DNA from: Acetobacteraceae bacterium
GTDB taxonomy: Bacteria; Pseudomonadota; Alphaproteobacteria; Acetobacterales; Acetobacteraceae
Direction: 5' to 3'
Length of the DNA stretch: 64,000 nt
NCBI GenBank assembly: GCA_030041375.1
Contig: JASHOA010000069.1
Span: 62,001-126,000 of the forward strand
The position numbers and the translations under genes were made by a program. Below are positions 1 through 64,000 of the stretch, piece after piece. The number at the start of each line of letters is the position of its first letter. Position 1 is the first letter of the stretch. The notes under the pieces were generated by a model. It did not search any database, was not told the origin of the DNA, and worked only from the letters and a program-made list of their open reading frames with translations.

Positions 1-1290
1 CCGCTCAAGCTCTCGCAGGCACTGGCCCGCGCCGGCATGCCGATCCTCGGCACCAGCGCCGACGCCATCGACATCGCCGAGGATCGCGAGCGGTTCCAGA
101 AGCTCTTGCAACGGCTCGGCCTCCGCCAGCCCGAGAACGGCACGGCACGCACGCTCGAGGAGGCAGAGCGGGTGGCGGAGCGGATCGGCTATCCGGTGGT
201 GATCCGGCCGAGCTACGTTCTCGGCGGACGGGCAATGGAGATCGTCCATGACCGCGCCGCCCTGGCCCGCTACATGCGCCAGGCGGTCATCGTTTCGGGC
301 AACAGCCCGGTGCTGATCGATCACTATCTCAGCGATGCGATCGAGGTGGACGTGGACTGCATCGCCGACGGCGAGAGCGTCTATGTCGCGGGCGTGATGG
401 AGCATATCGAGGAGGCCGGGATTCATTCCGGCGATTCCGCTTGCGCGCTGCCCCCCTACACGCTCGCCCCGGCAATCGTCACCGAACTCAAGGCCGAAAC
501 CACGGCGATAGCCCAGGCGCTCGGCGTCGTCGGGCTGATGAACGTCCAGTACGCCATTCAGGACGACCTCATCTACGTGCTCGAGGTCAACCCGCGCGCG
601 TCACGCACCGTGCCGTTCGTCGCCAAGGCCACGGGTGTCCCGGTCGCCAAGATCGGTGCCAGGATCATGGCCGGCGCGCGTCTGGCCTCGTTTCGCCTCG
701 ATGGCCAGGCGGTTCAACCGCACGTCGCAGTGAAGGAGGCCGTGTTCCCCTTCGCGCGCTTTCCCGACGTCGACACCATCCTCGGGCCGGAGATGAAATC
801 AACCGGCGAGGTGATGGGGATCGACGCCAGCTTCGAGCGTGCCTTCGCGAAATCCCAGCTTGGCGCTGGCGTCATGCTGCCGGCCAGTGGCACTGCCTTC
901 CTCTCGGTCAAGGATTCGGACAAGAACGCGCTCGTGCCGCTGGCCCGCCGCCTGGTCGAAATGGGCTTCACCGTCAAGGCGACGCGCGGCACCGCAGCGC
1001 GCATCCGCGACGCGGGCCTGCCGGTCGGGGTGGTCAACAAAGTCCTCGAAGGACGGCCGCATTGTGTCGATGCCATCCGCTCGGGCGAAATCCAGCTCGT
1101 TATCAATACCGCCTCCGGCGCGCAGTCGGTGGCCGACAGCTTCGACATCCGCCGCAGCGCGCTCACCCACGGCGTCCCCCACTACACCACCCTCGCCGGC
1201 GCGCGGGCCGCCGTCCACGCCATCGCCGCGCTCCGCACCGGCATCCTTGAAGTGGCGCCCCTGCAAGACTATTTTCGCGCTCCATTCTGA
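1..1290 (+). CDS. carB: Carbamoyl-phosphate synthase large subunit, 3' part (5' end outside window)
   Basis: CarB makes carbamoyl phosphate from bicarbonate, glutamine-derived ammonia and two ATP, for pyrimidine and arginine synthesis in the cytosol. The reading frame is open from base 1 and holds about 429 of the roughly 1,080 residues usual for the family. It covers the second ATP-grasp domain, with the metal-binding run [19 protein letters not shown] around residue 190. It ends in the MGS-like regulatory domain, with VKATRGTA and NTASG, the region that in other CarB binds allosteric effectors. A short GC hairpin follows the stop and greA comes next on the same strand, a common order in alphaproteobacteria. 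The identification is firm; only the truncation by the window edge is a limit. Confidence 0.96.
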
Positions 1291-1311
1291 GCCTTCGCGA
1301 CCGGAGCGAGA

Positions 1312-1325
1312 CCCCGGGCGCGGGG
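1312..1325 (+). terminator. Weak hairpin after carB
   Basis: The five-base stem CCCCG/CGGGG with loop GGCG is followed at once by CTATTTTG. It lies between the carB stop and the greA ribosome-binding site, so it could reduce readthrough from carB into greA. The stem is short, and this is an inference from shape only. Confidence 0.35.
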
Positions 1326-1372
1326 CTATTTTGCCCTGTGGTCCATCCCGAGGTTCCTGCGAGGTTCGCAAG

Positions 1373-1846
1373 GTGCATAAATTCCCGATGACGGCCCCCG
1401 GCCTGCACCGTTTGCAGGAGGAGCTTCGACACTTGAAAGGCACCGAGCGCCCGACCATCATCCGTGCGATCGCCGAGGCGCGCAGCCACGGCGATCTCTC
1501 GGAGAATGCCGAGTATCATGCGGCCCGCGAACGGCAATCCTTCATCGAAGGAAGAATCGCCGAGCTCGAAGAAATCCTCGCTTCCGCAGAGGTCATCGAC
1601 CCCTCCACCCTCTCCGGCGACAATGTCAAGTTCGGCGCTCATGTCTGGGTGGTGGACGAGGATTCCGAAAAGGAATCGACGTACCAGATCGTCGGCGTCC
1701 ATGAGGCGGACATCAAGAACGGGCGGATCTCCATCTCCTCGCCCCTCGCCAAGGCGCTGATCGGCCGCAAGGTCGGCGACACCGTTTCGGTGCCGGCACC
1801 AAGCGGCGATCGCTCCTATGAAATCCTGGGCGTCAAGTATCTCTGA
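1373..1846 (+). CDS. greA: Transcription elongation factor GreA
   Basis: GreA enters the secondary channel of RNA polymerase and stimulates cleavage of backtracked transcripts. The 157-residue length is normal for the family. The N-terminal coiled coil carries the tip motif [14 protein letters not shown] with the two acidic residues needed for cleavage, and the C-terminal FKBP-like domain ends [10 protein letters not shown]. The GTG at 1373 is preferred because GAGG lies eight bases upstream and translation then begins [10 protein letters not shown], matching the usual MQKFPMT start. The ATG at 1388 would cut this off. The stop at 1844-1846 directly abuts the ATG of the next gene, so the two are probably translationally coupled. 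Confidence 0.95.
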
Positions 1847-3067
1847 ATGCGGCACCCTGAGCCCGGCGACGTGATCGGGCTCGCCGATGTCGAAGCCGCC
1901 GCCCGGCGCATCGCCGGCAGTGTCGTGCGCACGCCGGCGCTCGCCTCGGAGGCGATCAGCCGCGCCAGCGGCGCGTCGGTGGTACTGAAACTCGAGACCT
2001 TCCAGGCCACCGGCAGCTTCAAGGAACGGGGTGCCGCGAACAAGCTCGCCTTGCTTTCCCCGGCCGAGCGCGCCGCGGGCGTCATCGCGATGTCGGCCGG
2101 CAACCACGCGCAGGCCGTCGCCCGCCACGCGCGATTGGCCGGCGTCTCCGCGACGATCGTCATGCCCCGCTTCACGCCGCTCACCAAGGTCTCCCGTACC
2201 GCCGCCTGGGGTGCGCGCGTTGACCTGCACGGCGAAACACTCGGCGAATCCGCTTCCCACGCAGCCTTTTTGGCCGAGCGCGAGGGCCTGGTCATGGTCC
2301 ATCCATACGATGACCCGGCGGTGATGGCCGGCCAAGGCACGCTCGCGCTCGAGCTCCTCGCTGATGTCCCCGATCTCGATACGCTGGTCATTCCGGTTGG
2401 CGGCGGCGGCATGATCGCCGGCTGCGCGGTTGCCGCAGCTTCCCTCAAGCCCGGCATCGACATCATCGGCGTCGAGGTCGAGGCGTACTCCGCCCTGGCG
2501 CAGCGGCTCGCAGGCCGGCCGGTCGCGGTCGGCGGCGCCACGATCGCCGAGGGTATCGCGGTCAGAGACATCGGCGATCTCCCCTTCTCCGTCATCCGCG
2601 AGCATGTCTCGGACGTGCTCGTGGTTCCCGAGCAGGCGATCGAACAGGCGATCGCGCTCCTCGTCGAAGGGGCCAAGATCGTCGCCGAAGGCGCGGGTGC
2701 CGCCGGGGTAGCGGCGCTCCTCGCATTCCCCAGCCGTTTCAAGGATAAGAAAGTCGGGGTGCCGATCTGCGGCGCCAATATCGACGCGCGCATTCTGGCC
2801 AACGTGCTGCTGCGCAACCTGCTCCGCGACGGCAGGCTGCTGCGGATCTCCCTCGAGATCCCGGACCGGCCCGGGGTGCTTGCCGACATCGCAACGCGTA
2901 TCGCCGCCCACGATGGGAACGTCATCGAAGTATCACACCAGCGCCTGTTCGCATCGCCGTCGGTGCAGTCGGCACACCTCGAAGTGATGATCGAAGCGCG
3001 CGATCCTCAGCACGCCGACGAAATCGCCAGGGCCTTGGCCGCCTGCTACGCCCTGGACAGGATCTGA
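1847..3067 (+). CDS. Threonine ammonia-lyase (PLP enzyme with one ACT domain)
   Basis: This PLP enzyme converts threonine to 2-oxobutyrate and ammonia, which feeds isoleucine synthesis or threonine catabolism. It has 406 residues. The Schiff-base lysine is in the motif TGSFKERGA near residue 55 and the phosphate-binding glycines are in PVGGGGMIAG near residue 185. A single ACT domain follows, with ISLEIPDRPGVLADIATRI near residue 335. One ACT domain and about 400 residues fit the shorter TdcB/IlvA-type group rather than the 500-residue E. coli IlvA, so no symbol is given. The start codon touches the greA stop. Serine may also be a substrate. Confidence 0.9.
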   Translation: MRHPEPGDVIGLADVEAAARRIAGSVVRTPALASEAISRASGASVVLKLETFQATGSFKERGAANKLALLSPAERAAGVIAMSAGNHAQAVARHARLAGVSATIVMPRFTPLTKVSRTAAWGARVDLHGETLGESASHAAFLAEREGLVMVHPYDDPAVMAGQGTLALELLADVPDLDTLVIPVGGGGMIAGCAVAAASLKPGIDIIGVEVEAYSALAQRLAGRPVAVGGATIAEGIAVRDIGDLPFSVIREHVSDVLVVPEQAIEQAIALLVEGAKIVAEGAGAAGVAALLAFPSRFKDKKVGVPICGANIDARILANVLLRNLLRDGRLLRISLEIPDRPGVLADIATRIAAHDGNVIEVSHQRLFASPSVQSAHLEVMIEARDPQHADEIARALAACYALDRI

Positions 3068-3447
3068 GCAGGCCGGGTGAGCCTAGCGAGGCGCCCATTC
3101 CTTTGCGCCGAGCCCGGTCATGCACGTGTCGCTGACTTCGAGGCGCAACAGTCGCGCGATGCCTCTTCCGTGCCTTGCTGATAACCAACGCCCCGGACGT
3201 GGAAATCTGCGCCGCCGACGCCAACCTCCCCTTCAATTGGCCTCACCGGTCATTTAAGAAGGGTCGGAACGTCGGGGCGCGTGCGATCATTTCATACCGC
3301 CCGGACACCGGAGATGTCTTGACTTGGGCGAACCGCGCCGCAATGTGACGTGCTACGCCGGGATCGCCAGCAAGACGGGCGCCCATCGCACCGGGAGACG
3401 TCCAGGCGGCCGCAGGATTCGGCCAGAACACAGAGGATAGGTTAGCG
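3068..3447. other. Intergenic stretch with no supported gene
   Basis: No reading frame here has recognisable protein sequence, and no repeat of the three dispersed families is present. It should contain the promoter of the cold-shock gene that follows, but no clear -35/-10 pair could be picked out. Confidence 0.5.
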
Positions 3448-4071
3448 TTGAGATCACCCAGGAACGACCGCCAGCGGCAGCCACGCCGGCGCGGTTTCGA
3501 TGACGACAATTTCTTTGGCAATACCCCTCCCTCGCCCTTTGCCGGCTTCGGTGGATCAGCCGGACCCGAGGTCAAGGCCACCGTCAAGTGGTTCAATCCC
3601 GACAAGGGCTTCGGATTCGTCGCGCTGAGTGACGGTTCGGGCGATGTTTTCCTGCACGCCAACGCGCTGCAGGCGGCGGGCTATCAGAACGTCAGTTCCG
3701 GCGCCACGCTTCGGATCCGTGTCGGCCAGGGCCAGAAAGGCCGCCAGGTCGAGCAGGTGATCTCGGTCGACGAGAGCACGGCCGAGCCCAGCCGGGGTGG
3801 CTTCGCTCCACGCCAGCCCCGGGGGCCTCGTGCCCCGCGCCGCCCGGTCGACCTCAGCACCGCGGTCGAAATGACCGGGGTGGTCAAATGGTACAACCCG
3901 GAGAAGGGTTTCGGCTTCATCACCACCCCGGGCGGGGGGCGAGACGTGTTCGTTCATGCCTCCGCGCTCGAGGTGGCGGGCCTGCCGCCCCTGCAGGAGG
4001 GACAGGCCGTCCGGATGAACGTCGTACAGGGCGCCAAGGGCCCGGAAGTCGGTTCGATCAGCCTCGCCTAG
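3448..4071 (+). CDS. Cold-shock protein with two cold-shock domains
   Basis: Cold-shock domains bind single-stranded RNA and DNA and act as RNA chaperones. This 207-residue protein has two. The first spans about residues 43-107, with VKWFNPDKGFGFVALSDG (RNP1) and DVFLHANAL (RNP2). The second spans about 142-206, with VKWYNPEKGFGFITTPGG and DVFVHASAL. A basic Arg/Pro-rich linker joins them and the N-terminus is basic and disordered. Double-CSD proteins of about 200 residues are typical of alphaproteobacteria. The start is a TTG with AGAGGATAGG just upstream. The TAG stop at 4069-4071 is also the first three bases of a family B repeat, so the gene ends exactly where the element begins. Confidence 0.9.
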   Translation: MRSPRNDRQRQPRRRGFDDDNFFGNTPPSPFAGFGGSAGPEVKATVKWFNPDKGFGFVALSDGSGDVFLHANALQAAGYQNVSSGATLRIRVGQGQKGRQVEQVISVDESTAEPSRGGFAPRQPRGPRAPRRPVDLSTAVEMTGVVKWYNPEKGFGFITTPGGGRDVFVHASALEVAGLPPLQEGQAVRMNVVQGAKGPEVGSISLA

Positions 4072-4200
4072 TGTGCCGACTCCAACGCTTGATACCGTAG
4101 GATGTACCCTAACGGTCGGCACACACCTCTTTATTTTCAGTGGCCTGCTGATCCCCTTTCGTTTGCTGCCGGCGGCAGCAAACGTCGGGGGCAGGACACT
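4069..4200 (+). repeat. Family B palindromic element, copy B1 (132 bp)
   Basis: It begins TAGTGTGCCGAC and ends GGGGGCAGGACACT. The first hairpin pairs GTGTGCCGAC with GTCGGCACAC across a 30-odd base loop. A T-rich spacer CCTCTTTATTTTCAGTGG follows. The second hairpin pairs GTTTGCTGCCG with CGGCAGCAAAC around a single G, extended by C4/G4. Two further copies of the same 132-bp length lie at 6268 and 28775. Its first three bases are the stop codon of the cold-shock gene. Confidence 0.9.
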
Positions 4201-4255
4201 CGCCCGCGATCGCCCGAGGTGGAATCGGCGGGCGTGAATCGCGGGCTGGCATAAA
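4200..4255 (-). repeat. Half copy of family A element (second-hairpin half only)
   Basis: Directly after copy B1 lies the second-hairpin half of a family A element in reverse orientation. It has GCCCGCGATCGCCCGAGG near its start, then GGGCGTGAATCGCGGGCT and ATAAA. The first hairpin is missing and a few bases are deleted in the loop. It looks like a decayed or truncated copy joined end to end to family B. Confidence 0.75.
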
Positions 4256-4393
4256 CGGCGAAGAGTAACGCTCTCAGAAACCACCTTTTTTGGCGCCCTC
4301 AATGCCGGCCGGCAGGAGCCCGGAGCCTCCGTTCCGAACCTCCCGTCGCTCACTCCGCTCCCGTCATCCTCCCCGACCCCGCTCCGAGCCAGC

Positions 4394-5041
4394 CTGCGCA
4401 TCGTCGGGGACGTGCACGGCGATGTCCGCGGGCTGCAAGCCGCCTTGGCAACGGAGCGCTTCGTCCTGCAACTCGGCGATCTCGCCGATCATGGACCGGA
4501 TGGCGCGGGAGCGATTCGGATGATGCTCGGACGTCTGGCCGCCGGCCGCGGCCTGTTCCTGCTCGGCAATCATGATTTCAAGCTCGCGCGCGCCCTCGCC
4601 GGCCGCCAGATCCGACCCGATCCGGCACTGGCGGCGACAGTTGCGAGCCTCGATCCTGAATTGCGTGCCGCGGCGCTCTCGGCAATCGCCGGCGCTCCTG
4701 CCTGGCTCGTGGAGGGCAGCCATTTCTTCGTCCATGGCGCCTTCCACATCCGGATGCTCACCGAAGCGCCACCGGAAAGACCGCTCGAAGGGCGGGTTTC
4801 ACCCCTTCTCGCGCGCGCGCTCTACGGCCAGACCACAGGCCGGATGCAGCCGGACGGCTACCCCGAACGCACATTGCGCTGGGTTGCGCAGATCCCGGCA
4901 GGATTGACCGTCTATTGCGGGCATGACTGCCGGAGCCTCGATGGTCGCCCGGCGGTGCGGCGAAACGAGGCCGGCGGAACGGCGATCTTTCTCGACACCG
5001 GGGCGGGCAAAGGCGGGCATCTCTCGTGGATCGATCTCTGA
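4394..5041 (+). CDS. Metallophosphoesterase (PPP/Ap4A-hydrolase-like), non-standard start
   Basis: This is a calcineurin-like phosphoesterase, a two-metal hydrolase of phosphoesters. The metal ligands are visible in order: GDVHGD, GDLADHGP, GNHD, VHGAF and GHD. The second motif has His where GDxxDRG is usual. The substrate cannot be read from sequence; bis(5'-nucleosyl)-tetraphosphatases and PrpE-like phosphatases are the nearest types. The first ordinary start codon in frame is the GTG at 4412, which lies inside GDVHGD and would delete the first metal ligand. The frame is open back to 4238 but contains no ATG, GTG or TTG. The CTG at 4394, giving (M)RIVGDVHGD, is taken as the likeliest start, although no ribosome-binding site stands before it. 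Confidence 0.72.
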   Translation: MRIVGDVHGDVRGLQAALATERFVLQLGDLADHGPDGAGAIRMMLGRLAAGRGLFLLGNHDFKLARALAGRQIRPDPALAATVASLDPELRAAALSAIAGAPAWLVEGSHFFVHGAFHIRMLTEAPPERPLEGRVSPLLARALYGQTTGRMQPDGYPERTLRWVAQIPAGLTVYCGHDCRSLDGRPAVRRNEAGGTAIFLDTGAGKGGHLSWIDL

Positions 5042-5188
5042 TCCGCGATAGGATGCCCCGATGAAGCACGCACCCCTGGAGGCCGAATCGAATTCGCCGG
5101 CAAGCGTCGGAGTGCAGCCGCCGACCATCCCTCCCATCCTGTTCCTCACCAGCCGACGGCAGACCGCCGGCGCTGGCCGAAGGAGAGA

Positions 5189-6301
5189 ATGATGGAACTC
5201 GCATCAGCCGAAGGCGGCGGAGCACCCAAGCTGTTCGCAACCGACGCATTGCGCTGGGCAGCGCTGCGGTCGCGCGATCGGCGTGCGGACGGCAGCTTCG
5301 TCTATTCCGTCCGCACGACCGGGATCTACTGCCGCCCTTCGTGCGGGGCGCGGTCGGCGCGACCGGAGAACATCCGTTTTTTTTCCACCCCCGGCGAGGC
5401 AAGGGCAGCCGGATTCCGCCCCTGCAAGCGCTGCCGGCCCGACGCGGCAGAGCAGCCGGGCAGGGCCGAGCAGGCGGTGGCAAAGGCATGCCGACTCATC
5501 GAAGCCGCCGATGAAGTCCCGAGCCTCGACGAACTGGCCCGCGCGAGCGGCCTGAGCCGGTTCCACTTCCATCGCCTCTTCAAGGCGCTGACCGGCGTGA
5601 CACCCATGGCTTACGCCGCCGAGTGCCGGGCGCGACGGGTGCGCGACGAACTCGGGCGGGCGGGCACGGTGACGGAGGCGATTTACGCCGCCGGCTACAA
5701 CTCGAGCGGCCGGTTCTATGCCGAGGCCAATGGCCGGCTCGGCATGACGCCGCGGTCCTTCCGCGACGGCGGCAAGGGAACCCGGATGCATGTCGCCTTC
5801 GGGTCCTGCTCGCTCGGCCGCATCCTGGTTGCTGCAACCGAACGCGGCGTCGCGGCGATCGCGTTCGGCGATGACGACGACACCCTGTTGCGCACTCTCG
5901 AGGCGCGGTTTCCGAACGCCGCAGTGCGGCCGGCCGAACCTTCCTTCTCTGCAACCCTCGCCGCCGTCATCGATGCGGTCGAGACGCCGGCACGCGGCCT
6001 CGATCTGCCGCTCGACGTCCGTGGCACGGCCTTCCAGAGCCGGGTCTGGCAGGCGCTGCGGGAAATCCCGCCAGGCGCAACCGAAAGTTACGCATCGCTC
6101 GCCGAGCGGATCGGCAAACCGAAGGCGGTGCGCGCGGTTGCCGCCGCCTGCGCGGCCAACCCGCTGGCCGTCGCAATCCCCTGTCACCGGGCAGTACGAT
6201 CCGATGGCGGGCTGGCCGGTTACGCCTGGGGGGCCGAACGCAAGCGGGCACTCCTCGCACGCGAGGCCAGTGTGCCAACTCTAACGCCTGGTACTCGATA
6301 A
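5189..6301 (+). CDS. ada: Ada: methylation-responsive regulator and O6-methylguanine-DNA methyltransferase
   Basis: Ada repairs methylphosphotriesters and O6-methylguanine and, once methylated, activates alkylation-repair genes. Three parts are present in 370 residues. The Ada zinc domain has cysteines at about 48, 52, 79 and 82 (GIYCRPSCGAR, RPCKRCRPD). An AraC-type helix-turn-helix follows near 100-195. The methyltransferase domain carries the acceptor cysteine in IPCHRAVRSDGGLAGYAWG near residue 332. ATGATG follows a good AAGGAGAG site. The normal family ending is at about KRALLAREA. The last ten residues, SVPTLTPGTR, are translated from the family B repeat at 6268, and the TAA stop lies inside that repeat. 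The next two genes are also alkylation-repair genes. Confidence 0.95.
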   Translation: MMELASAEGGGAPKLFATDALRWAALRSRDRRADGSFVYSVRTTGIYCRPSCGARSARPENIRFFSTPGEARAAGFRPCKRCRPDAAEQPGRAEQAVAKACRLIEAADEVPSLDELARASGLSRFHFHRLFKALTGVTPMAYAAECRARRVRDELGRAGTVTEAIYAAGYNSSGRFYAEANGRLGMTPRSFRDGGKGTRMHVAFGSCSLGRILVAATERGVAAIAFGDDDDTLLRTLEARFPNAAVRPAEPSFSATLAAVIDAVETPARGLDLPLDVRGTAFQSRVWQALREIPPGATESYASLAERIGKPKAVRAVAAACAANPLAVAIPCHRAVRSDGGLAGYAWGAERKRALLAREASVPTLTPGTR

Positions 6302-6399
6302 TGCGCCGCAGCGGTCGGCACACTGCTCTCTCTTTTCAGTGGCCTGCTGGTCCCCTTCCGCTTGCTGCCGGCGGCAGCCAGCGTCGGGGGCAGGACACT
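6268..6399 (+). repeat. Family B palindromic element, copy B2a (132 bp)
   Basis: It matches B1 and B3 along its whole length, but begins CAGTGTGCC instead of TAGTGTGCC. The first hairpin still pairs GTGTGCC with GGCACAC. The second hairpin runs from CTTGCTGCCG to CGGCAGCCAG, and one stem pair has changed from T-A to C-G relative to the other copies. It overlaps the 3' end of ada, which reads about 30 bases into it. Confidence 0.88.
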
Positions 6400-6471
6400 G
6401 GCTCTTTTCAGTGGCCTGCTGGTCCCCTTCCGCTTGCTGCCGGCGGCAGCCAACGTCGGGGGCAGGACACT
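6400..6471 (+). repeat. Tandem second-hairpin half of family B, copy B2b (72-bp period)
   Basis: The T-rich spacer and second hairpin of B2a (from CTCTTTTCAGTGG to CAGGACACT) are repeated immediately with a period of 72 bases and almost no change (CAGCCAG to CAGCCAA). It ends six bases before the ATG of the dioxygenase gene. The near identity suggests a recent local duplication. Confidence 0.85.
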
Positions 6472-6476
6472 GGCCC

Positions 6477-7223
6477 ATGACGCACCTCGCGCGCGTCGGA
6501 CCGGAGACGAACGCGCCCCCGATCGCCGCCCGCGTGGCGGCGCTGGAGTGGCCGAAAATTGCCGCAGCACTCGATCAGGACGGCGCTGCTATCCTGCCGG
6601 GCATTCTCGAAGCAGCGGAATGTGCGGCGCTGGCGGCGGACTATTCCAACGAGGCCATGTTCCGCAGCCGGATCGTCATGGCCCGGCACGGCTTCGGGCG
6701 CGGCGAATACAAATATTTCGCGGCTCCGCTGCCCGCGATCGTTGCCGAACTCAGGACCGCGCTGTACCCGCCGCTGGCCGCCATCGCCGAGCGATGGAGT
6801 ACCATGCTTGGCCAGACCAAGGGCTATCCCGCCCGCCATGCCGACTTCCTCGCATTATGCCACCAGCAAGGCCAGACCAGGCCCACCCCGCTTCTCCTGC
6901 AATACCAGGCCGGCGACTTCAATTGCCTGCATCAGGATCTTTACGGAGAGCACGTGTTCCCTCTGCAGGCCGCATTCCTTCTGTCGGAGCCCGGGCAGGA
7001 TTTTACGGGCGGCGAGTTTCTGCTGGTGGAAAGCCGCCCTCGGGCGCAATCGCGCGCGCTGGTCTTGCCGCTTCGCCGGGGCGATGCGGCGGTCTTTGCG
7101 GTGCACCATCGTCCCGTTCAGGGCGTGCGCGGGTTCTACCGTGCCAGCATGCGCCACGGCGTGAGCCGCGTACATTCCGGCCACCGTTCCGTGCTCGGCG
7201 TGATCTTCCACGACGCGCGATGA
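6477..7223 (+). CDS. 2OG-Fe(II) dioxygenase of the Oxygenase-NA type (alkylation-repair associated)
   Basis: This is a 2-oxoglutarate/iron dioxygenase, resembling PF09859 proteins proposed to act in oxidative repair of damaged nucleic acids. The iron ligands are HQD at residues 152-154 and the His of MRHGVSRV. The Arg that holds 2-oxoglutarate lies in the SGHRSVLGVIFHDA stretch at the C-terminus. The frame stays open back to 6339, but that part is only translated repeat, so the ATG at 6477, right after the repeat, is chosen (248 residues). It follows ada and overlaps alkB by ATGA, which places it in one alkylation-response operon. The exact substrate is not known from sequence. Confidence 0.85.
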   Translation: MTHLARVGPETNAPPIAARVAALEWPKIAAALDQDGAAILPGILEAAECAALAADYSNEAMFRSRIVMARHGFGRGEYKYFAAPLPAIVAELRTALYPPLAAIAERWSTMLGQTKGYPARHADFLALCHQQGQTRPTPLLLQYQAGDFNCLHQDLYGEHVFPLQAAFLLSEPGQDFTGGEFLLVESRPRAQSRALVLPLRRGDAAVFAVHHRPVQGVRGFYRASMRHGVSRVHSGHRSVLGVIFHDAR

Positions 7224-7876
7224 TCGCCGGCGATCTTCTGGCGGCCTTGCCCTCACCGGAGGCCGCTATATCGCCGCTGGCCGAAGGTGCCGCGCTGTTG
7301 CGCGCCTTTGCCGCGGAAGAGGCGCCGGCTCTCCTGGAAGCTCTGAACAGCGTACTGGCAGCGGCGCCCTTCCGCCACATGCTCACACCAGGCGGGCATC
7401 GCATGTCGGTCGCGATGAGCAATTGCGGGCGCCTCGGCTGGGTCACGGACCGCCGCGGCTACCGTTACGACGATCGCGATCCTGAGACGGAGCGGCCCTG
7501 GCCGGCGATGCCTTCCCTCTTCGCATCCGTTGCCGCGCGGGCCGCCGCCAGGTCGGGTTATCCCGCCTTCGCGCCCGACTGCTGCCTGATCAACCGCTAT
7601 CATCCGGGCGCGCGGATGGCTCTACACCAGGATCGGGACGAGCGTGACTTCTCGCAGCCGATCGTCTCGGTTTCGCTCGGCCTGCCGGCGATCTTCCTGT
7701 TCGGTGGCCTTACGCGCGAAGCCCGGCCGCTCAGGGTCCGGCTCGCACACGGGGATGTCGTGGTCTGGGGTGGCCGGGTGCGGCTTGCCTTCCACGGCGT
7801 GGCACCGCTCGCGAACGGCCTCCATCCGCTCACCGGCAGCGCCCGGATCAATCTCACCTTCCGCAAAGCCGCCTGA
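7220..7876 (+). CDS. alkB: DNA oxidative demethylase AlkB
   Basis: AlkB removes methyl groups from 1-methyladenine and 3-methylcytosine, using iron, oxygen and 2-oxoglutarate. The 218-residue protein has the iron triad HQD (H136, D138) and H192 in AFHGVAPL. The terminal RINLTFR has the two arginines (about 209 and 215) that bind 2-oxoglutarate. The substrate-lid motif LINRYHPGARMALHQD is also typical of the family. Its ATG overlaps the stop of the preceding dioxygenase, so both are probably translated together and regulated by Ada upstream. Confidence 0.95.
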   Translation: MIAGDLLAALPSPEAAISPLAEGAALLRAFAAEEAPALLEALNSVLAAAPFRHMLTPGGHRMSVAMSNCGRLGWVTDRRGYRYDDRDPETERPWPAMPSLFASVAARAAARSGYPAFAPDCCLINRYHPGARMALHQDRDERDFSQPIVSVSLGLPAIFLFGGLTREARPLRVRLAHGDVVVWGGRVRLAFHGVAPLANGLHPLTGSARINLTFRKAA

Positions 7877-7892
7877 CGCAAAGCCCCACACC

Positions 7893-8453
7893 TCACGGCG
7901 TGAGGTTGATCGTCGTCGCGTCGCGCGGCACCATGTAGACGGACGAATAGAGATTGAAGGTTCCGAGATTGAGATAGTCGAACACGGGGTTGAACGGGTA
8001 GCTCACTTCGCCGAAGACCACGCTCGTGTTCGGAATATCGAGATCGGCAGGGACGGTGAAGGCCTGTCCCGCCGTGCGGGGCGTGCCGTTCTTTGCCTGG
8101 CTCCAGGTGACCGTCGCGTTTCCCTGGCTGTCGATCGTGATCAGGGAAACGACGACACTCGCCGCCTCCGACGAATAAGGTGCCAGGACCTCTGTCGAGG
8201 CATCGAGAATGTCCGGCATCTGCGTACTCTCGCTGATCGAGGTGTATTGCGTGACCAGGTTCGTAACGGTTTCCGCGGTCAGCCCGACGAGGCGATCGAC
8301 GGTGATCGCCTGTGCGAATTCCACGATCCCGAAATAGAGCAGCATCAAGATCGGCAACGCCATCGCGAACTCGACCGCCGCCAGACCCCTCAGGTCACGC
8401 CGAAGGTACCCGCCCCCGCCTCTGCGACGCACGCCGACAGAGCTCTCATTCAT
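7893..8453 (-). CDS. TadE-like pilus assembly protein
   Basis: TadE-type minor pseudopilins belong to the tight-adherence (Tad/Flp) pilus system and are set in the inner membrane by one N-terminal helix. In this 186-residue protein the TadE signature is RGLAAVEFAMALPILMLLYF at about residues 22-41, with the conserved Glu. A Thr/Ser-rich periplasmic part follows. It is the last of three genes read in the same direction, 27 bases beyond the second. No secretin, ATPase or prepilin peptidase is in the window, so this is a satellite of a tad locus elsewhere. Confidence 0.85.
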   Translation of the reverse strand: MNESSVGVRRRGGGGYLRRDLRGLAAVEFAMALPILMLLYFGIVEFAQAITVDRLVGLTAETVTNLVTQYTSISESTQMPDILDASTEVLAPYSSEAASVVVSLITIDSQGNATVTWSQAKNGTPRTAGQAFTVPADLDIPNTSVVFGEVSYPFNPVFDYLNLGTFNLYSSVYMVPRDATTINLTP

Positions 8454-8480
8454 CGCGCTTCGCCTTGGCCGGCGGAGCAG

Positions 8481-9047
8481 CTAATAGGGTTCATTGCGAA
8501 ATACCGCCGTTGCCTGCAGCAGCCGGCTATTGCCGGCCATGTTCGCGAGTGTGAACCCGAGCGGCCCGGTCATCACCGGCAGCTCATAGAACACCTGGAC
8601 CAGGACGATATCACCCGGCCCGCCCACGCTGTAGTTCATGGCGGCCTGATTGAATTTGCCGTTTTGCAGCGGACTCTCCATCGTCATCGAGCTGAACGAG
8701 GAGAACGTCTGCACATTCACATCGATATCCTTGCAGGCCAGCACGGGTGTCGCGTTGTTGCAGACGTCGGCCAGGAACTGCGCCGCGGTCAACCCACCCA
8801 TCTGGGCCTGTCCGGTCATGATCAGGCGCGCCGTCTCGGTGGTCGCCGTCTGCAAAACCTGCTGCGAGATGAACACGAGGCCGGTCTCCAGGATCGCGAT
8901 GAGCAGTGCGAACAACGGAACCGCGATGAACGCGAACTCCAGCGCCGTGGAGCTTCTCTCGCAGCAGAACAGGCCGGCCTCTTTCCGGCGGAGCCTCGCC
9001 GCCGGCAGGAGGGATGCCACGCGCCGCAGCAGGAGCAGGATGACCAT
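8481..9047 (-). CDS. TadE/TadG-like pilus assembly protein
   Basis: This second TadE-like protein has 188 residues. A short basic N-terminus precedes the membrane helix STALEFAFIAVPLFALLIAI with the conserved Glu. A periplasmic part with three cysteines follows (CNN...CKD). The chosen ATG at 9047 gives MVILLLLRRVASLL and lies five bases past the stop of the VWA gene, so the two are tightly coupled. A longer frame upstream overlaps the VWA gene and has no coding character. Confidence 0.85.
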   Translation of the reverse strand: MVILLLLRRVASLLPAARLRRKEAGLFCCERSSTALEFAFIAVPLFALLIAILETGLVFISQQVLQTATTETARLIMTGQAQMGGLTAAQFLADVCNNATPVLACKDIDVNVQTFSSFSSMTMESPLQNGKFNQAAMNYSVGGPGDIVLVQVFYELPVMTGPLGFTLANMAGNSRLLQATAVFRNEPY

Positions 9048-9051
9048 GGCT

Positions 9052-10338
9052 CTATCGCGAGAGATAGGCGGACTGCACCGCCAACTGGAACAAGGCCGCC
9101 ATCGCCGCCGAGATGTCGCCGCCCGTCTCGACCTCGAAATAGAGCCCGGGGGAGGCACATGCCTCCAGCGTCGGCCCGATCGTGGACTGGAACGGCGCAA
9201 TATTGGCATTGTAGAAGCTGTTGGTGGGCAGCGGCAGGTACTCCGTGTACAGCACGGCAATGCGAATGCCGCGGTTCTTGATGGTCGAGCACAGCGCCGT
9301 GTTGATGACCGACATCTGCCTCCCGCCATTGACCGTTTCGTCCTCAACACCGTCGGTCACCAGGAACAGCACCTCCTGCGGCGTGTCGCCGGCGATATTG
9401 GTGCCGCTTCCCGGGTTGGGCATGATCGCGTTGATGCCGTTCATTGCTGTATCATAATTAGTATCCTCGTCGTCGTTGTCGTCGTACGCGGTCAGCCAGT
9501 TGTTGGAATAGACCTCGAGCTGCTGGATGTTGGCGGCCTCCGAGTCTACGGTGCTGAGATCCGAGGTCAGGGTGCCGATCGTGTTCAACGCGATATCGAA
9601 CGTATAGACGGCCATGCGATAGACGGCGTTGTACTCGGCCTCGGTCTGCTGCGCCGTCGTCGTCAGGTTCTCGGCCGCCAGCCTGAGATTGTCGATGCGC
9701 AGCGTGACGTCGAGACTCTGCGCCAGGGCATAATTGTCTTCGCCGTTGGGATTGCCGAGATCGTCGGCGGCGGGATCCTGCTCGTGGCAACCGAAGGCAC
9801 AGCCCCCTTGGGCGGAAGTATGCGAAACCATCGTGTCGATGCCGGTTTGCGTCGCGGCAATCGCCATCGAAGGCGACGAGTCGAGCAGCAGGTAGAAATC
9901 GATGTTCGGCGCCTGCCCGGCGGTGGCCGAGGAACTTCCCGAGAGCGCGATGGTATTTCCCCCGAAGATGTTCGGGAAATTGTCCACCGACATCGCCTTG
10001 TAGCTGACCGTGACCGTGCGTTCGTTGCCGTTGGTCGAAATCGAGACCGAGAGATTGTTCGGATCATAGGTTACGCCGGCGAGCGCCCCGGCCTGGGCGT
10101 TGAACGTATCGACAGCCGCCGTGGTCGCATCGTCGGTGCTCTCGGCCATCATCGTCGGCGTGACCGCCGCCAGAGCGGCCGCATCGGCGAAGGTGTTCAA
10201 TCGCGATTGGCGAAATGCGGCCATGCCGTAGTTGATGCCCATGCCGGTGAGAAAGATCATCGGCACCGCAGCCAGCACCAGAATAACCGCCACACTAGCC
10301 CTTGATTCCTGACCAAGGCGACGGAGGAGGGAGAGCAT
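9052..10338 (-). CDS. TadG-like protein with von Willebrand A domain
   Basis: TadG proteins are membrane-anchored, surface- or periplasm-facing parts of the Tad pilus machine. The 428 residues start with a basic stretch and a membrane helix (residues about 15-37), with the conserved Flp/TadG region ADAAALAA. A VWA domain follows, whose metal-ion site begins DSSPSMA near residue 153 and continues with the TDG of VTDGVED. A large insertion between these is rich in Asp/Asn and holds a small cysteine cluster (CAFGCH). It is first of three tad-like genes. A near match to the CtrA site lies about 50 bases upstream. Confidence 0.88.
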   Translation of the reverse strand: MLSLLRRLGQESRASVAVILVLAAVPMIFLTGMGINYGMAAFRQSRLNTFADAAALAAVTPTMMAESTDDATTAAVDTFNAQAGALAGVTYDPNNLSVSISTNGNERTVTVSYKAMSVDNFPNIFGGNTIALSGSSSATAGQAPNIDFYLLLDSSPSMAIAATQTGIDTMVSHTSAQGGCAFGCHEQDPAADDLGNPNGEDNYALAQSLDVTLRIDNLRLAAENLTTTAQQTEAEYNAVYRMAVYTFDIALNTIGTLTSDLSTVDSEAANIQQLEVYSNNWLTAYDDNDDEDTNYDTAMNGINAIMPNPGSGTNIAGDTPQEVLFLVTDGVEDETVNGGRQMSVINTALCSTIKNRGIRIAVLYTEYLPLPTNSFYNANIAPFQSTIGPTLEACASPGLYFEVETGGDISAAMAALFQLAVQSAYLSR

Positions 10339-10388
10339 CGAACCGCACCGACAGCCATCAACGTGAAGTCAAGCTGCCGTGGAGAAAA

Positions 10389-10403
10389 TTACTTTCGCGT
10401 TAA
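10389..10403 (-). promoter_or_regulatory. Possible CtrA-type site upstream of the tad-like genes
   Basis: On the minus strand TTAACGCGAAAGTAA fits the alphaproteobacterial CtrA consensus TTAA-N7-TTAA with one mismatch. CtrA is known to control pilus genes in related bacteria. One degenerate match upstream of one gene is weak evidence. Confidence 0.25.
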
Positions 10404-10526
10404 AGGACCGTTGACGAAAGCGTGCTTCGACCACGCTGCCATCTCACTCCGCATGGCAGAGGCCGAATCCGATCGTGCCAATGGCCGAGAGCGCCACGCG
10501 GATTCTCCCCTCTCCCTCCGGGCCGG

Positions 10527-10551
10527 GCTCCGGCCGTACTGCGGCCGGAGC
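10527..10551. terminator. Ten-base-pair hairpin between the duplicated-protein gene and the tad-like genes
   Basis: GCTCCGGCCG and CGGCCGGAGC form a perfect ten-pair stem around TACTG. It stands just past the end of the minus-strand gene 10572-11369. There is no T run, so it may act as a transcript end or a barrier rather than a classical terminator. Confidence 0.4.
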
Positions 10552-10571
10552 ACCGGAGGGGACGGCGGAGG

Positions 10572-11369
10572 TCAGGCGGCGTGCGCTGCGGCGAGCGTGA
10601 CCGTCGCCCCCGCCGGGTGAGTGTCGATGGCGACCGGCGCGACACTGCCCCCCGGGGCAGTACCCGCAACATACTGGTTGAAAAGCGATACGCTGAGAGG
10701 ATGCGGGTGCTCCAGGAAATCGGCGATCCCTGCCCCAACCCGGAGCGATTGCGAGATCAGCCCCTGGCCCTCGACAGGGGTCAGAACCTGGCCTTCGAGG
10801 TGATCGAGGGCCGCCGTGGCGCCGCTCACCGCACCGTTGATCAGTTGTGCTGCCGCCGGCGTGTAGAGGTTGTGCGCGATCAGGAAATCGGTGATCCTGG
10901 CACCGGCTGCTGTCACGCTGGAAATCAGCACCCCGCCTTGAGTCGGGCTGAGCACCGCGTTCTCGGCATGCTCGACGGCAAGCGTAAAGTCGCGATAGCC
11001 CTTGAGCACCGGGGCGACCGGAGTCTGCGGAATAACATGGGCGGCCAATGCATCGCCGATGCGCAGGCTCTGCGAGATCAGGCCCTGGCCTTCCGCACTG
11101 GTCAAGGTCTGGTTTTCGAGATGCGTCACCGCCGCAGTAAAGCCGGCGTTGGCCTCAACGATCAGCGCCGCTCTCGCGGGCGTCAACTGCCCATGCGCGT
11201 CGAGGAAAGCGCCAATCGCGCCGCTCACCTGCTCGGCCGCCGCGATCAGCGAGGCGCCTTGCGTCGGGGTCAGTACCGCACCCTCGAGATGCTGAACGGC
11301 CAGACTCAGTTTCCGATAGGCGGTCAGAACCTCCGACAGAATTCCTCCCGTCGACGCGGCATCGGCCAT
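10572..11369 (-). CDS. Unrecognised helical protein built of two ~120-residue repeats
   Basis: No family is recognised. The 265-residue protein is made of two similar halves. Each half starts with an LxPTQGxxLI motif (LTPTQGASLI, LSPTQGGVLI). Each later carries EGQGLISQSLR followed by IG or VG, and a HLE or HAE element. The composition is Ala/Leu-rich and predicted mainly helical; there are no cysteines, no signal peptide and no membrane segment. The ATG at 11369 is chosen because AAGGAGAACGACC stands directly before it. It lies upstream of the tad-like genes on the same strand but is separated from them by 230 bases and a hairpin. A structural or surface-layer role is possible; nothing in the sequence proves one. 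Confidence 0.7.
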   Translation of the reverse strand: MADAASTGGILSEVLTAYRKLSLAVQHLEGAVLTPTQGASLIAAAEQVSGAIGAFLDAHGQLTPARAALIVEANAGFTAAVTHLENQTLTSAEGQGLISQSLRIGDALAAHVIPQTPVAPVLKGYRDFTLAVEHAENAVLSPTQGGVLISSVTAAGARITDFLIAHNLYTPAAAQLINGAVSGATAALDHLEGQVLTPVEGQGLISQSLRVGAGIADFLEHPHPLSVSLFNQYVAGTAPGGSVAPVAIDTHPAGATVTLAAAHAA

Positions 11370-11875
11370 GGTCGTTCTCCTTCCCCAAGGCAGCCGTATG
11401 AGTGCAGCCGTATGAATCCGGCATGTCGTCAAATTACGGGATATTAACGGCTGCTTGAAGCGGCGATTCCGTGACGGAAAGATAACAGGCTGAGCCGGGC
11501 ATCGGTTGCTGCGCTCCGGCCCATCGCCAGGCCTGCCAGGCGAAGCACCGAAGCTATTTGAGGCGCTTGAAGAAGCTCACATTTTTCCCTCACGAACGGG
11601 AACTCTTCCCGCACCGTAACCTTCTCCCGCCTTCCCGGCCAAGGAAGCGCCCGTTCGTTCGCAAATGGGAGAGGGTCACGGACAAGAACGGCTCGTTCCG
11701 GATGCACCGGCACCCCGCATCGCCTGCTGTGCCCCGACAGAGACAGGGCATCGATCCCTGCAAAGCATCCGGCTCAGACGCCGGCAGGCGGCCGGCGAGA
11801 GCGGGGGCAACGGCTCGCCGTCAGGTGTGCTTCCTGCCGCTGGCCAGCCCGACCCTCCCCTCGCGGCTGCCGGAT
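11370..11875. other. Intergenic stretch with no supported gene
   Basis: It lies between the two minus-strand genes. Short inverted repeats are visible, such as GGGAA/TTCCC near 11600 and ACCTTCTCCC against GGGAGAGGGT some 40 bases apart. No protein-like reading frame and no dispersed-family repeat is present. Confidence 0.5.
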
Positions 11876-14800
11876 TCAGACCGCCGCGCGGCGCCGGCCG
11901 GCGCCAAGCTGCTGCTCGACCAGCCGCGCATAGACGCCGCGGCGCAGCAGGAGTTCGGCATGGGTGCCGGATTCGACCAGGCGGCCCGCTTCGAGCACCA
12001 GGATGCGGTCGGCGGCACGGATGGTGGAGAGCCGGTGCGCGATGACGAGCGTGGTGCGCCCCTGCATCAATTCTGCCAGCGCGGCCCGCACTTCGCCCTC
12101 GCTGATCGCATCGAGATGCGAGGTCGCCTCGTCGAGCACCAGCACCGGCGCATCCTTGAGAAAGGCCCGTGCAATCGCAACCCTCTGCCGCTGCCCCCCC
12201 GAGAGCTGCACCCCGCGTTCGCCGACGATCGTGGCAAGCCCGTCGGGCAGCGAAGCGACAAAGGGAGCGAGCGCCGCGTCGGCGAGCGCGCGGGCAAGCT
12301 CTTCCGGCGCAGCGTCCGGACGGGCGAGACGGATATTCGCCTCGAGCGTGTCATTGAAAAGATACGTGTCCTGCGCAACCAGTGCGATCCGTGAACGCAA
12401 GGCATCGAGGCCGAACTGCCTGAGATCCGTCCCGTCGAGCAGAACCGCGCCCGCGCCCGGATCCCAGAAGCGGAGCAGAAGATTGGCGATCGTGCTTTTC
12501 CCGGCCCCCGAGGCGCCGACCAGCGCCGCCGTCATGCCGCGGTCGAGCGTAAAGGAGACGCCATCCAGCGCCGGTGCCCGGCGACCGGGATAGGCAAATC
12601 GAACGGCGGCGAAGCGAACCTCGCTACCCTTGCCCCCACCGCACGCCGATGGCCACGGCTCGCCCGCACCGTCCCGGATCAGGACCGGCTCTCGCGCCAC
12701 CGCCGCGAGGCGGCGCGTGGAGGCAATCGTGTCGGCAAGCTGTCGGCCAACCTCGGCGATCTCCGAAACCGGCAGGAAGGCCGCGACGGCGACCAGGACA
12801 AAGAGCGGCAGCAGGCCCGCGGGAAGCCGCCCACCGCTCACCAGCGCCGCCCCGACTGCCGCCACACCGAGCCCGCCCAGGCTGGTCGCGGCCTCGAGCC
12901 GGGCGGCCTGACGGGCAAGATCGGATAGCAGCAGCAGCCGCACCGCGCCGGCACGCCGGGCGAGTGCCATGAAGCCGGCGCGGCGCGCGGGCAACGCGCG
13001 GAACGAGAGCAGGTCCGAAAGCCCCTGGATCGTTTCGGTTGCGTGCGCCGAGAGTGCGCCCAAGGCCGCCCGCACCTCGGCCCCAAGACGATCGATGCGC
13101 GCCCGGCCGACGAACGGGGAAAGCACGGCATAGGCAAGAAAAGGGAGAAGAACGAGGGCCAACGGCCAGCCAAACCAGAACAGCAACCCGAGAACGCTGA
13201 GCGGCACCAGAATGGCAACGACCGCAGGGGCCACGGTGTGCGCGTAGAAATACTCGATCGTCTCGACATCCGAAGTGGCAAGCTCTGTCAGATCACCGGA
13301 GCTCCGCTGCATGAGATAAGCCGGCGCCAGCCGATCCAGGATGGCAAAGAGGCGAATCCGCATCTCGGCGAGCAGGCGATAGGCCATGTCGTGTGCCAGC
13401 CAGGATTCCAGCCAGTGTGAAAGCGCCGAGACGGGAGCAGCGAGAAGCAGGATGGCGATCAGTATCCCGGTCGGCCGATGCGCGCGCACGGCGGCAATGA
13501 CCAGTGCACCGAGCGCGCCGACGCCGATGAAGGCACTGACGCGCAGAATGCCAAGCAGCACGGTAACGGCGAGGCTCCTCTGCCAGGGGCGGATGAATGC
13601 GAGGAGACTGGCGAGGGTCTCGCGCATCCCCATCTGCGCGGCATCGGCATCGATCGCGCGGATCTCGGGCGCGGCGGCGGCCGGGCTGAGGCCAGGCCCG
13701 CCTTCGCCGGCCAGCGCCCCCTCCCCCGCCCCCTCCATGTCCGCCGCGCGCTCCTCTGTCCCCATCAGCCTGGCGTAAAGCCCTTGCCTTCGCATCAGCG
13801 CCGCGTGAGTGCCACTCTCGACGACCCGGCCATGATCCAGCACGAGAATCCGATCCGCACCGATCACGCTCGATAGCCGATGGGCAAGAACGAGCGTCGT
13901 GCGGCCAGCCATCAGTCGCTCCAGCGCCTGCTGAATGTGCGCCTCATTCTCCGCATCGACCGAGGAAAGAGCCTCATCGAGGATCAGAATGGGCGCATCG
14001 AGCAGGAGCGCGCGCGCGATCGCAATGCGCTGCCGCTGCCCGCCGGAGAGCCGGGCACCGCGCTCGCCGATCTCCGTCTCATACCCTTCCGGTAGCGCCG
14101 CGATGAAATCGTGCGCATTCGCCGCCCGGGCGGCAGCCTCGAGCTCCGCGGCAGTCGCCTCCGGCCGGCCAAGCCGGAGATTTTCGGCAATCGTGCCGGC
14201 GAACAGCACCGCATCCTGGGCGACCACCGCGATCGCCGCCCGCAGCCCATCCGGGTCGAGTGTCCGGAGATCGGCCCCGCCCAGCCGGATTTCTCCCTCC
14301 CCTGGCGCATATTCGCCGAGCAGCAGGCGGACGATCGAGGATTTGCCCGCTCCGCTCGGCCCGACGATGCCGATGCGCTCGCCGGCAGCAGCCGTGAACG
14401 AAAGACCGTCCAGCGTCGCACCGCGGCTGCCGGGATAGGAAAAGCGCACACGAGCGAACACGATCGACGGCGCAAGGTCACGCACAGGGGCGTGGCCGGC
14501 ACGCGGCAACAACGGCCGCGCTTCCAGGAGTGCCAGAATCGGCTCGGCGGCCGACTGGCCGAGCAAACCCGAGTGCAGAAGAAAACGCAGATCGCGCAAC
14601 GGGCGGAATATTTCCGTCCCCGCCATCAGCACGATGAGCAACGCCGCCAGGCTCATCTCGCCATGCGTCACCCGCCAGGCGCCCAGCGCGACCGCAGCCG
14701 CAGCGCCCAGCGCGATGCCGAGATCGGTGATGGCACGGGTGAAGACACTGCTGGCAAGCACCCAGAACGTGTTGTCTGCAAGCGCGTGCGCGCGCGCCGC

Positions 14801-15463
14801 CAGCCGCGCGGCGAATGGGCGGCTCTGGCCGAAGGCCTTGAGCGTCGGCAGGCCTTGCACGGCGTCCAGGAAATCCTCCCCGAAGGATTTGAGCGCAGCC
14901 GCGCGCCCGAGGCTCGCCCGCCGCTCGCGCATGTGCACCGCCATCGGGCCGATCAAAGCCGTGAACGCGCCGGCCAGCAGCACGGCCGCCACCGGTAGAT
15001 CCCAGTGCGCGGCAAAGGCGAAAATCGCGAACGGCGCAACCGCGGCAACCGCAAGCTGAGGCAGATACTGCCCGAACCACGTCTGGAGCTGTTCGACACC
15101 ATCGATCAGTGACAGCATGATCCCGCCCGAGCGGCGGGTTGCGAACCACGCAGGACCGAGTTCGGCAATCCGGTCGAACAGCCGGCCCCGCAGCCTTTCC
15201 TGGACGCGGACCGAAGCCCCGTGGGCCAGGCGGGCGCGCGCTTCCTCGAGGAGCGCACGCAACACGATCATCGCGGCGGTAGCGGCGGCCAGCGCAACCG
15301 CAGCTCGTAACGTTCCGCCCTGCAGCACGAGTGCCAGGAACTCGCCAAGAAAGGCGAACCGGGCGATGCCCGCGGCGAGCGCGACGAGGCCGAGCACGAC
15401 GGCAAGTGCCAGCCTGGCGCGGACGCCACGTGTCAGTTGCCAGAGACGACCGTCAAAATACAT
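11876..15463 (-). CDS. CydDC-type ABC exporter with both halves fused in one 1,195-residue protein
   Basis: The two half-transporters that are normally separate CydD and CydC (thiol reductant exporters needed for cytochrome assembly) are joined in one chain. Half one has a six-helix membrane domain, the CydD-like run GLPTLKAFGQS, Walker A GPSGAGKSS near residue 371, LSGGQRQR and LILDEALSS. A Gly/Ala-rich linker near 560-590 leads to half two, with a second membrane domain, GASGAGKST near 986, LSGGQRQR and LVLDEATS. Both ATP sites look intact. A heterodimeric drug or lipid exporter fused the same way is the alternative, since no cydAB oxidase genes are nearby. The gene stands alone, with spacers on both sides. 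Confidence 0.75.
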   Translation of the reverse strand: MYFDGRLWQLTRGVRARLALAVVLGLVALAAGIARFAFLGEFLALVLQGGTLRAAVALAAATAAMIVLRALLEEARARLAHGASVRVQERLRGRLFDRIAELGPAWFATRRSGGIMLSLIDGVEQLQTWFGQYLPQLAVAAVAPFAIFAFAAHWDLPVAAVLLAGAFTALIGPMAVHMRERRASLGRAAALKSFGEDFLDAVQGLPTLKAFGQSRPFAARLAARAHALADNTFWVLASSVFTRAITDLGIALGAAAAVALGAWRVTHGEMSLAALLIVLMAGTEIFRPLRDLRFLLHSGLLGQSAAEPILALLEARPLLPRAGHAPVRDLAPSIVFARVRFSYPGSRGATLDGLSFTAAAGERIGIVGPSGAGKSSIVRLLLGEYAPGEGEIRLGGADLRTLDPDGLRAAIAVVAQDAVLFAGTIAENLRLGRPEATAAELEAAARAANAHDFIAALPEGYETEIGERGARLSGGQRQRIAIARALLLDAPILILDEALSSVDAENEAHIQQALERLMAGRTTLVLAHRLSSVIGADRILVLDHGRVVESGTHAALMRRQGLYARLMGTEERAADMEGAGEGALAGEGGPGLSPAAAAPEIRAIDADAAQMGMRETLASLLAFIRPWQRSLAVTVLLGILRVSAFIGVGALGALVIAAVRAHRPTGILIAILLLAAPVSALSHWLESWLAHDMAYRLLAEMRIRLFAILDRLAPAYLMQRSSGDLTELATSDVETIEYFYAHTVAPAVVAILVPLSVLGLLFWFGWPLALVLLPFLAYAVLSPFVGRARIDRLGAEVRAALGALSAHATETIQGLSDLLSFRALPARRAGFMALARRAGAVRLLLLSDLARQAARLEAATSLGGLGVAAVGAALVSGGRLPAGLLPLFVLVAVAAFLPVSEIAEVGRQLADTIASTRRLAAVAREPVLIRDGAGEPWPSACGGGKGSEVRFAAVRFAYPGRRAPALDGVSFTLDRGMTAALVGASGAGKSTIANLLLRFWDPGAGAVLLDGTDLRQFGLDALRSRIALVAQDTYLFNDTLEANIRLARPDAAPEELARALADAALAPFVASLPDGLATIVGERGVQLSGGQRQRVAIARAFLKDAPVLVLDEATSHLDAISEGEVRAALAELMQGRTTLVIAHRLSTIRAADRILVLEAGRLVESGTHAELLLRRGVYARLVEQQLGAGRRRAAV

Positions 15464-15629
15464 GCGGGCCGATCGGGTCAGGACTTCGCAGAACGATCAT
15501 CGGGCATGCCGACGCCGTTGGGAACCGCAGGTGACGGCGAGCCTCGCCGCCAGCAGCGGGCCGCCGACCCTCCCTTGTCCCTTGCCAACCAGCCGTTAGC
15601 CTCTGCCGGCAGTGCGGGAGGCCATCCTC

Positions 15630-16505
15630 ATGAACACCACGTTCGAGTTCGGCGAGATCACGGTCAGCCGCATTCTCGAACAGCAGCAGCCGCTGTTCGA
15701 CGCCTTCACGTTCTTCCCCACTCTGACCCCCGAACTGCTGGCGGAAAACCGCTCCTGGCTCGAGCCCGAGGCGTTCGAGCCCGGGACCTCCAAGGTTGTT
15801 CTCGCGGTGCAATCCTACCTCGTTCGCACGCCGCACCACACGATCCTGGTGGATAGTTGCGTCGGCAACGACAAGCCGCGGCCGGAGCGTCCGTTCTGGC
15901 ACATGCTGAAGGGCGAGAGCTTCATGCAGAACCTGAAGGCCGCCGGCGTTGCGCCTCAGGATATCGACATCGTGATGTGCACCCATCTGCATGTCGATCA
16001 TGTCGGCTGGAACACACGGCTCGAGAACGGCCGCTGGGTGCCGACCTTCCCCAACGCGCGCTACCTTTTCTCAGAGCGAGAGCTGGCCCACTGGACGGCC
16101 CTGCACGCCCGCGAGCCGATCGGCTGCATTGCCGACAGCGTGCTTCCCATCCTCGACGCCAGGCAGGCGGATCTCGTGCGCAGCGACTACGCGCTCGACG
16201 ATCATGTCCGGCTGATGCCGACCCCGGGCCACACGCCCGACCATTTCGCGGTGGCGCTCGGCCGTGGCCGCGATCTCGCCGCGCTCACCGGTGATCTGAT
16301 CCATTCCCCCCTGCAAGCGCGTTACCCGCAGATTTCCATGCGCGTGGACTTCGATCCGAATCAGGCTGCCGCCACTCGCCGCGGTTTCCTCGAGCGCTAC
16401 TGCGACACGGAAACGCTCTGCTGCACGGTGCATTTCCCGAGCCCCTCCAGCGGGCGCATCACGCGCTGGGGCGACGGTTTCCGTTGCACTCCCGTCGCGT
16501 CTTGA
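15630..16505 (+). CDS. MBL-fold metallo-hydrolase
   Basis: This 291-residue metallo-beta-lactamase-fold hydrolase has the zinc motif THLHVDHVGWNT near residue 122. A later metal ligand sits in MPTPGHTPDHFAVAL and an acidic ligand in LTGDLIHSP. The order and spacing are those of the lactonase-like branch that includes quorum-quenching lactonases, but the substrate cannot be named. ATG 15630 is preferred over GTG 15612 because GGGAGG lies nine bases upstream of it. Fourteen bases after the stop begins a family A repeat, which separates this gene from the convergent flavin monooxygenase gene. Confidence 0.85.
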   Translation: MNTTFEFGEITVSRILEQQQPLFDAFTFFPTLTPELLAENRSWLEPEAFEPGTSKVVLAVQSYLVRTPHHTILVDSCVGNDKPRPERPFWHMLKGESFMQNLKAAGVAPQDIDIVMCTHLHVDHVGWNTRLENGRWVPTFPNARYLFSERELAHWTALHAREPIGCIADSVLPILDARQADLVRSDYALDDHVRLMPTPGHTPDHFAVALGRGRDLAALTGDLIHSPLQARYPQISMRVDFDPNQAAATRRGFLERYCDTETLCCTVHFPSPSSGRITRWGDGFRCTPVAS

Positions 16506-16518
16506 GGCGAGCTGATCT

Positions 16519-16623
16519 TAGACCCGTGTCGGGCTGACTGTGCAGCCCGACACGGGTCTCGCTCTTTATTCGAGCCCGCGATTCACGCCCTCCGACGATT
16601 CCGCCTCGGGCGATCGCGGGCTA
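16519..16623 (+). repeat. Family A palindromic element, copy A1 (105 bp, subtype I)
   Basis: It begins TAGACCCGTGTCGG and ends CGATCGCGGGCTA. Hairpin 1 is a 17-pair stem (16520-16536 with 16543-16559) with a six-base loop. The spacer is CGCTCTTTATTCG. Hairpin 2 pairs AGCCCGCGAT with ATCGCGGGCT plus an inner CGCCC/GGGCG. It fills the gap between two convergent genes. Its last three bases, CTA, are the TAG stop codon of the minus-strand monooxygenase gene. Confidence 0.95.
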
Positions 16624-17790
16624 GCCGCCGACCGCCGCCTCTGCCGGCACCCCGGCACCGAAAGCCGGCATCACGTCGCGCGCGAACCAGCGAAGCTGAC
16701 GGGCGAACTCCTCCGGCCCCATTCCCTCGGCCCAGTGGATCATGAAGTCCTCGAGCCCCGGATATTTCGCCTCGATCGAGCGGATGCCGGCAATCACTTC
16801 GGCCGGCGTTCCGCAGAACCAGGCCTTCTGCGCCATTCCGTCGGCGAGCGACGGCACCCCCGTCGGTGCGCCGGGCGTGCCCCAGGTGCGGCCCTCCTTA
16901 TCGGCGTAGCGAACGAAGCCGAACGGCGCGAACCACTTGAAGCGCTCGTCGTGCGCCGGCTCGATCATGCGGATCGCCGCCTCGCGGTTTTCCGCCAGGC
17001 ACAGGCCGGCGCCCCAGATCATGTCTTCGCCGAGCTTCTTCTCTCGCCCGTACTGGCGGCACGCCGCCTGATACGCGCGCACCACGTCATCCAGGATCTT
17101 CTCGCCATTCAGCGTCACCATCGCCTTCAGACCGTGCCGCGCCATCAACTCGATCGTGCGGCCGCTCGCGATCGGCATCCAGATCTCGACCGGCAGATGC
17201 TTCGGCCGGGGCACCATCGTGATCTCCGAAAGCCGGTATCCCCGGTAATCCACCGGCGGCGGGCATTCGAAGAATTTTCCCTTGAAGTGAAAAGACTCCT
17301 TGTTGAAGCACGCGAGCAGGAGCTCGAGCCCTTCCTCGAACCAGGCACGATTCTTCTCCGTATCGATCAGCGGCCCGCCGAACGTTTCGACCTCCCGCGT
17401 GTGATAGCCGCGACCCACCCCCATGATGATGCGCCCATCCGTCACGATGTCGGCCATCGCGTAGTCCTCCGCCAGGCGGATCGGATGCCACATCGGCAGC
17501 ACATTGAAGGCACAGCCGAATTTGAGGCGGCGCGTCTGCATGGCAAGCCAGAGCCCGAGCTGGACCAGGTTCGGCAGGCACTCATAGCCTTCGCGCTGGA
17601 AATGATGCTCGGCGGTCCAGAGCGCGTAGAAGCCGCACTCGTCCATGACGCGGGCAATGTCACGGGCATTCCAGAGTGCCTCGGACAGCCGCTCGTTCGG
17701 ATAGCGCCGTTCGTTTGCCGGCGTGCCGTTGCGCCCCACATTGTCAAGCGCGATCTGGCCCACATAAAGGACGTGGAATCGCTTGATCAT
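16621..17790 (-). CDS. LLM-class flavin-dependent monooxygenase (luciferase-like)
   Basis: This is a bacterial luciferase-fold oxidoreductase using reduced flavin to oxygenate an organic substrate. The 389 residues show the family features: an N-terminal barrel strand FHVLYVGQIAL, FYALWTAEHHF near residue 50, GVGRGYHTREVETFG near 120, and ARHGLKAMV in the second half. The ATG at 17790 is chosen because it begins MIKRFHVLYVG and has a GGGGGGAAG run upstream. The gene heads a leftward pair away from the plus-strand DOPA-dioxygenase-family gene. Its stop codon is formed by the end of repeat A1. The substrate is unknown. Confidence 0.87.
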   Translation of the reverse strand: MIKRFHVLYVGQIALDNVGRNGTPANERRYPNERLSEALWNARDIARVMDECGFYALWTAEHHFQREGYECLPNLVQLGLWLAMQTRRLKFGCAFNVLPMWHPIRLAEDYAMADIVTDGRIIMGVGRGYHTREVETFGGPLIDTEKNRAWFEEGLELLLACFNKESFHFKGKFFECPPPVDYRGYRLSEITMVPRPKHLPVEIWMPIASGRTIELMARHGLKAMVTLNGEKILDDVVRAYQAACRQYGREKKLGEDMIWGAGLCLAENREAAIRMIEPAHDERFKWFAPFGFVRYADKEGRTWGTPGAPTGVPSLADGMAQKAWFCGTPAEVIAGIRSIEAKYPGLEDFMIHWAEGMGPEEFARQLRWFARDVMPAFGAGVPAEAAVGG

Positions 17791-17878
17791 GGCGTGCTTC
17801 CCCCCGGAGCGCCCCGGGACTATGCCATCCCCTGCACCCGCCCGCCAACCCGCCGAGGGAAGCTCGCAAGGGGAACAC

Positions 17879-18250
17879 ATGTCCGAGCCCGCGAAGAACC
17901 CGACCGCCATCACGGCCTGGCATGCGCACGTCTATTACGACCCGAAAGATCCGGAGAGCCGCGCGCGAGCCGCCCGTTTGCGCGAATGGGTAGAGGCACG
18001 CTTCCCGGCCAGAATGGGAAGCTGGCATGACGTCCCGGTCGGGCCGCATCCGGGCGCGATGTACCAGATCGCTTTCTCCCCGGAATTGTTCCCTCGCCTC
18101 GCCCCCTTCCTGATGCTCAACCGCACGGGCCTGACGATCCTCCTGCATCCCGAAACCGGCCGTCCGCGCGACGACCATACGCTGCACGCAGCCTGGCTCG
18201 GCGCCGTGCTGCCCCTCAAGACGGAAACGCTGCCGGAAAGCGAGGACTGA
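17879..18250 (+). CDS. DOPA 4,5-dioxygenase family protein
   Basis: Members of this small family (PF08883) are related to fungal and plant-type extradiol DOPA dioxygenases. Most bacterial members are uncharacterised. The 123-residue protein has the expected pattern of histidines: AWHAHVYYDPKD at the N-terminus, GPHPGAMYQIAF in the middle, and LLHPETGRPRDDHT near the end. The ATG at 17879 follows AAGGGGAAC. It is divergent from the monooxygenase gene (88 bases between starts), so the two may share a control region. It converges on the SDR gene. Confidence 0.85.
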   Translation: MSEPAKNPTAITAWHAHVYYDPKDPESRARAARLREWVEARFPARMGSWHDVPVGPHPGAMYQIAFSPELFPRLAPFLMLNRTGLTILLHPETGRPRDDHTLHAAWLGAVLPLKTETLPESED

Positions 18251-18262
18251 CGCGGTGGGGCC

Positions 18263-19042
18263 TCACCAGAGGGTGTAGCCGCCATCGATCACCAGCGCCG
18301 CGCCCGTCATGTAGCGGGATGCCTCGCTCGCCAGATAGACGGCGAGCGGCCCGAGATCTTCCGGCTGGCCAAAATCACCCATCGGGATCTGGGCTTTGAA
18401 CGCAGAGATGATCTCCGGCTGCTCGCGCGCCCAGCGCTGGTTCGGTTCCGTCATGAACCCGCCCGGCAGGATGGCGTTCACCGTCACCCCACGCCCCGCC
18501 CAGTCGGCGGCAACCGCGCGGGTGAATTGCACCACCGCCGCTTTCGCCGTCTCGTAATGCCGCCCGCCGACGCCACGATTGGCGATCAACCCGCTGATCG
18601 AAGCGACATTGATGACCCGCCCGCCGTGCCCTCGCTCGAGCATGGAGCCTCCGATCAGCTTGGTGCAGAGGAACGTCGCAGTCAGGTTAAGATCCATCAG
18701 CGCAGACCACACTTCGAGCGGTTCATCCTCCAGCGGAATGCTGATCCTTCTGCCGCCGATATTGTTGATCAGAATGTCGATCGGCCCAAGTGCCAGTGCC
18801 TCGCGGCACGCCCGCTCACAACCATCCGGGGTGCCGGCATCGGCCGTGATCGGCCATGCCTCGCGCCCGCGGGCGCCAATCTCGGCCGCCGTGCGAGCCA
18901 GGCTCTCACCGTCGCGTCCCACCAGCACGACATCGGCGCCGGCCTCGGCGATCGCCAGCGCCATCTCCCGTCCGAGCCCGCGGCTGCCGCCCGTGATGAA
19001 CAGGCGCTTGCCATCGAGGCGGAAGCGGTCGAGTACGGGCAT
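18263..19042 (-). CDS. SDR-family NAD(P)-dependent oxidoreductase
   Basis: This is a classical short-chain dehydrogenase of 259 residues. It has the cofactor motif TGGSRGLG near residue 17, NNIGG near 90, the catalytic Ser in VASISGL, and YETAK with the catalytic Tyr and Lys near 157-161. The end DGGYTLW is typical of the family. The ATG at 19042 has AAGGA nine bases upstream and is preferred to the GTG six bases earlier. Similar proteins include 3-oxoacyl-ACP reductases and gluconate dehydrogenases. The substrate is unknown, and its neighbours suggest catabolism of a small organic compound. Confidence 0.88.
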   Translation of the reverse strand: MPVLDRFRLDGKRLFITGGSRGLGREMALAIAEAGADVVLVGRDGESLARTAAEIGARGREAWPITADAGTPDGCERACREALALGPIDILINNIGGRRISIPLEDEPLEVWSALMDLNLTATFLCTKLIGGSMLERGHGGRVINVASISGLIANRGVGGRHYETAKAAVVQFTRAVAADWAGRGVTVNAILPGGFMTEPNQRWAREQPEIISAFKAQIPMGDFGQPEDLGPLAVYLASEASRYMTGAALVIDGGYTLW

Positions 19043-19268
19043 CGGCACCGTTCCTTATGAAATGGGTCGTGCAGCCTCGCTGCCGCGCGGGGCCGCTCCG
19101 TGACCACAACCAGGGTGCGCGCACCAAAAGAAAAGTTTCGCTGACGCTGCCTTGATAAGCTGAACGCCAGCGGCCGCTTCTCGGCCACGCCTTACCCTAA
19201 CCGCCAAGCCCGGCGCCTGCAACAGCGATGCGCCGCCTTTACGGCGGACAATCCTTCGCCGCCCGCCC

Positions 19269-20324
19269 TCACTCCTCCGCGGCGAGCCGCTGCGCCGCAT
19301 CCTCCGCGATCAACGGGTCGATCAGCGGATCGAGATCGCCCTCCAGGATGCGGTCGAGCTTGTAGAGAGTGAGGCCGATGCGATGGTCGGTCACGCGCCC
19401 TTGCGGGAAATTGTAGGTTCGGATGCGTTCCGAACGATCGCCGGTGCCGACCTGGGCGCGGCGGTCGGCAGCGCGTGTCGCGGCCAACTCCGCCCGGTTG
19501 CGCTCGTAGAGCCGCGCCCGCAGGATTTTCATCGCCTTCGCGCGGTTCTTGTGCTGGCTCTTCTCCTCCTGCATCGAAACGACGATGCCGCTCGGAAGAT
19601 GCGTGATCCTGACAGCGCTTTCCGTCTTGTTGACGTGCTGTCCACCGGCCCCGGAGGCGCGGAAGACATCGATGCGAAGATCGGCGTCGTTGATCCCGAC
19701 ATCGACCTCCCCGGCCTCCGGCAGCACCGCCACGGTCACCGTCGAGGTATGGATGCGGCCCTGGCTCTCTGTCTCCGGCACCCGCTGCACCCGATGCACG
19801 CCCGACTCGAACTTCAGGCGCGCGAACACCCCCTTGCCGGTGATCTCGGCAATCCCTTCGCGAAGACCGTCGAGTTCGCTCGGGTCATAGCCGAGAACTT
19901 CGAAGCGCCAGCCTTGCACTTCGGCGTAGCGCCGGTACATGGCAAAAAGCTGCGCTGCGAACAAGGCTGCCTCCGCGCCGCCGGCGGCCGGGCGCACCTC
20001 GAGAATCGCGCTCTTCTCGTCCGCTGCATCGCGTGGCAGCAGGGCCACTCTCAGTTCCTGCTCGAGGCGCGGAATCCGCTCGCTCAACTCCTTGATCTCG
20101 GCCGCCGCAAGCTCGCCAAGCTCGGGATCGGAAAGCAGCGGCTGGGCTTCCTTGCGCGCCCGCTCCGCCGCCTCGAGGGCGGCAATGCGCTGAACCAGCG
20201 GCGCCAGCTCCGAGAATTCCTTCGCGGCGCGGATCGAGCTTTCCCCGCTGTGCCCCAGGGCAAGCTCGGCCTTCAGAGCCTCGCTCCGCGCAAGGATACG
20301 GGCCAGCCGCTCGGACAGGCTCAT
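19269..20324 (-). CDS. prfA: Peptide chain release factor 1
   Basis: RF1 reads UAA and UAG in the ribosomal A site and triggers release of the finished protein. The 351 residues show the GGQ motif in [19 protein letters not shown] near residue 228. The codon-recognition domain has [20 protein letters not shown] and the C-terminal end is normal. It begins [10 protein letters not shown] and its ATG overlaps the hisS stop by four bases, so the two are translationally coupled. RF1 matters here because several genes end in TAG codons supplied by repeat elements. Confidence 0.95.
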
Positions 20325-21556
20325 GAGAGCCGGGCGATCAGGTCTGCTTCGGGAACCTCGCTCTGCGCACCCGACGCCAGGTCCTTCAGCTGCACGCTGC
20401 CCCGCTCTCGCTCCGCCTCGCCGAGAATCACGGCCCAGCGCGCACCGATCCGGTTGGCGCGTTCCATCCGCCGGCGCAGGTTTCCCGTGTACTCCAGCTC
20501 GGCACGGATGCCTTCCCGCCGCAACCGTTGCAGAATTACAACAGCATGCGCTTCGAGTTCGGGGGCAATCGGCACCACTGCAACGGGTGCTGCCGCTTCC
20601 GGCACCGCAGGCAGCAGCATGGCAAGCCGCTCGATCCCGGCCGCCCAGCCAACCGCCGGAGTGGGTGGACCGCCCATCTCGGCAACCAGCCCGTCATAGC
20701 GCCCGCCCGCCATCACCGTTCCCTGCGCGCCCAGCCCGGTGGTGACGAATTCGAACGCCGTGTGGCCGTAATAGTCGAGCCCCCGCACGATCCGCGGATT
20801 CTCGCGGAACGGCACGCCGAAGCGCAACAGCCCCTGCTTTACGCCGGCATAGAAAGCCGCCGCCGAGGGCGTGAGATAGGGCGCGATGACCGGGGCCGCG
20901 GCGATGATGGGCTGGTCGGCACGCTCCTTGGAATCGATGATGCGCAGGGGATTACGTTCGAGCCGTGCCTGGCTCTCCGCCGAAAGCTCATCGCGACGCG
21001 CGGTGAAATAGGCAACCAGCGCGGCACGCCAGGCAGCGCGGCTTGCCGCATCCCCGAGCGTGTTGATCTCGAGCGTCACTCCTTCAGCGACCCCGAGCGC
21101 TTCGAGAATGCAATGGCCGCAGGCCATCACTTCCGCGTCGGCCAGCGGATGCGCCGGGCCGATCAGCTCGATATCGATCTGATGGAACTGCCGGTAGCGT
21201 CCCTTCTGCGGCCGTTCGTAACGGAACATCGGGCCGGCATAGAACACCTTCTGCGGCAACGACTGTGTCAGGCCATTGGAAACCAGCGCCCGACAGACGC
21301 CGGCGGTGGCCTCCGGGCGCAGCGTCAGGCTTTCGCCGGAGCGGTCGGTGAAGCTGTACATTTCCTTCATCACCACGTCCGAGGTCTCGCCGAGCGTGCG
21401 CGAGAAGACGCGCGTGTCCTCGAAGACGGGTGTCGCCCATTCCTCGAAGCCGAACGTCTCGGCGATCCGCCGCGCCGTCTCGATCACGTGGCGATGGCGG
21501 CGCAGTTCTTCACCGATCAGGTCCCTGGTGCCCCGGGCGGGCTGGAGCGGGCTCAT
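20321..21556 (-). CDS. hisS: Histidyl-tRNA synthetase
   Basis: HisRS charges tRNA-His, using ATP and histidine. In 411 residues the class II motifs are visible: motif 1 near the start, motif 2 [16 protein letters not shown] near residue 110, the histidine-binding run [13 protein letters not shown] near 258, and motif 3 [12 protein letters not shown]. An anticodon-binding domain follows. The ATG at 21556 gives [13 protein letters not shown], the usual beginning of the protein; upstream in-frame sequence has no coding character. It is the first gene of the hisS-prfA pair. Confidence 0.95.
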
Positions 21557-22365
21557 GCGGCCAATCCGGGCCGCGCGGGGATGAGCGGCCCCTTGGTGCC
21601 GCAACGGAAGGGAGCGATCTGCATGTTGGCGGGAAGCGTTCCTCGGCAAAGCAACACGGGCGCTGCGGCGACCAGAAGACGCGGCAGCGCTTCGGCCCGC
21701 CGGACGGCGCTATCCTGCCGCTCCGGCGGCGGTCGGGCAAGTCGCGGGCGGTGAATTCTCGCACCTGCGAAACAGGGCTGCCCGCCGGGGAGGGGCACGA
21801 CCGGTGCGGACATTCTGCACGCCGGGCGCCGAATCCCGGCGACCGCTGCCTTCCGGCGTGCCCTCAGGATGGCGAGCGCACAGATTTAGATGAACGAAAA
21901 CAAAGGCTTGGACGTTTTCAAAAGCCCGCGCGAAGAGCCGATGCCGCGGCCCGTGCAGGGCCCGTCGGGTCGTTTCATGGCGGCCTGCCTCTGGCTCCAC
22001 TTGCCCAGTCGCGCCCTGCGCCGCAACAAATTTCTCCGCAACCGGCGCCGTTCACTTGGATTTCCCTGCGCCAATCAGCCAAGTTGCTTGCACGGAGTAT
22101 CCCATCCCGGCAATATCGCCGCCGGTGGTTGCAGGCGAGACCGTGGTTCTTCCATGCGCCTTTCCCGGCGCATGGAAGCGGATGACGCCGAAATCACTGG
22201 GCTCCGATGTCCGCATGGGTGCGCCCAACGGTTGGGGTTCCGGAAGCGATAGCTGGCCGTCGTCGTGAACTGCGAGGTTAAACCCACTCTCTGCCGCTCC
22301 TGCATCGGAATCGTCTCCGAACACGCGGCATAATGGTCCTGGTCAAGAAACTCGGAGGAAATGCC
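21557..22365. other. Long intergenic stretch with no supported gene
   Basis: About 800 bases separate the leftward hisS from the rightward transporter gene. An open frame from 21890 begins with plausible residues but soon turns into Arg/Cys-rich noise and has no recognisable domain. No family A, B or C repeat is present. Promoters for both flanking genes must lie here. Confidence 0.45.
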
Positions 22366-22956
22366 ATGTCTGAAACACAAGATAAGATCGTCGGGGTGCA
22401 CGTCGGAACCGGGGGCGCCCCCCTCATCCTCGGTCTGCCGGTATTCGGGATCGCCTCGGTGGCTCTGGGAATGGGGCTTCTCGGCGCGCCGACCGGATTC
22501 GGGGTGATCGTCCCGATCATTCTATTCACGACCGGTCTCTATCAACTCGTCACCACCGGCTGGGCGATCATACTCGGGCAGAACATCGTCGCCGCGATCT
22601 TCGGGCTCTTTTCCGGCTTCTGGCTGAGCCTCGGCGTCCTGCTGCTCGGCCTGCACCTAGGCTGGTACGACATCCCGAAGGGGACCCTGCCGGCGTCTCT
22701 CGAGCTGTTCTTCATCTCCTACACGGTCCTGTTCTTCTTCCTGACCATCCCTTGCCTGTGGCTGCCGTGGATCTTTCCGTTGACCGTGCTCCTGGTCGCC
22801 ATCGCCGTTGCCCTGGCAGCGGCCGGAAGCTTCACGGTCTGCGGGTATTTCGTCCTCGCCTTCGCCTTCCTCGCCTTCTGGGCATGGATGAACGTCTCCA
22901 TCACCGCCATGGGCGGGAAGACCGTTCCGCCGCTCGGCAAGCCGCTCATCTCCTGA
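22366..22956 (+). CDS. Divergent GPR1/FUN34/YaaH-family (acetate/succinate) transporter
   Basis: This six-helix inner-membrane protein of 196 residues has the same size and helix pattern as the AceTr (SatP) family that moves acetate and succinate. The N-terminal signature is altered, with GGAPLILGLPVFG where NPxPLGL is usual. The middle FGLFSGFWLSLGVLLLG corresponds to the family run seen as YGAFWWTFAVFL in the convergent paralogue at 23049. The ATG follows GGAGG seven bases upstream. The assignment rests on topology and alignment by eye with that neighbour. Its substrate is probably a short organic acid. Confidence 0.72.
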   Translation: MSETQDKIVGVHVGTGGAPLILGLPVFGIASVALGMGLLGAPTGFGVIVPIILFTTGLYQLVTTGWAIILGQNIVAAIFGLFSGFWLSLGVLLLGLHLGWYDIPKGTLPASLELFFISYTVLFFFLTIPCLWLPWIFPLTVLLVAIAVALAAAGSFTVCGYFVLAFAFLAFWAWMNVSITAMGGKTVPPLGKPLIS

Positions 22957-22995
22957 AGCGGCGTGCTCGCTACAACAGGCGTCATCCAGCCCGAA

Positions 22996-23024
22996 CGGCG
23001 CGGGTCCCGTCGGGATCCGCGCCG
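22996..23024. terminator. Hairpin between two convergent transporter genes
   Basis: CGGCGCGGGTCCC pairs with GGGATCCGCGCCG, 13 positions with one G-T, around a three-base loop. It sits midway between the two convergent stops and could end transcripts from both sides, although no T run follows on either strand. Confidence 0.45.
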
Positions 23025-23048
23025 CACTCCGGAGGCGACGAATCGATC

Positions 23049-23609
23049 TCAGTGGCCGAAGGGGCCGATCGGCAGCACCTCGCGCTTGTAGTCGCCGTTG
23101 ATCATTTCGGCTGCCGACAGATAGGCGGCAAACAAGGCGCAGAGAAGACCCACGTAACCGCCGAGCACACTGATGCTCGACAGAGCGAACCAGGCCCCGA
23201 TGGCCAGGAGCAGATAGGTGATCCACAGCGTGAGGAACACGAGCTGCAGCGCCATGTTGTGACGGAACGTCGCGATCCACATGTAGAAAGTGAAGACGCC
23301 CCACACGAACAGGTACCAACCGATGAACGGGTCCGGCGTCTTGCCCTTGAAGAAGACGAGGAACACGGCGAACGTCCACCAGAACGCGCCGTAACTCAGG
23401 AACGCCACCGTAGCAAAGCTGTTCCCGCGGATGTACGAGAACACCCCCGCCAGGGCCTGCGCCGTTCCGCCGTACACAAGTGCCATCGCGAAGACGAGGC
23501 CGAGACCCTCTCCGCTCGCCCACCCGGCATTGATCATGCTGAGCAGCCAGGTCGTGCTGGCGAATCCGAACAGCCCGAGGGGCACCGGATTCCCGAACTT
23601 GCTTTCCAC
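23049..23609 (-). CDS. Acetate/succinate uptake transporter (GPR1/FUN34/YaaH, SatP-like)
   Basis: This is a clear member of the AceTr family, with the N-terminal signature FGNPVPLGLFGFASTTWLL and six hydrophobic segments. In characterised relatives such as E. coli SatP the family takes up acetate and succinate with protons. The GTG at 23609 is preferred because GGAGG lies seven bases upstream, giving 186 residues beginning VESKFGNP. An upstream ATG would swallow the ribosome-binding site. The neighbouring convergent gene is a divergent paralogue. Acetate uptake fits the phosphoketolase gene 12 kb away, which makes acetyl phosphate. Confidence 0.88.
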   Translation of the reverse strand: MESKFGNPVPLGLFGFASTTWLLSMINAGWASGEGLGLVFAMALVYGGTAQALAGVFSYIRGNSFATVAFLSYGAFWWTFAVFLVFFKGKTPDPFIGWYLFVWGVFTFYMWIATFRHNMALQLVFLTLWITYLLLAIGAWFALSSISVLGGYVGLLCALFAAYLSAAEMINGDYKREVLPIGPFGH

Positions 23610-23794
23610 TTTTTTTCCTCCATAGGGATGTCGTAGCATCGGCAGGCCGAGTGCCCCCGTTGCAGGGGCGGAAACCGGAACGGACGAGGACGTGCGCGCG
23701 TCTCTACCGAGACTCGGCCGAATGGAATCTTAGGCTGTCCGCCTTCGCAGACTCAAGAACCAGTTGATTCCGCAGGAGCGAAGGCGCCGCGGCA

Positions 23795-24907
23795 CTATTC
23801 CGCGGCGGCTTTCGGTTGGGCGAGTTCGGCCGCCTTCGCCTCCACCAGTTCGACGATGTGATCGATCAGACGGTCGGCTGAAATCGTGTGGTCGGTCTTC
23901 CCGGCACGGTAGATCATGTGCCGCCCCGCCCCGCCTCCGGTGAGGCCGAGATCGGTCATCAGGGCCTCGCCCGGCCCGTTGACGACACAGCCGATGATCG
24001 AAAGCGTGATCGGGGTCTCGATATGGCCAAGCCTCTCCTCGAGCGCGGAGACCGTTTCGATGACATTGAAACCCTGCCGCGCGCAGGACGGGCACGAGAT
24101 GATGCGCACGCCGCGGTGGCGGATGCCGAGCGACTTCAGAAGCTCCCAGCCGACCCGCACCTCCTCCTCCGGTTCCGCAGAGAGGGAAACACGCACCGTA
24201 TCGCCGATGCCGGCCCACAGCAGGTTGCCAAGCCCGATCGCGGACTTGACGGTGCCGGTACGCCGCCCGCCGGCCTCGGTAATGCCGATATGCAACGGAT
24301 GGTCGCACACCTCCGCAAGCTGCTGATAGGCGGTGACGGCCAGGAAAACGTCGGATGCCTTGACGCTGATCTTGAACTCGTGGAAGTCGTTGTCTTCCAG
24401 AATTTTCGCGTGTTCCAGGGCACTTTCTACGAGCGCCTCGGGATTCGGCTCGCCGTACTTGTCGAGCAGGTGCTTCTCGAGAGAGCCGGCATTGACACCG
24501 ATGCGCATCGAGCAGTCGTGATCGCGCGCCGCCTTGATGACCTCTTTCACCCGCTCGTTGCTGCCGATGTTTCCCGGGTTGATGCGCAGGCACGCGGCTC
24601 CGCTCTCCGCCGCCTCGATCGCGCGGCGATAATGGAAGTGGATATCGGCGACGATCGGTACATCGACCGCCCGCACGATCTCCTTCAGCGCCAGCGCACT
24701 TTCCTGGTCCGGGCAGGACACGCGCACGATGTCCGCCCCGGCCTGCTCGCAGCGGCGGATTTGCGCGATGGTGGCAGGAACATCGGTCGTCGGCGTGTTG
24801 GTCATGGTCTGCACGCTGATCGGCGTATCGCCGCCGACCGGAACCTGCCCGACATGAATACGCCGCGAACGCCGCCGCTCGATCTTCTGGTAAGGGCGAT
24901 AATTCAT
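23795..24907 (-). CDS. ispG: 4-hydroxy-3-methylbut-2-enyl-diphosphate synthase
   Basis: IspG is an iron-sulfur enzyme of the methylerythritol phosphate pathway that reductively opens methylerythritol cyclodiphosphate to HMBPP for isoprenoids. The 370 residues are those of the short bacterial form. The cluster cysteines are in [12 protein letters not shown] near residue 268 and [10 protein letters not shown] near 307. The barrel carries [11 protein letters not shown] and LRINPGNIG. Its ATG overlaps the stop of the RodZ-like gene by four bases. A rodZ-ispG pair is common in proteobacteria. Confidence 0.95.
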
Positions 24908-26133
24908 GGCGCGGGCCTGCCGCTTGGGTGGCCGCCGTCCGGTGCAGTGGCAGCCGCGATCTGTGCCGGCAGCGCACCCGCTTTGATCAGCCCTGCATCG
25001 AGCGGCTGATTCCGCTCGACTTCGCCCGGCGCGCCGAGCGGCGCGCCCACGGTTCCATCAACCACGAGTTGGGTCCCTCCGGCATTTCCAGTCGTCAGGG
25101 TCAGGCCGGGCTCCCGAGGAACCGTCCAGCTTTCGCCTGGCTGCATCAGCTTGGTGAAAATAACCGCCCCGCCGGCATCCCGGACCTCGATCCAGGACTC
25201 CGCAATCGCCCGGACGACGATCCTCCCGGAAATCGCCGGCGCGGCCTGGGCCGGCGGGGCGAGTGCAGAAACGGCGGCGAGAGGAGAGCCGACCGCCGAA
25301 GCAGAGGCTTGGGTCTGGGAAGCCGCCGCGGGGAAAGAGCTCGGAGCAGCCGTAGCACTTTCGGTGGCGGCAGGGCCCGCGCCCTGGCCGGGAGAATTCG
25401 CGCCGGGCGCCCCGGTGGGCGCGCCAGTGGACGCCCCGGTGGGCTGAGGCCCGCTCGCCCGCCCGGGTTCCTGGGTCGCCGGGGGCGGAGCAGCAGCAGG
25501 AGCAGTGGGAGCCGCCTCCGTGGCCGCGCCGCCAGCCGGAAGGGGTGCCAGCGTGGCGGAAGACGCTGCCGCGGCATTCGCGCCGCCGGCAGAGGGGACT
25601 GGCTGCGTCCCCGGCGCCGCGGGGGCCGCCGCCGGTCCCGGCACCGGTTTCGGGGCCAGTGCCGTGGGCTCGGCAAGGCGGGCGAGTTCAGGCGGTACCG
25701 GCGCGACCGCGTGTGCCGGCGGGGCGTGCTCCGCCAGGTGGTACCAGCCGACATAGGCGCCGACAGCCAAGACCACCCCGAGCAGGATCACCGCCCCTGC
25801 CGGCACGCCTCGCTCCGGCACCGGGGCCGGGAAAGTCAATTCGGTTTTGGTGTTGACCTCCGCAACCTCGGCCCGGAAACGGCGGCACATCTCGTCGGCA
25901 TCGAGCCCGAGCGCGGTCGCATAGGTGCGCAAGAAGCCAAGCGCGTAGGCATTGCCGGGCAAATCCGCAACACGGCCAGCCTCGACCGCCTCCAGGTAGG
26001 CGACGCGGATGCGCAATGACGCCGCCACCGCTTCCAGGTCCCAGCCGTACTGCAGCCGGGCCGCCCGCAACTCCCCCCCGACACGCGGGGCCCGGCCACG
26101 GATCGGAGCCAGATCGCCTTCGGGAGAGGACAT
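24904..26133 (-). CDS. RodZ-like protein: cytoplasmic HTH, one membrane helix, DUF4115 domain
   Basis: RodZ-type proteins link the MreB cytoskeleton to the cell wall. The layout here matches. There is an XRE-like helix-turn-helix at about residues 18-85 ([36 protein letters not shown]). One membrane helix lies near 115-135 ([19 protein letters not shown]). A long Ala/Pro-rich linker of about 150 residues follows, then a C-terminal DUF4115 beta domain ([21 protein letters not shown]). The ATG at 26133 gives 409 residues; earlier in-frame codons only add non-family sequence. Gene order with ispG supports the call. Confidence 0.85.
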
Positions 26134-26328
26134 GACGGCCCGCCCTTCCGCCAGCCTGGATTTGCGCTCGTGCAACACGGATCCGGACTCCCTGGCCGCT
26201 CGGCAGTCATGATGCCTCAGCCGCGGCCTTGTCGCGACCCGGTGAAATGTAACCCGAGACCACTGCCTTGCCAACCGGCAAGGTTGCAAGAGCCAAGTTT
26301 CCGACACGTAAAGCCGGATCCGCGTCCG

Positions 26329-28560
26329 TCAATCGGGCCCGCCGTGCTCCCCGACCCAGGCGCCGATCGGCCCGCGTAGCGATGCCCCGCCGGAGGCCGC
26401 GGACCGGATGCCGGCGAGCACCGGGCGGAACGCGGCAAGATCGATCCGGGCCAGCAGGGCCTTGAGCGGCAGCAGCGAGGCCGCCGACATCGAAAGGGTG
26501 GTGATGCCGAGTGCAGCCAGCGTGATCGCCGCCAGCGGCTCCCCGGCCGCATCCCCGCAGACCGAGAGCGCGACGCCCGCCGCCTCCGCCTTGGCTGCCA
26601 GGCTCTCCATCAGATCGAGTACCGGCGGGGAAAGGATATCGTAGCGACCGGCCAGCGCCGGCGCCGTGCGATCGGCGGCGAACAGGAACTGCATCAGGTC
26701 ATTGGTGCCGATCGAAACGAAATCCGCCGCGGCCAGCAGTCCCGGAAGCTGCCACAGCAGCGCCGGCACCTCCAGCATCGTCCCGATGGCGAGCCGCCCC
26801 GGCGGCCCTGCCACACGCCTCGCCTCGGTCTCGAGGAGGGCGCGTGCGGCGACGAATTCCTCCACGGTCGCGACCATCGGGAACATGACCGAAAGCGGCC
26901 TCCCCCTGGCGGCCAGCGCCAACGCCCTGAGCTGCCGGCGCAGCACCGCCGGCCGGTCCAGCCCGACCCGCAGGCTGCGCCAGCCCATGGCCGGATTGCC
27001 TTCCGCGCCCCGCAGGACGCCGGGCAACAGCTTGTCTCCCCCAAGGTCGAGCGTCCGAAAGACGATCTCGCGCTCTCCCGCTGCATCCATCAGCCGCGCG
27101 TAGAGCGCCGCCTGATCGGTCGCATCGGGCACCGCACCCAGGGCCATCATGGCAATCTCCGTGCGGAACAGCCCGACTCCGGCGGCGCCGGTCGCTTCGA
27201 GCTGCCCGATCTCGTGCGGCAGCCCGATGTTCAGCATCAGCCTGAGCCGTGTGCCGTCGGCCGTAGCCGCTGGCCTCGCACGCCAGGCGCCAAGCGTCTC
27301 CTGCTCGCTCGAGCGGGCCGCAAGCGCCTGCCGATAGCTTTCCGCCACATCCTCCTCCGGGCGCAGGATCACCCGGCCCTCATCCGCATCCAGCACCACC
27401 CACTCGCCGTCGCCGGCGCTCTGCCCGATACCCTCCGCGCCGCCGCCTTCCAGCGCGCCAACCGCCGGCAGACCGAGCGAGCGGGCCAGGATCGCGACAT
27501 GTCCGTGCGGCGTGGCTTCCTCCACGATCACGCCGCTGATCCCCCGCGCATGCCAGTCGATCAGCTCGGCCGGGCCAAGTCGCCGGGCCAGAAGAATGGC
27601 CCCGTTCGGCACCCGCTCCGGCAAGCCGCCCGCGCCCAGCGCTTCGAGCAGTCGCAGAGCCAAATCGTCGAGGTCGGCAAGCCGCTCCCTGAGGTAGGGG
27701 TCGGCGAGCCGCCGCATGCGGCGCCTGACCTCCGCGGTGACCCGATGCACCGCCGCCTCGGCAGTCAAGCCGCTCTGCACGCCCGCCGCCAGCCGCGCGA
27801 ACCAGCCGCTGTCGGACGCCACCAGCCGGTACGCCTCCAGGACCTCCCGCGTCGCACCCTCCTCGGGCAACCGGTCGGCCAGCAGCCGATCGAGTCTTCG
27901 CCGCATCTTCGCTCCGGCCTCTTCCAGTCGGCGAAGTTCCGCCGCGCTGTCTTCGGCCAGCAGCCGCTCGGGCGCGGCCAGCGCGCCACGCCGTGTCAGC
28001 GGCCCGACGGCGAGGCCCGGGGCGAGCGACGTGCCGGAGAAGCGGCGGGAAAGCGCGCCGCCTGCCCCCTCCTCGGGTGCCGCTGCCTCGGCCACCGCCG
28101 GCAGCAATTCCGCCAGCAGCATCGCCACCGTCTCCAGCTCCTCGACCTCTTCCTCCGTGTAGAGGCGCGGAACGCGATTCTGGACCGCCAGTACACCGCG
28201 CGTCTTGCCGGCCCGCAGCACCGGAACCGCCAGCATGGAGGTGTACGGTTCTTCGCCGGTCTCCGAGCGGTAGGCAAACGCCGGGTGGTTCTGCGCGTCC
28301 GGCAGGTTGAGGGCCGCTCCGGTCGCTGCCACCAAGCCGACAATCCCTTCTCCCACGCGCAACCTAGTCTGCCCGACGGCCGCCTCCTGCAGACCGACCG
28401 TTGCCGCAAGCTGAAGGAGGTCCCCCGCGACCAGGACGTAAATAGAGCAGACCTCGCTCACCAGCTCGGCAGCAATCAGGCGCGGCAGCTCCGCGAGCCC
28501 GACGACGCTCCGGGCCATCACCTCGCGCAGACGGGCGAGCAACCGGCGGGGCTGAGCCAT
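26329..28560 (-). CDS. ptsP: PtsP: nitrogen-type enzyme I, phosphoenolpyruvate-protein phosphotransferase with GAF domain
   Basis: PtsP starts the nitrogen-related phosphotransfer chain, passing phosphate from PEP to NPr. The 743 residues begin with a GAF domain (about 1-170; LGEGIVGLVAATG-like region). The enzyme I domains follow. The phospho-histidine region is EEATPHGHVAILARSLGLP near residue 355. The PEP-binding barrel has GVGLFRTEIAMM and TLDLGGDKLLPG, with the catalytic cysteine in SVCGDAAGEP. The ATG at 28560 is right; the frame stays open for 20 more codons, but those lie in repeat A2. Partner genes (ptsO, ptsN) are not in the window. Confidence 0.93.
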   Translation of the reverse strand: MAQPRRLLARLREVMARSVVGLAELPRLIAAELVSEVCSIYVLVAGDLLQLAATVGLQEAAVGQTRLRVGEGIVGLVAATGAALNLPDAQNHPAFAYRSETGEEPYTSMLAVPVLRAGKTRGVLAVQNRVPRLYTEEEVEELETVAMLLAELLPAVAEAAAPEEGAGGALSRRFSGTSLAPGLAVGPLTRRGALAAPERLLAEDSAAELRRLEEAGAKMRRRLDRLLADRLPEEGATREVLEAYRLVASDSGWFARLAAGVQSGLTAEAAVHRVTAEVRRRMRRLADPYLRERLADLDDLALRLLEALGAGGLPERVPNGAILLARRLGPAELIDWHARGISGVIVEEATPHGHVAILARSLGLPAVGALEGGGAEGIGQSAGDGEWVVLDADEGRVILRPEEDVAESYRQALAARSSEQETLGAWRARPAATADGTRLRLMLNIGLPHEIGQLEATGAAGVGLFRTEIAMMALGAVPDATDQAALYARLMDAAGEREIVFRTLDLGGDKLLPGVLRGAEGNPAMGWRSLRVGLDRPAVLRRQLRALALAARGRPLSVMFPMVATVEEFVAARALLETEARRVAGPPGRLAIGTMLEVPALLWQLPGLLAAADFVSIGTNDLMQFLFAADRTAPALAGRYDILSPPVLDLMESLAAKAEAAGVALSVCGDAAGEPLAAITLAALGITTLSMSAASLLPLKALLARIDLAAFRPVLAGIRSAASGGASLRGPIGAWVGEHGGPD

Positions 28561-28572
28561 CCCCTTATCGCC

Positions 28573-28677
28573 TAGACCCTTGTCGGTCTGACTGGGCCGT
28601 CCGACAAGGGTCCAGAACATTGTTTGAGCCCGCGATTCACGCCCTCCGACGGGTCCGCCTCGGGCGATCGCGGGCTA
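28573..28677 (+). repeat. Family A palindromic element, copy A2 (105 bp, subtype II)
   Basis: Subtype II begins TAGACCCTTGTCGG and pairs it with CCGACAAGGGTC; the spacer is AGAACATTGTTTG. The second hairpin is the standard one, with GACGGGTCC in its loop. It lies 12 bases upstream of the ptsP start codon, so it probably falls within or next to the ptsP promoter. The boundaries are CTAG on both sides. Confidence 0.93.
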
Positions 28678-28774
28678 GGGGTCGCGCTACACTCGCAATG
28701 GCGCAGGAAGAGGCCGCGGGTCTTGGGCAGAAGACAAAACGGGCTCAGTGCAAACTGCATGGCTCGTGCCACAC

Positions 28775-28906
28775 TATTGTGCCGACTCCAACGCTTGATA
28801 CCGTAAGACGCACTCTAGCGGTCGGCACACACCTCTTTATTTTCAGTGGCCTCTCATCCCCTCTCGTTTGCTGCCGCCGGCAGCAAACGAGAGGGGGCAG
28901 GACACT
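28775..28906 (+). repeat. Family B palindromic element, copy B3 (132 bp)
   Basis: It matches B1 throughout, beginning TATTGTGCCGACTCC. Its second hairpin is the most perfect in the family: CCCCTCTCGTTTGCTGCCG pairs over 19 bases with its complement around a single C. Its last base is the first base of copy A3, so the two families are joined end to end at CTAG. Confidence 0.92.
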
Positions 28907-29010
28907 AGACCCGTGTCGGGCTGACTGTGCAGCCCGACACGGCTCTCATGCTTTATTTGAGCCCGCGATTCACGCCCTCCGACGATTCCGCCTCGGGCGA
29001 TCGCGGGCTA
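28906..29010 (+). repeat. Family A palindromic element, copy A3 (105 bp, subtype I)
   Basis: Subtype I with a 17-pair first hairpin (one mismatch, GGCTCT for GGGTCT), spacer CATGCTTTATTTG, and the standard second hairpin. It starts within the last base of B3 and ends with CTAG. Confidence 0.94.
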
Positions 29011-29345
29011 GGCGCTCCCGGCTGAGTTGTCTCGCTCACATCATCGGCCGCCCGCGCGGAACGAATTCCTCGCGCCTGGCATTCCCGATCGCATGGTCCC
29101 GACGTCCGGCCCGGCGAATGCTGCGCCTGCACACGTCACCATCCGGCAGCGGCCGAAGTTCCGATTGCCGGGGCGAGGGAGAGCGATTAAATCGTGATCA
29201 GTCAGGTTCCGTGGCGGTCCGCCGGCATTCGTCTCTGCTTACGCGCAAAGGCGGGAGCCCTGAAGCCGCGCTTCGGGAATTTCGGGCTCGGGAAGCTTGA
29301 CCAGATCATCCGGCAGTGCCGGAACCCAACGGGAGGAGTTGAACG
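29011..29345. other. Spacer before the sugar importer operon
   Basis: No gene is supported. This must hold the promoter for the importer genes, but no clear promoter boxes were recognised. A GGGAGGAG ribosome-binding site stands just before the ATG at 29346. Confidence 0.45.
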
Positions 29346-30710
29346 ATGCAGGAACCCAGCAAACCCTCGACCCGCATCTCGCGCCGCAGTGCGATCAAGC
29401 TCGGCGCGGCCGCCGCCGCGCTGCCGCTCGTCCATATGCAGACCGCGCATGCCGCCGGCAGCCTCAAGCTCGCGTTCTGGGATCACTGGGTCCCAGCCGC
29501 CAACCCGACCATGCAGAAACTGGTCGCCCAATGGGGCGCCAAAAACCATGTCGACGTCTCTCTCGACCTGCTGAGCGCCGGCACCGCGAACGACAAGATG
29601 CTGCTCGCCGAAGCGGCCGAGGCGCTGGCCGGCACCGGCCACGACGTGATGGTTTTCCAGGCCTGGGGCGTGCAGCAGTACCACCAGCACCTCGAACCGA
29701 TCGACGACGTGGTGGAGGGATTGATCAAGCAGTACGGCCCGATCGACGCCATGGACGCGTATCTCGGCAAGGTGAACGGCCACTGGATGGGTTTCCCGAC
29801 CAGCGTCGGCACCCAGTACAAGCCCTCCTGCGCGCGTATCAGCCTGTTCAAGAAGTGGGGCTACGACGTCACGGCGTGGTATCCGAACAAGCCGGGCGAC
29901 GCCAAGACCGCCGAAGCCTGGACCTACGATCTGATGCTGAAGCTGGCGCCCGAGGCGCAGAAGGCCGGCAAACCCTTCGGGCTCGGGCTTGGCCTGACTA
30001 CCGACAGCGTCGACATGACCGGCACCATCCTGCGCGCCCACGGCGGCGTGCTGGTGGACGAAAAGGGCAACATGCAGCTCCGCTCCGATGCCGTGCAGGC
30101 GGCGCTGGAATACCTGATAAAGCTCTATCCCTATCTGCCGGCGGATACCGTCACCTACGACGACGCCTCGAACAACAAGGCGCTGATCTCGGACAGCGCC
30201 GCGTTGATCTTCAATCCGCCCTCGGCATGGTGGGTGGCGCGGCGCGACGCGATTCACGTCGCCGAGGACTGCTGGACGTTCCCGATGCCGCTCGGCCCCA
30301 AGGGACGCTACAATTCCCATCTGCCCTTCTTCTGGGGCATCTGGTCGTTCAGCCCGAACAAGACCGCGGCCAAGGAACTGATCACGTGGTTGCAGCAGCG
30401 CGCGCAGGTGGAAACACTCTGCGACGCAGCGGTCGGCTATGACATTCCGCCTTTCGCCAGCATGCACGACTTCAACATCTGGTCCACCGTCAAGCCGCCG
30501 CTCGGCACCGTCTACAACTATCCGATCCGGCCCTGGCACGACACGCAAACCAATGTTGCGGGCTATCCGGCGCCGCCGCATATCGCGACCCAGCTTTACA
30601 CCAACGCAACGTTCAACGTGATGGTCGTGAAGCTCGCCAAGAACAAGGAAAAGATGAAAAACGTGCTCGATTGGGCCGAGAACGAGATCAACGGATACAT
30701 CAACATGTAA
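29346..30710 (+). CDS. Sugar-type ABC importer, extracellular solute-binding protein
   Basis: This periplasmic binding protein of the MalE/UgpB class (CUT1) has 454 residues. A twin-arginine type signal is visible (ISRRSAIKLG, then a hydrophobic run ending near AHAAG). The mature part begins SLKLAFWDHWVPAANPTM. Further along, AEALAGTGHDVMVFQAW and PFFWGIWSFSPNKTAAKEL are family-like. The two permeases and the ATPase follow in the same direction, so this is the first gene of a complete importer operon. A strong hairpin after its stop probably keeps its expression higher than that of the membrane parts. The ligand is unknown; a sugar, polyol or glycerophosphodiester fits the class. Confidence 0.9.
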   Translation: MQEPSKPSTRISRRSAIKLGAAAAALPLVHMQTAHAAGSLKLAFWDHWVPAANPTMQKLVAQWGAKNHVDVSLDLLSAGTANDKMLLAEAAEALAGTGHDVMVFQAWGVQQYHQHLEPIDDVVEGLIKQYGPIDAMDAYLGKVNGHWMGFPTSVGTQYKPSCARISLFKKWGYDVTAWYPNKPGDAKTAEAWTYDLMLKLAPEAQKAGKPFGLGLGLTTDSVDMTGTILRAHGGVLVDEKGNMQLRSDAVQAALEYLIKLYPYLPADTVTYDDASNNKALISDSAALIFNPPSAWWVARRDAIHVAEDCWTFPMPLGPKGRYNSHLPFFWGIWSFSPNKTAAKELITWLQQRAQVETLCDAAVGYDIPPFASMHDFNIWSTVKPPLGTVYNYPIRPWHDTQTNVAGYPAPPHIATQLYTNATFNVMVVKLAKNKEKMKNVLDWAENEINGYINM

Positions 30711-30717
30711 CGGCATC

Positions 30718-30741
30718 GGGCGGGCCCCACGGGGCCCGCCC
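30718..30741 (+). terminator. Strong hairpin between binding-protein and permease genes
   Basis: GGGCGGGCCCC pairs perfectly with GGGGCCCGCCC around AC and is followed by GGCTTTTCT. Inside an operon such a hairpin typically ends or stabilises part of the transcript, giving more binding protein than permease. Confidence 0.7.
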
Positions 30742-30776
30742 GGCTTTTCTACGCGTGGTGCGCCAGGGAGACGCAC

Positions 30777-31724
30777 ATGGCAGACGGCACAACAACGGTA
30801 TCCGCGCCGGCACTGCGAGGCTTCGCACCTCCGGCGCGGCGGAGCAGCCTCAGGCGCTTCGCCCAGCGCCGCTCGACCGTCGCCGTCCTGATGTGCCTGC
30901 CGCTGATCTGCCTCATCGCCGGCCTCGTCGTCTATCCCTTCTTCTACTCGATCTGGCTCTCGCTCCTGAACCGGGCGATGACCCGGTTCATCGCCCTCTT
31001 CAATTACCGCTACCTGCTCCGCAGTGACACTTTCCAGCTCGTCATTTTCCAGAGCTGCTTCTTCGCCATCACCGCTGTGTTCTTCAAGGCGCTGATCGGC
31101 TTCATTCTCGCCCATGTGATGCACAACATCTCGGGCAAGGACCAGAAGCTCTGGCGCGGCGTCCTCCTCGTGCCCTGGGTCATCCCCCCGGCCCTCTCCA
31201 CCCTCGGATGGTGGTGGATGATCTCCGGCGATTACTCGGCGATCAACTGGCTGCTCGAACAGGTCGGGATGCATCCCGTCGCCTGGCTCGCCAGCACCTG
31301 GTGGGCGCGCATCTGGGTGGTTGCGGTGAATGTCTGGTACGGCACGCCGTTCTTCATGATCATGTATCTCGCCACGCTGAAATCGGTACCCGACCAGCTC
31401 TACGAGGCCGCGGCGATCGATGGCGCGACCTGGCTGCAAAAGATCCGCTACATCTCGCTGCCGATGCTGCGCAACATCATCAGCATCACCGTGCTGTTCA
31501 GCCTGATCGTCACCTTCGCCAATTTCGACATCGTCGAGAACCTGACTGCGGGCGCCCCGGCCAATACCACCCACGTCTTCGCCACCTACGCCTTCCAGTT
31601 GGGCATCCAGTCCGGCAACATTCCTCTCGGTGCCGCCGTCAGCCTCTTCATCTTCCCGATCCTGGCCATTTTCTCGATCTTCATCCTCCGTGGCGTCGGC
31701 CGGCGCGCGCAGGAAGGGATCTGA
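30777..31724 (+). CDS. Sugar-type ABC importer permease (MalF/UgpA-like)
   Basis: This inner-membrane permease of 315 residues has about six hydrophobic segments. The coupling-helix motif EAAAIDGATWLQKIRYISLPML near residue 215 is the EAA signature that contacts the ATPase. A basic N-terminal stretch precedes the first helix (TVAVLMCLPLICLIAGLVVY). The ATG follows CAGGGAGA. The stop is followed within three bases by the start of the second permease. Confidence 0.92.
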   Translation: MADGTTTVSAPALRGFAPPARRSSLRRFAQRRSTVAVLMCLPLICLIAGLVVYPFFYSIWLSLLNRAMTRFIALFNYRYLLRSDTFQLVIFQSCFFAITAVFFKALIGFILAHVMHNISGKDQKLWRGVLLVPWVIPPALSTLGWWWMISGDYSAINWLLEQVGMHPVAWLASTWWARIWVVAVNVWYGTPFFMIMYLATLKSVPDQLYEAAAIDGATWLQKIRYISLPMLRNIISITVLFSLIVTFANFDIVENLTAGAPANTTHVFATYAFQLGIQSGNIPLGAAVSLFIFPILAIFSIFILRGVGRRAQEGI

Positions 31725-31726
31725 AG

Positions 31727-32623
31727 ATGAGCGGCAACGTCGCGACCGCGGGCGCGCTCGCGCCGCGCCGCCGGCGGCGCTCCAGCATCAAGAACGAGCG
31801 CCGCTGGGCGTTGTGCGGCAGCTATATCGCCCTGGTCGTCTTCGCGATCGGCTTCCTGATTCCGCCCTATTTCGAGCTGGTCACCTCGCTTAAGACCTCG
31901 CAGGAAATCGGCTCCGGCAAGAGCCCGTGGTTCGTTCACCACCTCTATCTCGGCAACTTCATCGAGATCATCCGCAATCCGCAGTTCCAGACGTTCTTCC
32001 TCAATACCGTGAAGGTCACCGTCTTCGTGGTCATCGTCACGCTGGTGATCGCCATCCTCGCCGCCTACTCGCTGGCGCGGATGCGCTTCTTCGGCAGCAC
32101 GGCCTTCGCGACCGGCGTCTTCCTGACCTATCTCGTGCCGGAATCCCTTCTCTTCATCCCGCTGTTCAAGGTCCTCTCGTTCCTGCATCTCATCAACAGC
32201 ACCTGGTGCCTGGCGCTGATCTGGCCCACGCTCTCGGTGCCGTTCTGTACCTGGATCATGATCGGCTACTTCTCCTCCATTCCGAAGGAACTCGACGAAG
32301 CCGCCATGATCGACGGCGCCTCGCACCTGCAGATGCTGTGGAAGATCTTCATCCCCGTAGCCATGCCCGGCATCATCGCCGCCACCATCTTCGCCTTCAC
32401 CGTCTGCTGGGGCGACTTCCTCTATCCCCTTGCCTACCTCTTCACCGCCAAGCAGATGGTGCTGACGTCCGGCATCGTCAGCAACCTGATCCATGGTGAC
32501 GTGCTCGACTGGGGCCATATCATGGCCGCCAATATCCTGGCCTCCCTGCCCCCGGTTCTCATTTACGCGTTCCTCATGGACTATTACATTGCCGGCCTGA
32601 CCGCCGGTGCGACGAAAGGGTGA
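31727..32623 (+). CDS. Sugar-type ABC importer permease (MalG/UgpE-like)
   Basis: This is the second permease of the importer, 298 residues, with six predicted membrane segments. The EAA motif appears as KELDEAAMIDGASHLQM near residue 190. The protein opens with a basic region and the helix LVVFAIGFLIPPYFELVTSL typical of the MalG branch. The ATG is reached across AGGAAGGGATCTGAAG, two bases after the first permease's stop. Confidence 0.92.
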   Translation: MSGNVATAGALAPRRRRRSSIKNERRWALCGSYIALVVFAIGFLIPPYFELVTSLKTSQEIGSGKSPWFVHHLYLGNFIEIIRNPQFQTFFLNTVKVTVFVVIVTLVIAILAAYSLARMRFFGSTAFATGVFLTYLVPESLLFIPLFKVLSFLHLINSTWCLALIWPTLSVPFCTWIMIGYFSSIPKELDEAAMIDGASHLQMLWKIFIPVAMPGIIAATIFAFTVCWGDFLYPLAYLFTAKQMVLTSGIVSNLIHGDVLDWGHIMAANILASLPPVLIYAFLMDYYIAGLTAGATKG

Positions 32624-32630
32624 CGGAGCA

Positions 32631-33731
<1,101 letters not shown>

Positions 33732-33818
33732 CCAGCCTGCTCGCCACTCTCCCAATCGCTTCGTGCCGCGCCGCCGCCTCCGGCCGCGAGGGTTCGTCGC
33801 GCCCAAAGGTCCTTTGCG

Positions 33819-34928
33819 ATGAATGACTCCCCCGAAACCTGCGTGACCATCACCGCGGATGCGCTTGCCGCCTTCGCCGGCGCGATCTTCCGCGCCGCCG
33901 GCTGCGACGCCGCGGAGTCAGAGCGGATCGCCCTCTCCCTCGTCTCGGCCAACCTCGCCGGCCACGACAGCCACGGCGTCGTCCGAGTCCCGCGCTACGT
34001 CCACGTTCTCGGGCTCGGCCAGGTGCGTGCCGGCCAGTCCCTCACCGTCGTGCACGACGCAGCGGCGCACGCTCTCGTCGATGGCAATTTCGGCTTCGGT
34101 CAGACCATCGCACCGCTGGCCGTCGATCTTGGCATCGCCAAGGCGAAATCCTCCGGCGTCTCGGTGATCGGGCTCCGTAATGCCGGTCATATCGGCAGGG
34201 TCGGCGAGTGGGCGGAGCGGGCCGCCGCCGCCGGTTTGATCTCGATCCACTTCGTCAACGTCTTCAACGGCGAACTGGTCGCCCCCTTCGGCGGCGTGGA
34301 CCGCCGCTTCTCGACCAATCCCTTCTGTGTCGGCGTGCCGATGGCGGAGGGCCCGCCACTCCTGCTTGACTTTGCCACCTCGGTCGTTGCGGAGGGCAAG
34401 GTTCTCGTCGCCTCCCATGGTGGCAAGAAGGTCCCCGATGACGCGATGATCGAGCCCGATGGCCGCCTCTCGTCCGATCCCCGGACCCTCTATGGCCCGA
34501 TCGAGGGTACCGACGAGCGCAATCCGAGCGCAGGCCCGGGTGCGCTCCGCGCCTTCGGCGGACACAAGGGTTCCGGCCTCGCCTTCATGTGCGAGATCCT
34601 GGCCGGCTGCCTGACCGGCGGCGGCACCTCCGGCCCGGCCGAGCACGGTCCCGGCCGCCGGATCGCCAACGGCATGCTCTCAATCTACGTTACCCCCGGC
34701 GCATTCGTTGCCGCCGCCTTCGCCGATGCCGCGCGTGAATACTGCACTTACGTCAAAGCCTCCCGCCCGGCGGAGGCCGGGGTGGAGGTGCTGCTGCCGG
34801 GCGAGCCGGAGCGACGCACCCGCGCGCTTCGCTTGAAGAACGGTATCCCCCTTCAGCACCGCACCTGGGAGGCCATCGTGGCGACCGCCCGCAATCTCGG
34901 CGTGAATGCGCCTGCCCGCACTCCTTAG
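33819..34928 (+). CDS. Ldh2/malate-lactate dehydrogenase family oxidoreductase
   Basis: This NAD(P)-dependent dehydrogenase of the type II malate/L-lactate/sulfolactate family has 369 residues. The family signature is GHDSHGVVRVPRYV near residue 47, with VDGNFGFGQTIAPLAVD and GLRNAGHIGRVGEWAE after it, and RRFSTNPFCVGVP mid-protein. The substrate is a 2-hydroxy acid or keto acid that cannot be named. Its place directly behind the importer operon suggests it handles the imported compound. The stop codon is TAG at 34926-34928, which is also the left end of repeat A4. Confidence 0.9.
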   Translation: MNDSPETCVTITADALAAFAGAIFRAAGCDAAESERIALSLVSANLAGHDSHGVVRVPRYVHVLGLGQVRAGQSLTVVHDAAAHALVDGNFGFGQTIAPLAVDLGIAKAKSSGVSVIGLRNAGHIGRVGEWAERAAAAGLISIHFVNVFNGELVAPFGGVDRRFSTNPFCVGVPMAEGPPLLLDFATSVVAEGKVLVASHGGKKVPDDAMIEPDGRLSSDPRTLYGPIEGTDERNPSAGPGALRAFGGHKGSGLAFMCEILAGCLTGGGTSGPAEHGPGRRIANGMLSIYVTPGAFVAAAFADAAREYCTYVKASRPAEAGVEVLLPGEPERRTRALRLKNGIPLQHRTWEAIVATARNLGVNAPARTP

Positions 34929-35030
34929 ACCCGTGTCGGGCTGACTGTGCAGCCCGACACGGGTCTCGCGGTTTATTCGAGCCCGCGATTCACGCCCTCC
35001 GACGTTTCCGCCTCGGGCGATCGCGGGCTA
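34926..35030 (+). repeat. Family A palindromic element, copy A4 (105 bp, subtype I)
   Basis: Subtype I with a perfect 17-pair first hairpin, spacer CGCGGTTTATTCG, and the second hairpin with GACGTTTCC in its loop. The first three bases are the stop codon of the dehydrogenase gene, so the hairpin stands directly after the gene. The last bases, CTAG, are seven bases from the next ATG. Confidence 0.95.
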
Positions 35031-35037
35031 GATCACG

Positions 35038-35436
35038 ATGGCTTCCGGCGGAATCGCAGAGCGGATGCGCATCACGCCGCATGGTGACGGGAGGAACGGG
35101 TTGAAGCTCTCGGATCTGCCTGAGGTGTCGACTGACTGGACCCGGGTCGCGCCAACCAGCGTCGTGGGCGCGTCCGGAAAGGCGACCATACGCGCGCGGC
35201 AGGCGGGCTCCGTGCAGCTTCGCGTTGTCGAATATGGCGCCGGCTATCTTGCCGATCACTGGTGCTCCAAGGGCCACGTCATCTACGTGATTGCGGGCTC
35301 GCTTGCGATCGAGCACGAAGACGGAACGCCGCCATTTCGTCTTGCATCAGGAATGACATGGCATGTTTCGGACGGCGCGGTGCCGGCGCATCGTGTGCGA
35401 AGCGAGCATGGCGCCACCGTCTTCATCGTCGACTGA
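35038..35436 (+). CDS. DHCW-motif cupin-fold protein
   Basis: This is a small cupin-barrel protein of a family named for a DHCW-like motif, here ADHWCSKGHVIYVIAG near residue 72. It is followed by the second barrel motif region FRLASGMTWHVSDG and HRVRSEHGATVFIVD. Members probably bind a metal and a small ligand; the function is unknown. Two starts are possible. ATG 35038 gives 132 residues and follows repeat A4 by seven bases. ATG 35065 gives 123 residues and begins MRITPHGDG. Neither has a good ribosome-binding site. The protein may belong to the preceding importer set. Confidence 0.82.
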   Translation: MASGGIAERMRITPHGDGRNGLKLSDLPEVSTDWTRVAPTSVVGASGKATIRARQAGSVQLRVVEYGAGYLADHWCSKGHVIYVIAGSLAIEHEDGTPPFRLASGMTWHVSDGAVPAHRVRSEHGATVFIVD

Positions 35437-35644
35437 ACGGGACGCCGCGAGGGGCTCTCCGGCCGGCATGAGACGGGCGCGAGAATGCCCCGCGAAGGCG
35501 TAGAAAAGGCCGGCGATTGTCAGGAGGCGCAGGCTTCCGCATAGTTGGGCCGTCCGCGAGCGGAGCAGGCGCAGGTCCGGCGCTCTTCACATTCGAACAG
35601 CCACCTGCATCAGCCATGCCCTGAGCGACGAAGATCCGGCGGCC

Positions 35645-35749
35645 TAGACCCTTGTCGGTCCGACTGGGCCGTCCGACAAGGGTCCAGGACGTTGTTTGAG
35701 CCCGCGATTCACGCCCTCCGACGATTCCGCCTCGGGCGATCGCGGGCTA
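35645..35749 (+). repeat. Family A palindromic element, copy A5 (105 bp, subtype II)
   Basis: Subtype II: TAGACCCTTGTCGG pairs with CCGACAAGGGTC, spacer AGGACGTTGTTTG, then the standard second hairpin with GACGATTCC. CTAG occurs at both boundaries. It lies upstream of the phosphoketolase gene, about 80 bases from its ATG. Confidence 0.94.
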
Positions 35750-35828
35750 GCGTCTCTCCATCCGGTCTCCGCGATTTCTCAGGCATCCGGTTTGCAGCGA
35801 CGCGAGCGAGCGAAAGGAGAGCTGAGCC

Positions 35829-38291
35829 ATGACGCGTTCCCCCCAGCCGAAGTCCGCGGGCAACGGAGCCGACAGCATCAGCGCGTACGGACCGGCTCGC
35901 GCAACGATTGAAGGCGCACCGCTCAGCGCCGATGAGCTGCGGAGGATCGACGCGTACCTGGATGCAAGCCTCTATCTCTGCCTCGGCATGTTGTACCTCA
36001 AGGACAATCCGTTGCTGCGGGAGCCGCTGAAGATCGAGCACCTGAAGGCGCGGCTGCTCGGCCATTGGGGATCGGCGCCCGGACAGTGCTTCGCCTACAT
36101 CCACTTCAACCGGCTGATCCGCAAATACGACCTGAACGCGATCTATATTTCCGGGCCGGGCCATGGGGCTCCTTCGGTCCTCTCGCAGGCTTATCTCGAA
36201 GGAACCTATTCGGAGATTTACCCCGACAAGAGCGAAGATTTGCGCGGGATGCAGCGCTTCTTCAAGCAGTTCTCATTCCCCGGGGGCATCGGGAGCCACG
36301 CCACGCCGGAGACGCCCGGCAGCATCCACGAGGGCGGCGAGCTCGGATACAGCCTTTCGCATGCGTTCGGCACGGTGTTCGACCGGCCCGACCTCATCAC
36401 GCTCGTGATGGTGGGCGACGGGGAATCGGAAACCGGACCGCTGGCGACGAGCTGGCACAGCAACAAGTTCATGAACCCGGTGACCGACGGGGCGGTGCTG
36501 CCGATCCTTCATCTGAACGGTTACAAGATCAACAACCCGACCATTCTGGCACGCATCAGCCACGAAGAGCTCCGGGCCCTCTTCACGGGCTATGGGTACA
36601 CGCCCTGCTTCGTGGAAGGCAGCGACCGGCCGAGCATGCACCAGGCGATGGCCGCCACGATGGAGCATTGCGTGCACGAGATCCGCAGGTTCCAGAACGA
36701 AGCGAGAGAGAGCGGAAAGGCAACCCGGCCGCGCTGGCCCATGATTGTTCTGAGAACGCCGAAGGGCTGGACCGCGCCTCGGCAGGTCGATGGGCACTAC
36801 CTCGAGGGATTCTGGCGCGCGCACCAGATTCCGATCACCGACGTTGGCAGCAATCCAGCGCACCTGAAAATCCTGGAAGCGTGGATGCGCGGCTATCAGC
36901 CGGAAGAGCGGTTCGACGCCGAAGGACGGCTCATCCCCGAGCTGAAGGCACTGGCGCCCATCGGCCAGCGGCGGATGAGCGCCAACCCGGTGGCGAATGG
37001 CGGGTTGTTGCGGCGGCCTCTCCACATGCCGGATTTTCGCCAGTTTGCGGTGCCGGTTGATCATGCCGGCTCCGCGCTGGCCGGAAATGTTCCGACGCTC
37101 GGAATTTTTCTCAGGGAAGTCATGCGGCTGAACATGCAGAGCTTTCGCGTGTTCGGGCCGGACGAGACGCAATCGAACAAGCTCGATGCGATCTACGAGG
37201 TCGCCAAGAAGGCCTGGCTTGGGCTGTCGCTGCCGGAGGATGCGGATGGCGGCGAGCTCGCGCCCGAAGGGCGCGTGATGGAGATGCTGAGCGAGCATAC
37301 GGTGGAGGGGTGGCTCGAGGGCTATCTCCTGAGCGGCCGGCACGGATTCCTCAACAGCTATGAGCCCTTCATCCACGTCATCGACTCCATGGTGAACCAG
37401 CATGCGAAGTGGCTGGAGAAGTGCCGTGGGCTGTCGTGGCGGGCGAGCATCGCCTCGCTCAACCTGCTGATGACCGCGCTCGTGTGGCGCCAGGATCATA
37501 ACGGGTTCACCCATCAGGATCCGGGCTTTCTCGACGTCATTGCCAACAAGAGCCCGGAAGTCGTGCGGATCTACCTGCCGCCGGACGCGAACTGCCTGCT
37601 TTCCGTGGCCGATCATTGCCTGCGCAGCCTGGACTACGTCAACGTGATCGTGGCCGACAAGCAGGTGCATCTGCAGTATCTCGACATGGAGCAGGCGATC
37701 GCGCACTGCACCAAGGGCGTGGGTGTCTGGAGCTGGGCCAGCAACGATCAGGGAGACGAGCCGGATGTGGTGATGGCGAGCTGCGGTGACGCCCCCACGA
37801 TGGAGTCGCTCGCGGCGACGGCACTGCTGCGGCAGTCGTTGCCCGACGTCAAGATTCGTTTCGTGAATGTCGTGGATCTGTTCAAGCTGGTGCCGCACAC
37901 CGAGCATTCGCACGGGATGACGGACCGCGAGTTTGAGGCGATTTTCACCGCGACGAAGCCGGTGATCTTCAACTTCCACTCCTATCCCTGGCTGATCCAT
38001 CGGTTGACGTACCAGCGGCCCTCCCAGCACAACATTCACGTGCGCGGCTACAAGGAGCAGGGGAACATCGATACGCCGCTGGAGCTCGCGATCCGGAACC
38101 AGGCAGACCGTTTCAGCCTGGCGATCGACGCGATCGACCGGATTCCGCGCTTCAGGGAGACCGGTTCGAGCGTGCGGGAGGCCCTGCTCGACAGGCAGAT
38201 CCATTGCACGCTTTGGGCGCACGAATCCGGCATCGATCCGCCGGATATTATGCAGTGGCAGTGGCCTGCGGATCTCGCCCCGAGGGCGTGA
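35829..38291 (+). CDS. Phosphoketolase (Xfp family)
   Basis: This thiamine-diphosphate enzyme splits xylulose 5-phosphate or fructose 6-phosphate into acetyl phosphate and an aldose phosphate. The 820 residues match the family length. Signatures are ISGPGHGAPSVLSQAYLEG near residue 110, SIHEGGELGYSLSHAFG near 165, the ThDP-binding VMVGDGESETGP, and the C-terminal half with HQDPGFLDVIANKSPEVVRI and GYKEQGNIDTPLELAIRNQ. GAAAGGAGAGCTGAGCC stands directly before the ATG. It may support growth with a phosphoketolase bypass and acetate formation. Whether it acts on one or both sugar phosphates is not visible. No acetate kinase is beside it. Confidence 0.95.
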   Translation: MTRSPQPKSAGNGADSISAYGPARATIEGAPLSADELRRIDAYLDASLYLCLGMLYLKDNPLLREPLKIEHLKARLLGHWGSAPGQCFAYIHFNRLIRKYDLNAIYISGPGHGAPSVLSQAYLEGTYSEIYPDKSEDLRGMQRFFKQFSFPGGIGSHATPETPGSIHEGGELGYSLSHAFGTVFDRPDLITLVMVGDGESETGPLATSWHSNKFMNPVTDGAVLPILHLNGYKINNPTILARISHEELRALFTGYGYTPCFVEGSDRPSMHQAMAATMEHCVHEIRRFQNEARESGKATRPRWPMIVLRTPKGWTAPRQVDGHYLEGFWRAHQIPITDVGSNPAHLKILEAWMRGYQPEERFDAEGRLIPELKALAPIGQRRMSANPVANGGLLRRPLHMPDFRQFAVPVDHAGSALAGNVPTLGIFLREVMRLNMQSFRVFGPDETQSNKLDAIYEVAKKAWLGLSLPEDADGGELAPEGRVMEMLSEHTVEGWLEGYLLSGRHGFLNSYEPFIHVIDSMVNQHAKWLEKCRGLSWRASIASLNLLMTALVWRQDHNGFTHQDPGFLDVIANKSPEVVRIYLPPDANCLLSVADHCLRSLDYVNVIVADKQVHLQYLDMEQAIAHCTKGVGVWSWASNDQGDEPDVVMASCGDAPTMESLAATALLRQSLPDVKIRFVNVVDLFKLVPHTEHSHGMTDREFEAIFTATKPVIFNFHSYPWLIHRLTYQRPSQHNIHVRGYKEQGNIDTPLELAIRNQADRFSLAIDAIDRIPRFRETGSSVREALLDRQIHCTLWAHESGIDPPDIMQWQWPADLAPRA

Positions 38292-38508
38292 TCGGCATGG
38301 TGCGGATGGCAGGTACCGCGAACGCTGTCTCGAATTGAAGGGACGCAGAAGCGACGCCAACCAGATTCCGACGCGGCACGGGCTCCGTCTTGGCCGCGAT
38401 TATCGGGACGGCCATTCCTGCCCTCACCCGTCCGCCTGCGATGCCTTCCCCATCGTTGCCTGGGGACAGGCCTTCATCGGCGAGTCGACGGCCGGGATTC
38501 CTTCAGGA

Positions 38509-39189
38509 TCATCCGTGCGGCGCCTGCAGTGGTACGCCGAGATAACAGCCGAACTCCTTGGCGAAATCGACCGACACGCGGGCATGCACACGGCCTTGGC
38601 GGTCGAGCAGTTCGGCATGGTCGGCAAGCGGCACGACCGCACCGTGCCAGACATTCGGGTGTATGTAGAGGCCGCATGCACCATCGCAGTAGAACGCGAC
38701 GAAATGCGCGGGGGTCACATCGTCGCCGGGCAAGGCGAGCGGTACAATGAAGCTCTCCCGGTGCATTGGATAGAACAACTGCCCGCCGTCAGGATGGTAA
38801 TTGGCGCGCCAGATTAGCGCCTCGACCCGCGGCATGGCGGGACCGTCGGTTGCCGCCTCTTCGGGATCGTTGCTCCAGGCAAAGATGTAACTGTCGCCGA
38901 CGGCATTGTTGCGGGCATAGAGCGTTTCGCCGCGCCACCAGAATTCGAAGATTCCTTCGGCGATACCGCCCTGGTCGCCCGAATTGGCATCGATGGCCCG
39001 CCACCCCTGCGCCGGCCAGCGCACGATCTCGATCGGAAACTTCGCGGGTTCATCCGCCACCAGGCAGCCATAGCCCTTCAGGTTCGCCTCGGTCGCCGCG
39101 ACGACCTCGACGCGGTGGGTTCGTCGTGCTCCCGTCGTCGGCACGTAGCTGGTCTCCGCCGCGATCGCGGCCGGGTCGAATTCATTCAT
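38509..39189 (-). CDS. Ureidoglycolate lyase (AllA-type) family protein
   Basis: AllA-type enzymes split ureidoglycolate into glyoxylate and urea in allantoin breakdown; many homologues have other or unknown roles. The 226-residue protein shows the family core: EIVRWPAQGWRAIDANSGDQ, HRESFIVPLALPGDD, AHFVAFYCDGACGLYIHPN and VDFAKEFGCYLGVPL. It follows the last gene of a PhnCDE-type importer by 32 bases on the same strand, so it is probably in that operon. That context suggests the importer brings in a ureide-like or related compound. No other allantoin-pathway gene lies alongside. Confidence 0.82.
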   Translation of the reverse strand: MNEFDPAAIAAETSYVPTTGARRTHRVEVVAATEANLKGYGCLVADEPAKFPIEIVRWPAQGWRAIDANSGDQGGIAEGIFEFWWRGETLYARNNAVGDSYIFAWSNDPEEAATDGPAMPRVEALIWRANYHPDGGQLFYPMHRESFIVPLALPGDDVTPAHFVAFYCDGACGLYIHPNVWHGAVVPLADHAELLDRQGRVHARVSVDFAKEFGCYLGVPLQAPHG

Positions 39190-39221
39190 GATTCATGCCT
39201 CATTCGGTTTGGTTCTCCCTG

Positions 39222-40031
39222 TCAGGCGAGCCGGGCGCGGACAAGCGCGGACAAGCGTTCTGCAGCGATGACGAGCACAAAGATGACGATCAGATAGAGC
39301 GAGACGAGCCGGTACTGGAACAGGCTCATCGCCGACAGCAGCTCGAAACCGATGCCGCCGGCACCGACGAAGCCGAGCACCAGCGAAGACCGGATGTTTT
39401 CGTCGAGGCGGTAGAGGGCGATGCCGGTCAACGATGGCAGGATCGACGGGATGACGCCATGCGAAAACACCTGCAGGCGACGGGCGCCCGTCAGCGTCAG
39501 CGCATCGATCGGCGCCATGTCCATGTGTTCGATCGTTTCGGCAAACAAGCGCCCCAGCATGCCGACCGAATGTACCGCGAGCGCCAGCGCGCCAGGGAAC
39601 GGCCCAAGGCCAACGGCCGTCACGAAGAGCAACGCCCACACCAGGTCAGGGACGGAGCGGGCAAAGCCGATTGCGGCGCGCGCCAAGAAATAGAGCGCGC
39701 GCGACGGGGTCACGTTCGCGGCGGCGAGGATGGCCAGCGGCACTGCCAGCACGACCCCGCCTAAGGTCCCGAAAATCGCAATATCGACGGTCTCCAGCGC
39801 CGGCCACCATATCAGGTTGATCCGCGCGAAATCGGGCGGCATCGCCCGGCTGATGATATCGGCCATGCCGCGGGCGCCGGTGATCAGGTCCTGCGGTCGC
39901 GCCTGCACGACGATCGCCGATTGCACGACGATGGCCACGAACGCCATCCCCGCGACCAGACGGAGCGCGAGCCCGAGGGCGCCCGGCCAGTCGCGAGTCG
40001 GCAATCGCGGTGCAGAGGCTTCGGCGCTCAT
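39222..40031 (-). CDS. phnE: PhnE-type ABC importer permease
   Basis: This inner-membrane permease of the phosphonate-type importer class has 269 residues and about six hydrophobic segments. Family features are LIWWPALETVDIAIFGTLGG, FARSVPDLVWALLFVTAVG and the coupling motif EHMDMAPIDALTLTGARRLQ. Near the C-terminus VLGFVGAGGIGFELLSAM is typical of PhnE. Its start ATG overlaps the stop of the ATPase gene by four bases. The ligand need not be a phosphonate, because no C-P lyase genes are present. Confidence 0.9.
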   Translation of the reverse strand: MSAEASAPRLPTRDWPGALGLALRLVAGMAFVAIVVQSAIVVQARPQDLITGARGMADIISRAMPPDFARINLIWWPALETVDIAIFGTLGGVVLAVPLAILAAANVTPSRALYFLARAAIGFARSVPDLVWALLFVTAVGLGPFPGALALAVHSVGMLGRLFAETIEHMDMAPIDALTLTGARRLQVFSHGVIPSILPSLTGIALYRLDENIRSSLVLGFVGAGGIGFELLSAMSLFQYRLVSLYLIVIFVLVIAAERLSALVRARLA

Positions 40032-40771
40032 GCCGCCTCGCTCACGTAGAGCTGGCGCACCTCCTCGCGCGGCAGGTCGCGCGACGGCCGGTCGAAGGCA
40101 ACGACGCCGTCGCGAATGCCGACCACGCGGTCGGCATAGAGATAGGCCAGCTCGACCTGGTGCAGCACGCACAGGACGGCCAGATTGTCCTCGCTCGCCA
40201 GGTGCCTGAGCAGGCGCATGATTTCGTCGGCGGCTTCGGGGTCGAGGCTTGCGACCGGTTCGTCCGCAAGCAGAACCCGGGGTCGCTGCGCCAGCGCACG
40301 AGCGATCGCTACTCGCTGCGCCTGTCCCCCCGACAGCGTGCCGGCGCGCTGCTCCGCCAGCGCAGCGAGACCTACTTCGCCTAAGAAGCCGTACGCAGCG
40401 CGGAGTTCCGCCGCCGGCAGCCCGCCCAGCAACGACCATAGACCGCCATGCCGGCCAAGCGCGCCCGTGGCGACATTGCTGAGCACGCTGCGCCGCCGCA
40501 CGAGGCTCGCCTGCTGCCACACCATCGCCATCGGCAACCGCGCCCGCCGCAGCCGCTCGCCCGACAGCGCCGCGAGATCGACCGTGTCCAGCCAAATCTC
40601 CCCGGTTGTTGGTCGCAGGATGCGGGAGATGCAGCGCAGCAACGTCGTTTTTCCGCTGCCGTTGCCGCCGAGCACCACAACGAACTCGCCTGCATTGACG
40701 GTCAACTCGAAGCCGGCAAGCGCCACTTTGCCGTTCGGGTAGCGCATTGTCAGGCCGCAAACGCGCAGCAT
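40028..40771 (-). CDS. phnC: PhnC-type ABC importer ATPase
   Basis: This is a 247-residue ATPase. It has Walker A GGNGSGKTTLL near residue 36, the phosphonate-type Q-loop region MVWQQASLVRRRSVLSNVATG, the signature LSGGQAQRVAIARALAQ, and Walker B LLADEPVASLDPEAA. It overlaps the permease gene by ATGA. The binding-protein gene lies 35 bases upstream on the same strand, which completes the set. Confidence 0.92.
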   Translation of the reverse strand: MLRVCGLTMRYPNGKVALAGFELTVNAGEFVVVLGGNGSGKTTLLRCISRILRPTTGEIWLDTVDLAALSGERLRRARLPMAMVWQQASLVRRRSVLSNVATGALGRHGGLWSLLGGLPAAELRAAYGFLGEVGLAALAEQRAGTLSGGQAQRVAIARALAQRPRVLLADEPVASLDPEAADEIMRLLRHLASEDNLAVLCVLHQVELAYLYADRVVGIRDGVVAFDRPSRDLPREEVRQLYVSEAA

Positions 40772-40806
40772 GCCAAGCCTCTACCCGGTGATCGCGACCA
40801 CTCCCT

Positions 40807-41712
40807 TCAGCTCAGCTTCTGCAGGTCGATGTGCAGCGTCTTCACGAGATCGCGGATTCCGTCGTACGCGCTGTCCGTTTCCGGCACCAGCCTGGTAATG
40901 CCGGCGCCAACCATGATCCGGCGGTCGGCGGCGTCGAGGCTCGTCAGGCTGAGTGTCTGGAGTACGGCCGTCACGCGCGCCTTGAAGGCGGGGGGAAGGT
41001 TCCCGCGCACCGCGAACGGATCCGTCGGAATCGGATCGGATTTCCACAGGAAGATCAGATCGCCAGGCTTGTAGTGGCCGCGCTCGATCGCCGACTGCAG
41101 TTGCTCGCTGTTCAGTTCGCCGGCATCGACCTTATGGTGATAGAGCGCTTCGAACGAGGCAGTGTGGCTGCCCGCAAATAGCGCCTTGATGTCCTTATCC
41201 GGATCGACGCCGTTCTTCCGCAACCCGTAGGCCGGGAACAAATGCCCCGAGGTCGAAGCCGGATCCGAGAAAGCGAAGCTGTGCCCCTTGATCTCGGCCA
41301 CGGTTTTGATCCCCGACCCGGGATAGGTGACGATGCTCGCCCAATATGTGTCCGGCTTCCCGTCGGCGGTGCCGAACGCGGCGACTGCTTCGGCTTTCGC
41401 GACCTGATGGGCCAGCACATAGCCGAGAGGGCCGAACTCGGCGATGTCGAGCTTGTCGTTGCGCATCGCCTCGATCTCGGCGTTGTAGCTGGTCGCGATG
41501 AAGATCTCGACCTTGCAGCCGAGCTTTTCGCCGATCATGCCGCCGACTTTCTGATAGATCGGCAGCAGCCGGGGCGCCGAATCGTACGGCTCGACACCGA
41601 AACGAACTACCCCCCCGTTCGGACAATCGGCGGACCCTGCCAGGGCGGCCCGCGCCGGCGCCAAACCAAACGCGACCACCCCAGCCAGAATCCAAACCAA
41701 AGATCGCCGCAT
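40807..41712 (-). CDS. phnD: PhnD-type periplasmic binding protein
   Basis: This is the phosphate/phosphonate-type solute-binding protein of the importer, 301 residues. An N-terminal signal peptide of about 26 residues is visible (MRRSLVWILAGVVAFGLAPA, ending near ALAGS). The mature core has VVRFGVEPYDSAPRLLPIY, DIAEFGPLGYVLAHQ and KGHSFAFSDPASTSGHLFP, the usual PhnD signature with the serine/threonine loop. It is first of four genes. Binding proteins of this fold also carry other small anions, so the ligand is open. Confidence 0.9.
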   Translation of the reverse strand: MRRSLVWILAGVVAFGLAPARAALAGSADCPNGGVVRFGVEPYDSAPRLLPIYQKVGGMIGEKLGCKVEIFIATSYNAEIEAMRNDKLDIAEFGPLGYVLAHQVAKAEAVAAFGTADGKPDTYWASIVTYPGSGIKTVAEIKGHSFAFSDPASTSGHLFPAYGLRKNGVDPDKDIKALFAGSHTASFEALYHHKVDAGELNSEQLQSAIERGHYKPGDLIFLWKSDPIPTDPFAVRGNLPPAFKARVTAVLQTLSLTSLDAADRRIMVGAGITRLVPETDSAYDGIRDLVKTLHIDLQKLS

Positions 41713-42204
41713 TTCTCTCTCCCTGTCGATTGAATGGGCAGGCGCGTAACGAGCCGCACGCGTTTAAGCATCCCTCCTGCGAAGGGATGTGTGATGCTGC
41801 GATGACAGTTTTGCGACTCGTTGCGGTGCGCTTGTGTGGTGAGAACAATTCTGGCGCCTGCATCTCAGACGGCCGCTATTCCGAACGACTCACTGCAGTC
41901 GATCCGCCGCATCAGACAGCAGTCGCCCACCTGCCTCCCCGCTATCGAGGCCTGCACCCCGCAAATCTCCGGGCCGTTCCCATCGTCACGCCACGACTGC
42001 GGCGCAGCCGATCCCGACCAAGCCAAGAGAAGCCCGCCACGACGACAGTGCGGTCGCCTGCCTCATGGACGCCTTCTCAAGGCCGGCATCGCCCGTCTCC
42101 CATCTCCGGTGACGCACCGACAGGCCACCCGGACCGGCAACTGGCCGGGGCTTCTGTCTGCCGAGGGACACCGGCGTCCGAAGATCATCCGGAATGCATC
42201 CGGC
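41713..42204. other. Intergenic stretch, nothing recognised
   Basis: Upstream of the PhnD-type gene. Several open frames exist, but none reads like a protein. The promoter for the minus-strand importer operon must lie at its left end. Confidence 0.45.
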
Positions 42205-42309
42205 CAGCCCGCGATCGTCCGACGCGGAATCGTCGGAGGGCGTGAATCGCGGGCTCGAATAAAGCGCTAGACACGTGTCGGGCTGCACAGTCAGCCCGAC
42301 ACGGGTCTA
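42205..42309 (-). repeat. Family A palindromic element, copy A6 (105 bp, subtype I, reverse)
   Basis: This is the only full family A copy on the minus strand. Read on that strand it begins TAGACCCGTGTCGG and ends GATCGCGGGCTGG; the end CTGG replaces CTAG and the second-hairpin loop is partly changed. Its left boundary CTAG is shared with the first bases of the family C element that follows. Confidence 0.92.
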
Positions 42310-42414
42310 GAGCAATTTCCGTTCGCCACGGCTCGCGGTAACTGCTCTAGCTCTTTGTTTTGGCGAGCATCTTCACGCGATCAGCCGAGCCCGTCTGATC
42401 GCGATCTGCTCTAG
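42307..42414 (+). repeat. Family C palindromic element (108 bp)
   Basis: It is bounded by CTAGAGCA at the left and TGCTCTAG at the right. Hairpin 1 pairs CTAGAGCA (42307-42314) with TGCTCTAG (42343-42350). The T-rich spacer is CTCTTTGTTTTGGCGAG. Hairpin 2 pairs CGCGATCAG with CTGATCGCG. It has no sequence match to families A and B beyond the CTAG ends and the spacer, but the same plan. Similar TCTAGAGC-type repeats are, from memory, common in alphaproteobacterial genomes. Confidence 0.75.
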
Positions 42415-43047
42415 CGGGCCGCCTTGGCGCTCCTGTTCGGTTCGGCGCTCTCATTTGCGCCGCCGAACAATGGAACTCGATCGAGATCATCGCACTCATG
42501 ACCGTCCGCCGACTCTCGGCGATCAGGAATGGGATTTCCGAGCCGACCTGGAGGGAGAGGGGAATGATGCGATTGGTGCGGGCTTATCTCTGTTCCCACG
42601 GGAGGAAAGCACCTCTCTCGAGGCGCTTACATACTCCCCCAAGGTCGCGCCCAGCCGCTCGAACGCAGCCGGTTGCCCTTGGTCGGCCTGCTGCAAGGCA
42701 TTGAGACAGGCGGCGCGGCGGCAAGCCATCTGGCGAAATCGCCCTTGCGCGACGGTATTTCGGCAGGGGGTCGGGAAAAAGTGCCCACCGTTTTCAGGAT
42801 CGGAACGCAGTAAGACAGGTCGACGCAGGTTGCGCACATCGGCCTCGGTGAGTGGTCGTGTCCCGCGCGCAAGCCGGCGCCCATGCCGCAAGACCCCGGA
42901 GTGATCGACGGCTTCGAGATGATGCTTGAACGGCTTGCCGCCAATCGTCACGCGGGCCGGTCGTGGGCGGCAGCAGCAAGGTTGGGCATGGCTGCTCGTC
43001 TCCCTCGGCCTCTTCTCGATCAGCCTGTATGATCCCTCGTTGCAGCC
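42415..43047. other. Gene-poor stretch, possibly decayed sequence
   Basis: About 630 bases without a supported gene. Overlapping frames on both strands are rich in Arg, Pro and Ser and no domain can be recognised. A GGAAAAAGTGCCCACCG run near 42775 resembles repeat debris. It may be the remains of an inserted or deleted gene. Confidence 0.4.
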
Positions 43048-43509
43048 ATGACCAGGTCCCTCACAATTCTGCTGTCGTTGTTCTGCCTCTCCTCCTGCGC
43101 ACCCTCGAGCCCTGTGGGCGGATACCCGACCGCTCCGCCGCCGACGGCATCGCAGGCAGTGCCGGCCGAACCCGCACCGGACGAGACCTGCCCGTACGGA
43201 CCGCCTGGCTCGCTGTGCAGTGGCACCGTCGGCTTGGGCGTTCCCGCATCGCCTTCCCCCGGCCCGGCTCTCCCGCCCTCGTCTGTGCTCCCGGCGCCAT
43301 CCGCGCCTGCGCAGTCGAACCTCCCCAGGCTCGGCTCGCCCGTGTTCGGGCCGACGGGCGTACTGGGCACGGTCATCAACCAGACCGGCAACACCGCCAT
43401 CGTTGCCCCGGTGGGCGGCGGAGCGCCGGGCATCTACGTCCCCAACGGCAACGGTACTGCGACGATCATCCAGCCCGGCGGCGTGCCGGTGGTGGTGCCG
43501 GTGCGATAG
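43048..43509 (+). CDS. Small proline-rich lipoprotein of unknown function
   Basis: The 153-residue protein starts with a lipoprotein signal, MTRSLTILLSLFCLSSCAPS, with lipobox LSSC and the lipidated Cys at residue 17. A Pro/Ala/Ser-rich low-complexity part follows (residues about 20-95). A C-terminal Gly/Val-rich repeat-like end has IVAPVGGGAPGIYVPNGNG and IIQPGGVPVVVPV. It probably sits in the outer membrane facing the periplasm. No function can be given. The next gene converges on it. Confidence 0.75.
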   Translation: MTRSLTILLSLFCLSSCAPSSPVGGYPTAPPPTASQAVPAEPAPDETCPYGPPGSLCSGTVGLGVPASPSPGPALPPSSVLPAPSAPAQSNLPRLGSPVFGPTGVLGTVINQTGNTAIVAPVGGGAPGIYVPNGNGTATIIQPGGVPVVVPVR

Positions 43510-43591
43510 CGGCGGTCCTTGTCAGCAAAGGCGCCAAGGAGCGCCCCCGGCAGTTGCTGACAGCCTGATAAAAAGGCGGTGCCGCGGAAAC

Positions 43592-44557
43592 TCAGCCGGC
43601 AGCCGCGGCCAAGCCGGCTTTGCGGGCGGCCATCATCGCCAGGATTTCGGCAGCGACCGTCGCTGCCAGCAGCGCCGTTATCTGCCCTGGCCCGTCGAAC
43701 AATGGATTGGTCTCGACCACGTCGGCGCCGAGGAGGTTGAGCGGCGGCAGGGCGCGCAGCAGCGCCAGCGCCTCGCGGCTGGTCGGCCCGCCAGCCTCGG
43801 GCGTCTGCACGCCAGGGGCGCATCCGGGATCCACGAAATCGAGATCGAAGGTGAGATAACAGGGCGCATCGCCAACCCGCGCGGCAACGGCACGCGCCGC
43901 GTTCTCCAATCCCAGCGCGAAAATCTCGTCGGTGGTCAGGACCGCATAGCCCAGCGTCTCGGACTGGCTGACGTCGTCGGCGCGAAACAGCGAGCCGCGC
44001 ATGCCCACCTGGATGGAGCGCGCCGGATCGACGAGGTTCTCTTCCACGGCGCGCCGGAACGGCGTGCCGGCGCTGTAGAGCCGATCGGCGAAATAGCGGT
44101 CCCAGGTGTCGGTGTGGCTGTCGAAATGAACGAGCGCCACCCTTCCCCGCTGCTTGGCCAAAGCGCGCAGCACCGGAAGCGACACGGAATGGTCGCCGCC
44201 GAGACAGAGCGGAGTGATGCCGGCGCCGATCAACTCCGCTGCAGCTTGTTCGAGCGCGACCAGGGTAGGCTCCTGGTATCCCGGCACCACCTCTGCGTCG
44301 CCGGCATCGGCGAGACGCAGCGCTGCGAAAATGTTCAGCCCACCACGGTAGGGATTGATCGGTCTCAGCATCACCGAAGCGGCGCGGATCGCATTGGGTC
44401 CGAAGCGCGCCCCGGTGCGGAAGGGCGAACCGTTGTCCGAAGGCAAACCGAGGATGGCGACGTCGATCGGATCATTCGGCCCGCCGGGCGGCAGGCGCAT
44501 GAAGGTGGGGACACCGCAGAAGCGCGGCGACGCAAGGGAATCGGATGGCGACTGCAT
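43592..44557 (-). CDS. Ureohydrolase (agmatinase/guanidinobutyrase/guanidine-hydrolase family)
   Basis: This binuclear-metal ureohydrolase, of the arginase-agmatinase superfamily, removes urea from guanidino compounds. The 321 residues carry all metal ligands: GGDHSVSLPVL near residue 118, HFDSHTDTW near 140, and DLDFVDPGCAPGVQTPEAGG near 230. The last of these is typical of agmatinase-like rather than arginase enzymes. The exact substrate (agmatine, guanidinobutyrate, guanidine or other) is not visible. It lies five bases downstream of a DUF1989 gene on the same strand. Both probably form one operon, next to a divergent amino-acid-type importer. Confidence 0.87.
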   Translation of the reverse strand: MQSPSDSLASPRFCGVPTFMRLPPGGPNDPIDVAILGLPSDNGSPFRTGARFGPNAIRAASVMLRPINPYRGGLNIFAALRLADAGDAEVVPGYQEPTLVALEQAAAELIGAGITPLCLGGDHSVSLPVLRALAKQRGRVALVHFDSHTDTWDRYFADRLYSAGTPFRRAVEENLVDPARSIQVGMRGSLFRADDVSQSETLGYAVLTTDEIFALGLENAARAVAARVGDAPCYLTFDLDFVDPGCAPGVQTPEAGGPTSREALALLRALPPLNLLGADVVETNPLFDGPGQITALLAATVAAEILAMMAARKAGLAAAAG

Positions 44558-44562
44558 GCCGC

Positions 44563-45177
44563 TCAGGCTACCGGCGGATTGCTCAACAGCCGAACCGCGA
44601 TGTCGGTCGGCCGCCGCTCCGCACCGTTGATGGGCGTCACGTCCTGCGGGCAGGCGGAAAACACGACGACCAGATCCATCTCGGCGCGGAGCAGCACGTG
44701 ATCGCCCGGGCGCGCCACCGGCGGATGCCGATCGATCTCGCCGTCCGGGCCAACCGGGACATTCATGAACAGGTTGAACGGCGCCGGAGTGAAGGGAACC
44801 GCGAGCCCCGCCGCCGCCAGCGCCTCGTGCAGGTTTTCTGCGCAGCTCCGGTGCCCGGGCGGACATCCAAGCTCGCTGTAAACGCCTGGGTTGCAGGCCG
44901 GCAGCAAGGTGTCATGGACGCCGGGCGAGGTATCCTCGATGAGCGTCAACATCGCCCGCCGCTCGCTGCTCATCAGACTCATGCCGCGACGAACGAAGAT
45001 CGCGCTGTGCACCGAGCGGGTATGCGCCATGGAGAGGAATTCCAGCCACGGGCCGAAACGGAACGCCCAGGTATCGACTACCTGGCTACCGTGCGGATTG
45101 ATCACCTGGACGGAGGCGCCGCGCGGCACGCGGAATGCCCGCCCGTGCCCTGCGACAACGATCTCGTCCTCATTCAT
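44563..45177 (-). CDS. DUF1989 / urea carboxylase-associated family protein
   Basis: The family includes subunits of carboxyguanidine deiminase and proteins found beside urea carboxylases. The 204 residues show family segments NPHGSQVVDTWAF, AHTRSVHSAIFVRRGMSLMS, TLIEDTSPGVHDTLLPACNP, and the cysteine-containing HRSCAENLHEAL and FSACPQDVTPING. The start ATG 45177 leaves 145 bases to the divergent binding-protein gene. Paired with a ureohydrolase, it suggests degradation of a guanidino or ureido compound. This is inference from family and context. Confidence 0.83.
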   Translation of the reverse strand: MNEDEIVVAGHGRAFRVPRGASVQVINPHGSQVVDTWAFRFGPWLEFLSMAHTRSVHSAIFVRRGMSLMSSERRAMLTLIEDTSPGVHDTLLPACNPGVYSELGCPPGHRSCAENLHEALAAAGLAVPFTPAPFNLFMNVPVGPDGEIDRHPPVARPGDHVLLRAEMDLVVVFSACPQDVTPINGAERRPTDIAVRLLSNPPVA

Positions 45178-45322
45178 GGCCGCTTCCCTTCGCTCATCGG
45201 GCGTTTCACAACGCGATACGGCGGGGTCCCTGTCAAGCCGTCGCCCGCCCCGCAGCTTGACAGAGATGCGCCCCACTCCGCAGACTCGGTGCGCGACAAG
45301 AACAGCAAAAGGAGGAGGGTCC

Positions 45323-46186
45323 ATGAACCGGCGAACGACAATGCGCGGCACTTTCAGGGTGCGGCTTGTTGCGATCGCTGCCAGCGCAGTGATGGCGCTC
45401 GCGCTTGCAGTGCCCGTGCACGCCGAGGATCTGCTTGCGAAAGTCCGCCGTACCGGCATGCTGGTCATCGGGACCTCCAATGACGCCCCCCTGTCCTATG
45501 TCGATTCCAAGACGCAGGCCGCCCTTGGCGTCATACCGGATATTCTTCGCGAGTTTCTGCGACGCGAAGGCATCAACGCGAAAATGACGGTCATCGCCAT
45601 GCCGTTCGCGAGCCTGATCCCATCGCTGCAGAGCGATCGTATCGACCTGATGGGGGATGCGATGTACATCCGCCCGGCGCGCGCCAAGGTGGTCGATTTC
45701 ACGCGCGTCGTCTTTTACAATCCCGAAGCCCTCGACGTTCCCAAGGGCAATCCGAAGCATCTCCACTCTCTCGCCGATCTCTGCGGCCACAGCGCAGGCA
45801 CGTACGAGGGCACCACTTATGTCGAGCTCCTGAAATCGGCGAACAAGGCCTGTCCGGCGGGCAAGGCCATTGACATCAAGCAATATCCGGTCATCCAGGA
45901 TGTGTTCGCCGACCTCTCTGCGGGCCGGCTGGATGCCGGTGTCGTCGATGCCTCCCTGTCGGCCTACGCGCTCAAGCAGAATCCCTCGCTCGCCTTTGAG
46001 CTGGTCGCCGACTACAAGCCGCAAGCCAAGGACACTTCCGACTGCGCTCTCGCACTCGCCAAGGGTAATCCGGACTTCATCAAGGCGTTCAACACGACCT
46101 ATACGGCGATGCTGGAGGATGGCACCGCGGCGCGCCTGTTCGCACAATGGGGCCTGATCCCGACCGACTTCTTCCTCAAGCCTTAG
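45323..46186 (+). CDS. Polar amino-acid type ABC importer, periplasmic binding protein
   Basis: This is a 287-residue family 3 solute-binding protein. A signal peptide of about 33 residues is visible (VRLVAIAASAVMALALAVP then VHAED). The mature part starts LLAKVRRTGMLVIGTSNDAP and contains DLMGDAMYIRPARAKVVDF and KGNPDFIKAFNTTYTAML. The ATG follows AAAAGGAGGAGGG. It is divergent from the ureohydrolase/DUF1989 pair and probably supplies its substrate. Its TAG stop (46184-46186) is the left end of repeat A8, which then separates it from the permease gene. Confidence 0.88.
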   Translation: MNRRTTMRGTFRVRLVAIAASAVMALALAVPVHAEDLLAKVRRTGMLVIGTSNDAPLSYVDSKTQAALGVIPDILREFLRREGINAKMTVIAMPFASLIPSLQSDRIDLMGDAMYIRPARAKVVDFTRVVFYNPEALDVPKGNPKHLHSLADLCGHSAGTYEGTTYVELLKSANKACPAGKAIDIKQYPVIQDVFADLSAGRLDAGVVDASLSAYALKQNPSLAFELVADYKPQAKDTSDCALALAKGNPDFIKAFNTTYTAMLEDGTAARLFAQWGLIPTDFFLKP

Positions 46187-46288
46187 ACCCTTGTCGGTCT
46201 GACTGGGCCGTCCGACAAGGGTCCAGGACATTGTTTGAGCCCGCGATTCACGCCCTCCGACGGGTCCGCCTCGGGCGATCGCGGGCTA
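46184..46288 (+). repeat. Family A palindromic element, copy A8 (105 bp, subtype II)
   Basis: Subtype II: TAGACCCTTGTCGG pairs with CCGACAAGGGTC, spacer AGGACATTGTTTG, and the second hairpin has GACGGGTCC in its loop. It lies between the binding-protein and permease genes, inside what should be one operon. Its first three bases are the stop codon of the binding-protein gene. Confidence 0.95.
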
Positions 46289-46338
46289 GTCCCGCGAGAT
46301 CCCGCCCGAGCGCCGTCGGCTGATCGGCCGGCATTCGG

Positions 46339-47019
46339 ATGGGCGTTGTTTCCGACCTGATCGCCTGGGCGCCGGATCTCTGGAAGGGCACCAGGATCAC
46401 CGTTCTTCTGACCTTCGCGAGCATGGCGCTCGCGCTGGTGCTTGGTCTTTTTCTCGCACTTGCCCGCCGGTCCCGCCACCGCGCGGTGGCGGGACCGGCC
46501 GCGGTGTTCGTCGAGCTCATCCGCGGAAGCCCGTTGCTGCTTCAGCTTTTTTACATCTTCTACGTCTTTCCGTTCTTCGGGCTTCGCCTCACCAATTTCG
46601 TCGCCGGGATCCTGGGGCTTGCCATCAATTACGGCGCCTATCTCAGCGAGGTCTTCCGGGCCGGAATCGAAGCGGTGGATCGCGGCCAGTGGGAAGCCGC
46701 CGACGCACTCGGGATGCACCCCCGGCTCACCATGCGCCTGGTGGTTCTACCGCAGGCGGTGCGCATCGTGATCCCGCCGATCGGCAACTATTTCATTTCG
46801 CTCTTCAAAGATACGGCCCTGGTTTCGACCATCTCGATCCCGGAGCTGTTGTTCACCGGCCAGCTCATCGCCGCGGATACGTTCAAATATCTCCAGATCT
46901 ACAGCTTCATCTTCGTCATCTATGTGATCATCAGCATTCCGGCGAGCCGGGGCGTGAAGTTGCTCGAACGCCGGCTCGGCCCGCCGGCCTCGCGTGGCCG
47001 GGCGGCCGGCCACACGTGA
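46339..47019 (+). CDS. Polar amino-acid type ABC importer permease (HisM-like)
   Basis: This 226-residue inner-membrane permease has the family run VFVELIRGSPLLLQLFYIFYVF near residue 54 (the HisMQ signature). The coupling motif EAADALGMHPRLTMRLVVLPQ is near residue 117. About five hydrophobic segments are visible. The coding region contains a perfect 34-base palindrome at 46466-46499, in the cytoplasmic loop before the signature. The matching ATPase gene is not adjacent, so it must be shared or lie elsewhere. The preceding gene is the likely partner binding protein, across repeat A8. Confidence 0.87.
   Translation: MGVVSDLIAWAPDLWKGTRITVLLTFASMALALVLGLFLALARRSRHRAVAGPAAVFVELIRGSPLLLQLFYIFYVFPFFGLRLTNFVAGILGLAINYGAYLSEVFRAGIEAVDRGQWEAADALGMHPRLTMRLVVLPQAVRIVIPPIGNYFISLFKDTALVSTISIPELLFTGQLIAADTFKYLQIYSFIFVIYVIISIPASRGVKLLERRLGPPASRGRAAGHT
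46466..46499. repeat. Perfect 34-base palindrome inside the permease gene
   Basis: GCCGGTCCCGCCACCGC is followed without any gap by its exact reverse complement. It encodes the RRSRHRAVAGPA part of the protein. The protein keeps normal family length, so the palindrome is not an insertion in frame. Confidence 0.9.
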
Positions 47020-47044
47020 GGTTCGAGCGGCGCAGAATTCGCGC

Positions 47045-48151
47045 TCAGATCAGCCGGGCCAGATGGTCGGGCTTCTCCATATGCGCCACGTGGCCGGCGT
47101 CTTCGTAGATCGTGACCTTCACGTGCGGCGGCAGGCCGGCGGCGTGGCTCGCCGGGATGATACGGTCATGGCGGCCCCAGACGACATTGACCGGCCGGGC
47201 CGGATCGGCCAGCACATGGCGCAAGGAATGCGCCTGCCGGCCCTCCGGAAAATTCGCCGCGGCGATCGCGGAAAGCGCCGCCTCCGCGCCATCGAGCCGC
47301 TTTGCGCGCAGCACCGCCTCGACCATCTCGTGGCCGACCGGCGCCTGCTCGTCGGCAAACAGCATGGCAAGCACGCTGGCGAGCGCACGCGGCCTTCGCG
47401 CGGACAGAAAACCCGCGATGAACTCACCATTGATCTCCGGCCCGAGACCGGCAGGCGAGACGAGGGTGAGGGCGAGGGCGCGCGCCGGTTCCTGTTCGGC
47501 GAGCGCCAGCGCGACGGCGGCGCCGAGCGAATGGCCAACCAGGTGCGCCGCCTGAATTCCGCGCGCACTCATCGCCGCGGCGACCGCCTTGGCAAGCGAC
47601 GCCGGATCCGCCCCCGGCAACTCCTTGGTCGAGCCCCCATGGCCCGGCAAATCGACCGCAAGTGTCCGCAATCGGCTCGCCAGCAACGGCTGCAGGAGAA
47701 GGAACGACTGGTAGTCGCTGCCGAAGCCGTGGATCAGCACGACCGGCGGCGCCGCGGCCGGCCCCGCTTCCAGCACCTGGATCGGCCCGTATGGCGTGGC
47801 AACCCGTTCCTGCTCCGGAGCAGCCGCTTCCGGCTCGGCCGCCTTCTCGGCGGCAAATCGCGCCCGCCACTCCTCGATGAAGGCCTCGACCTCCGTATCC
47901 GGCGTCACCGGATCCGCAAGCACGCCGATCAGCGCGCCAACCGAAACGGTCTCGCCGGGCCCGACCAGCCTTCGCCTGAGCGTGCCGGAGGCCGGGCTTT
48001 CCAGCGCGGTGGTGATCTTCGGCGTTTCGATATCGGCGATCTCCTCGCCGGCCGTGATCTTGTCCCCGTCCGCTTTGTGCCACGCCGCGACTTGCCCCTC
48101 GGTCATCGAAAGCCCGAGCTTCGGCATGGTCAGTGGGGCGATGTCGGGCAT
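47045..48151 (-). CDS. AcoC-like E2 protein: lipoyl domain fused to alpha/beta hydrolase-fold domain
   Basis: This is an E2-like subunit of an acetoin-dehydrogenase type complex, 368 residues. The N-terminal lipoyl domain (1-80) has the lipoylated lysine in ADIETPKITTALESP near residue 46. The C-terminal domain is an alpha/beta-hydrolase fold: PVVLIHGFGSDYQSF near 138, nucleophile motif VGHSLGAAVAL near 208, and a terminal His in DAGHVAHMEKPDHL. This is the AcoC arrangement rather than the usual acyltransferase E2 with a peripheral-binding domain. It is last in the operon E1-alpha, E1-beta, E2. Confidence 0.87.
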   Translation of the reverse strand: MPDIAPLTMPKLGLSMTEGQVAAWHKADGDKITAGEEIADIETPKITTALESPASGTLRRRLVGPGETVSVGALIGVLADPVTPDTEVEAFIEEWRARFAAEKAAEPEAAAPEQERVATPYGPIQVLEAGPAAAPPVVLIHGFGSDYQSFLLLQPLLASRLRTLAVDLPGHGGSTKELPGADPASLAKAVAAAMSARGIQAAHLVGHSLGAAVALALAEQEPARALALTLVSPAGLGPEINGEFIAGFLSARRPRALASVLAMLFADEQAPVGHEMVEAVLRAKRLDGAEAALSAIAAANFPEGRQAHSLRHVLADPARPVNVVWGRHDRIIPASHAAGLPPHVKVTIYEDAGHVAHMEKPDHLARLI

Positions 48152-48161
48152 CCGGCGGCCT

Positions 48162-49187
48162 TCAGGCGGCGCGGCGGGCGGGGGCAGCCATGACGGAGCG
48201 CACGGCCGCGCCGATCTTTTCCACAGACGGAATGAACTCGTCCTCGAGCGCCGGCGAGAACGGCACCGGAACGTGTGGCGGCGAAACCATGCGAATGGGC
48301 GCCTTGAGGGCATCGAAAGCCTGCTCCGCCGCCTGCGCCGAAATATCCGTTGCCATATTGCAGCGGGGATTGGCCTCGTCCACGACGACGAGGCGGCCGG
48401 TTTCGCGCACGCTCTCCAGAATCGAGCCGATATCGAGCGGCGAGGTGGTGCGCGGATCGAGCACCGTGCAGTCGATCTTCTCCCGCGCCAGTTGATCGGC
48501 GGCTTCGCGCGCGAATTTCACCATCCGCCCGATCGCGACGATCGTCACATCCTCCCCTTCGCGCAGAAAATTCGCCTCGCCGAAGGGGATCGTATAGGCC
48601 TCGTCCGGCACTTCTTCCTCATCGTCGTACATCGCCTTGTGCTCGAAGAAGATCACCGGATCGTCGTCGCGGATCGCCTGGATCATCAGCCCCTTGGCCT
48701 CGTACGGGGAGGACGGGATCGCAACCTTGAGCCCCGGTATGTGCGTGAACACCGGATAGAGGCACTGGCTGTGCTGGCTCGCCGCCCGGAACCCTGCCCC
48801 GTACATGGTACGGATTACCATCGGCGTCTTCGCCTTGCCGCCGAACATGTAGCGGAACTTGGCCGCCTGGTTGAAAATCTGATCGAAACAGACGCCCATG
48901 AAATCGACGAACATGAGGTCGGCCACCGGGCGCAGCCCGGTCGCGGCAGCCCCGGCGGCAGCACCGATGAAGGCGGATTCGGAAATCGGCGTATCGAGCA
49001 CGCGCCCGCGCCCGAATTGGGCCAGGAGCCCCTTGGTCACACCGAGCGGGCCGCCCCAGGCATCATCCTCGCCGGGCGCGCCCATGCCACCGGCAATATC
49101 CTCGCCCATGACGACGACCGAGGGATCCCGCTCCATCTCCTGGCGGAGCGCTTCGTTGACGGCCTGGCGGAACGATTTCTTCGGCAT
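48162..49187 (-). CDS. 2-oxo acid/acetoin dehydrogenase E1 component, beta subunit
   Basis: This thiamine-diphosphate E1 beta chain has 341 residues. Signatures are VVVMGEDIAGGMGAPGEDDA near residue 19, DTPISESAFIGAAAGAAATG near 58, LMFVDFMGVCFDQIFNQAAK and SPYEAKGLMIQAIRDDDPV. The end has LVVVDEANPRCNMATDIS. The ATG at 49187 begins MPKKSFRQAVNEAL, the family start. The acetoin (AcoB) assignment is supported by the E2 partner of AcoC type. A pyruvate or branched-chain role is the alternative. Confidence 0.88.
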   Translation of the reverse strand: MPKKSFRQAVNEALRQEMERDPSVVVMGEDIAGGMGAPGEDDAWGGPLGVTKGLLAQFGRGRVLDTPISESAFIGAAAGAAATGLRPVADLMFVDFMGVCFDQIFNQAAKFRYMFGGKAKTPMVIRTMYGAGFRAASQHSQCLYPVFTHIPGLKVAIPSSPYEAKGLMIQAIRDDDPVIFFEHKAMYDDEEEVPDEAYTIPFGEANFLREGEDVTIVAIGRMVKFAREAADQLAREKIDCTVLDPRTTSPLDIGSILESVRETGRLVVVDEANPRCNMATDISAQAAEQAFDALKAPIRMVSPPHVPVPFSPALEDEFIPSVEKIGAAVRSVMAAPARRAA

Positions 49188-49200
49188 CGGGCTCTGCCTT

Positions 49201-50166
49201 TCAATAGGAAACGTAAACGTCGGTGAGCAGTTCGGCGGGCCTGGGGAAGGCCGCCGCCTTCGCTTCGCTGACCGCTTCATCGATCAGCGCGGCCGCTTCG
49301 CGGTCGATCGCATCGAGCGCGGCACCGTCGAGCAGGCCGGCCTCGGTGACGCGGCGGCGGAAGGAGGCCAGGCAATCGCGTTCGGCCCGCAGTCTGGCGA
49401 CTTCGTCCGCCGCCCGATAGGTCATCGCATCGCCCTCGAAGTGACCGAAGAAGCGCTCCAGCTTCACATGCAGAAGCGAGGGCCCCTCCCCTTTCCGCGC
49501 CCGCTCGATCGCCTCGCCGGCCGCCTCGTGCACCGCGAAGAAATCGCGCCCGTCCACGCGCGTGCCGGGCATTCCGTATCCTTCGGCACGTTTCACCGGA
49601 TCCCCGGCGAGCGACCAAGCCGAGGCGGTCGATTCGGCGTACCCGTTGTCCTCGATCACGAAGATCGCCGGAAGTTTCCACACCGAGGCGAGGTTCATGC
49701 CCTCCGCCGTGGTGCCCTGGTTGGCGCCGCCGTCCCCGCAAAACGCGATCGCGACGCCGCCGGTTCCACGCACCTTGGCGGTCAGTGCCGCGCCGCAAAC
49801 GAGCGGTGGCGCGCCGCCGACGATGCCGTTGGCGCCGAGCATGCCGCGCGAAATATCGGCGATATGCATCGAGCCGCCCTTGCCGGCGCAAAGGCCGCCC
49901 GCGCGGCCGAAAATCTCCCGCATCATCGCCTTCACGTCGCAGCCCTTGGCAATGCAGTGGCCGTGGCCGCGGTGCGTCGAGGCGATGACGTCGCGGTCGC
50001 TGAGATGCATGCAGACGCCGACCGCAGAGGCTTCTTCGCCGGCATAGAGATGCACGAAGCCGGGGATGCCGCCGGCGGCAAACTCGGTATGCACGTGCTC
50101 CTCGAACGCACGGATCGTGCGCATTTCGCGCCAGGCGCGCAGCAGGTCGTCGCGGTTGAGCTGCAT
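49201..50166 (-). CDS. 2-oxo acid/acetoin dehydrogenase E1 component, alpha subunit
   Basis: This is the E1 alpha chain, 321 residues, which binds thiamine diphosphate together with the beta chain. The cofactor signature is IAFCGDGGANQGTTAEGMNL near residue 161. Other family runs are HRGHGHCIAKGCDVKAMM, SMHIADISRGMLGANGIVGG and LERFFGHFEGDAM. The ATG at 50166 begins MQLNRDDLLRAWREMRTI and follows GGAAGAGAAG. It is first in the operon, 13 bases before the beta gene. No lipoamide dehydrogenase (E3) gene is present here. Confidence 0.9.
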   Translation of the reverse strand: MQLNRDDLLRAWREMRTIRAFEEHVHTEFAAGGIPGFVHLYAGEEASAVGVCMHLSDRDVIASTHRGHGHCIAKGCDVKAMMREIFGRAGGLCAGKGGSMHIADISRGMLGANGIVGGAPPLVCGAALTAKVRGTGGVAIAFCGDGGANQGTTAEGMNLASVWKLPAIFVIEDNGYAESTASAWSLAGDPVKRAEGYGMPGTRVDGRDFFAVHEAAGEAIERARKGEGPSLLHVKLERFFGHFEGDAMTYRAADEVARLRAERDCLASFRRRVTEAGLLDGAALDAIDREAAALIDEAVSEAKAAAFPRPAELLTDVYVSY

Positions 50167-50420
50167 CTTCTCTTCCCGTTTCCTCTCACGCGGGCCATCC
50201 CCGCGCCGCTCCGGCCCGCAGGATAGGACAGGGCGGCGGTTCATTTCCAGCCGGGGAATGCCGCACGGGTGGCCCTCTCGCATCGCTCACCGGTTCGGAA
50301 GGTTGTTACGCCCGAGGACCCTCCATCCGGCTCTTTCCCCGCACCTCGCTCTTCCCTCGCCCGTCCGACTGAGGCTATGAAAAACGGGGCCAATCAGGGC
50401 CAAGGGAGGAAGACCAGCAA

Positions 50421-51455
50421 ATGTCCAGATCAGAGGGCCAGATCAACACGCGCCGGCGCGGTTTCCTTGCCGGAATTGGTGCCGCAGGGGCCGCTGGAGC
50501 CATGCTCGCCGGGTTCGGGATCGAGCCGGCGCTCGCTCAGGCCATGGCCGCAGTCGGCCGCTCGTCGAAGCCGCTCAAGGCAGCTTATTCGAACGCCGGC
50601 CTGCAGGCGACCTGGTGCGCCCAGGGCAAGCAGGCAGCGGAATACTGGGGCAAGCTGTTCAACGTCTCCGTCACCTGGTTCGACGGCGAACTGGACGCCG
50701 TGAAGCAGCGCGCCGCGATCGACGACATGGCCTCCCAGAAGTGGGACTTCGTCGCCATCCAGGCTTTCGGCGAGGGCACGCTCACCCAGCCGGTGCAGAA
50801 GATGATCGACGCCGGCACTCCCGTCATCGATATGGATACGCTGATCGCGCCGCTGGACAAGATCAACGTCCACAGCTTCATCGCACCCGACAACATCTTC
50901 ATGGGCGCCGCCGTCACCCAGGCGCTGGTGAACGCGATCGGCGGCGAGGGCAACATCATCATGACCCAGGGTGCACTCGGGCATACCGGTGCCCAGGGCC
51001 GCGCCAAGGGGTTCGAATCCATTGTGAAGAACTATCCGAAGATCAAGGTGCTCGACACCTCGCCCGCGGATTGGGACGTGGCCAAGACGGCGCGGCTGTG
51101 GGAGGACCTGCTCACCCGCTTCCCGAAGATCGACGCCGCCTACTTCCATAACGACGACATGGCGCTTGCCGCCTACAAGGTGATGCTGAGCCGCCACCGC
51201 ACCAGCATCAAGGTCGGCGGCTGCGATGCGATGCCGCCGGCGCTGGAAGCGGTGCTCGCGGGAAAGATGACGGCGACCGTCCGCAACCCGTCCTGCCGCA
51301 CGCACGGTTATGCCTTGATCGCGGGTGTGGCCGCCGCGGTCAGCGGCGAAAAGACCGGCGCGGGTATTCCGAAGAACATCGTCGTCGATGGGCCGGTCGT
51401 CACCGACGCCAATGCACCGGGAATGCTGTGGATGGAAAAGCACTTCCTGATCTGA
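50421..51455 (+). CDS. Rbs/Xyl-type ABC importer, periplasmic binding protein
   Basis: This is a sugar-binding protein of the ribose/galactose class (CUT2), 344 residues. It has a twin-arginine-type signal (TRRRGFLAGIGAAGAAGAM, cleavage near ALAQA). The mature part runs KAAYSNAGLQATWCAQG and WDFVAIQAFGEGTLTQPVQK, and contains YFHNDDMALAAYKVML and VGGCDAMPPALEAVLAGKM, the typical DNN/GxD ligand loops. GGGAGGAAGACC precedes the ATG. The ATPase gene follows after six bases. The ligand is unknown. Confidence 0.9.
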   Translation: MSRSEGQINTRRRGFLAGIGAAGAAGAMLAGFGIEPALAQAMAAVGRSSKPLKAAYSNAGLQATWCAQGKQAAEYWGKLFNVSVTWFDGELDAVKQRAAIDDMASQKWDFVAIQAFGEGTLTQPVQKMIDAGTPVIDMDTLIAPLDKINVHSFIAPDNIFMGAAVTQALVNAIGGEGNIIMTQGALGHTGAQGRAKGFESIVKNYPKIKVLDTSPADWDVAKTARLWEDLLTRFPKIDAAYFHNDDMALAAYKVMLSRHRTSIKVGGCDAMPPALEAVLAGKMTATVRNPSCRTHGYALIAGVAAAVSGEKTGAGIPKNIVVDGPVVTDANAPGMLWMEKHFLI

Positions 51456-51461
51456 GGCGGC

Positions 51462-52967
<1,506 letters not shown>

Positions 52968-52977
52968 GGCGCCTCGG

Positions 52978-54003
52978 GTGGACGCGACAGCCCGCACGGA
53001 GCGCCGCACCGCCGGCCGGACGCGCCGCATCCTGAAGGACCGGCTGCGCACCATCGCTCCCTTCGCGACCCTCGTCTTCCTGGTCGCCTTCTTCGGCATC
53101 GCAAGCCCGTCCTTCCTCAGCTTCGCCAACCTGCAGAACGTGCTGCAGCAGATTTCCATCACCGGCATCATGGCGGTCGGCCTCACCTTCGTGATTCTCT
53201 GCGCCGAGATCGATCTTTCCGTCGCCGCCATCGCCAATGTCGCCGGCGTCGTCATTGCCTTCTTCACCGTGCAGGATTCCAGCGTGAACATCGCCAACAT
53301 CCCCCTGTCCGGAGGATGGGCCATTCTCCTCGGATTCGCCGCGAGCTTCCTGCTCGGTGGAGTGAACGCCGCGGCGACCACGATGATCGGGCTCCCCTCC
53401 TTCATCACCACGCTCGCGATGCTGGAAATCGGTGCCGGCATCTGCGCCGTTCTCGTGCGTGGCCAGATCGCCTATGCCGTTCCGCCCCTGATCCAGACGC
53501 TTGGCAGCGGTTCGATCGGCCCGGTGCCCTGGATCGCGGTGATGGCAGCGCTGGTGATGCTGATCTCGCATCTCGTGCTCCGCTATACGCGCTTCGGCCG
53601 CTACGTTTACATGGTGGGCGGGAACCGCGAGGCTGCGGAATATTCCGGCGTCAACGTGCGCTGGATCGTCAATTCCGTGCTGATCATCTCCGCCGTCTGT
53701 TCCGGCTTCGCCGGCATGCTCGGAGTGGCTCATTTCGGCAGCGCCCAGCAGAACGAATTCGACAATTACCTGCTCGACAGCATTGCCGCCGTCGTCGTCG
53801 GCGGCACCAGCCTTTTCGGCGGCAGCGGCGGCATCGGCGAGACCATCATCGGGCTGCTCGTGCTCGGCGTGCTCAACAATGGCCTCGATCACGTGAGCAT
53901 CGACAGCTTCGTGAAGATCCTGATTCGCGGCCTGATCCTGCTCGCCGCCCTCATCATCAACATCTACGCCCAGCGCCTGCGCGAGAGCGGTGCGACGGCC
54001 TGA
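52978..54003 (+). CDS. Rbs/Xyl-type ABC importer permease
   Basis: This is an inner-membrane permease of the RbsC family, 341 residues, with about eight to ten hydrophobic segments. The family run GLTFVILCAEIDLSVAAIAN near residue 75 is the known IDLSVG-type signature. A second, DSIAAVVVGGTSLFGGSGG near 265, is also typical. The GTG at 52978 starts it, ten bases after the ATPase stop, with a basic cytoplasmic N-terminus. The stop is five bases from the convergent kynureninase stop. Confidence 0.91.
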   Translation: MDATARTERRTAGRTRRILKDRLRTIAPFATLVFLVAFFGIASPSFLSFANLQNVLQQISITGIMAVGLTFVILCAEIDLSVAAIANVAGVVIAFFTVQDSSVNIANIPLSGGWAILLGFAASFLLGGVNAAATTMIGLPSFITTLAMLEIGAGICAVLVRGQIAYAVPPLIQTLGSGSIGPVPWIAVMAALVMLISHLVLRYTRFGRYVYMVGGNREAAEYSGVNVRWIVNSVLIISAVCSGFAGMLGVAHFGSAQQNEFDNYLLDSIAAVVVGGTSLFGGSGGIGETIIGLLVLGVLNNGLDHVSIDSFVKILIRGLILLAALIINIYAQRLRESGATA

Positions 54004-54008
54004 TCTCC

Positions 54009-55193
54009 TCACACCCGGGTCAAAGCGCGGGAAAGCCGTTCCGCCGCGTCGAAAATGTCGGTGTAGCCCAGCGTCAGCGGCGCGATGCCGAAGCGGAGAA
54101 GATCGGGGCGGCGGAAATCGGCCACCACGCCCTCGGCGCGCAGCGCTTCCAGCATCTCCCGCCCCTTCGGATGGCGGAAGGATACATGGCTGCCACGGCG
54201 GGCAGGATCGCGCGGAGAAGCCAGAACGAGATCGGGGCAACGTTCCTCGACGAGTTCGATGAATAGCTCGCTGAGTGCATTCCGCTTTTCCTCGAGCAGC
54301 GCGAAATCCACCTCGGCCCACAACGTGAGCGCCGCATCGAGCGCGGCAAGAGCCAGGATCGGCTGCGTGCCGCACAGCATGCGTGCGATGCCGGGCGCCG
54401 CGACGTAGGAGGAGGCGAACGCGAACGGCTCGGCGTGCCCCCACCATCCCGGAAGCGGCGAGCGGATCTCTGCCTGCAAATCGCGCCGGACATAGAGATA
54501 AGCCGGCGCACCCGGGCCGCCATTGAGATACTTGTAGCCGCAGCCGACCGCGAGATCGACCGCCGCCGCATCGAGATTCACTGCAATCGCACCGGCCGAA
54601 TGCGACAGATCCCAGAGCGCGAGCGCGCCTGCCGCATGCGCGGCGCGAGTCATTCCGGCCATGTCCAGGATCTCGGCGCTGCGATAATCGACATGGCCGA
54701 GAGCAACGACAGCAACCGATCGATCGAGTGCGCCCGCGATCTCCCCGAGCGGAACGGAGCGCAGCTCGCAGCCGGGAATGAGGCGGGAAAGCCCCTCGGC
54801 AATATAGAGATCGGTCGGAAAGTTACCCGGGTCGGTGAGGATCACCCCCCGCCCGGGGCGGAGTGCGAGGGCAGCGGCGAGCAGCTTGAAGAGGTTGACC
54901 GACGTGCTGTCGGTCGCCACCACCTCCTCCTCTCTGGCACCGATCAGCGGCGCGATCTTCGCCCCCACACGCAGCGGCAAATCCCACCAGCCGGCATCAT
55001 CCCAGCTTCGGATCAACCCCTCCGCCCATTCGCGTCTCAGCACCGCCTCGATGCGGGGCAGTACCGCATTCGGCATCATGCCGAGCGAATTGCCGTCCAG
55101 GTAGATCAGTCCAGGCGGTCGATGAAAACGCCCGCGGAAGTGACGGAGCGGGTCGGCCCGATCGCCTGCGAGTGAGCGCGCACGGTCGTTCAT
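54009..55193 (-). CDS. kynU: Kynureninase
   Basis: KynU is a PLP enzyme that splits kynurenine to anthranilate and alanine in tryptophan catabolism. The 394 residues include IYLDGNSLGMMPNAV near residue 30, TDSTSVNLFKLLAAAL near 95, and ALWDLSHSAGAIAVNL near 192. The PLP-lysine motif is GCGYKYLNGGPGAPAYLYV near 218. The end carries RRPDLLRFGIAPLTLGYTD. The ATG at 55193 begins MNDRARSL; more upstream sequence is non-homologous. Other kyn genes (kynA, kynB) are absent from the window. Confidence 0.93.
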   Translation of the reverse strand: MNDRARSLAGDRADPLRHFRGRFHRPPGLIYLDGNSLGMMPNAVLPRIEAVLRREWAEGLIRSWDDAGWWDLPLRVGAKIAPLIGAREEEVVATDSTSVNLFKLLAAALALRPGRGVILTDPGNFPTDLYIAEGLSRLIPGCELRSVPLGEIAGALDRSVAVVALGHVDYRSAEILDMAGMTRAAHAAGALALWDLSHSAGAIAVNLDAAAVDLAVGCGYKYLNGGPGAPAYLYVRRDLQAEIRSPLPGWWGHAEPFAFASSYVAAPGIARMLCGTQPILALAALDAALTLWAEVDFALLEEKRNALSELFIELVEERCPDLVLASPRDPARRGSHVSFRHPKGREMLEALRAEGVVADFRRPDLLRFGIAPLTLGYTDIFDAAERLSRALTRV

Positions 55194-55446
55194 GACGGAG
55201 TGCACAGTGCAGCACCCGCCCGCGCGCCGGAAGGTGCCGGCAGGACCTGGCGTGGCATCGCGCGGGCGATGTCCCGGACTTCCAGGTTGACGATGGCCCA
55301 GAAGACGATGCGCGCACCGTCGGGAAGTCTGAGCGCCGGGCGATCGACGATCGCAGGACAAGGGGCGCGTTCACGTGGCTTCATCGCGCCAGGCACAGCT
55401 CTGCTCCGGGTTTTCAACTCGACAGGCCAGAGCTTAGGATAAGGCG

Positions 55447-57277
55447 GTGACAAGCGCGATGAGCCGCCCCGACCGTTTTGCCGACCTTCTCGACCCGGTG
55501 AGCGAGACGGTACGCGAAGCGGGAGAGATGCTCGCCGCCGAGTTCTATCGCCCGGCCGGCCCGCGCGGGTCTGAAGACAAGGCGCCGATCGATGTCGAAA
55601 TCGAGCAATTCCTCCGCGCGCGACTGACTGCCCTTCTTCCCACGCGATTCGTCGGCGAAGAGGAAGGTGCGCACGGTGAACTCACCGGCGGACTCTGCTG
55701 GGTGGTCGATCCGAACGACGGCACACGCGATTTTCTGCGCGGCCATCGCGGCAGCGCAATCTCCGTCGCCCTTCTCGCCGAAGGTCGGCCGGTGCTCGGC
55801 GTCGTCTATGCACCCGCCCCGCCGGACCGCGGGCCAGACCTTATCGCCTGGGCCGAGGGAACCGGGTATCTCGCGCGCAACGGCGTGCCGGTGCGCACCC
55901 ATCTTGCAACCGCCGTGCTGATCCCCGGAAGCTTCATCTTTCTGAGCGTCGGATCGAGCCTTCGCCCCGAGGATTACGGGCGGCTCGCAGCACCTGCCCG
56001 CTTCATCGCGCTGCCCAGCATCGCCTACCGCCTCGCCCGCGTTGCGGCCGGAGACGGCGTTGCGACCGCCACCTGGAACAGGCTTTCGGCCTACGACATT
56101 GCCGGCGGCCATGCGCTCATTGCCGCCGCCGGCGGCGTCATGCTCGACCAACGCGGCGTCGAGGTGCGCTACGCGGCAAACGGGGAGGGCCGGATCGACC
56201 GGCTCTTCGCCGGAGCGCCCGCTGCAGCCACCGAACTTGCAAGACGTGAACGGATCCTGCGATCGCGCCGTCCGCCGCGCGTCGAGCCGCGTTTTCCCCG
56301 CGATCGGGCATGCTCGGACCGCGCCATCGGCTGCCTGCTCGGCCAGGTGATCGGCGACAGTCTCGGCGGATTGGTGGAATTCAAGACGCGAGACCAGATC
56401 CGCACCCTTAATCCCGATCGCGTACGGGACCTCGCGGACGGTGGCCACTGGCACACTCTCGCCGGTCAGCCGACCGACGATTCCGAACTGGCGCTGGCAC
56501 TCGCCCGCGCCATCGTCGCGGCGGGCGGCTACGACGACGAACTGACCACGGCATCCTACGCGCGTTGGTACCAGTCCGAACCATTCGATTGTGGAGTAAC
56601 GATCGCACGGACGCTTGCCGCCGCGGCCGCCGCAAGCGAGGGCCGCCGCGCCGAAGCGGCGCGCGCTGCAGCGAACCGCGAAAGCCAGTCGAATGGCGCC
56701 CTGATGCGCGCCGCCCCGATCGGGATTGCCGCGCGCACGCCCTTCGAAGCAGCCGCCTGGGCCGCACGCGATTGCCGCCTCACGCACCCCCCATCCCGTG
56801 TGCGTCGCCGCCGCTGTCGCCTTCACCACTGCCATCTCCGCCGGCATCGCCGGTGCCACGCCCCGCGAGATGAGCGAAGCCGCCCGCATCGCCGCTTCAT
56901 CCTGGCCCGGCAGCGATGCGGTCTCGGAACGGCTGGCACAGGCAACTTCCGGCCGCAAACCGGCGGACTTCCAGCGCCAACAGGGTTGGGTGCTGACCGC
57001 GCTTCAGAACGCGTTCCACCATCTCCTGCATACGCGCAATCCCGAACAGACGCTGATCGAAACCGTCGGCGAAGGCGGAGATACCGATACGAATGCGGCC
57101 ATCGCCGGCGCGTTGTCGGGTGCGGCGTACGGCCGCGACACCTGGCCGGCGCGTTGGGTACTGCCGGTGCTCGCCTGCCGGCCGATCGCAGAATTCGGGG
57201 CGGAGCGCCCGCGACCCGAGGAATACTGGCCGGACGACACCCCGCTCCTCGCCGAGGGGCTCTTGCGCCCCGGCTGA
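55447..57277 (+). pseudogene. IMPase-type phosphatase fused to ADP-ribosylglycohydrolase, split by a frameshift
   Basis: The first part (residues 1-280) is an inositol-monophosphatase-fold enzyme with GEEEG, DPNDGTRDFLRG and the WNRLSAYDIAGGHALIA metal site. The second part is an ADP-ribosylglycohydrolase domain with GCLLGQVIGDSLGGLVEF, TDDSELALALARAI and NGALMRAAPIG. It breaks after DCRLTHP at a run of six C (56787-56792). The rest is open in another frame, from HPVCVAAAVAFTTA to GEGGDTDTNAAIAGALSG, and stops at 57275-57277. One C too many explains it. A sequencing error, a decayed gene and a slippage switch are all possible. The GTG at 55447 (or ATG 55459) is the start. Confidence 0.78.
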
Positions 57278-57287
57278 GCACCGAGAC

Positions 57288-57773
57288 CTAACCAAGCAGC
57301 GCCCGGGCGCGGGCGATCATTGCCGTCGCTTGCGGGCGGAGCGAAAACCGCGCCAGATCCGCCTCTGCCGCCCACGCGAGTTCCGAGACATCCGAGCCGG
57401 GCCAGGCTTCGCCCCCGTTGTACCGAGCCCCGAAATCGAGGATCGTGTAGTGGAACCGAATGCGCCCGTCCGGCGCCCGGTGGATGCTGTCGAAATGGCC
57501 GACCAGCGTGAGCGGCCCGACCGCAAGCCCGGTCTCTTCTTGCAGCTCCCGGTGCGCGGCCTCTTCCGCCGTTTCGCCAAGCTCCTGCGCTCCGCCCGGA
57601 AGACTCCACTCCCCTTGCGCAGGCGCCTGCCCGCGGCGCACCAGCAGCACTGCACCCGGCTTCAGCACGATGATGCCGATGCCGATCAGCGGCCGGGAGG
57701 GATACTCGCGCCGGCCATCGTCGGCCCCGCCGCCGGCAGCGGACCTTCCGCTGGCAGCGGACCCTCCGTTCAC
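57288..57773 (-). CDS. Nudix hydrolase
   Basis: This pyrophosphohydrolase of nucleoside diphosphate derivatives has 161 residues. The full Nudix box is present: GGAQELGETAEEAAHRELQE followed by ETGL, near residue 60. The Nudix fold surrounds it (GIIVLKPGAVLLVRRGQAP, then SLP before the box). It may belong to the ADP-ribose or 8-oxo-GTP group; the substrate cannot be read. It overlaps the DUF4340 gene by four bases and is the last gene of that operon. Confidence 0.9.
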   Translation of the reverse strand: MNGGSAASGRSAAGGGADDGRREYPSRPLIGIGIIVLKPGAVLLVRRGQAPAQGEWSLPGGAQELGETAEEAAHRELQEETGLAVGPLTLVGHFDSIHRAPDGRIRFHYTILDFGARYNGGEAWPGSDVSELAWAAEADLARFSLRPQATAMIARARALLG

Positions 57774-58780
57774 GGCTTGGCCGGAGCAGCGCTCTTCACG
57801 AGATCGGCAAGCTTCGGCGCCAGTTCGCTTTCGCGCCAGTCCCCGAGCTGAAAGGCCCAGTTTCCGAATTTAGCGGCCAACGCCTTGGCGTCCTTCCCGC
57901 TCCCCGAGGCGGCAAAACGCGCCCAGAGATTCTTGCCGTCCAGTGCCAGCGTGGCCGTGACTTCCGTCCCGTCCTTGGTCGTGAACATTGCGCGGGCGAA
58001 TTCCTTGCCCGGCAGCGCCGGCCCCTCGCGGACATGCGAGAACGAGAGCGATTCGAGCGCCCGCCAGACGGACTCGAGCTTGTAGGGCTCGAGCGGCGGA
58101 TGATCTGCGGGCGAAAGGAGAGCCAGCTTGCCCTGCTTCGGCGCGAAATCGAGTTCTTCTTCCCCGCGCGTAACGCTGACACGCACAATCTGGTCGTGGC
58201 TGATATTGGCGAGGCTGTGATCGATCCACAGATCCGCCTCCCCATCGATCGCCAGCGGTCCTTGCGCAAGCCAGCTCTGATTTTCGCCTGGCCGGCGGAC
58301 ATATTCGGTCTCCGGGCTGTTGGCGGTGCTCGCGTAGCGCTGATTGCCGACGATCAGCGAGACGATCGGATGCCCGGAAGCATCGCTCACTTCCACAAGG
58401 CGTCCGCTGCTCCCGGCCTTGGTCGGATCGCTGACACCGAGGGTCGCGAATTCCGCCGGGTCCGAAGTGCGCGGGGCAACCTGGCGCAGCAACGCGAGGC
58501 CGGCCAGCACGCTGTGCACCTTGGTTGGCTCGACCGGGTAGAACCCGAGATCGGGCAGGCCCCACACGTCACCCTTGCGCTCGATCACGAATTTCTTCCC
58601 CGCGCTCGCGATTTCGATCCGCGCCGCCTTTTCGAGGCGTGGGGCAAGCCCCGGGAAGAAGAGCGGCGCAGTCGCCGGCTGCTGCCGCTCGGCCGGGCTT
58701 TGGTGCGGGCCGAAATACCAGCCCGCCACCAGCACAACGACGGCGACAACAGCCAGGATCGTGGAGGTGCGTGGTTTCAT
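57770..58780 (-). CDS. DUF4340 domain protein of a Gld-type ABC locus
   Basis: This membrane-anchored protein, 336 residues, has one N-terminal helix (TSTILAVVAVVVLVAGWYFG). A periplasmic part with beta repeats typical of DUF4340 follows (KFVIERKGDVWGLPDLGFYP, YVRRPGENQSWLAQGPLAI). It overlaps the GldG-like gene by ATGA. DUF4340 proteins usually accompany GldA/GldF/GldG ABC genes, as here. Their function outside gliding bacteria is not settled. Confidence 0.85.
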   Translation of the reverse strand: MKPRTSTILAVVAVVVLVAGWYFGPHQSPAERQQPATAPLFFPGLAPRLEKAARIEIASAGKKFVIERKGDVWGLPDLGFYPVEPTKVHSVLAGLALLRQVAPRTSDPAEFATLGVSDPTKAGSSGRLVEVSDASGHPIVSLIVGNQRYASTANSPETEYVRRPGENQSWLAQGPLAIDGEADLWIDHSLANISHDQIVRVSVTRGEEELDFAPKQGKLALLSPADHPPLEPYKLESVWRALESLSFSHVREGPALPGKEFARAMFTTKDGTEVTATLALDGKNLWARFAASGSGKDAKALAAKFGNWAFQLGDWRESELAPKLADLVKSAAPAKP

Positions 58781-60714
58781 GCGTGCGCGAGACGGCGCCG
58801 ACGCCCGCGATAGAGCGCGAGCACGATCGCGGCCAGCACCAGGATCAGGGGCACCAGCACGATGCAGAAAAGCCGAAGCTGGGTCTCGAGGTGCGTGATG
58901 TTGCGGTTGAGATCGAACTCCACTTGGCGAAGCTCCCGGCGCGTGTCGAGAATCTCCTGTTCGGCGGCCTTGATCGCCTGGGTCTGGGCGGCCGTCAGCA
59001 GCGCCTGCCCGCTGGCCCCAGCCGCCCCGGGGCCCGCCGCCGCGGTGCCATGGCGGAGTGCATTCAGTTTCTGCTCCGTTGCCGTCAGCCGCGCCTGCAA
59101 GGCAAGTTCGGTGCGCCGGAAGCGCGCCTGCGCCTCGTTCTGCATCGCCTGGATCAAGGTGAAGGGACGGTTCGGATCGCCACGGCCACGCAGCGTCAGC
59201 AACAGATCACCGCCGGCCAGCGAGCCCACGAGATTCGAGACAAGCGCGCCGTTGTCGCTGAACGGAGTGGCTTCCGGCTGGCCGAAGAAATCCTGCACCT
59301 GCACCCAGAACCGGTCGGCGAGAATGTCGGAATCCGCAACGACCACAAGATCCGCCGGCTCTTTCGTCGCGGCGATGTAGGGCTTGAGGTCGGCGGCCCG
59401 CTTGACACCCGCCGGCAACGGCGGCGGGCCCTTGAAGGCCGAATGCAGGATCCCGCGCACGCGCGCCGCGATAACCCGCGGCCCGCCCGAGGGCTTGAAC
59501 TCGGCCAGCAGCTTCGCCGGATCCGGATCCACACTCACCGCGCTCACCGGCAGCACCTCGGATTGCGCACTGGATTCCAAGAGCGGCGTAAAAGTGATGG
59601 GCGCCCCGGGTGCCTTCGCGATGAAGCCGGCCGAACCGACAGTGATCTGGCGGAGATCCGCGGTTGCCGGATCGGAACGTGAGATGCCACCCGTGATATT
59701 GAACCAGGCGATGTACGGCACGCCCTCGACCTCGGCCGAGCCGCTCTGCTGCACCACGACCGCTTCGCTCTCTTCGGTCACGATCTTCTTCGGCGAGTAC
59801 TCGATGCCCCAGGCCTTGAAGAGCGGCTCTAGATCCGAAGAGGTGTCGATCACGGGCATGCCGTTCGGGCCCGGCGTGGCCGCCTGTGCTTCGCTGCGCG
59901 GATCAACCACCACCATCAGCCGCCCGCCCCGCATCACGAACTGGTCGATCGCATACAGCGTCGGAAGTGACAGGTCCTGCGCCTGCGCCACCAGCAGCAC
60001 CTGGATTTTCGGATCGATCGCCTGCGCGGTCAGCGGCACCTGCTCGAGATGGAAATCCTTCTCGAGTTCGACCAGCGACATCCACGGACCACCCGGTTGC
60101 CCGGCCTGCCCCTGGCCCATCATCATCAACCGCGGATTGCCGAACAATGGCAGCGAGGACATCACGCCGACCACCGGCGGTTTCGGATGCGCAAGTTCGA
60201 GCACCAGCCGCGTCAGATCATATTCGAGGAATCGCTCGCGCGAGGGATCGAAGAACGGAATCGTCCGCTCGGTATTGATGAGATTGGTCCCGACCAGGCC
60301 AAAATAAACCTTGCTGCCGCCCTGCTCGAGCGGCACGCCGGTCAACCCGTAGCCAAGCGCTTCATCCTCGGTGCGGCTGAAGGGCAGCGGATCGAAGAAT
60401 TCGAGGTGGATTTTGCCACGCGCGCGGGCCGCATATTCGAGCAGCATGGCGCGCACCCGGTCGGCATATTCGCCGTACACCGGCAGGCGTGCGCCGAGTG
60501 TGCGCGAGTAGTAGAGACGAAGCGTGATCGGTTGCTCAAGGTCGGCAAGAATCGCCCGCGTGCCCTTGGAGAGGGTGTAGACGCTGCCGGCCGTGAAATC
60601 GAGATGCGCATTGGCGAAGCGCGTGCCGACGAACAGGTTGACGCCGATCGCGATCGCCGCCACCGCGATGACCGCAACCACCGACGACCAGAGGCGGCGG
60701 ACCGGCGCGCGCAT
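58777..60714 (-). CDS. GldG-like ABC-associated auxiliary protein
   Basis: This is a large periplasmic domain between two membrane helices, 645 residues. The N-terminal helix is VVAVIAVAAIAIGVNLFVG and the C-terminal one is CIVLVPLILVLAAIVLALY. The middle includes DPLPFSRTEDEALGYGLTGV and LMVVVDPRSEAQAATPG, matching the ABC-auxiliary family (GldG). A coiled-coil stretch with Gln/Glu repeats precedes the last helix. It overlaps the DUF4340 gene and stands four bases after the permease gene. Confidence 0.85.
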   Translation of the reverse strand: MRAPVRRLWSSVVAVIAVAAIAIGVNLFVGTRFANAHLDFTAGSVYTLSKGTRAILADLEQPITLRLYYSRTLGARLPVYGEYADRVRAMLLEYAARARGKIHLEFFDPLPFSRTEDEALGYGLTGVPLEQGGSKVYFGLVGTNLINTERTIPFFDPSRERFLEYDLTRLVLELAHPKPPVVGVMSSLPLFGNPRLMMMGQGQAGQPGGPWMSLVELEKDFHLEQVPLTAQAIDPKIQVLLVAQAQDLSLPTLYAIDQFVMRGGRLMVVVDPRSEAQAATPGPNGMPVIDTSSDLEPLFKAWGIEYSPKKIVTEESEAVVVQQSGSAEVEGVPYIAWFNITGGISRSDPATADLRQITVGSAGFIAKAPGAPITFTPLLESSAQSEVLPVSAVSVDPDPAKLLAEFKPSGGPRVIAARVRGILHSAFKGPPPLPAGVKRAADLKPYIAATKEPADLVVVADSDILADRFWVQVQDFFGQPEATPFSDNGALVSNLVGSLAGGDLLLTLRGRGDPNRPFTLIQAMQNEAQARFRRTELALQARLTATEQKLNALRHGTAAAGPGAAGASGQALLTAAQTQAIKAAEQEILDTRRELRQVEFDLNRNITHLETQLRLFCIVLVPLILVLAAIVLALYRGRRRRLAHA

Positions 60715-60718
60715 TCCC

Positions 60719-61450
60719 TCAGCTCGCCTTGCGGTGATCGACGACGATCACGTTCAAAAACAGCCAGAAGCAGATGAAGCTCGCAAAGAAGACGACATCC
60801 GAGAGGCTCAGCAGCCCCTGCGAGATGGCCCGGAACCGCTGGATCACCGAGAAGCCCCGGGCAATCGAGGCCAGCACGGGAAGGTTGCGGTCGAGGAAAT
60901 CGGTGACCACGGAATAGCCCGAGACGGCAAACACGAACGAGATGGCAACTCCGAGCACGAAGGCGATCACCTGGTTCTTGGTCATCGCGGAGGTCGCCGA
61001 GCCGACCGCGAGGAACGCCCCTGAGACCAGCACCCCTCCGAGATAGCCGGCGGCGATCACGCCGTTGTCGGGCGAACCCAGGATGTTCACCGTGATGACG
61101 AAAGGAAACGTCAGCGCCAGCGCGATGATGCAGAAGAGCCAGGCGGCAAGGAATTTGCCGATCACCGCCTCAGCGTCGGTGACGGGAAGAGTAAGCAGCA
61201 GCTCGATCGTGCCTAGGCGCCGCTCCTCGGCCCAGAGGCGCATGCTGATCGCGGGTACCAGGAGAAGAAACACCCAGGGCAGGAATTCGAAAAAGGGCAC
61301 GAGATCCGCCTGGCCGCGGGTGAAAAAGCCGCCGGCATTGAACGTCAGCACGCCTTGCAGCACGAGGAAAATGACGATGAAGACGGCAGCAACGGGCGTT
61401 GCAAAATAGCCGGCCAGCTCGCGCCCCGCGATCACGAAGATGTTACGCAT
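60719..61450 (-). CDS. ABC-2 type permease (GldF-like)
   Basis: This 243-residue integral membrane protein has about six hydrophobic segments. Family runs are RELAGYFATPVAAVFIVIFL near the start and ISMRLWAEERRLGTIELLLT in the middle, the usual ABC-2 permease pattern. It begins MRNIFVIAGREL. It overlaps the ATPase stop by one base (TGATG) and works with that ATPase to export or handle an unknown substrate. Confidence 0.88.
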   Translation of the reverse strand: MRNIFVIAGRELAGYFATPVAAVFIVIFLVLQGVLTFNAGGFFTRGQADLVPFFEFLPWVFLLLVPAISMRLWAEERRLGTIELLLTLPVTDAEAVIGKFLAAWLFCIIALALTFPFVITVNILGSPDNGVIAAGYLGGVLVSGAFLAVGSATSAMTKNQVIAFVLGVAISFVFAVSGYSVVTDFLDRNLPVLASIARGFSVIQRFRAISQGLLSLSDVVFFASFICFWLFLNVIVVDHRKAS

Positions 61451-62193
61451 CAGGCGGCCCGTGCGAGAACGGCGGGTCGTGTGATGGCGCGAAAAACCTC
61501 CTCGAGCCGCCCCGATGGATCGCGCGCGGCCAGTGCCGCCGGCGTATCGTCGGCGACGATCCGGCCAGCCGCGATGATGATCGCGCGCGTGCACACGGCC
61601 TCTACCTCTTCCAGAATGTGGGTGCTGATGACGATCGCCTTCTCCGGCGCCAAGCGCCGGATCAACGTCCGCACCTCGTGCTTCTGGTTAGGGTCGAGCC
61701 CGTCGGTCGGTTCATCGAGTACCAGCACGGGCGGGTCGTGCAGCAGCGCCTGGGCCAGCCCGACGCGCCGCTTGAAGCCCTTGGAGAGGGTCTCCACCGG
61801 CTGCAGCCGCACGCTTTGCAGCTCGGTCAAAGCGATCGCCGCGGCAACTCGGGAGGCAAGCTCCGAACCGCCATAGCCACGAATGCGCGCCGTGAAGCGA
61901 AGGAACCCCGCCACCGTCATCTCCGGATAGGTCGGCGCCCCTTCGGGCAGGAAGCCAAGCGCGCGCCGTGCTGGCACGGGCTCCGCCGCGACATCGTGCC
62001 CGGCGACCGCGGCACTGCCCGCGGTGGGTGTGACGAAGCCCGCCAGCATGCGCATGGTCGTGGTCTTGCCGGCGCCGTTCGGGCCGAGAAACCCCAGCAC
62101 CTCACCCCTCTCCACGTTGAAGGAGACATCGTCCACCGCGGTGAAGCCGCCGAACCGCTTGGTCAGGCCCCGAATCTCGATCAGCGCCGCCAC
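61450..62193 (-). CDS. ABC transporter ATPase (GldA-like)
   Basis: The 247-residue ATPase starts at a GTG, giving (M)AALIEIRGLTKRFGG, with AAGGGGGG upstream. It has Walker A GPNGAGKTTTMRM near residue 36, signature LSKGFKRRVGLAQALLH near 134, Walker B LVLDEPTDGLDPNQ, and the switch His in IVISTHILEE. It is the first gene of the four-gene Gld-type set. The intact longer frame before the GTG is only spacer sequence. Confidence 0.9.
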   Translation of the reverse strand: MAALIEIRGLTKRFGGFTAVDDVSFNVERGEVLGFLGPNGAGKTTTMRMLAGFVTPTAGSAAVAGHDVAAEPVPARRALGFLPEGAPTYPEMTVAGFLRFTARIRGYGGSELASRVAAAIALTELQSVRLQPVETLSKGFKRRVGLAQALLHDPPVLVLDEPTDGLDPNQKHEVRTLIRRLAPEKAIVISTHILEEVEAVCTRAIIIAAGRIVADDTPAALAARDPSGRLEEVFRAITRPAVLARAA

Positions 62194-62404
62194 GTCCCGG
62201 TTCCCCCCTTGGCCTCCCTCTGGCCTTCCATCGGGGATGTCCCTTGCCGGCCGGCCGTGCGGTCTAGCGGAATTTTCGCAGTTTGCAAGCAAGAGCCCGC
62301 TCGCCCGGGGCAGATTGCCGAGAGTTCACCACGATGCAATATGTTGCGAGTGCATGCGGCAGCGATTCCCGGCGGGCGCAATCGGCTTTATAGGACCCTC
62401 GCCA

Positions 62405-62674
62405 ATGACCGAGGCTCCCTCCTTCCTCGACTCCCGGTGCCGCCGCATCCTCTACCGCGCGACGCACCGTGGCACGGCCGAGTGTGATCACCTGATCGGC
62501 GGATTCGTCACCGCACGAGTGGCCGGCATGAATGAATCCGACCTCACCCAGCTCGAAGCACTCCTCGCGCTGCCCGACCCCGACCTTGTGGCCTGGGTGA
62601 GCGGCCAGCGGCCCATTCCGCCCGAGCATGACAAGCCGCTGCTCAGGGCAATGCGCGAGGCGGCCGCACGATGA
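62405..62674 (+). CDS. sdhE: Succinate dehydrogenase assembly factor SdhE
   Basis: SdhE helps insert covalent FAD into the succinate dehydrogenase flavoprotein. The 89-residue protein shows the family RGxxE motif as RATHRGTAECDHLIGGFV near residue 18. A helical part follows with TQLEALLALPDPDLVAWVSG. The ATG at 62405 begins MTEAPSFLDSRCRRILY. The stop overlaps the start of mfd by ATGA, a neighbour pair well known in alphaproteobacteria. Confidence 0.92.
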   Translation: MTEAPSFLDSRCRRILYRATHRGTAECDHLIGGFVTARVAGMNESDLTQLEALLALPDPDLVAWVSGQRPIPPEHDKPLLRAMREAAAR

Positions 62675-64000
62675 ACGCACTTCTCGTCTACGGCGCACCC
62701 GAGGGGTTCGATGCCACGCTCCTCGCCCGGCGGCGCGCGGAGCACGCCGGCACGGTGCTGCACGTGGCGCGCGACGATGCGCGCATGGCACGGATGGCTG
62801 AGGCACTCGCCATCGTCGCCCCGGAAATCGAATCCCTGCCGTTCCCGGCCTGGGACTGCCTGCCCTACGACCGGGTCTCGCCGAAGCCGGAGCTGGTTGC
62901 CGAGCGCGTGGCAACACTGGCGCGCCTGCTTGCCCCGCCGGCGAAACCGACCATCGTCCTCACCACCGTCAACGCGCTCGTGCAGCGGGTGCCGCCGCGC
63001 ACGGCCTTTCGCGGCCGAAGCTTCTCACTCGTTCCAGGCGGCCGCCTCGATACGAAGGCGCTCCTGGGCTTCCTCGAAAGCAACGGCTACGGCCGCAGCG
63101 CCACCGTCCTCGAGCCGGGCGAGTTCGCCGTGCGCGGCGGCATCATCGACCTCTTCCCTGCCGGCGCGGAAGAGCCGGTGCGGCTCGATCTGTTCGGCGA
63201 TCAGCTCGAGAGCCTGAAGCGTTTCGACCCGGCAACGCAGTTGAGCGGCGGCGCCATCACCTCGCTCGTCCTGCACCCGGTCTCGGAAGTGCCGCTCGAC
63301 AAGGCCGCAATCGCCCGCTTCCGCAGCGCCTGGCGCGAACGATTCGGCAATGCCGCCAGCTCCGATGCGCTCTATCTCGCCATCTCCGAGGGGCGCCGGC
63401 ACCCGGGCATGGAGCACTGGCTTCCGCTGTTCCACGAACATCTCGAAACGCTCCTCGATTACCTGCCTGACGCCTCGGTCTCCTTCGACCACCAGGCCGA
63501 AGAAGTACTGTCGGCGCGCTTCGAAATGATTGCCGATCATTACGAGGCGCGACGCACGGCCCCGCGCGACGGTGAAACCCCTTACCGCCCCCTGCCTCCC
63601 GATCTCCTCTACCTCGACCGACCCGGCTTCGAGGCCGTGCTGGCGTCCGCAAAGGTCTTCGCCTTCAGCCCCTACGCACGCCCCGACGGCGCTCCCGGCA
63701 TCGAAGCCGGGGGCCGGCCGGGCCCGCTCTTCACGCACGGCGGCGAACGCGCCGGCAGCGATATCTTCGCGCAACTCGCGGAAGCCGGGGCACGATGGGC
63801 GAGAGAGGGGAAAAAGCTGATCCTCGCCGCCTGGACCGAGGGCTCGCGCGAACGGCTTCTCCATCTTCTCTCCGAGCACGGGTTCGCGGGCGCTCGCCGC
63901 CTCGCACGCTGGCCGGAGATCGAAAGGCTCGACCCCGGCCAGCCCGGCCTCCTCGTGCTCGGGCTCGAACGCGGATTCGTGGCCGACGGGCTCGCGGTCG
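62671..64000 (+). CDS. mfd: Transcription-repair coupling factor Mfd, N-terminal part (runs off the window)
   Basis: Mfd removes stalled RNA polymerase from DNA lesions and recruits UvrA. The first 443 codons are present and open to the end of the window; the full family length is about 1,150. The UvrB-like N-terminal domain is recognised by LPFPAWDCLPYDRVSPKPEL near residue 51, LTTVNALVQRVPPR near 94, and EFAVRGGIIDLFPAGAEEPV near 151. The RNA polymerase interaction and translocase parts lie beyond the window. The ATG overlaps the sdhE stop. Confidence 0.95.
   Translation, partial: MNALLVYGAPEGFDATLLARRRAEHAGTVLHVARDDARMARMAEALAIVAPEIESLPFPAWDCLPYDRVSPKPELVAERVATLARLLAPPAKPTIVLTTVNALVQRVPPRTAFRGRSFSLVPGGRLDTKALLGFLESNGYGRSATVLEPGEFAVRGGIIDLFPAGAEEPVRLDLFGDQLESLKRFDPATQLSGGAITSLVLHPVSEVPLDKAAIARFRSAWRERFGNAASSDALYLAISEGRRHPGMEHWLPLFHEHLETLLDYLPDASVSFDHQAEEVLSARFEMIADHYEARRTAPRDGETPYRPLPPDLLYLDRPGFEAVLASAKVFAFSPYARPDGAPGIEAGGRPGPLFTHGGERAGSDIFAQLAEAGARWAREGKKLILAAWTEGSRERLLHLLSEHGFAGARRLARWPEIERLDPGQPGLLVLGLERGFVADGLAV

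What the first reader, a model, noticed from the sequence alone, without database searches (positions are those of the whole stretch)
42307..42414. Three unlike repeat families share one architecture (CTAG, hairpin, T-rich spacer, hairpin, CTAG)
The family C element at 42307 differs in sequence from A and B but has CTAG ends, two hairpins and the spacer CTCTTTGTTTT. A uses CTCTTTATT and B uses CTCTTTATTTT in the same place. A common plan with different stems suggests a superfamily whose function depends on shape, ends and spacer, perhaps moved by one enzyme. Y-TA-G ends resemble the YTAR target of IS5-group elements and the tetranucleotide-plus-hairpin layout of REP sequences moved by RAYT transposases.
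Basis: partly seen in the sequence, partly recalled or inferred. Interest (0 to 1): 0.82.

Follow-up and report, generated by a model that had tools for sequence, protein, structure and literature searches.

The report
Two-hairpin mobile repeats of Alphaproteobacteria
Short DNA repeats scattered between the genes of this bacterium are tiny jumping elements that share one plan (two hairpins and a T-rich link, dropped into YTAR sites by copying a TA), and their ends point to an IS630-type transposase, which would answer the old question of what moves this widespread kind of repeat.

Summary
The 108-nt element at 42307 is one of at least 40 near-identical copies in this genome and has the reported CTAG ends, two hairpins and T-rich spacer. 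A covariance model built only from C-type elements of this genus and other Acetobacteraceae recovers all seven full family A elements of the window end to end, and no B element. So A and C are one superfamily; B shares only the plan, the spacer and the site. Both hairpins are kept by compensatory change. Filled and empty sites show insertion into YTAR with TA duplicated, the element running G...C. No Y1/RAYT transposase occurs in the genus. Instead, C ends match IS630 ends (TA|GAGC..., 10-12 of 12, against 0.16% of TA sites), and IS630 of that subgroup is found in 9 of 17 carrier genomes against 1 of 22 others. By description these are CIR/Bru-RS/RIME-type repeats of Alphaproteobacteria, whose duplication and mover were listed as unknown (PMC2229807). 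Best reading: IS630-mobilised, non-autonomous two-hairpin elements. Transposition itself is inferred, not shown; the movers of A and B remain open.

The parts
42307..42414 (+). family C element, full length (G...C unit 42310-42411 between TA at 42308-42309 and TA at 42412-42413)
   Evidence: 40 copies in the genome; covariance model hit, 112 bits, E 6e-23
42307..42350 (+). hairpin 1 of the C element, itself a CTAG...CTAG palindrome; left end GAGCAATTTCCG resembles IS630 ends
   Evidence: fold; covariation; end comparison
42351..42361 (+). T-rich spacer CTCTTTGTTTT, conserved across the superfamily as about TTTGTTTT
42365..42411 (+). hairpin 2 of the C element; GANTC in its top loop in most copies but lost in the window copy
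42206..42310 (-). family A element abutting C and sharing its CTAG (42307-42310)
16518..16624 (+). family A element
28572..28678 (+). family A element; empty site in close relative G003 (CTGG)
28905..29011 (+). family A element inserted at the right end of a B element; empty site in G003 (CTAT)
34925..35031 (+). family A element
35644..35750 (+). family A element, variant stems (CCCTTGTCGG)
46183..46289 (+). family A element; empty site in G003 CTTAG becomes CTTAG[element]CTAG, i.e. TA duplicated
4070..4203 (+). family B element, followed by a partial A element on the - strand (4199-4261)
6269..6474 (+). diverged family B element with a second partial B
28776..28909 (+). family B element

Best explanation
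The C element (and its homologue A) is a non-autonomous transposable element of about 104 bp: two terminal hairpins joined by a T-rich spacer, with no gene. It inserts into YTAR, duplicates the central TA, and accumulates between genes. For C, an IS630-family transposase acting in trans is the most likely mover, because both C ends look like the ends of IS630 elements of one alphaproteobacterial subgroup (TA|GAGC...). New copies land in the rare YTAG sites, including those at the ends of older copies, which builds clusters and mosaics. The paired arms are kept while the letters change, so pairing matters more than sequence. Shown: copies, plan, TA/YTAR insertion at empty sites, A-C homology, compensatory change, intergenic placement, end similarity to IS630. 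Inferred: that IS630 transposase does the moving, and that the hairpins matter for its action or for survival of the element.
For: Copies 90-100% alike at unrelated places. Empty sites: A at 46182 and A in L032, CTTAG against CTTAG[A]CTAG; C inside the loop of a B copy at CTAG; B in G003, GTAG against GTAG[B]CTGG. In family A, left TTAG 11 and right CTAA 9, against left CTAA 1 and right TTAG 0 (Fisher p 3e-5); the two sides carry the same non-CTAG tetranucleotide in only 1 of 36, as expected for a TA and not for a 4-bp duplication. IS630-subgroup ends TA|GAGC in 6 of the 8 plasmid copies of other Alphaproteobacteria whose two ends were found (the other two GAGT) and in the window's own genome, TA|GAGCGGTTTC. 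C elements of G002 begin TA|GAGCGGTTTCCG. C ends match IS630 ends at 10-12 of 12 positions against 0.16% of TA sites with 10 or more. Over 22 nt the consensus hairpin-1 end matches an IS630 end of carrier genome G192 at 17-18 positions, and the G045 element matches its own IS630 at 18, where none of 17,057 TA sites exceeds 16. IS630 subgroup in 9 of 17 carriers against 1 of 22 non-carriers, p 0.0009, or 0.007 among larger genomes. Compensatory changes at 15 of 31 pairs; 0 of 500 shuffles reach the covariation score. None of 82 elements lies inside a predicted gene (one partial overlap) although 79% of the sequence is coding.
Against: No intact IS630 of this subgroup with both ends was recovered in the window's own genome, only fragments in a draft assembly. 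Within-genome pairing of IS630 ends and element ends is not better than random pairing overall (p 0.1). Ends of A and B do not match IS630 ends. Eight of 17 carriers show no IS630 of this subgroup, so the mover may be lost, supplied from outside, or different. B junctions partly suggest a longer duplication. Two A empty sites read CTGG and one CTAT instead of YTAR.
Confidence: 0.75

Rival explanations
1. REP/BIME-type sequences moved by a RAYT (Y1 HUH) transposase, with CTAG standing in for GTAG.
For: A tetranucleotide at the foot of each hairpin and paired hairpins, as in REP pairs.
Against: No Y1_Tnp match in 5 of 5 genomes of the genus while Caulobacter and other controls ring. TA is duplicated on insertion, which Y1 enzymes do not do (own knowledge).
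Confidence: 0.03
2. The elements are moved by another DDE enzyme that likes CTAG or YTAR: the IS1182-family element that sits in their ends here, or an IS5/IS427-type enzyme such as IS711.
For: An IS1182-family element is abundant here and abuts CTAG at all 30 ends read, 22 of them in A or C elements. Its ends share CGTGTCGG with hairpin 1 of A. IS711 duplicates TA at YTAR and prefers Bru-RS repeats (PMC2266754).
Against: C ends and the right end of A do not look like the IS1182-type ends. That IS is always in CTAG, never in TTAG or CTAA as A is, and it uses the elements as landing sites. IS5-type enzymes were not searched for here.
Confidence: 0.14
3. The shape is kept for a host function (RNA 3' end or terminator, CcrM/GANTC platform, nucleoid site), and mobility is secondary.
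For: Compensatory change; GANTC in 64 of 64 A, 48 of 58 B and 28 of 36 C copies against 0.25 per 108 bp in the genome; a RAMA-domain (CcrM-like) gene in all 5 genomes; convergent gaps somewhat enriched.
Against: No strand preference relative to tandem genes, 19 against 19. G-T is not favoured over A-C in the stems, 38 against 82, as RNA pairing on this strand would predict. GANTC is at the top loop of only 31 of 57 superfamily elements. Template switching between arms can also restore pairing without selection (own knowledge).
Confidence: 0.08

Closest known systems
CIR, Caulobacter CcrM-associated intergenic repeats (Chen and Shapiro 2003, as described in PMC2229807)
   Same: About 110 bp, two long hairpin arms joined by a linker, TA at the ends, GANTC at a hairpin top, strictly intergenic, many copies, Alphaproteobacteria.
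   Different: CIR sequences were not held, so homology was not tested. Duplication was listed as '?' and the mover as unknown; here TA/YTAR insertion and IS630-like ends are found. GANTC is not universal here.
RIME and Bru-RS palindromic repeats (Osteras 1995; Halling and Bricker 1994; cited in PMC2573895 and PMC2266754)
   Same: Intergenic palindromic repeats of Alphaproteobacteria, 103-105 bp for Bru-RS (PMC2267715); Bru-RS are preferred landing sites of an IS that likes YTAR (IS711), as these elements are here for an IS1182-family element.
   Different: Sequences not compared directly.
RUP of Streptococcus pneumoniae (107 bp, proposed to be moved by IS630-Spn1; PMC2229807)
   Same: Gene-less element of the same size, TA in the target, ends like those of an IS630 element.
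   Different: RUP has a 9-bp terminal inverted repeat and is not described with a two-arm plan; different bacteria, no sequence relation expected.
REP/BIME with RAYT
   Same: Hairpins with a tetranucleotide foot, intergenic, mosaic clusters.
   Different: No RAYT in the genus; TA duplication; a conserved spacer joins two unlike hairpins.

Membership tests
CIR-type repeats (Chen and Shapiro) | about 110 bp, two long hairpin arms joined by a linker | tested here: met
   48 of 66 elements are 108 nt long; both arms show compensatory change
CIR-type repeats (Chen and Shapiro) | 5'TA3' at the termini | tested here: met
   YTAG left and CTAR right in most copies
CIR-type repeats (Chen and Shapiro) | GANTC at or in a terminal loop of one hairpin | tested here: inconclusive
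   top of hairpin 2 in 27 of 36 local C copies but in 31 of 57 superfamily members; absent in the window copy itself
CIR-type repeats (Chen and Shapiro) | strictly intergenic | tested here: met
   81 of 82 intergenic, 1 partial overlap (simple gene caller)
CIR-type repeats (Chen and Shapiro) | sequence homology to CIR1-4 | not testable with these tools
   paper and sequences not held
IS630-mobilised MITE | TA duplication on insertion | tested here: met
   empty sites and junction statistics, clearest for A
IS630-mobilised MITE | ends like those of an IS630 element, family C | tested here: met
   10-12 of 12, up to 17-18 of 22
IS630-mobilised MITE | ends like those of an IS630 element, families A and B | tested here: not met
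   5-8 of 12, within chance
IS630-mobilised MITE | moved by the IS630 transposase in trans | not testable with these tools
   needs a transposition assay
REP moved by RAYT | a RAYT (Y1_Tnp) gene in the genome or genus | tested here: not met
   0 of 5 genomes, controls positive

The most novel reading that the evidence does not exclude
A family of IS630-dependent elements spread through Alphaproteobacteria whose two ends are each a self-paired hairpin kept by pairing rather than by sequence, so that the transposase (or the host replication step it uses) recognises DNA shape at the ends. This would make CIR, RIME and Bru-RS one mobile superfamily with a known mover.
Probability: 0.2. Interest if true: 0.78.

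Novelty: new member of a known kind. Interest (0 to 1): 0.58.

Why it matters
Palindromic intergenic repeats are abundant in many alphaproteobacterial genomes, yet a review of such elements lists the target duplication of the CIR type as unknown and says more is needed to learn how they move (PMC2229807). The empty sites, the YTAR/TA rule and the IS630-like ends give a concrete, testable mover, and the changing but paired stems give natural test material for whether end recognition depends on shape.

Tried and rejected
RAYT search: none. Rfam: no family in the window. A 4-bp CTAG duplication for A: rejected by junction statistics. Terminator role: no strand bias. B as a sequence relative of A or C: no signal in pairwise shuffles or with the covariance model. 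Autonomous versions with A or B ends around a gene: end pairs 0.5-2.6 kb apart were listed (12 for A, 2 for B) but not examined further; several are simply two known element copies. IS630 copies of other subgroups (TAGTACCC... ends) have different ends. Matching of IS630 ends to elements genome by genome: strong in G045 only, overall p 0.1. First-look caps mean that copy numbers are lower bounds.

Full report
Setting. The window lies in a 4.5-Mb draft genome (95 contigs). Contig lengths identify relatives G003 and G002 as Acetobacteraceae MAGs (isolates JOPF016 and JOPF110), so the window is from an Acetobacteraceae bacterium (inference). G003 is about 95% identical in aligned stretches.

Observation. 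The 42307 element has the reported anatomy. It is 108 nt and belongs to a family with 40 scored copies, most at full length, with unrelated flanks. Families A and B are also abundant. Elements often abut and share a CTAG: A(-) and C(+) share 42307-42310, and A sits directly on the right end of B at 28905.

Are the families related? Pairwise, hairpin 2 of A and C align beyond shuffles (0-3 of 500), while B shows nothing. A Xanthobacter member finds relatives on plasmids of Bradyrhizobium, Bosea, Methylobacterium, Sinorhizobium and Asticcacaulis. An alignment of 57 elements gave a covariance model. That model contains no A or B element, yet it hits all seven full A elements of the window over positions 1-108 (E 3e-8 to 3e-4) and no B. 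In the class it hits 18 of 192 genomes, many with ten or more copies. Distant members keep the plan YTAG, hairpin, T-rich spacer, hairpin, CTAR with quite different stems.

Structure. On the 57-element alignment, 91% of stem cells pair, 15 of 31 pairs have changes on both sides, and no shuffle reaches the covariation score; slid structures fall below 40% paired. Hairpin 1 is partly fixed by the search pattern, but hairpin 2 was not selected and carries most of the signal. Mismatches do not favour G-T over A-C (38 against 82), so there is no sign of RNA-level selection on this strand. A few columns dominate that count.

Insertion. Comparison with G003 gave clean empty sites. Two independent A insertions turn CTTAG into CTTAG[A]CTAG, C sits in a CTAG of a B loop, and a B copy in G003 turns GTAG into GTAG[B]CTGG. 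In 64 A junctions the outer base varies asymmetrically: left TTAG 11, right CTAA 9, opposite cases 1 and 0, p 3e-5. This fits duplication of TA in YTAR with the element running from G to C. Some B junctions look like a longer duplication and are unexplained.

Mover. Y1/RAYT genes are absent. IS630 (DDE_3) matches are present in all five genomes of the genus. One subgroup in the own genome ends in TA|GAGCGGTTTC, which is also how C elements of G002 begin. In plasmids of other Alphaproteobacteria, 6 of 8 IS630 copies of this subgroup whose two ends were found end in TA|GAGC and two in TA|GAGT. C ends match such ends at 10-12 of 12 positions, a level reached by 0.16% of TA sites. An IS630 of element carrier G192 has the end GAGCGTTTTCCGTTCATTCTGG, 17-18 of 22 identical to the consensus C end; six near-identical IS630 copies in G045 match the local element at 18 of 22, including unpaired positions; 17,057 control TA sites reach 16 at most. 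Carriers have this IS630 more often (9 of 17 against 1 of 22). Genome-by-genome matching is not significant overall (p 0.1). Taken together, an IS630 enzyme is the best candidate for C; nothing comparable was found for A or B.

Other features. An IS1182-family element (weak match of a 54-residue fragment) is inserted at CTAG at all 30 ends read, 22 of them in A or C elements, much as IS711 prefers Bru-RS (PMC2266754). GANTC sites are enriched in all three families and a RAMA-domain, CcrM-like gene is present in all five genomes, matching the description of CIR repeats (PMC2229807). The 82 elements found in 1.44 Mb are intergenic, without strand preference.

Comparison with the known. By anatomy these are CIR/Bru-RS/RIME-type repeats; direct sequence comparison with those was not possible. 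By mechanism they resemble RUP with IS630-Spn1. No held paper was found that links IS630 to CIR-type repeats, which says nothing about papers not held.

Noticed in passing
L099-L128: IS1182-family element with about 40 scored ends in the genome, inserted at CTAG at all 30 ends read, 22 of them in A or C elements; it breaks the assembly.
   Followed up: partly
L016, L099: Outer stem of A hairpin 1 (CCCGTGTCGG) resembles the IS1182-type end (CGTGTCGGATTGG), and end variants look exchanged between the two.
   Followed up: no
L129, L138, L133, L085: Some B copies carry the same unusual tetranucleotide on both sides (CTAT, CTAA, CTAC), suggesting a 3-4 bp duplication unlike that of A.
   Followed up: partly
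L036:1501-1734: Family A element followed by two more tandem units of spacer plus hairpin 2 (about 63 bp each).
   Followed up: no
L270, L287, L289, L296, L334: Hairpin 1 appears to occur alone, without hairpin 2, in some relatives; the arms behave as modules.
   Followed up: no
window 46467-46545: Weak covariance-model match (E 0.011) near the A element at 46183; nature unknown.
   Followed up: no
window, whole: CTAG is about threefold depleted, so element ends are a large share of all CTAG sites.
   Followed up: no
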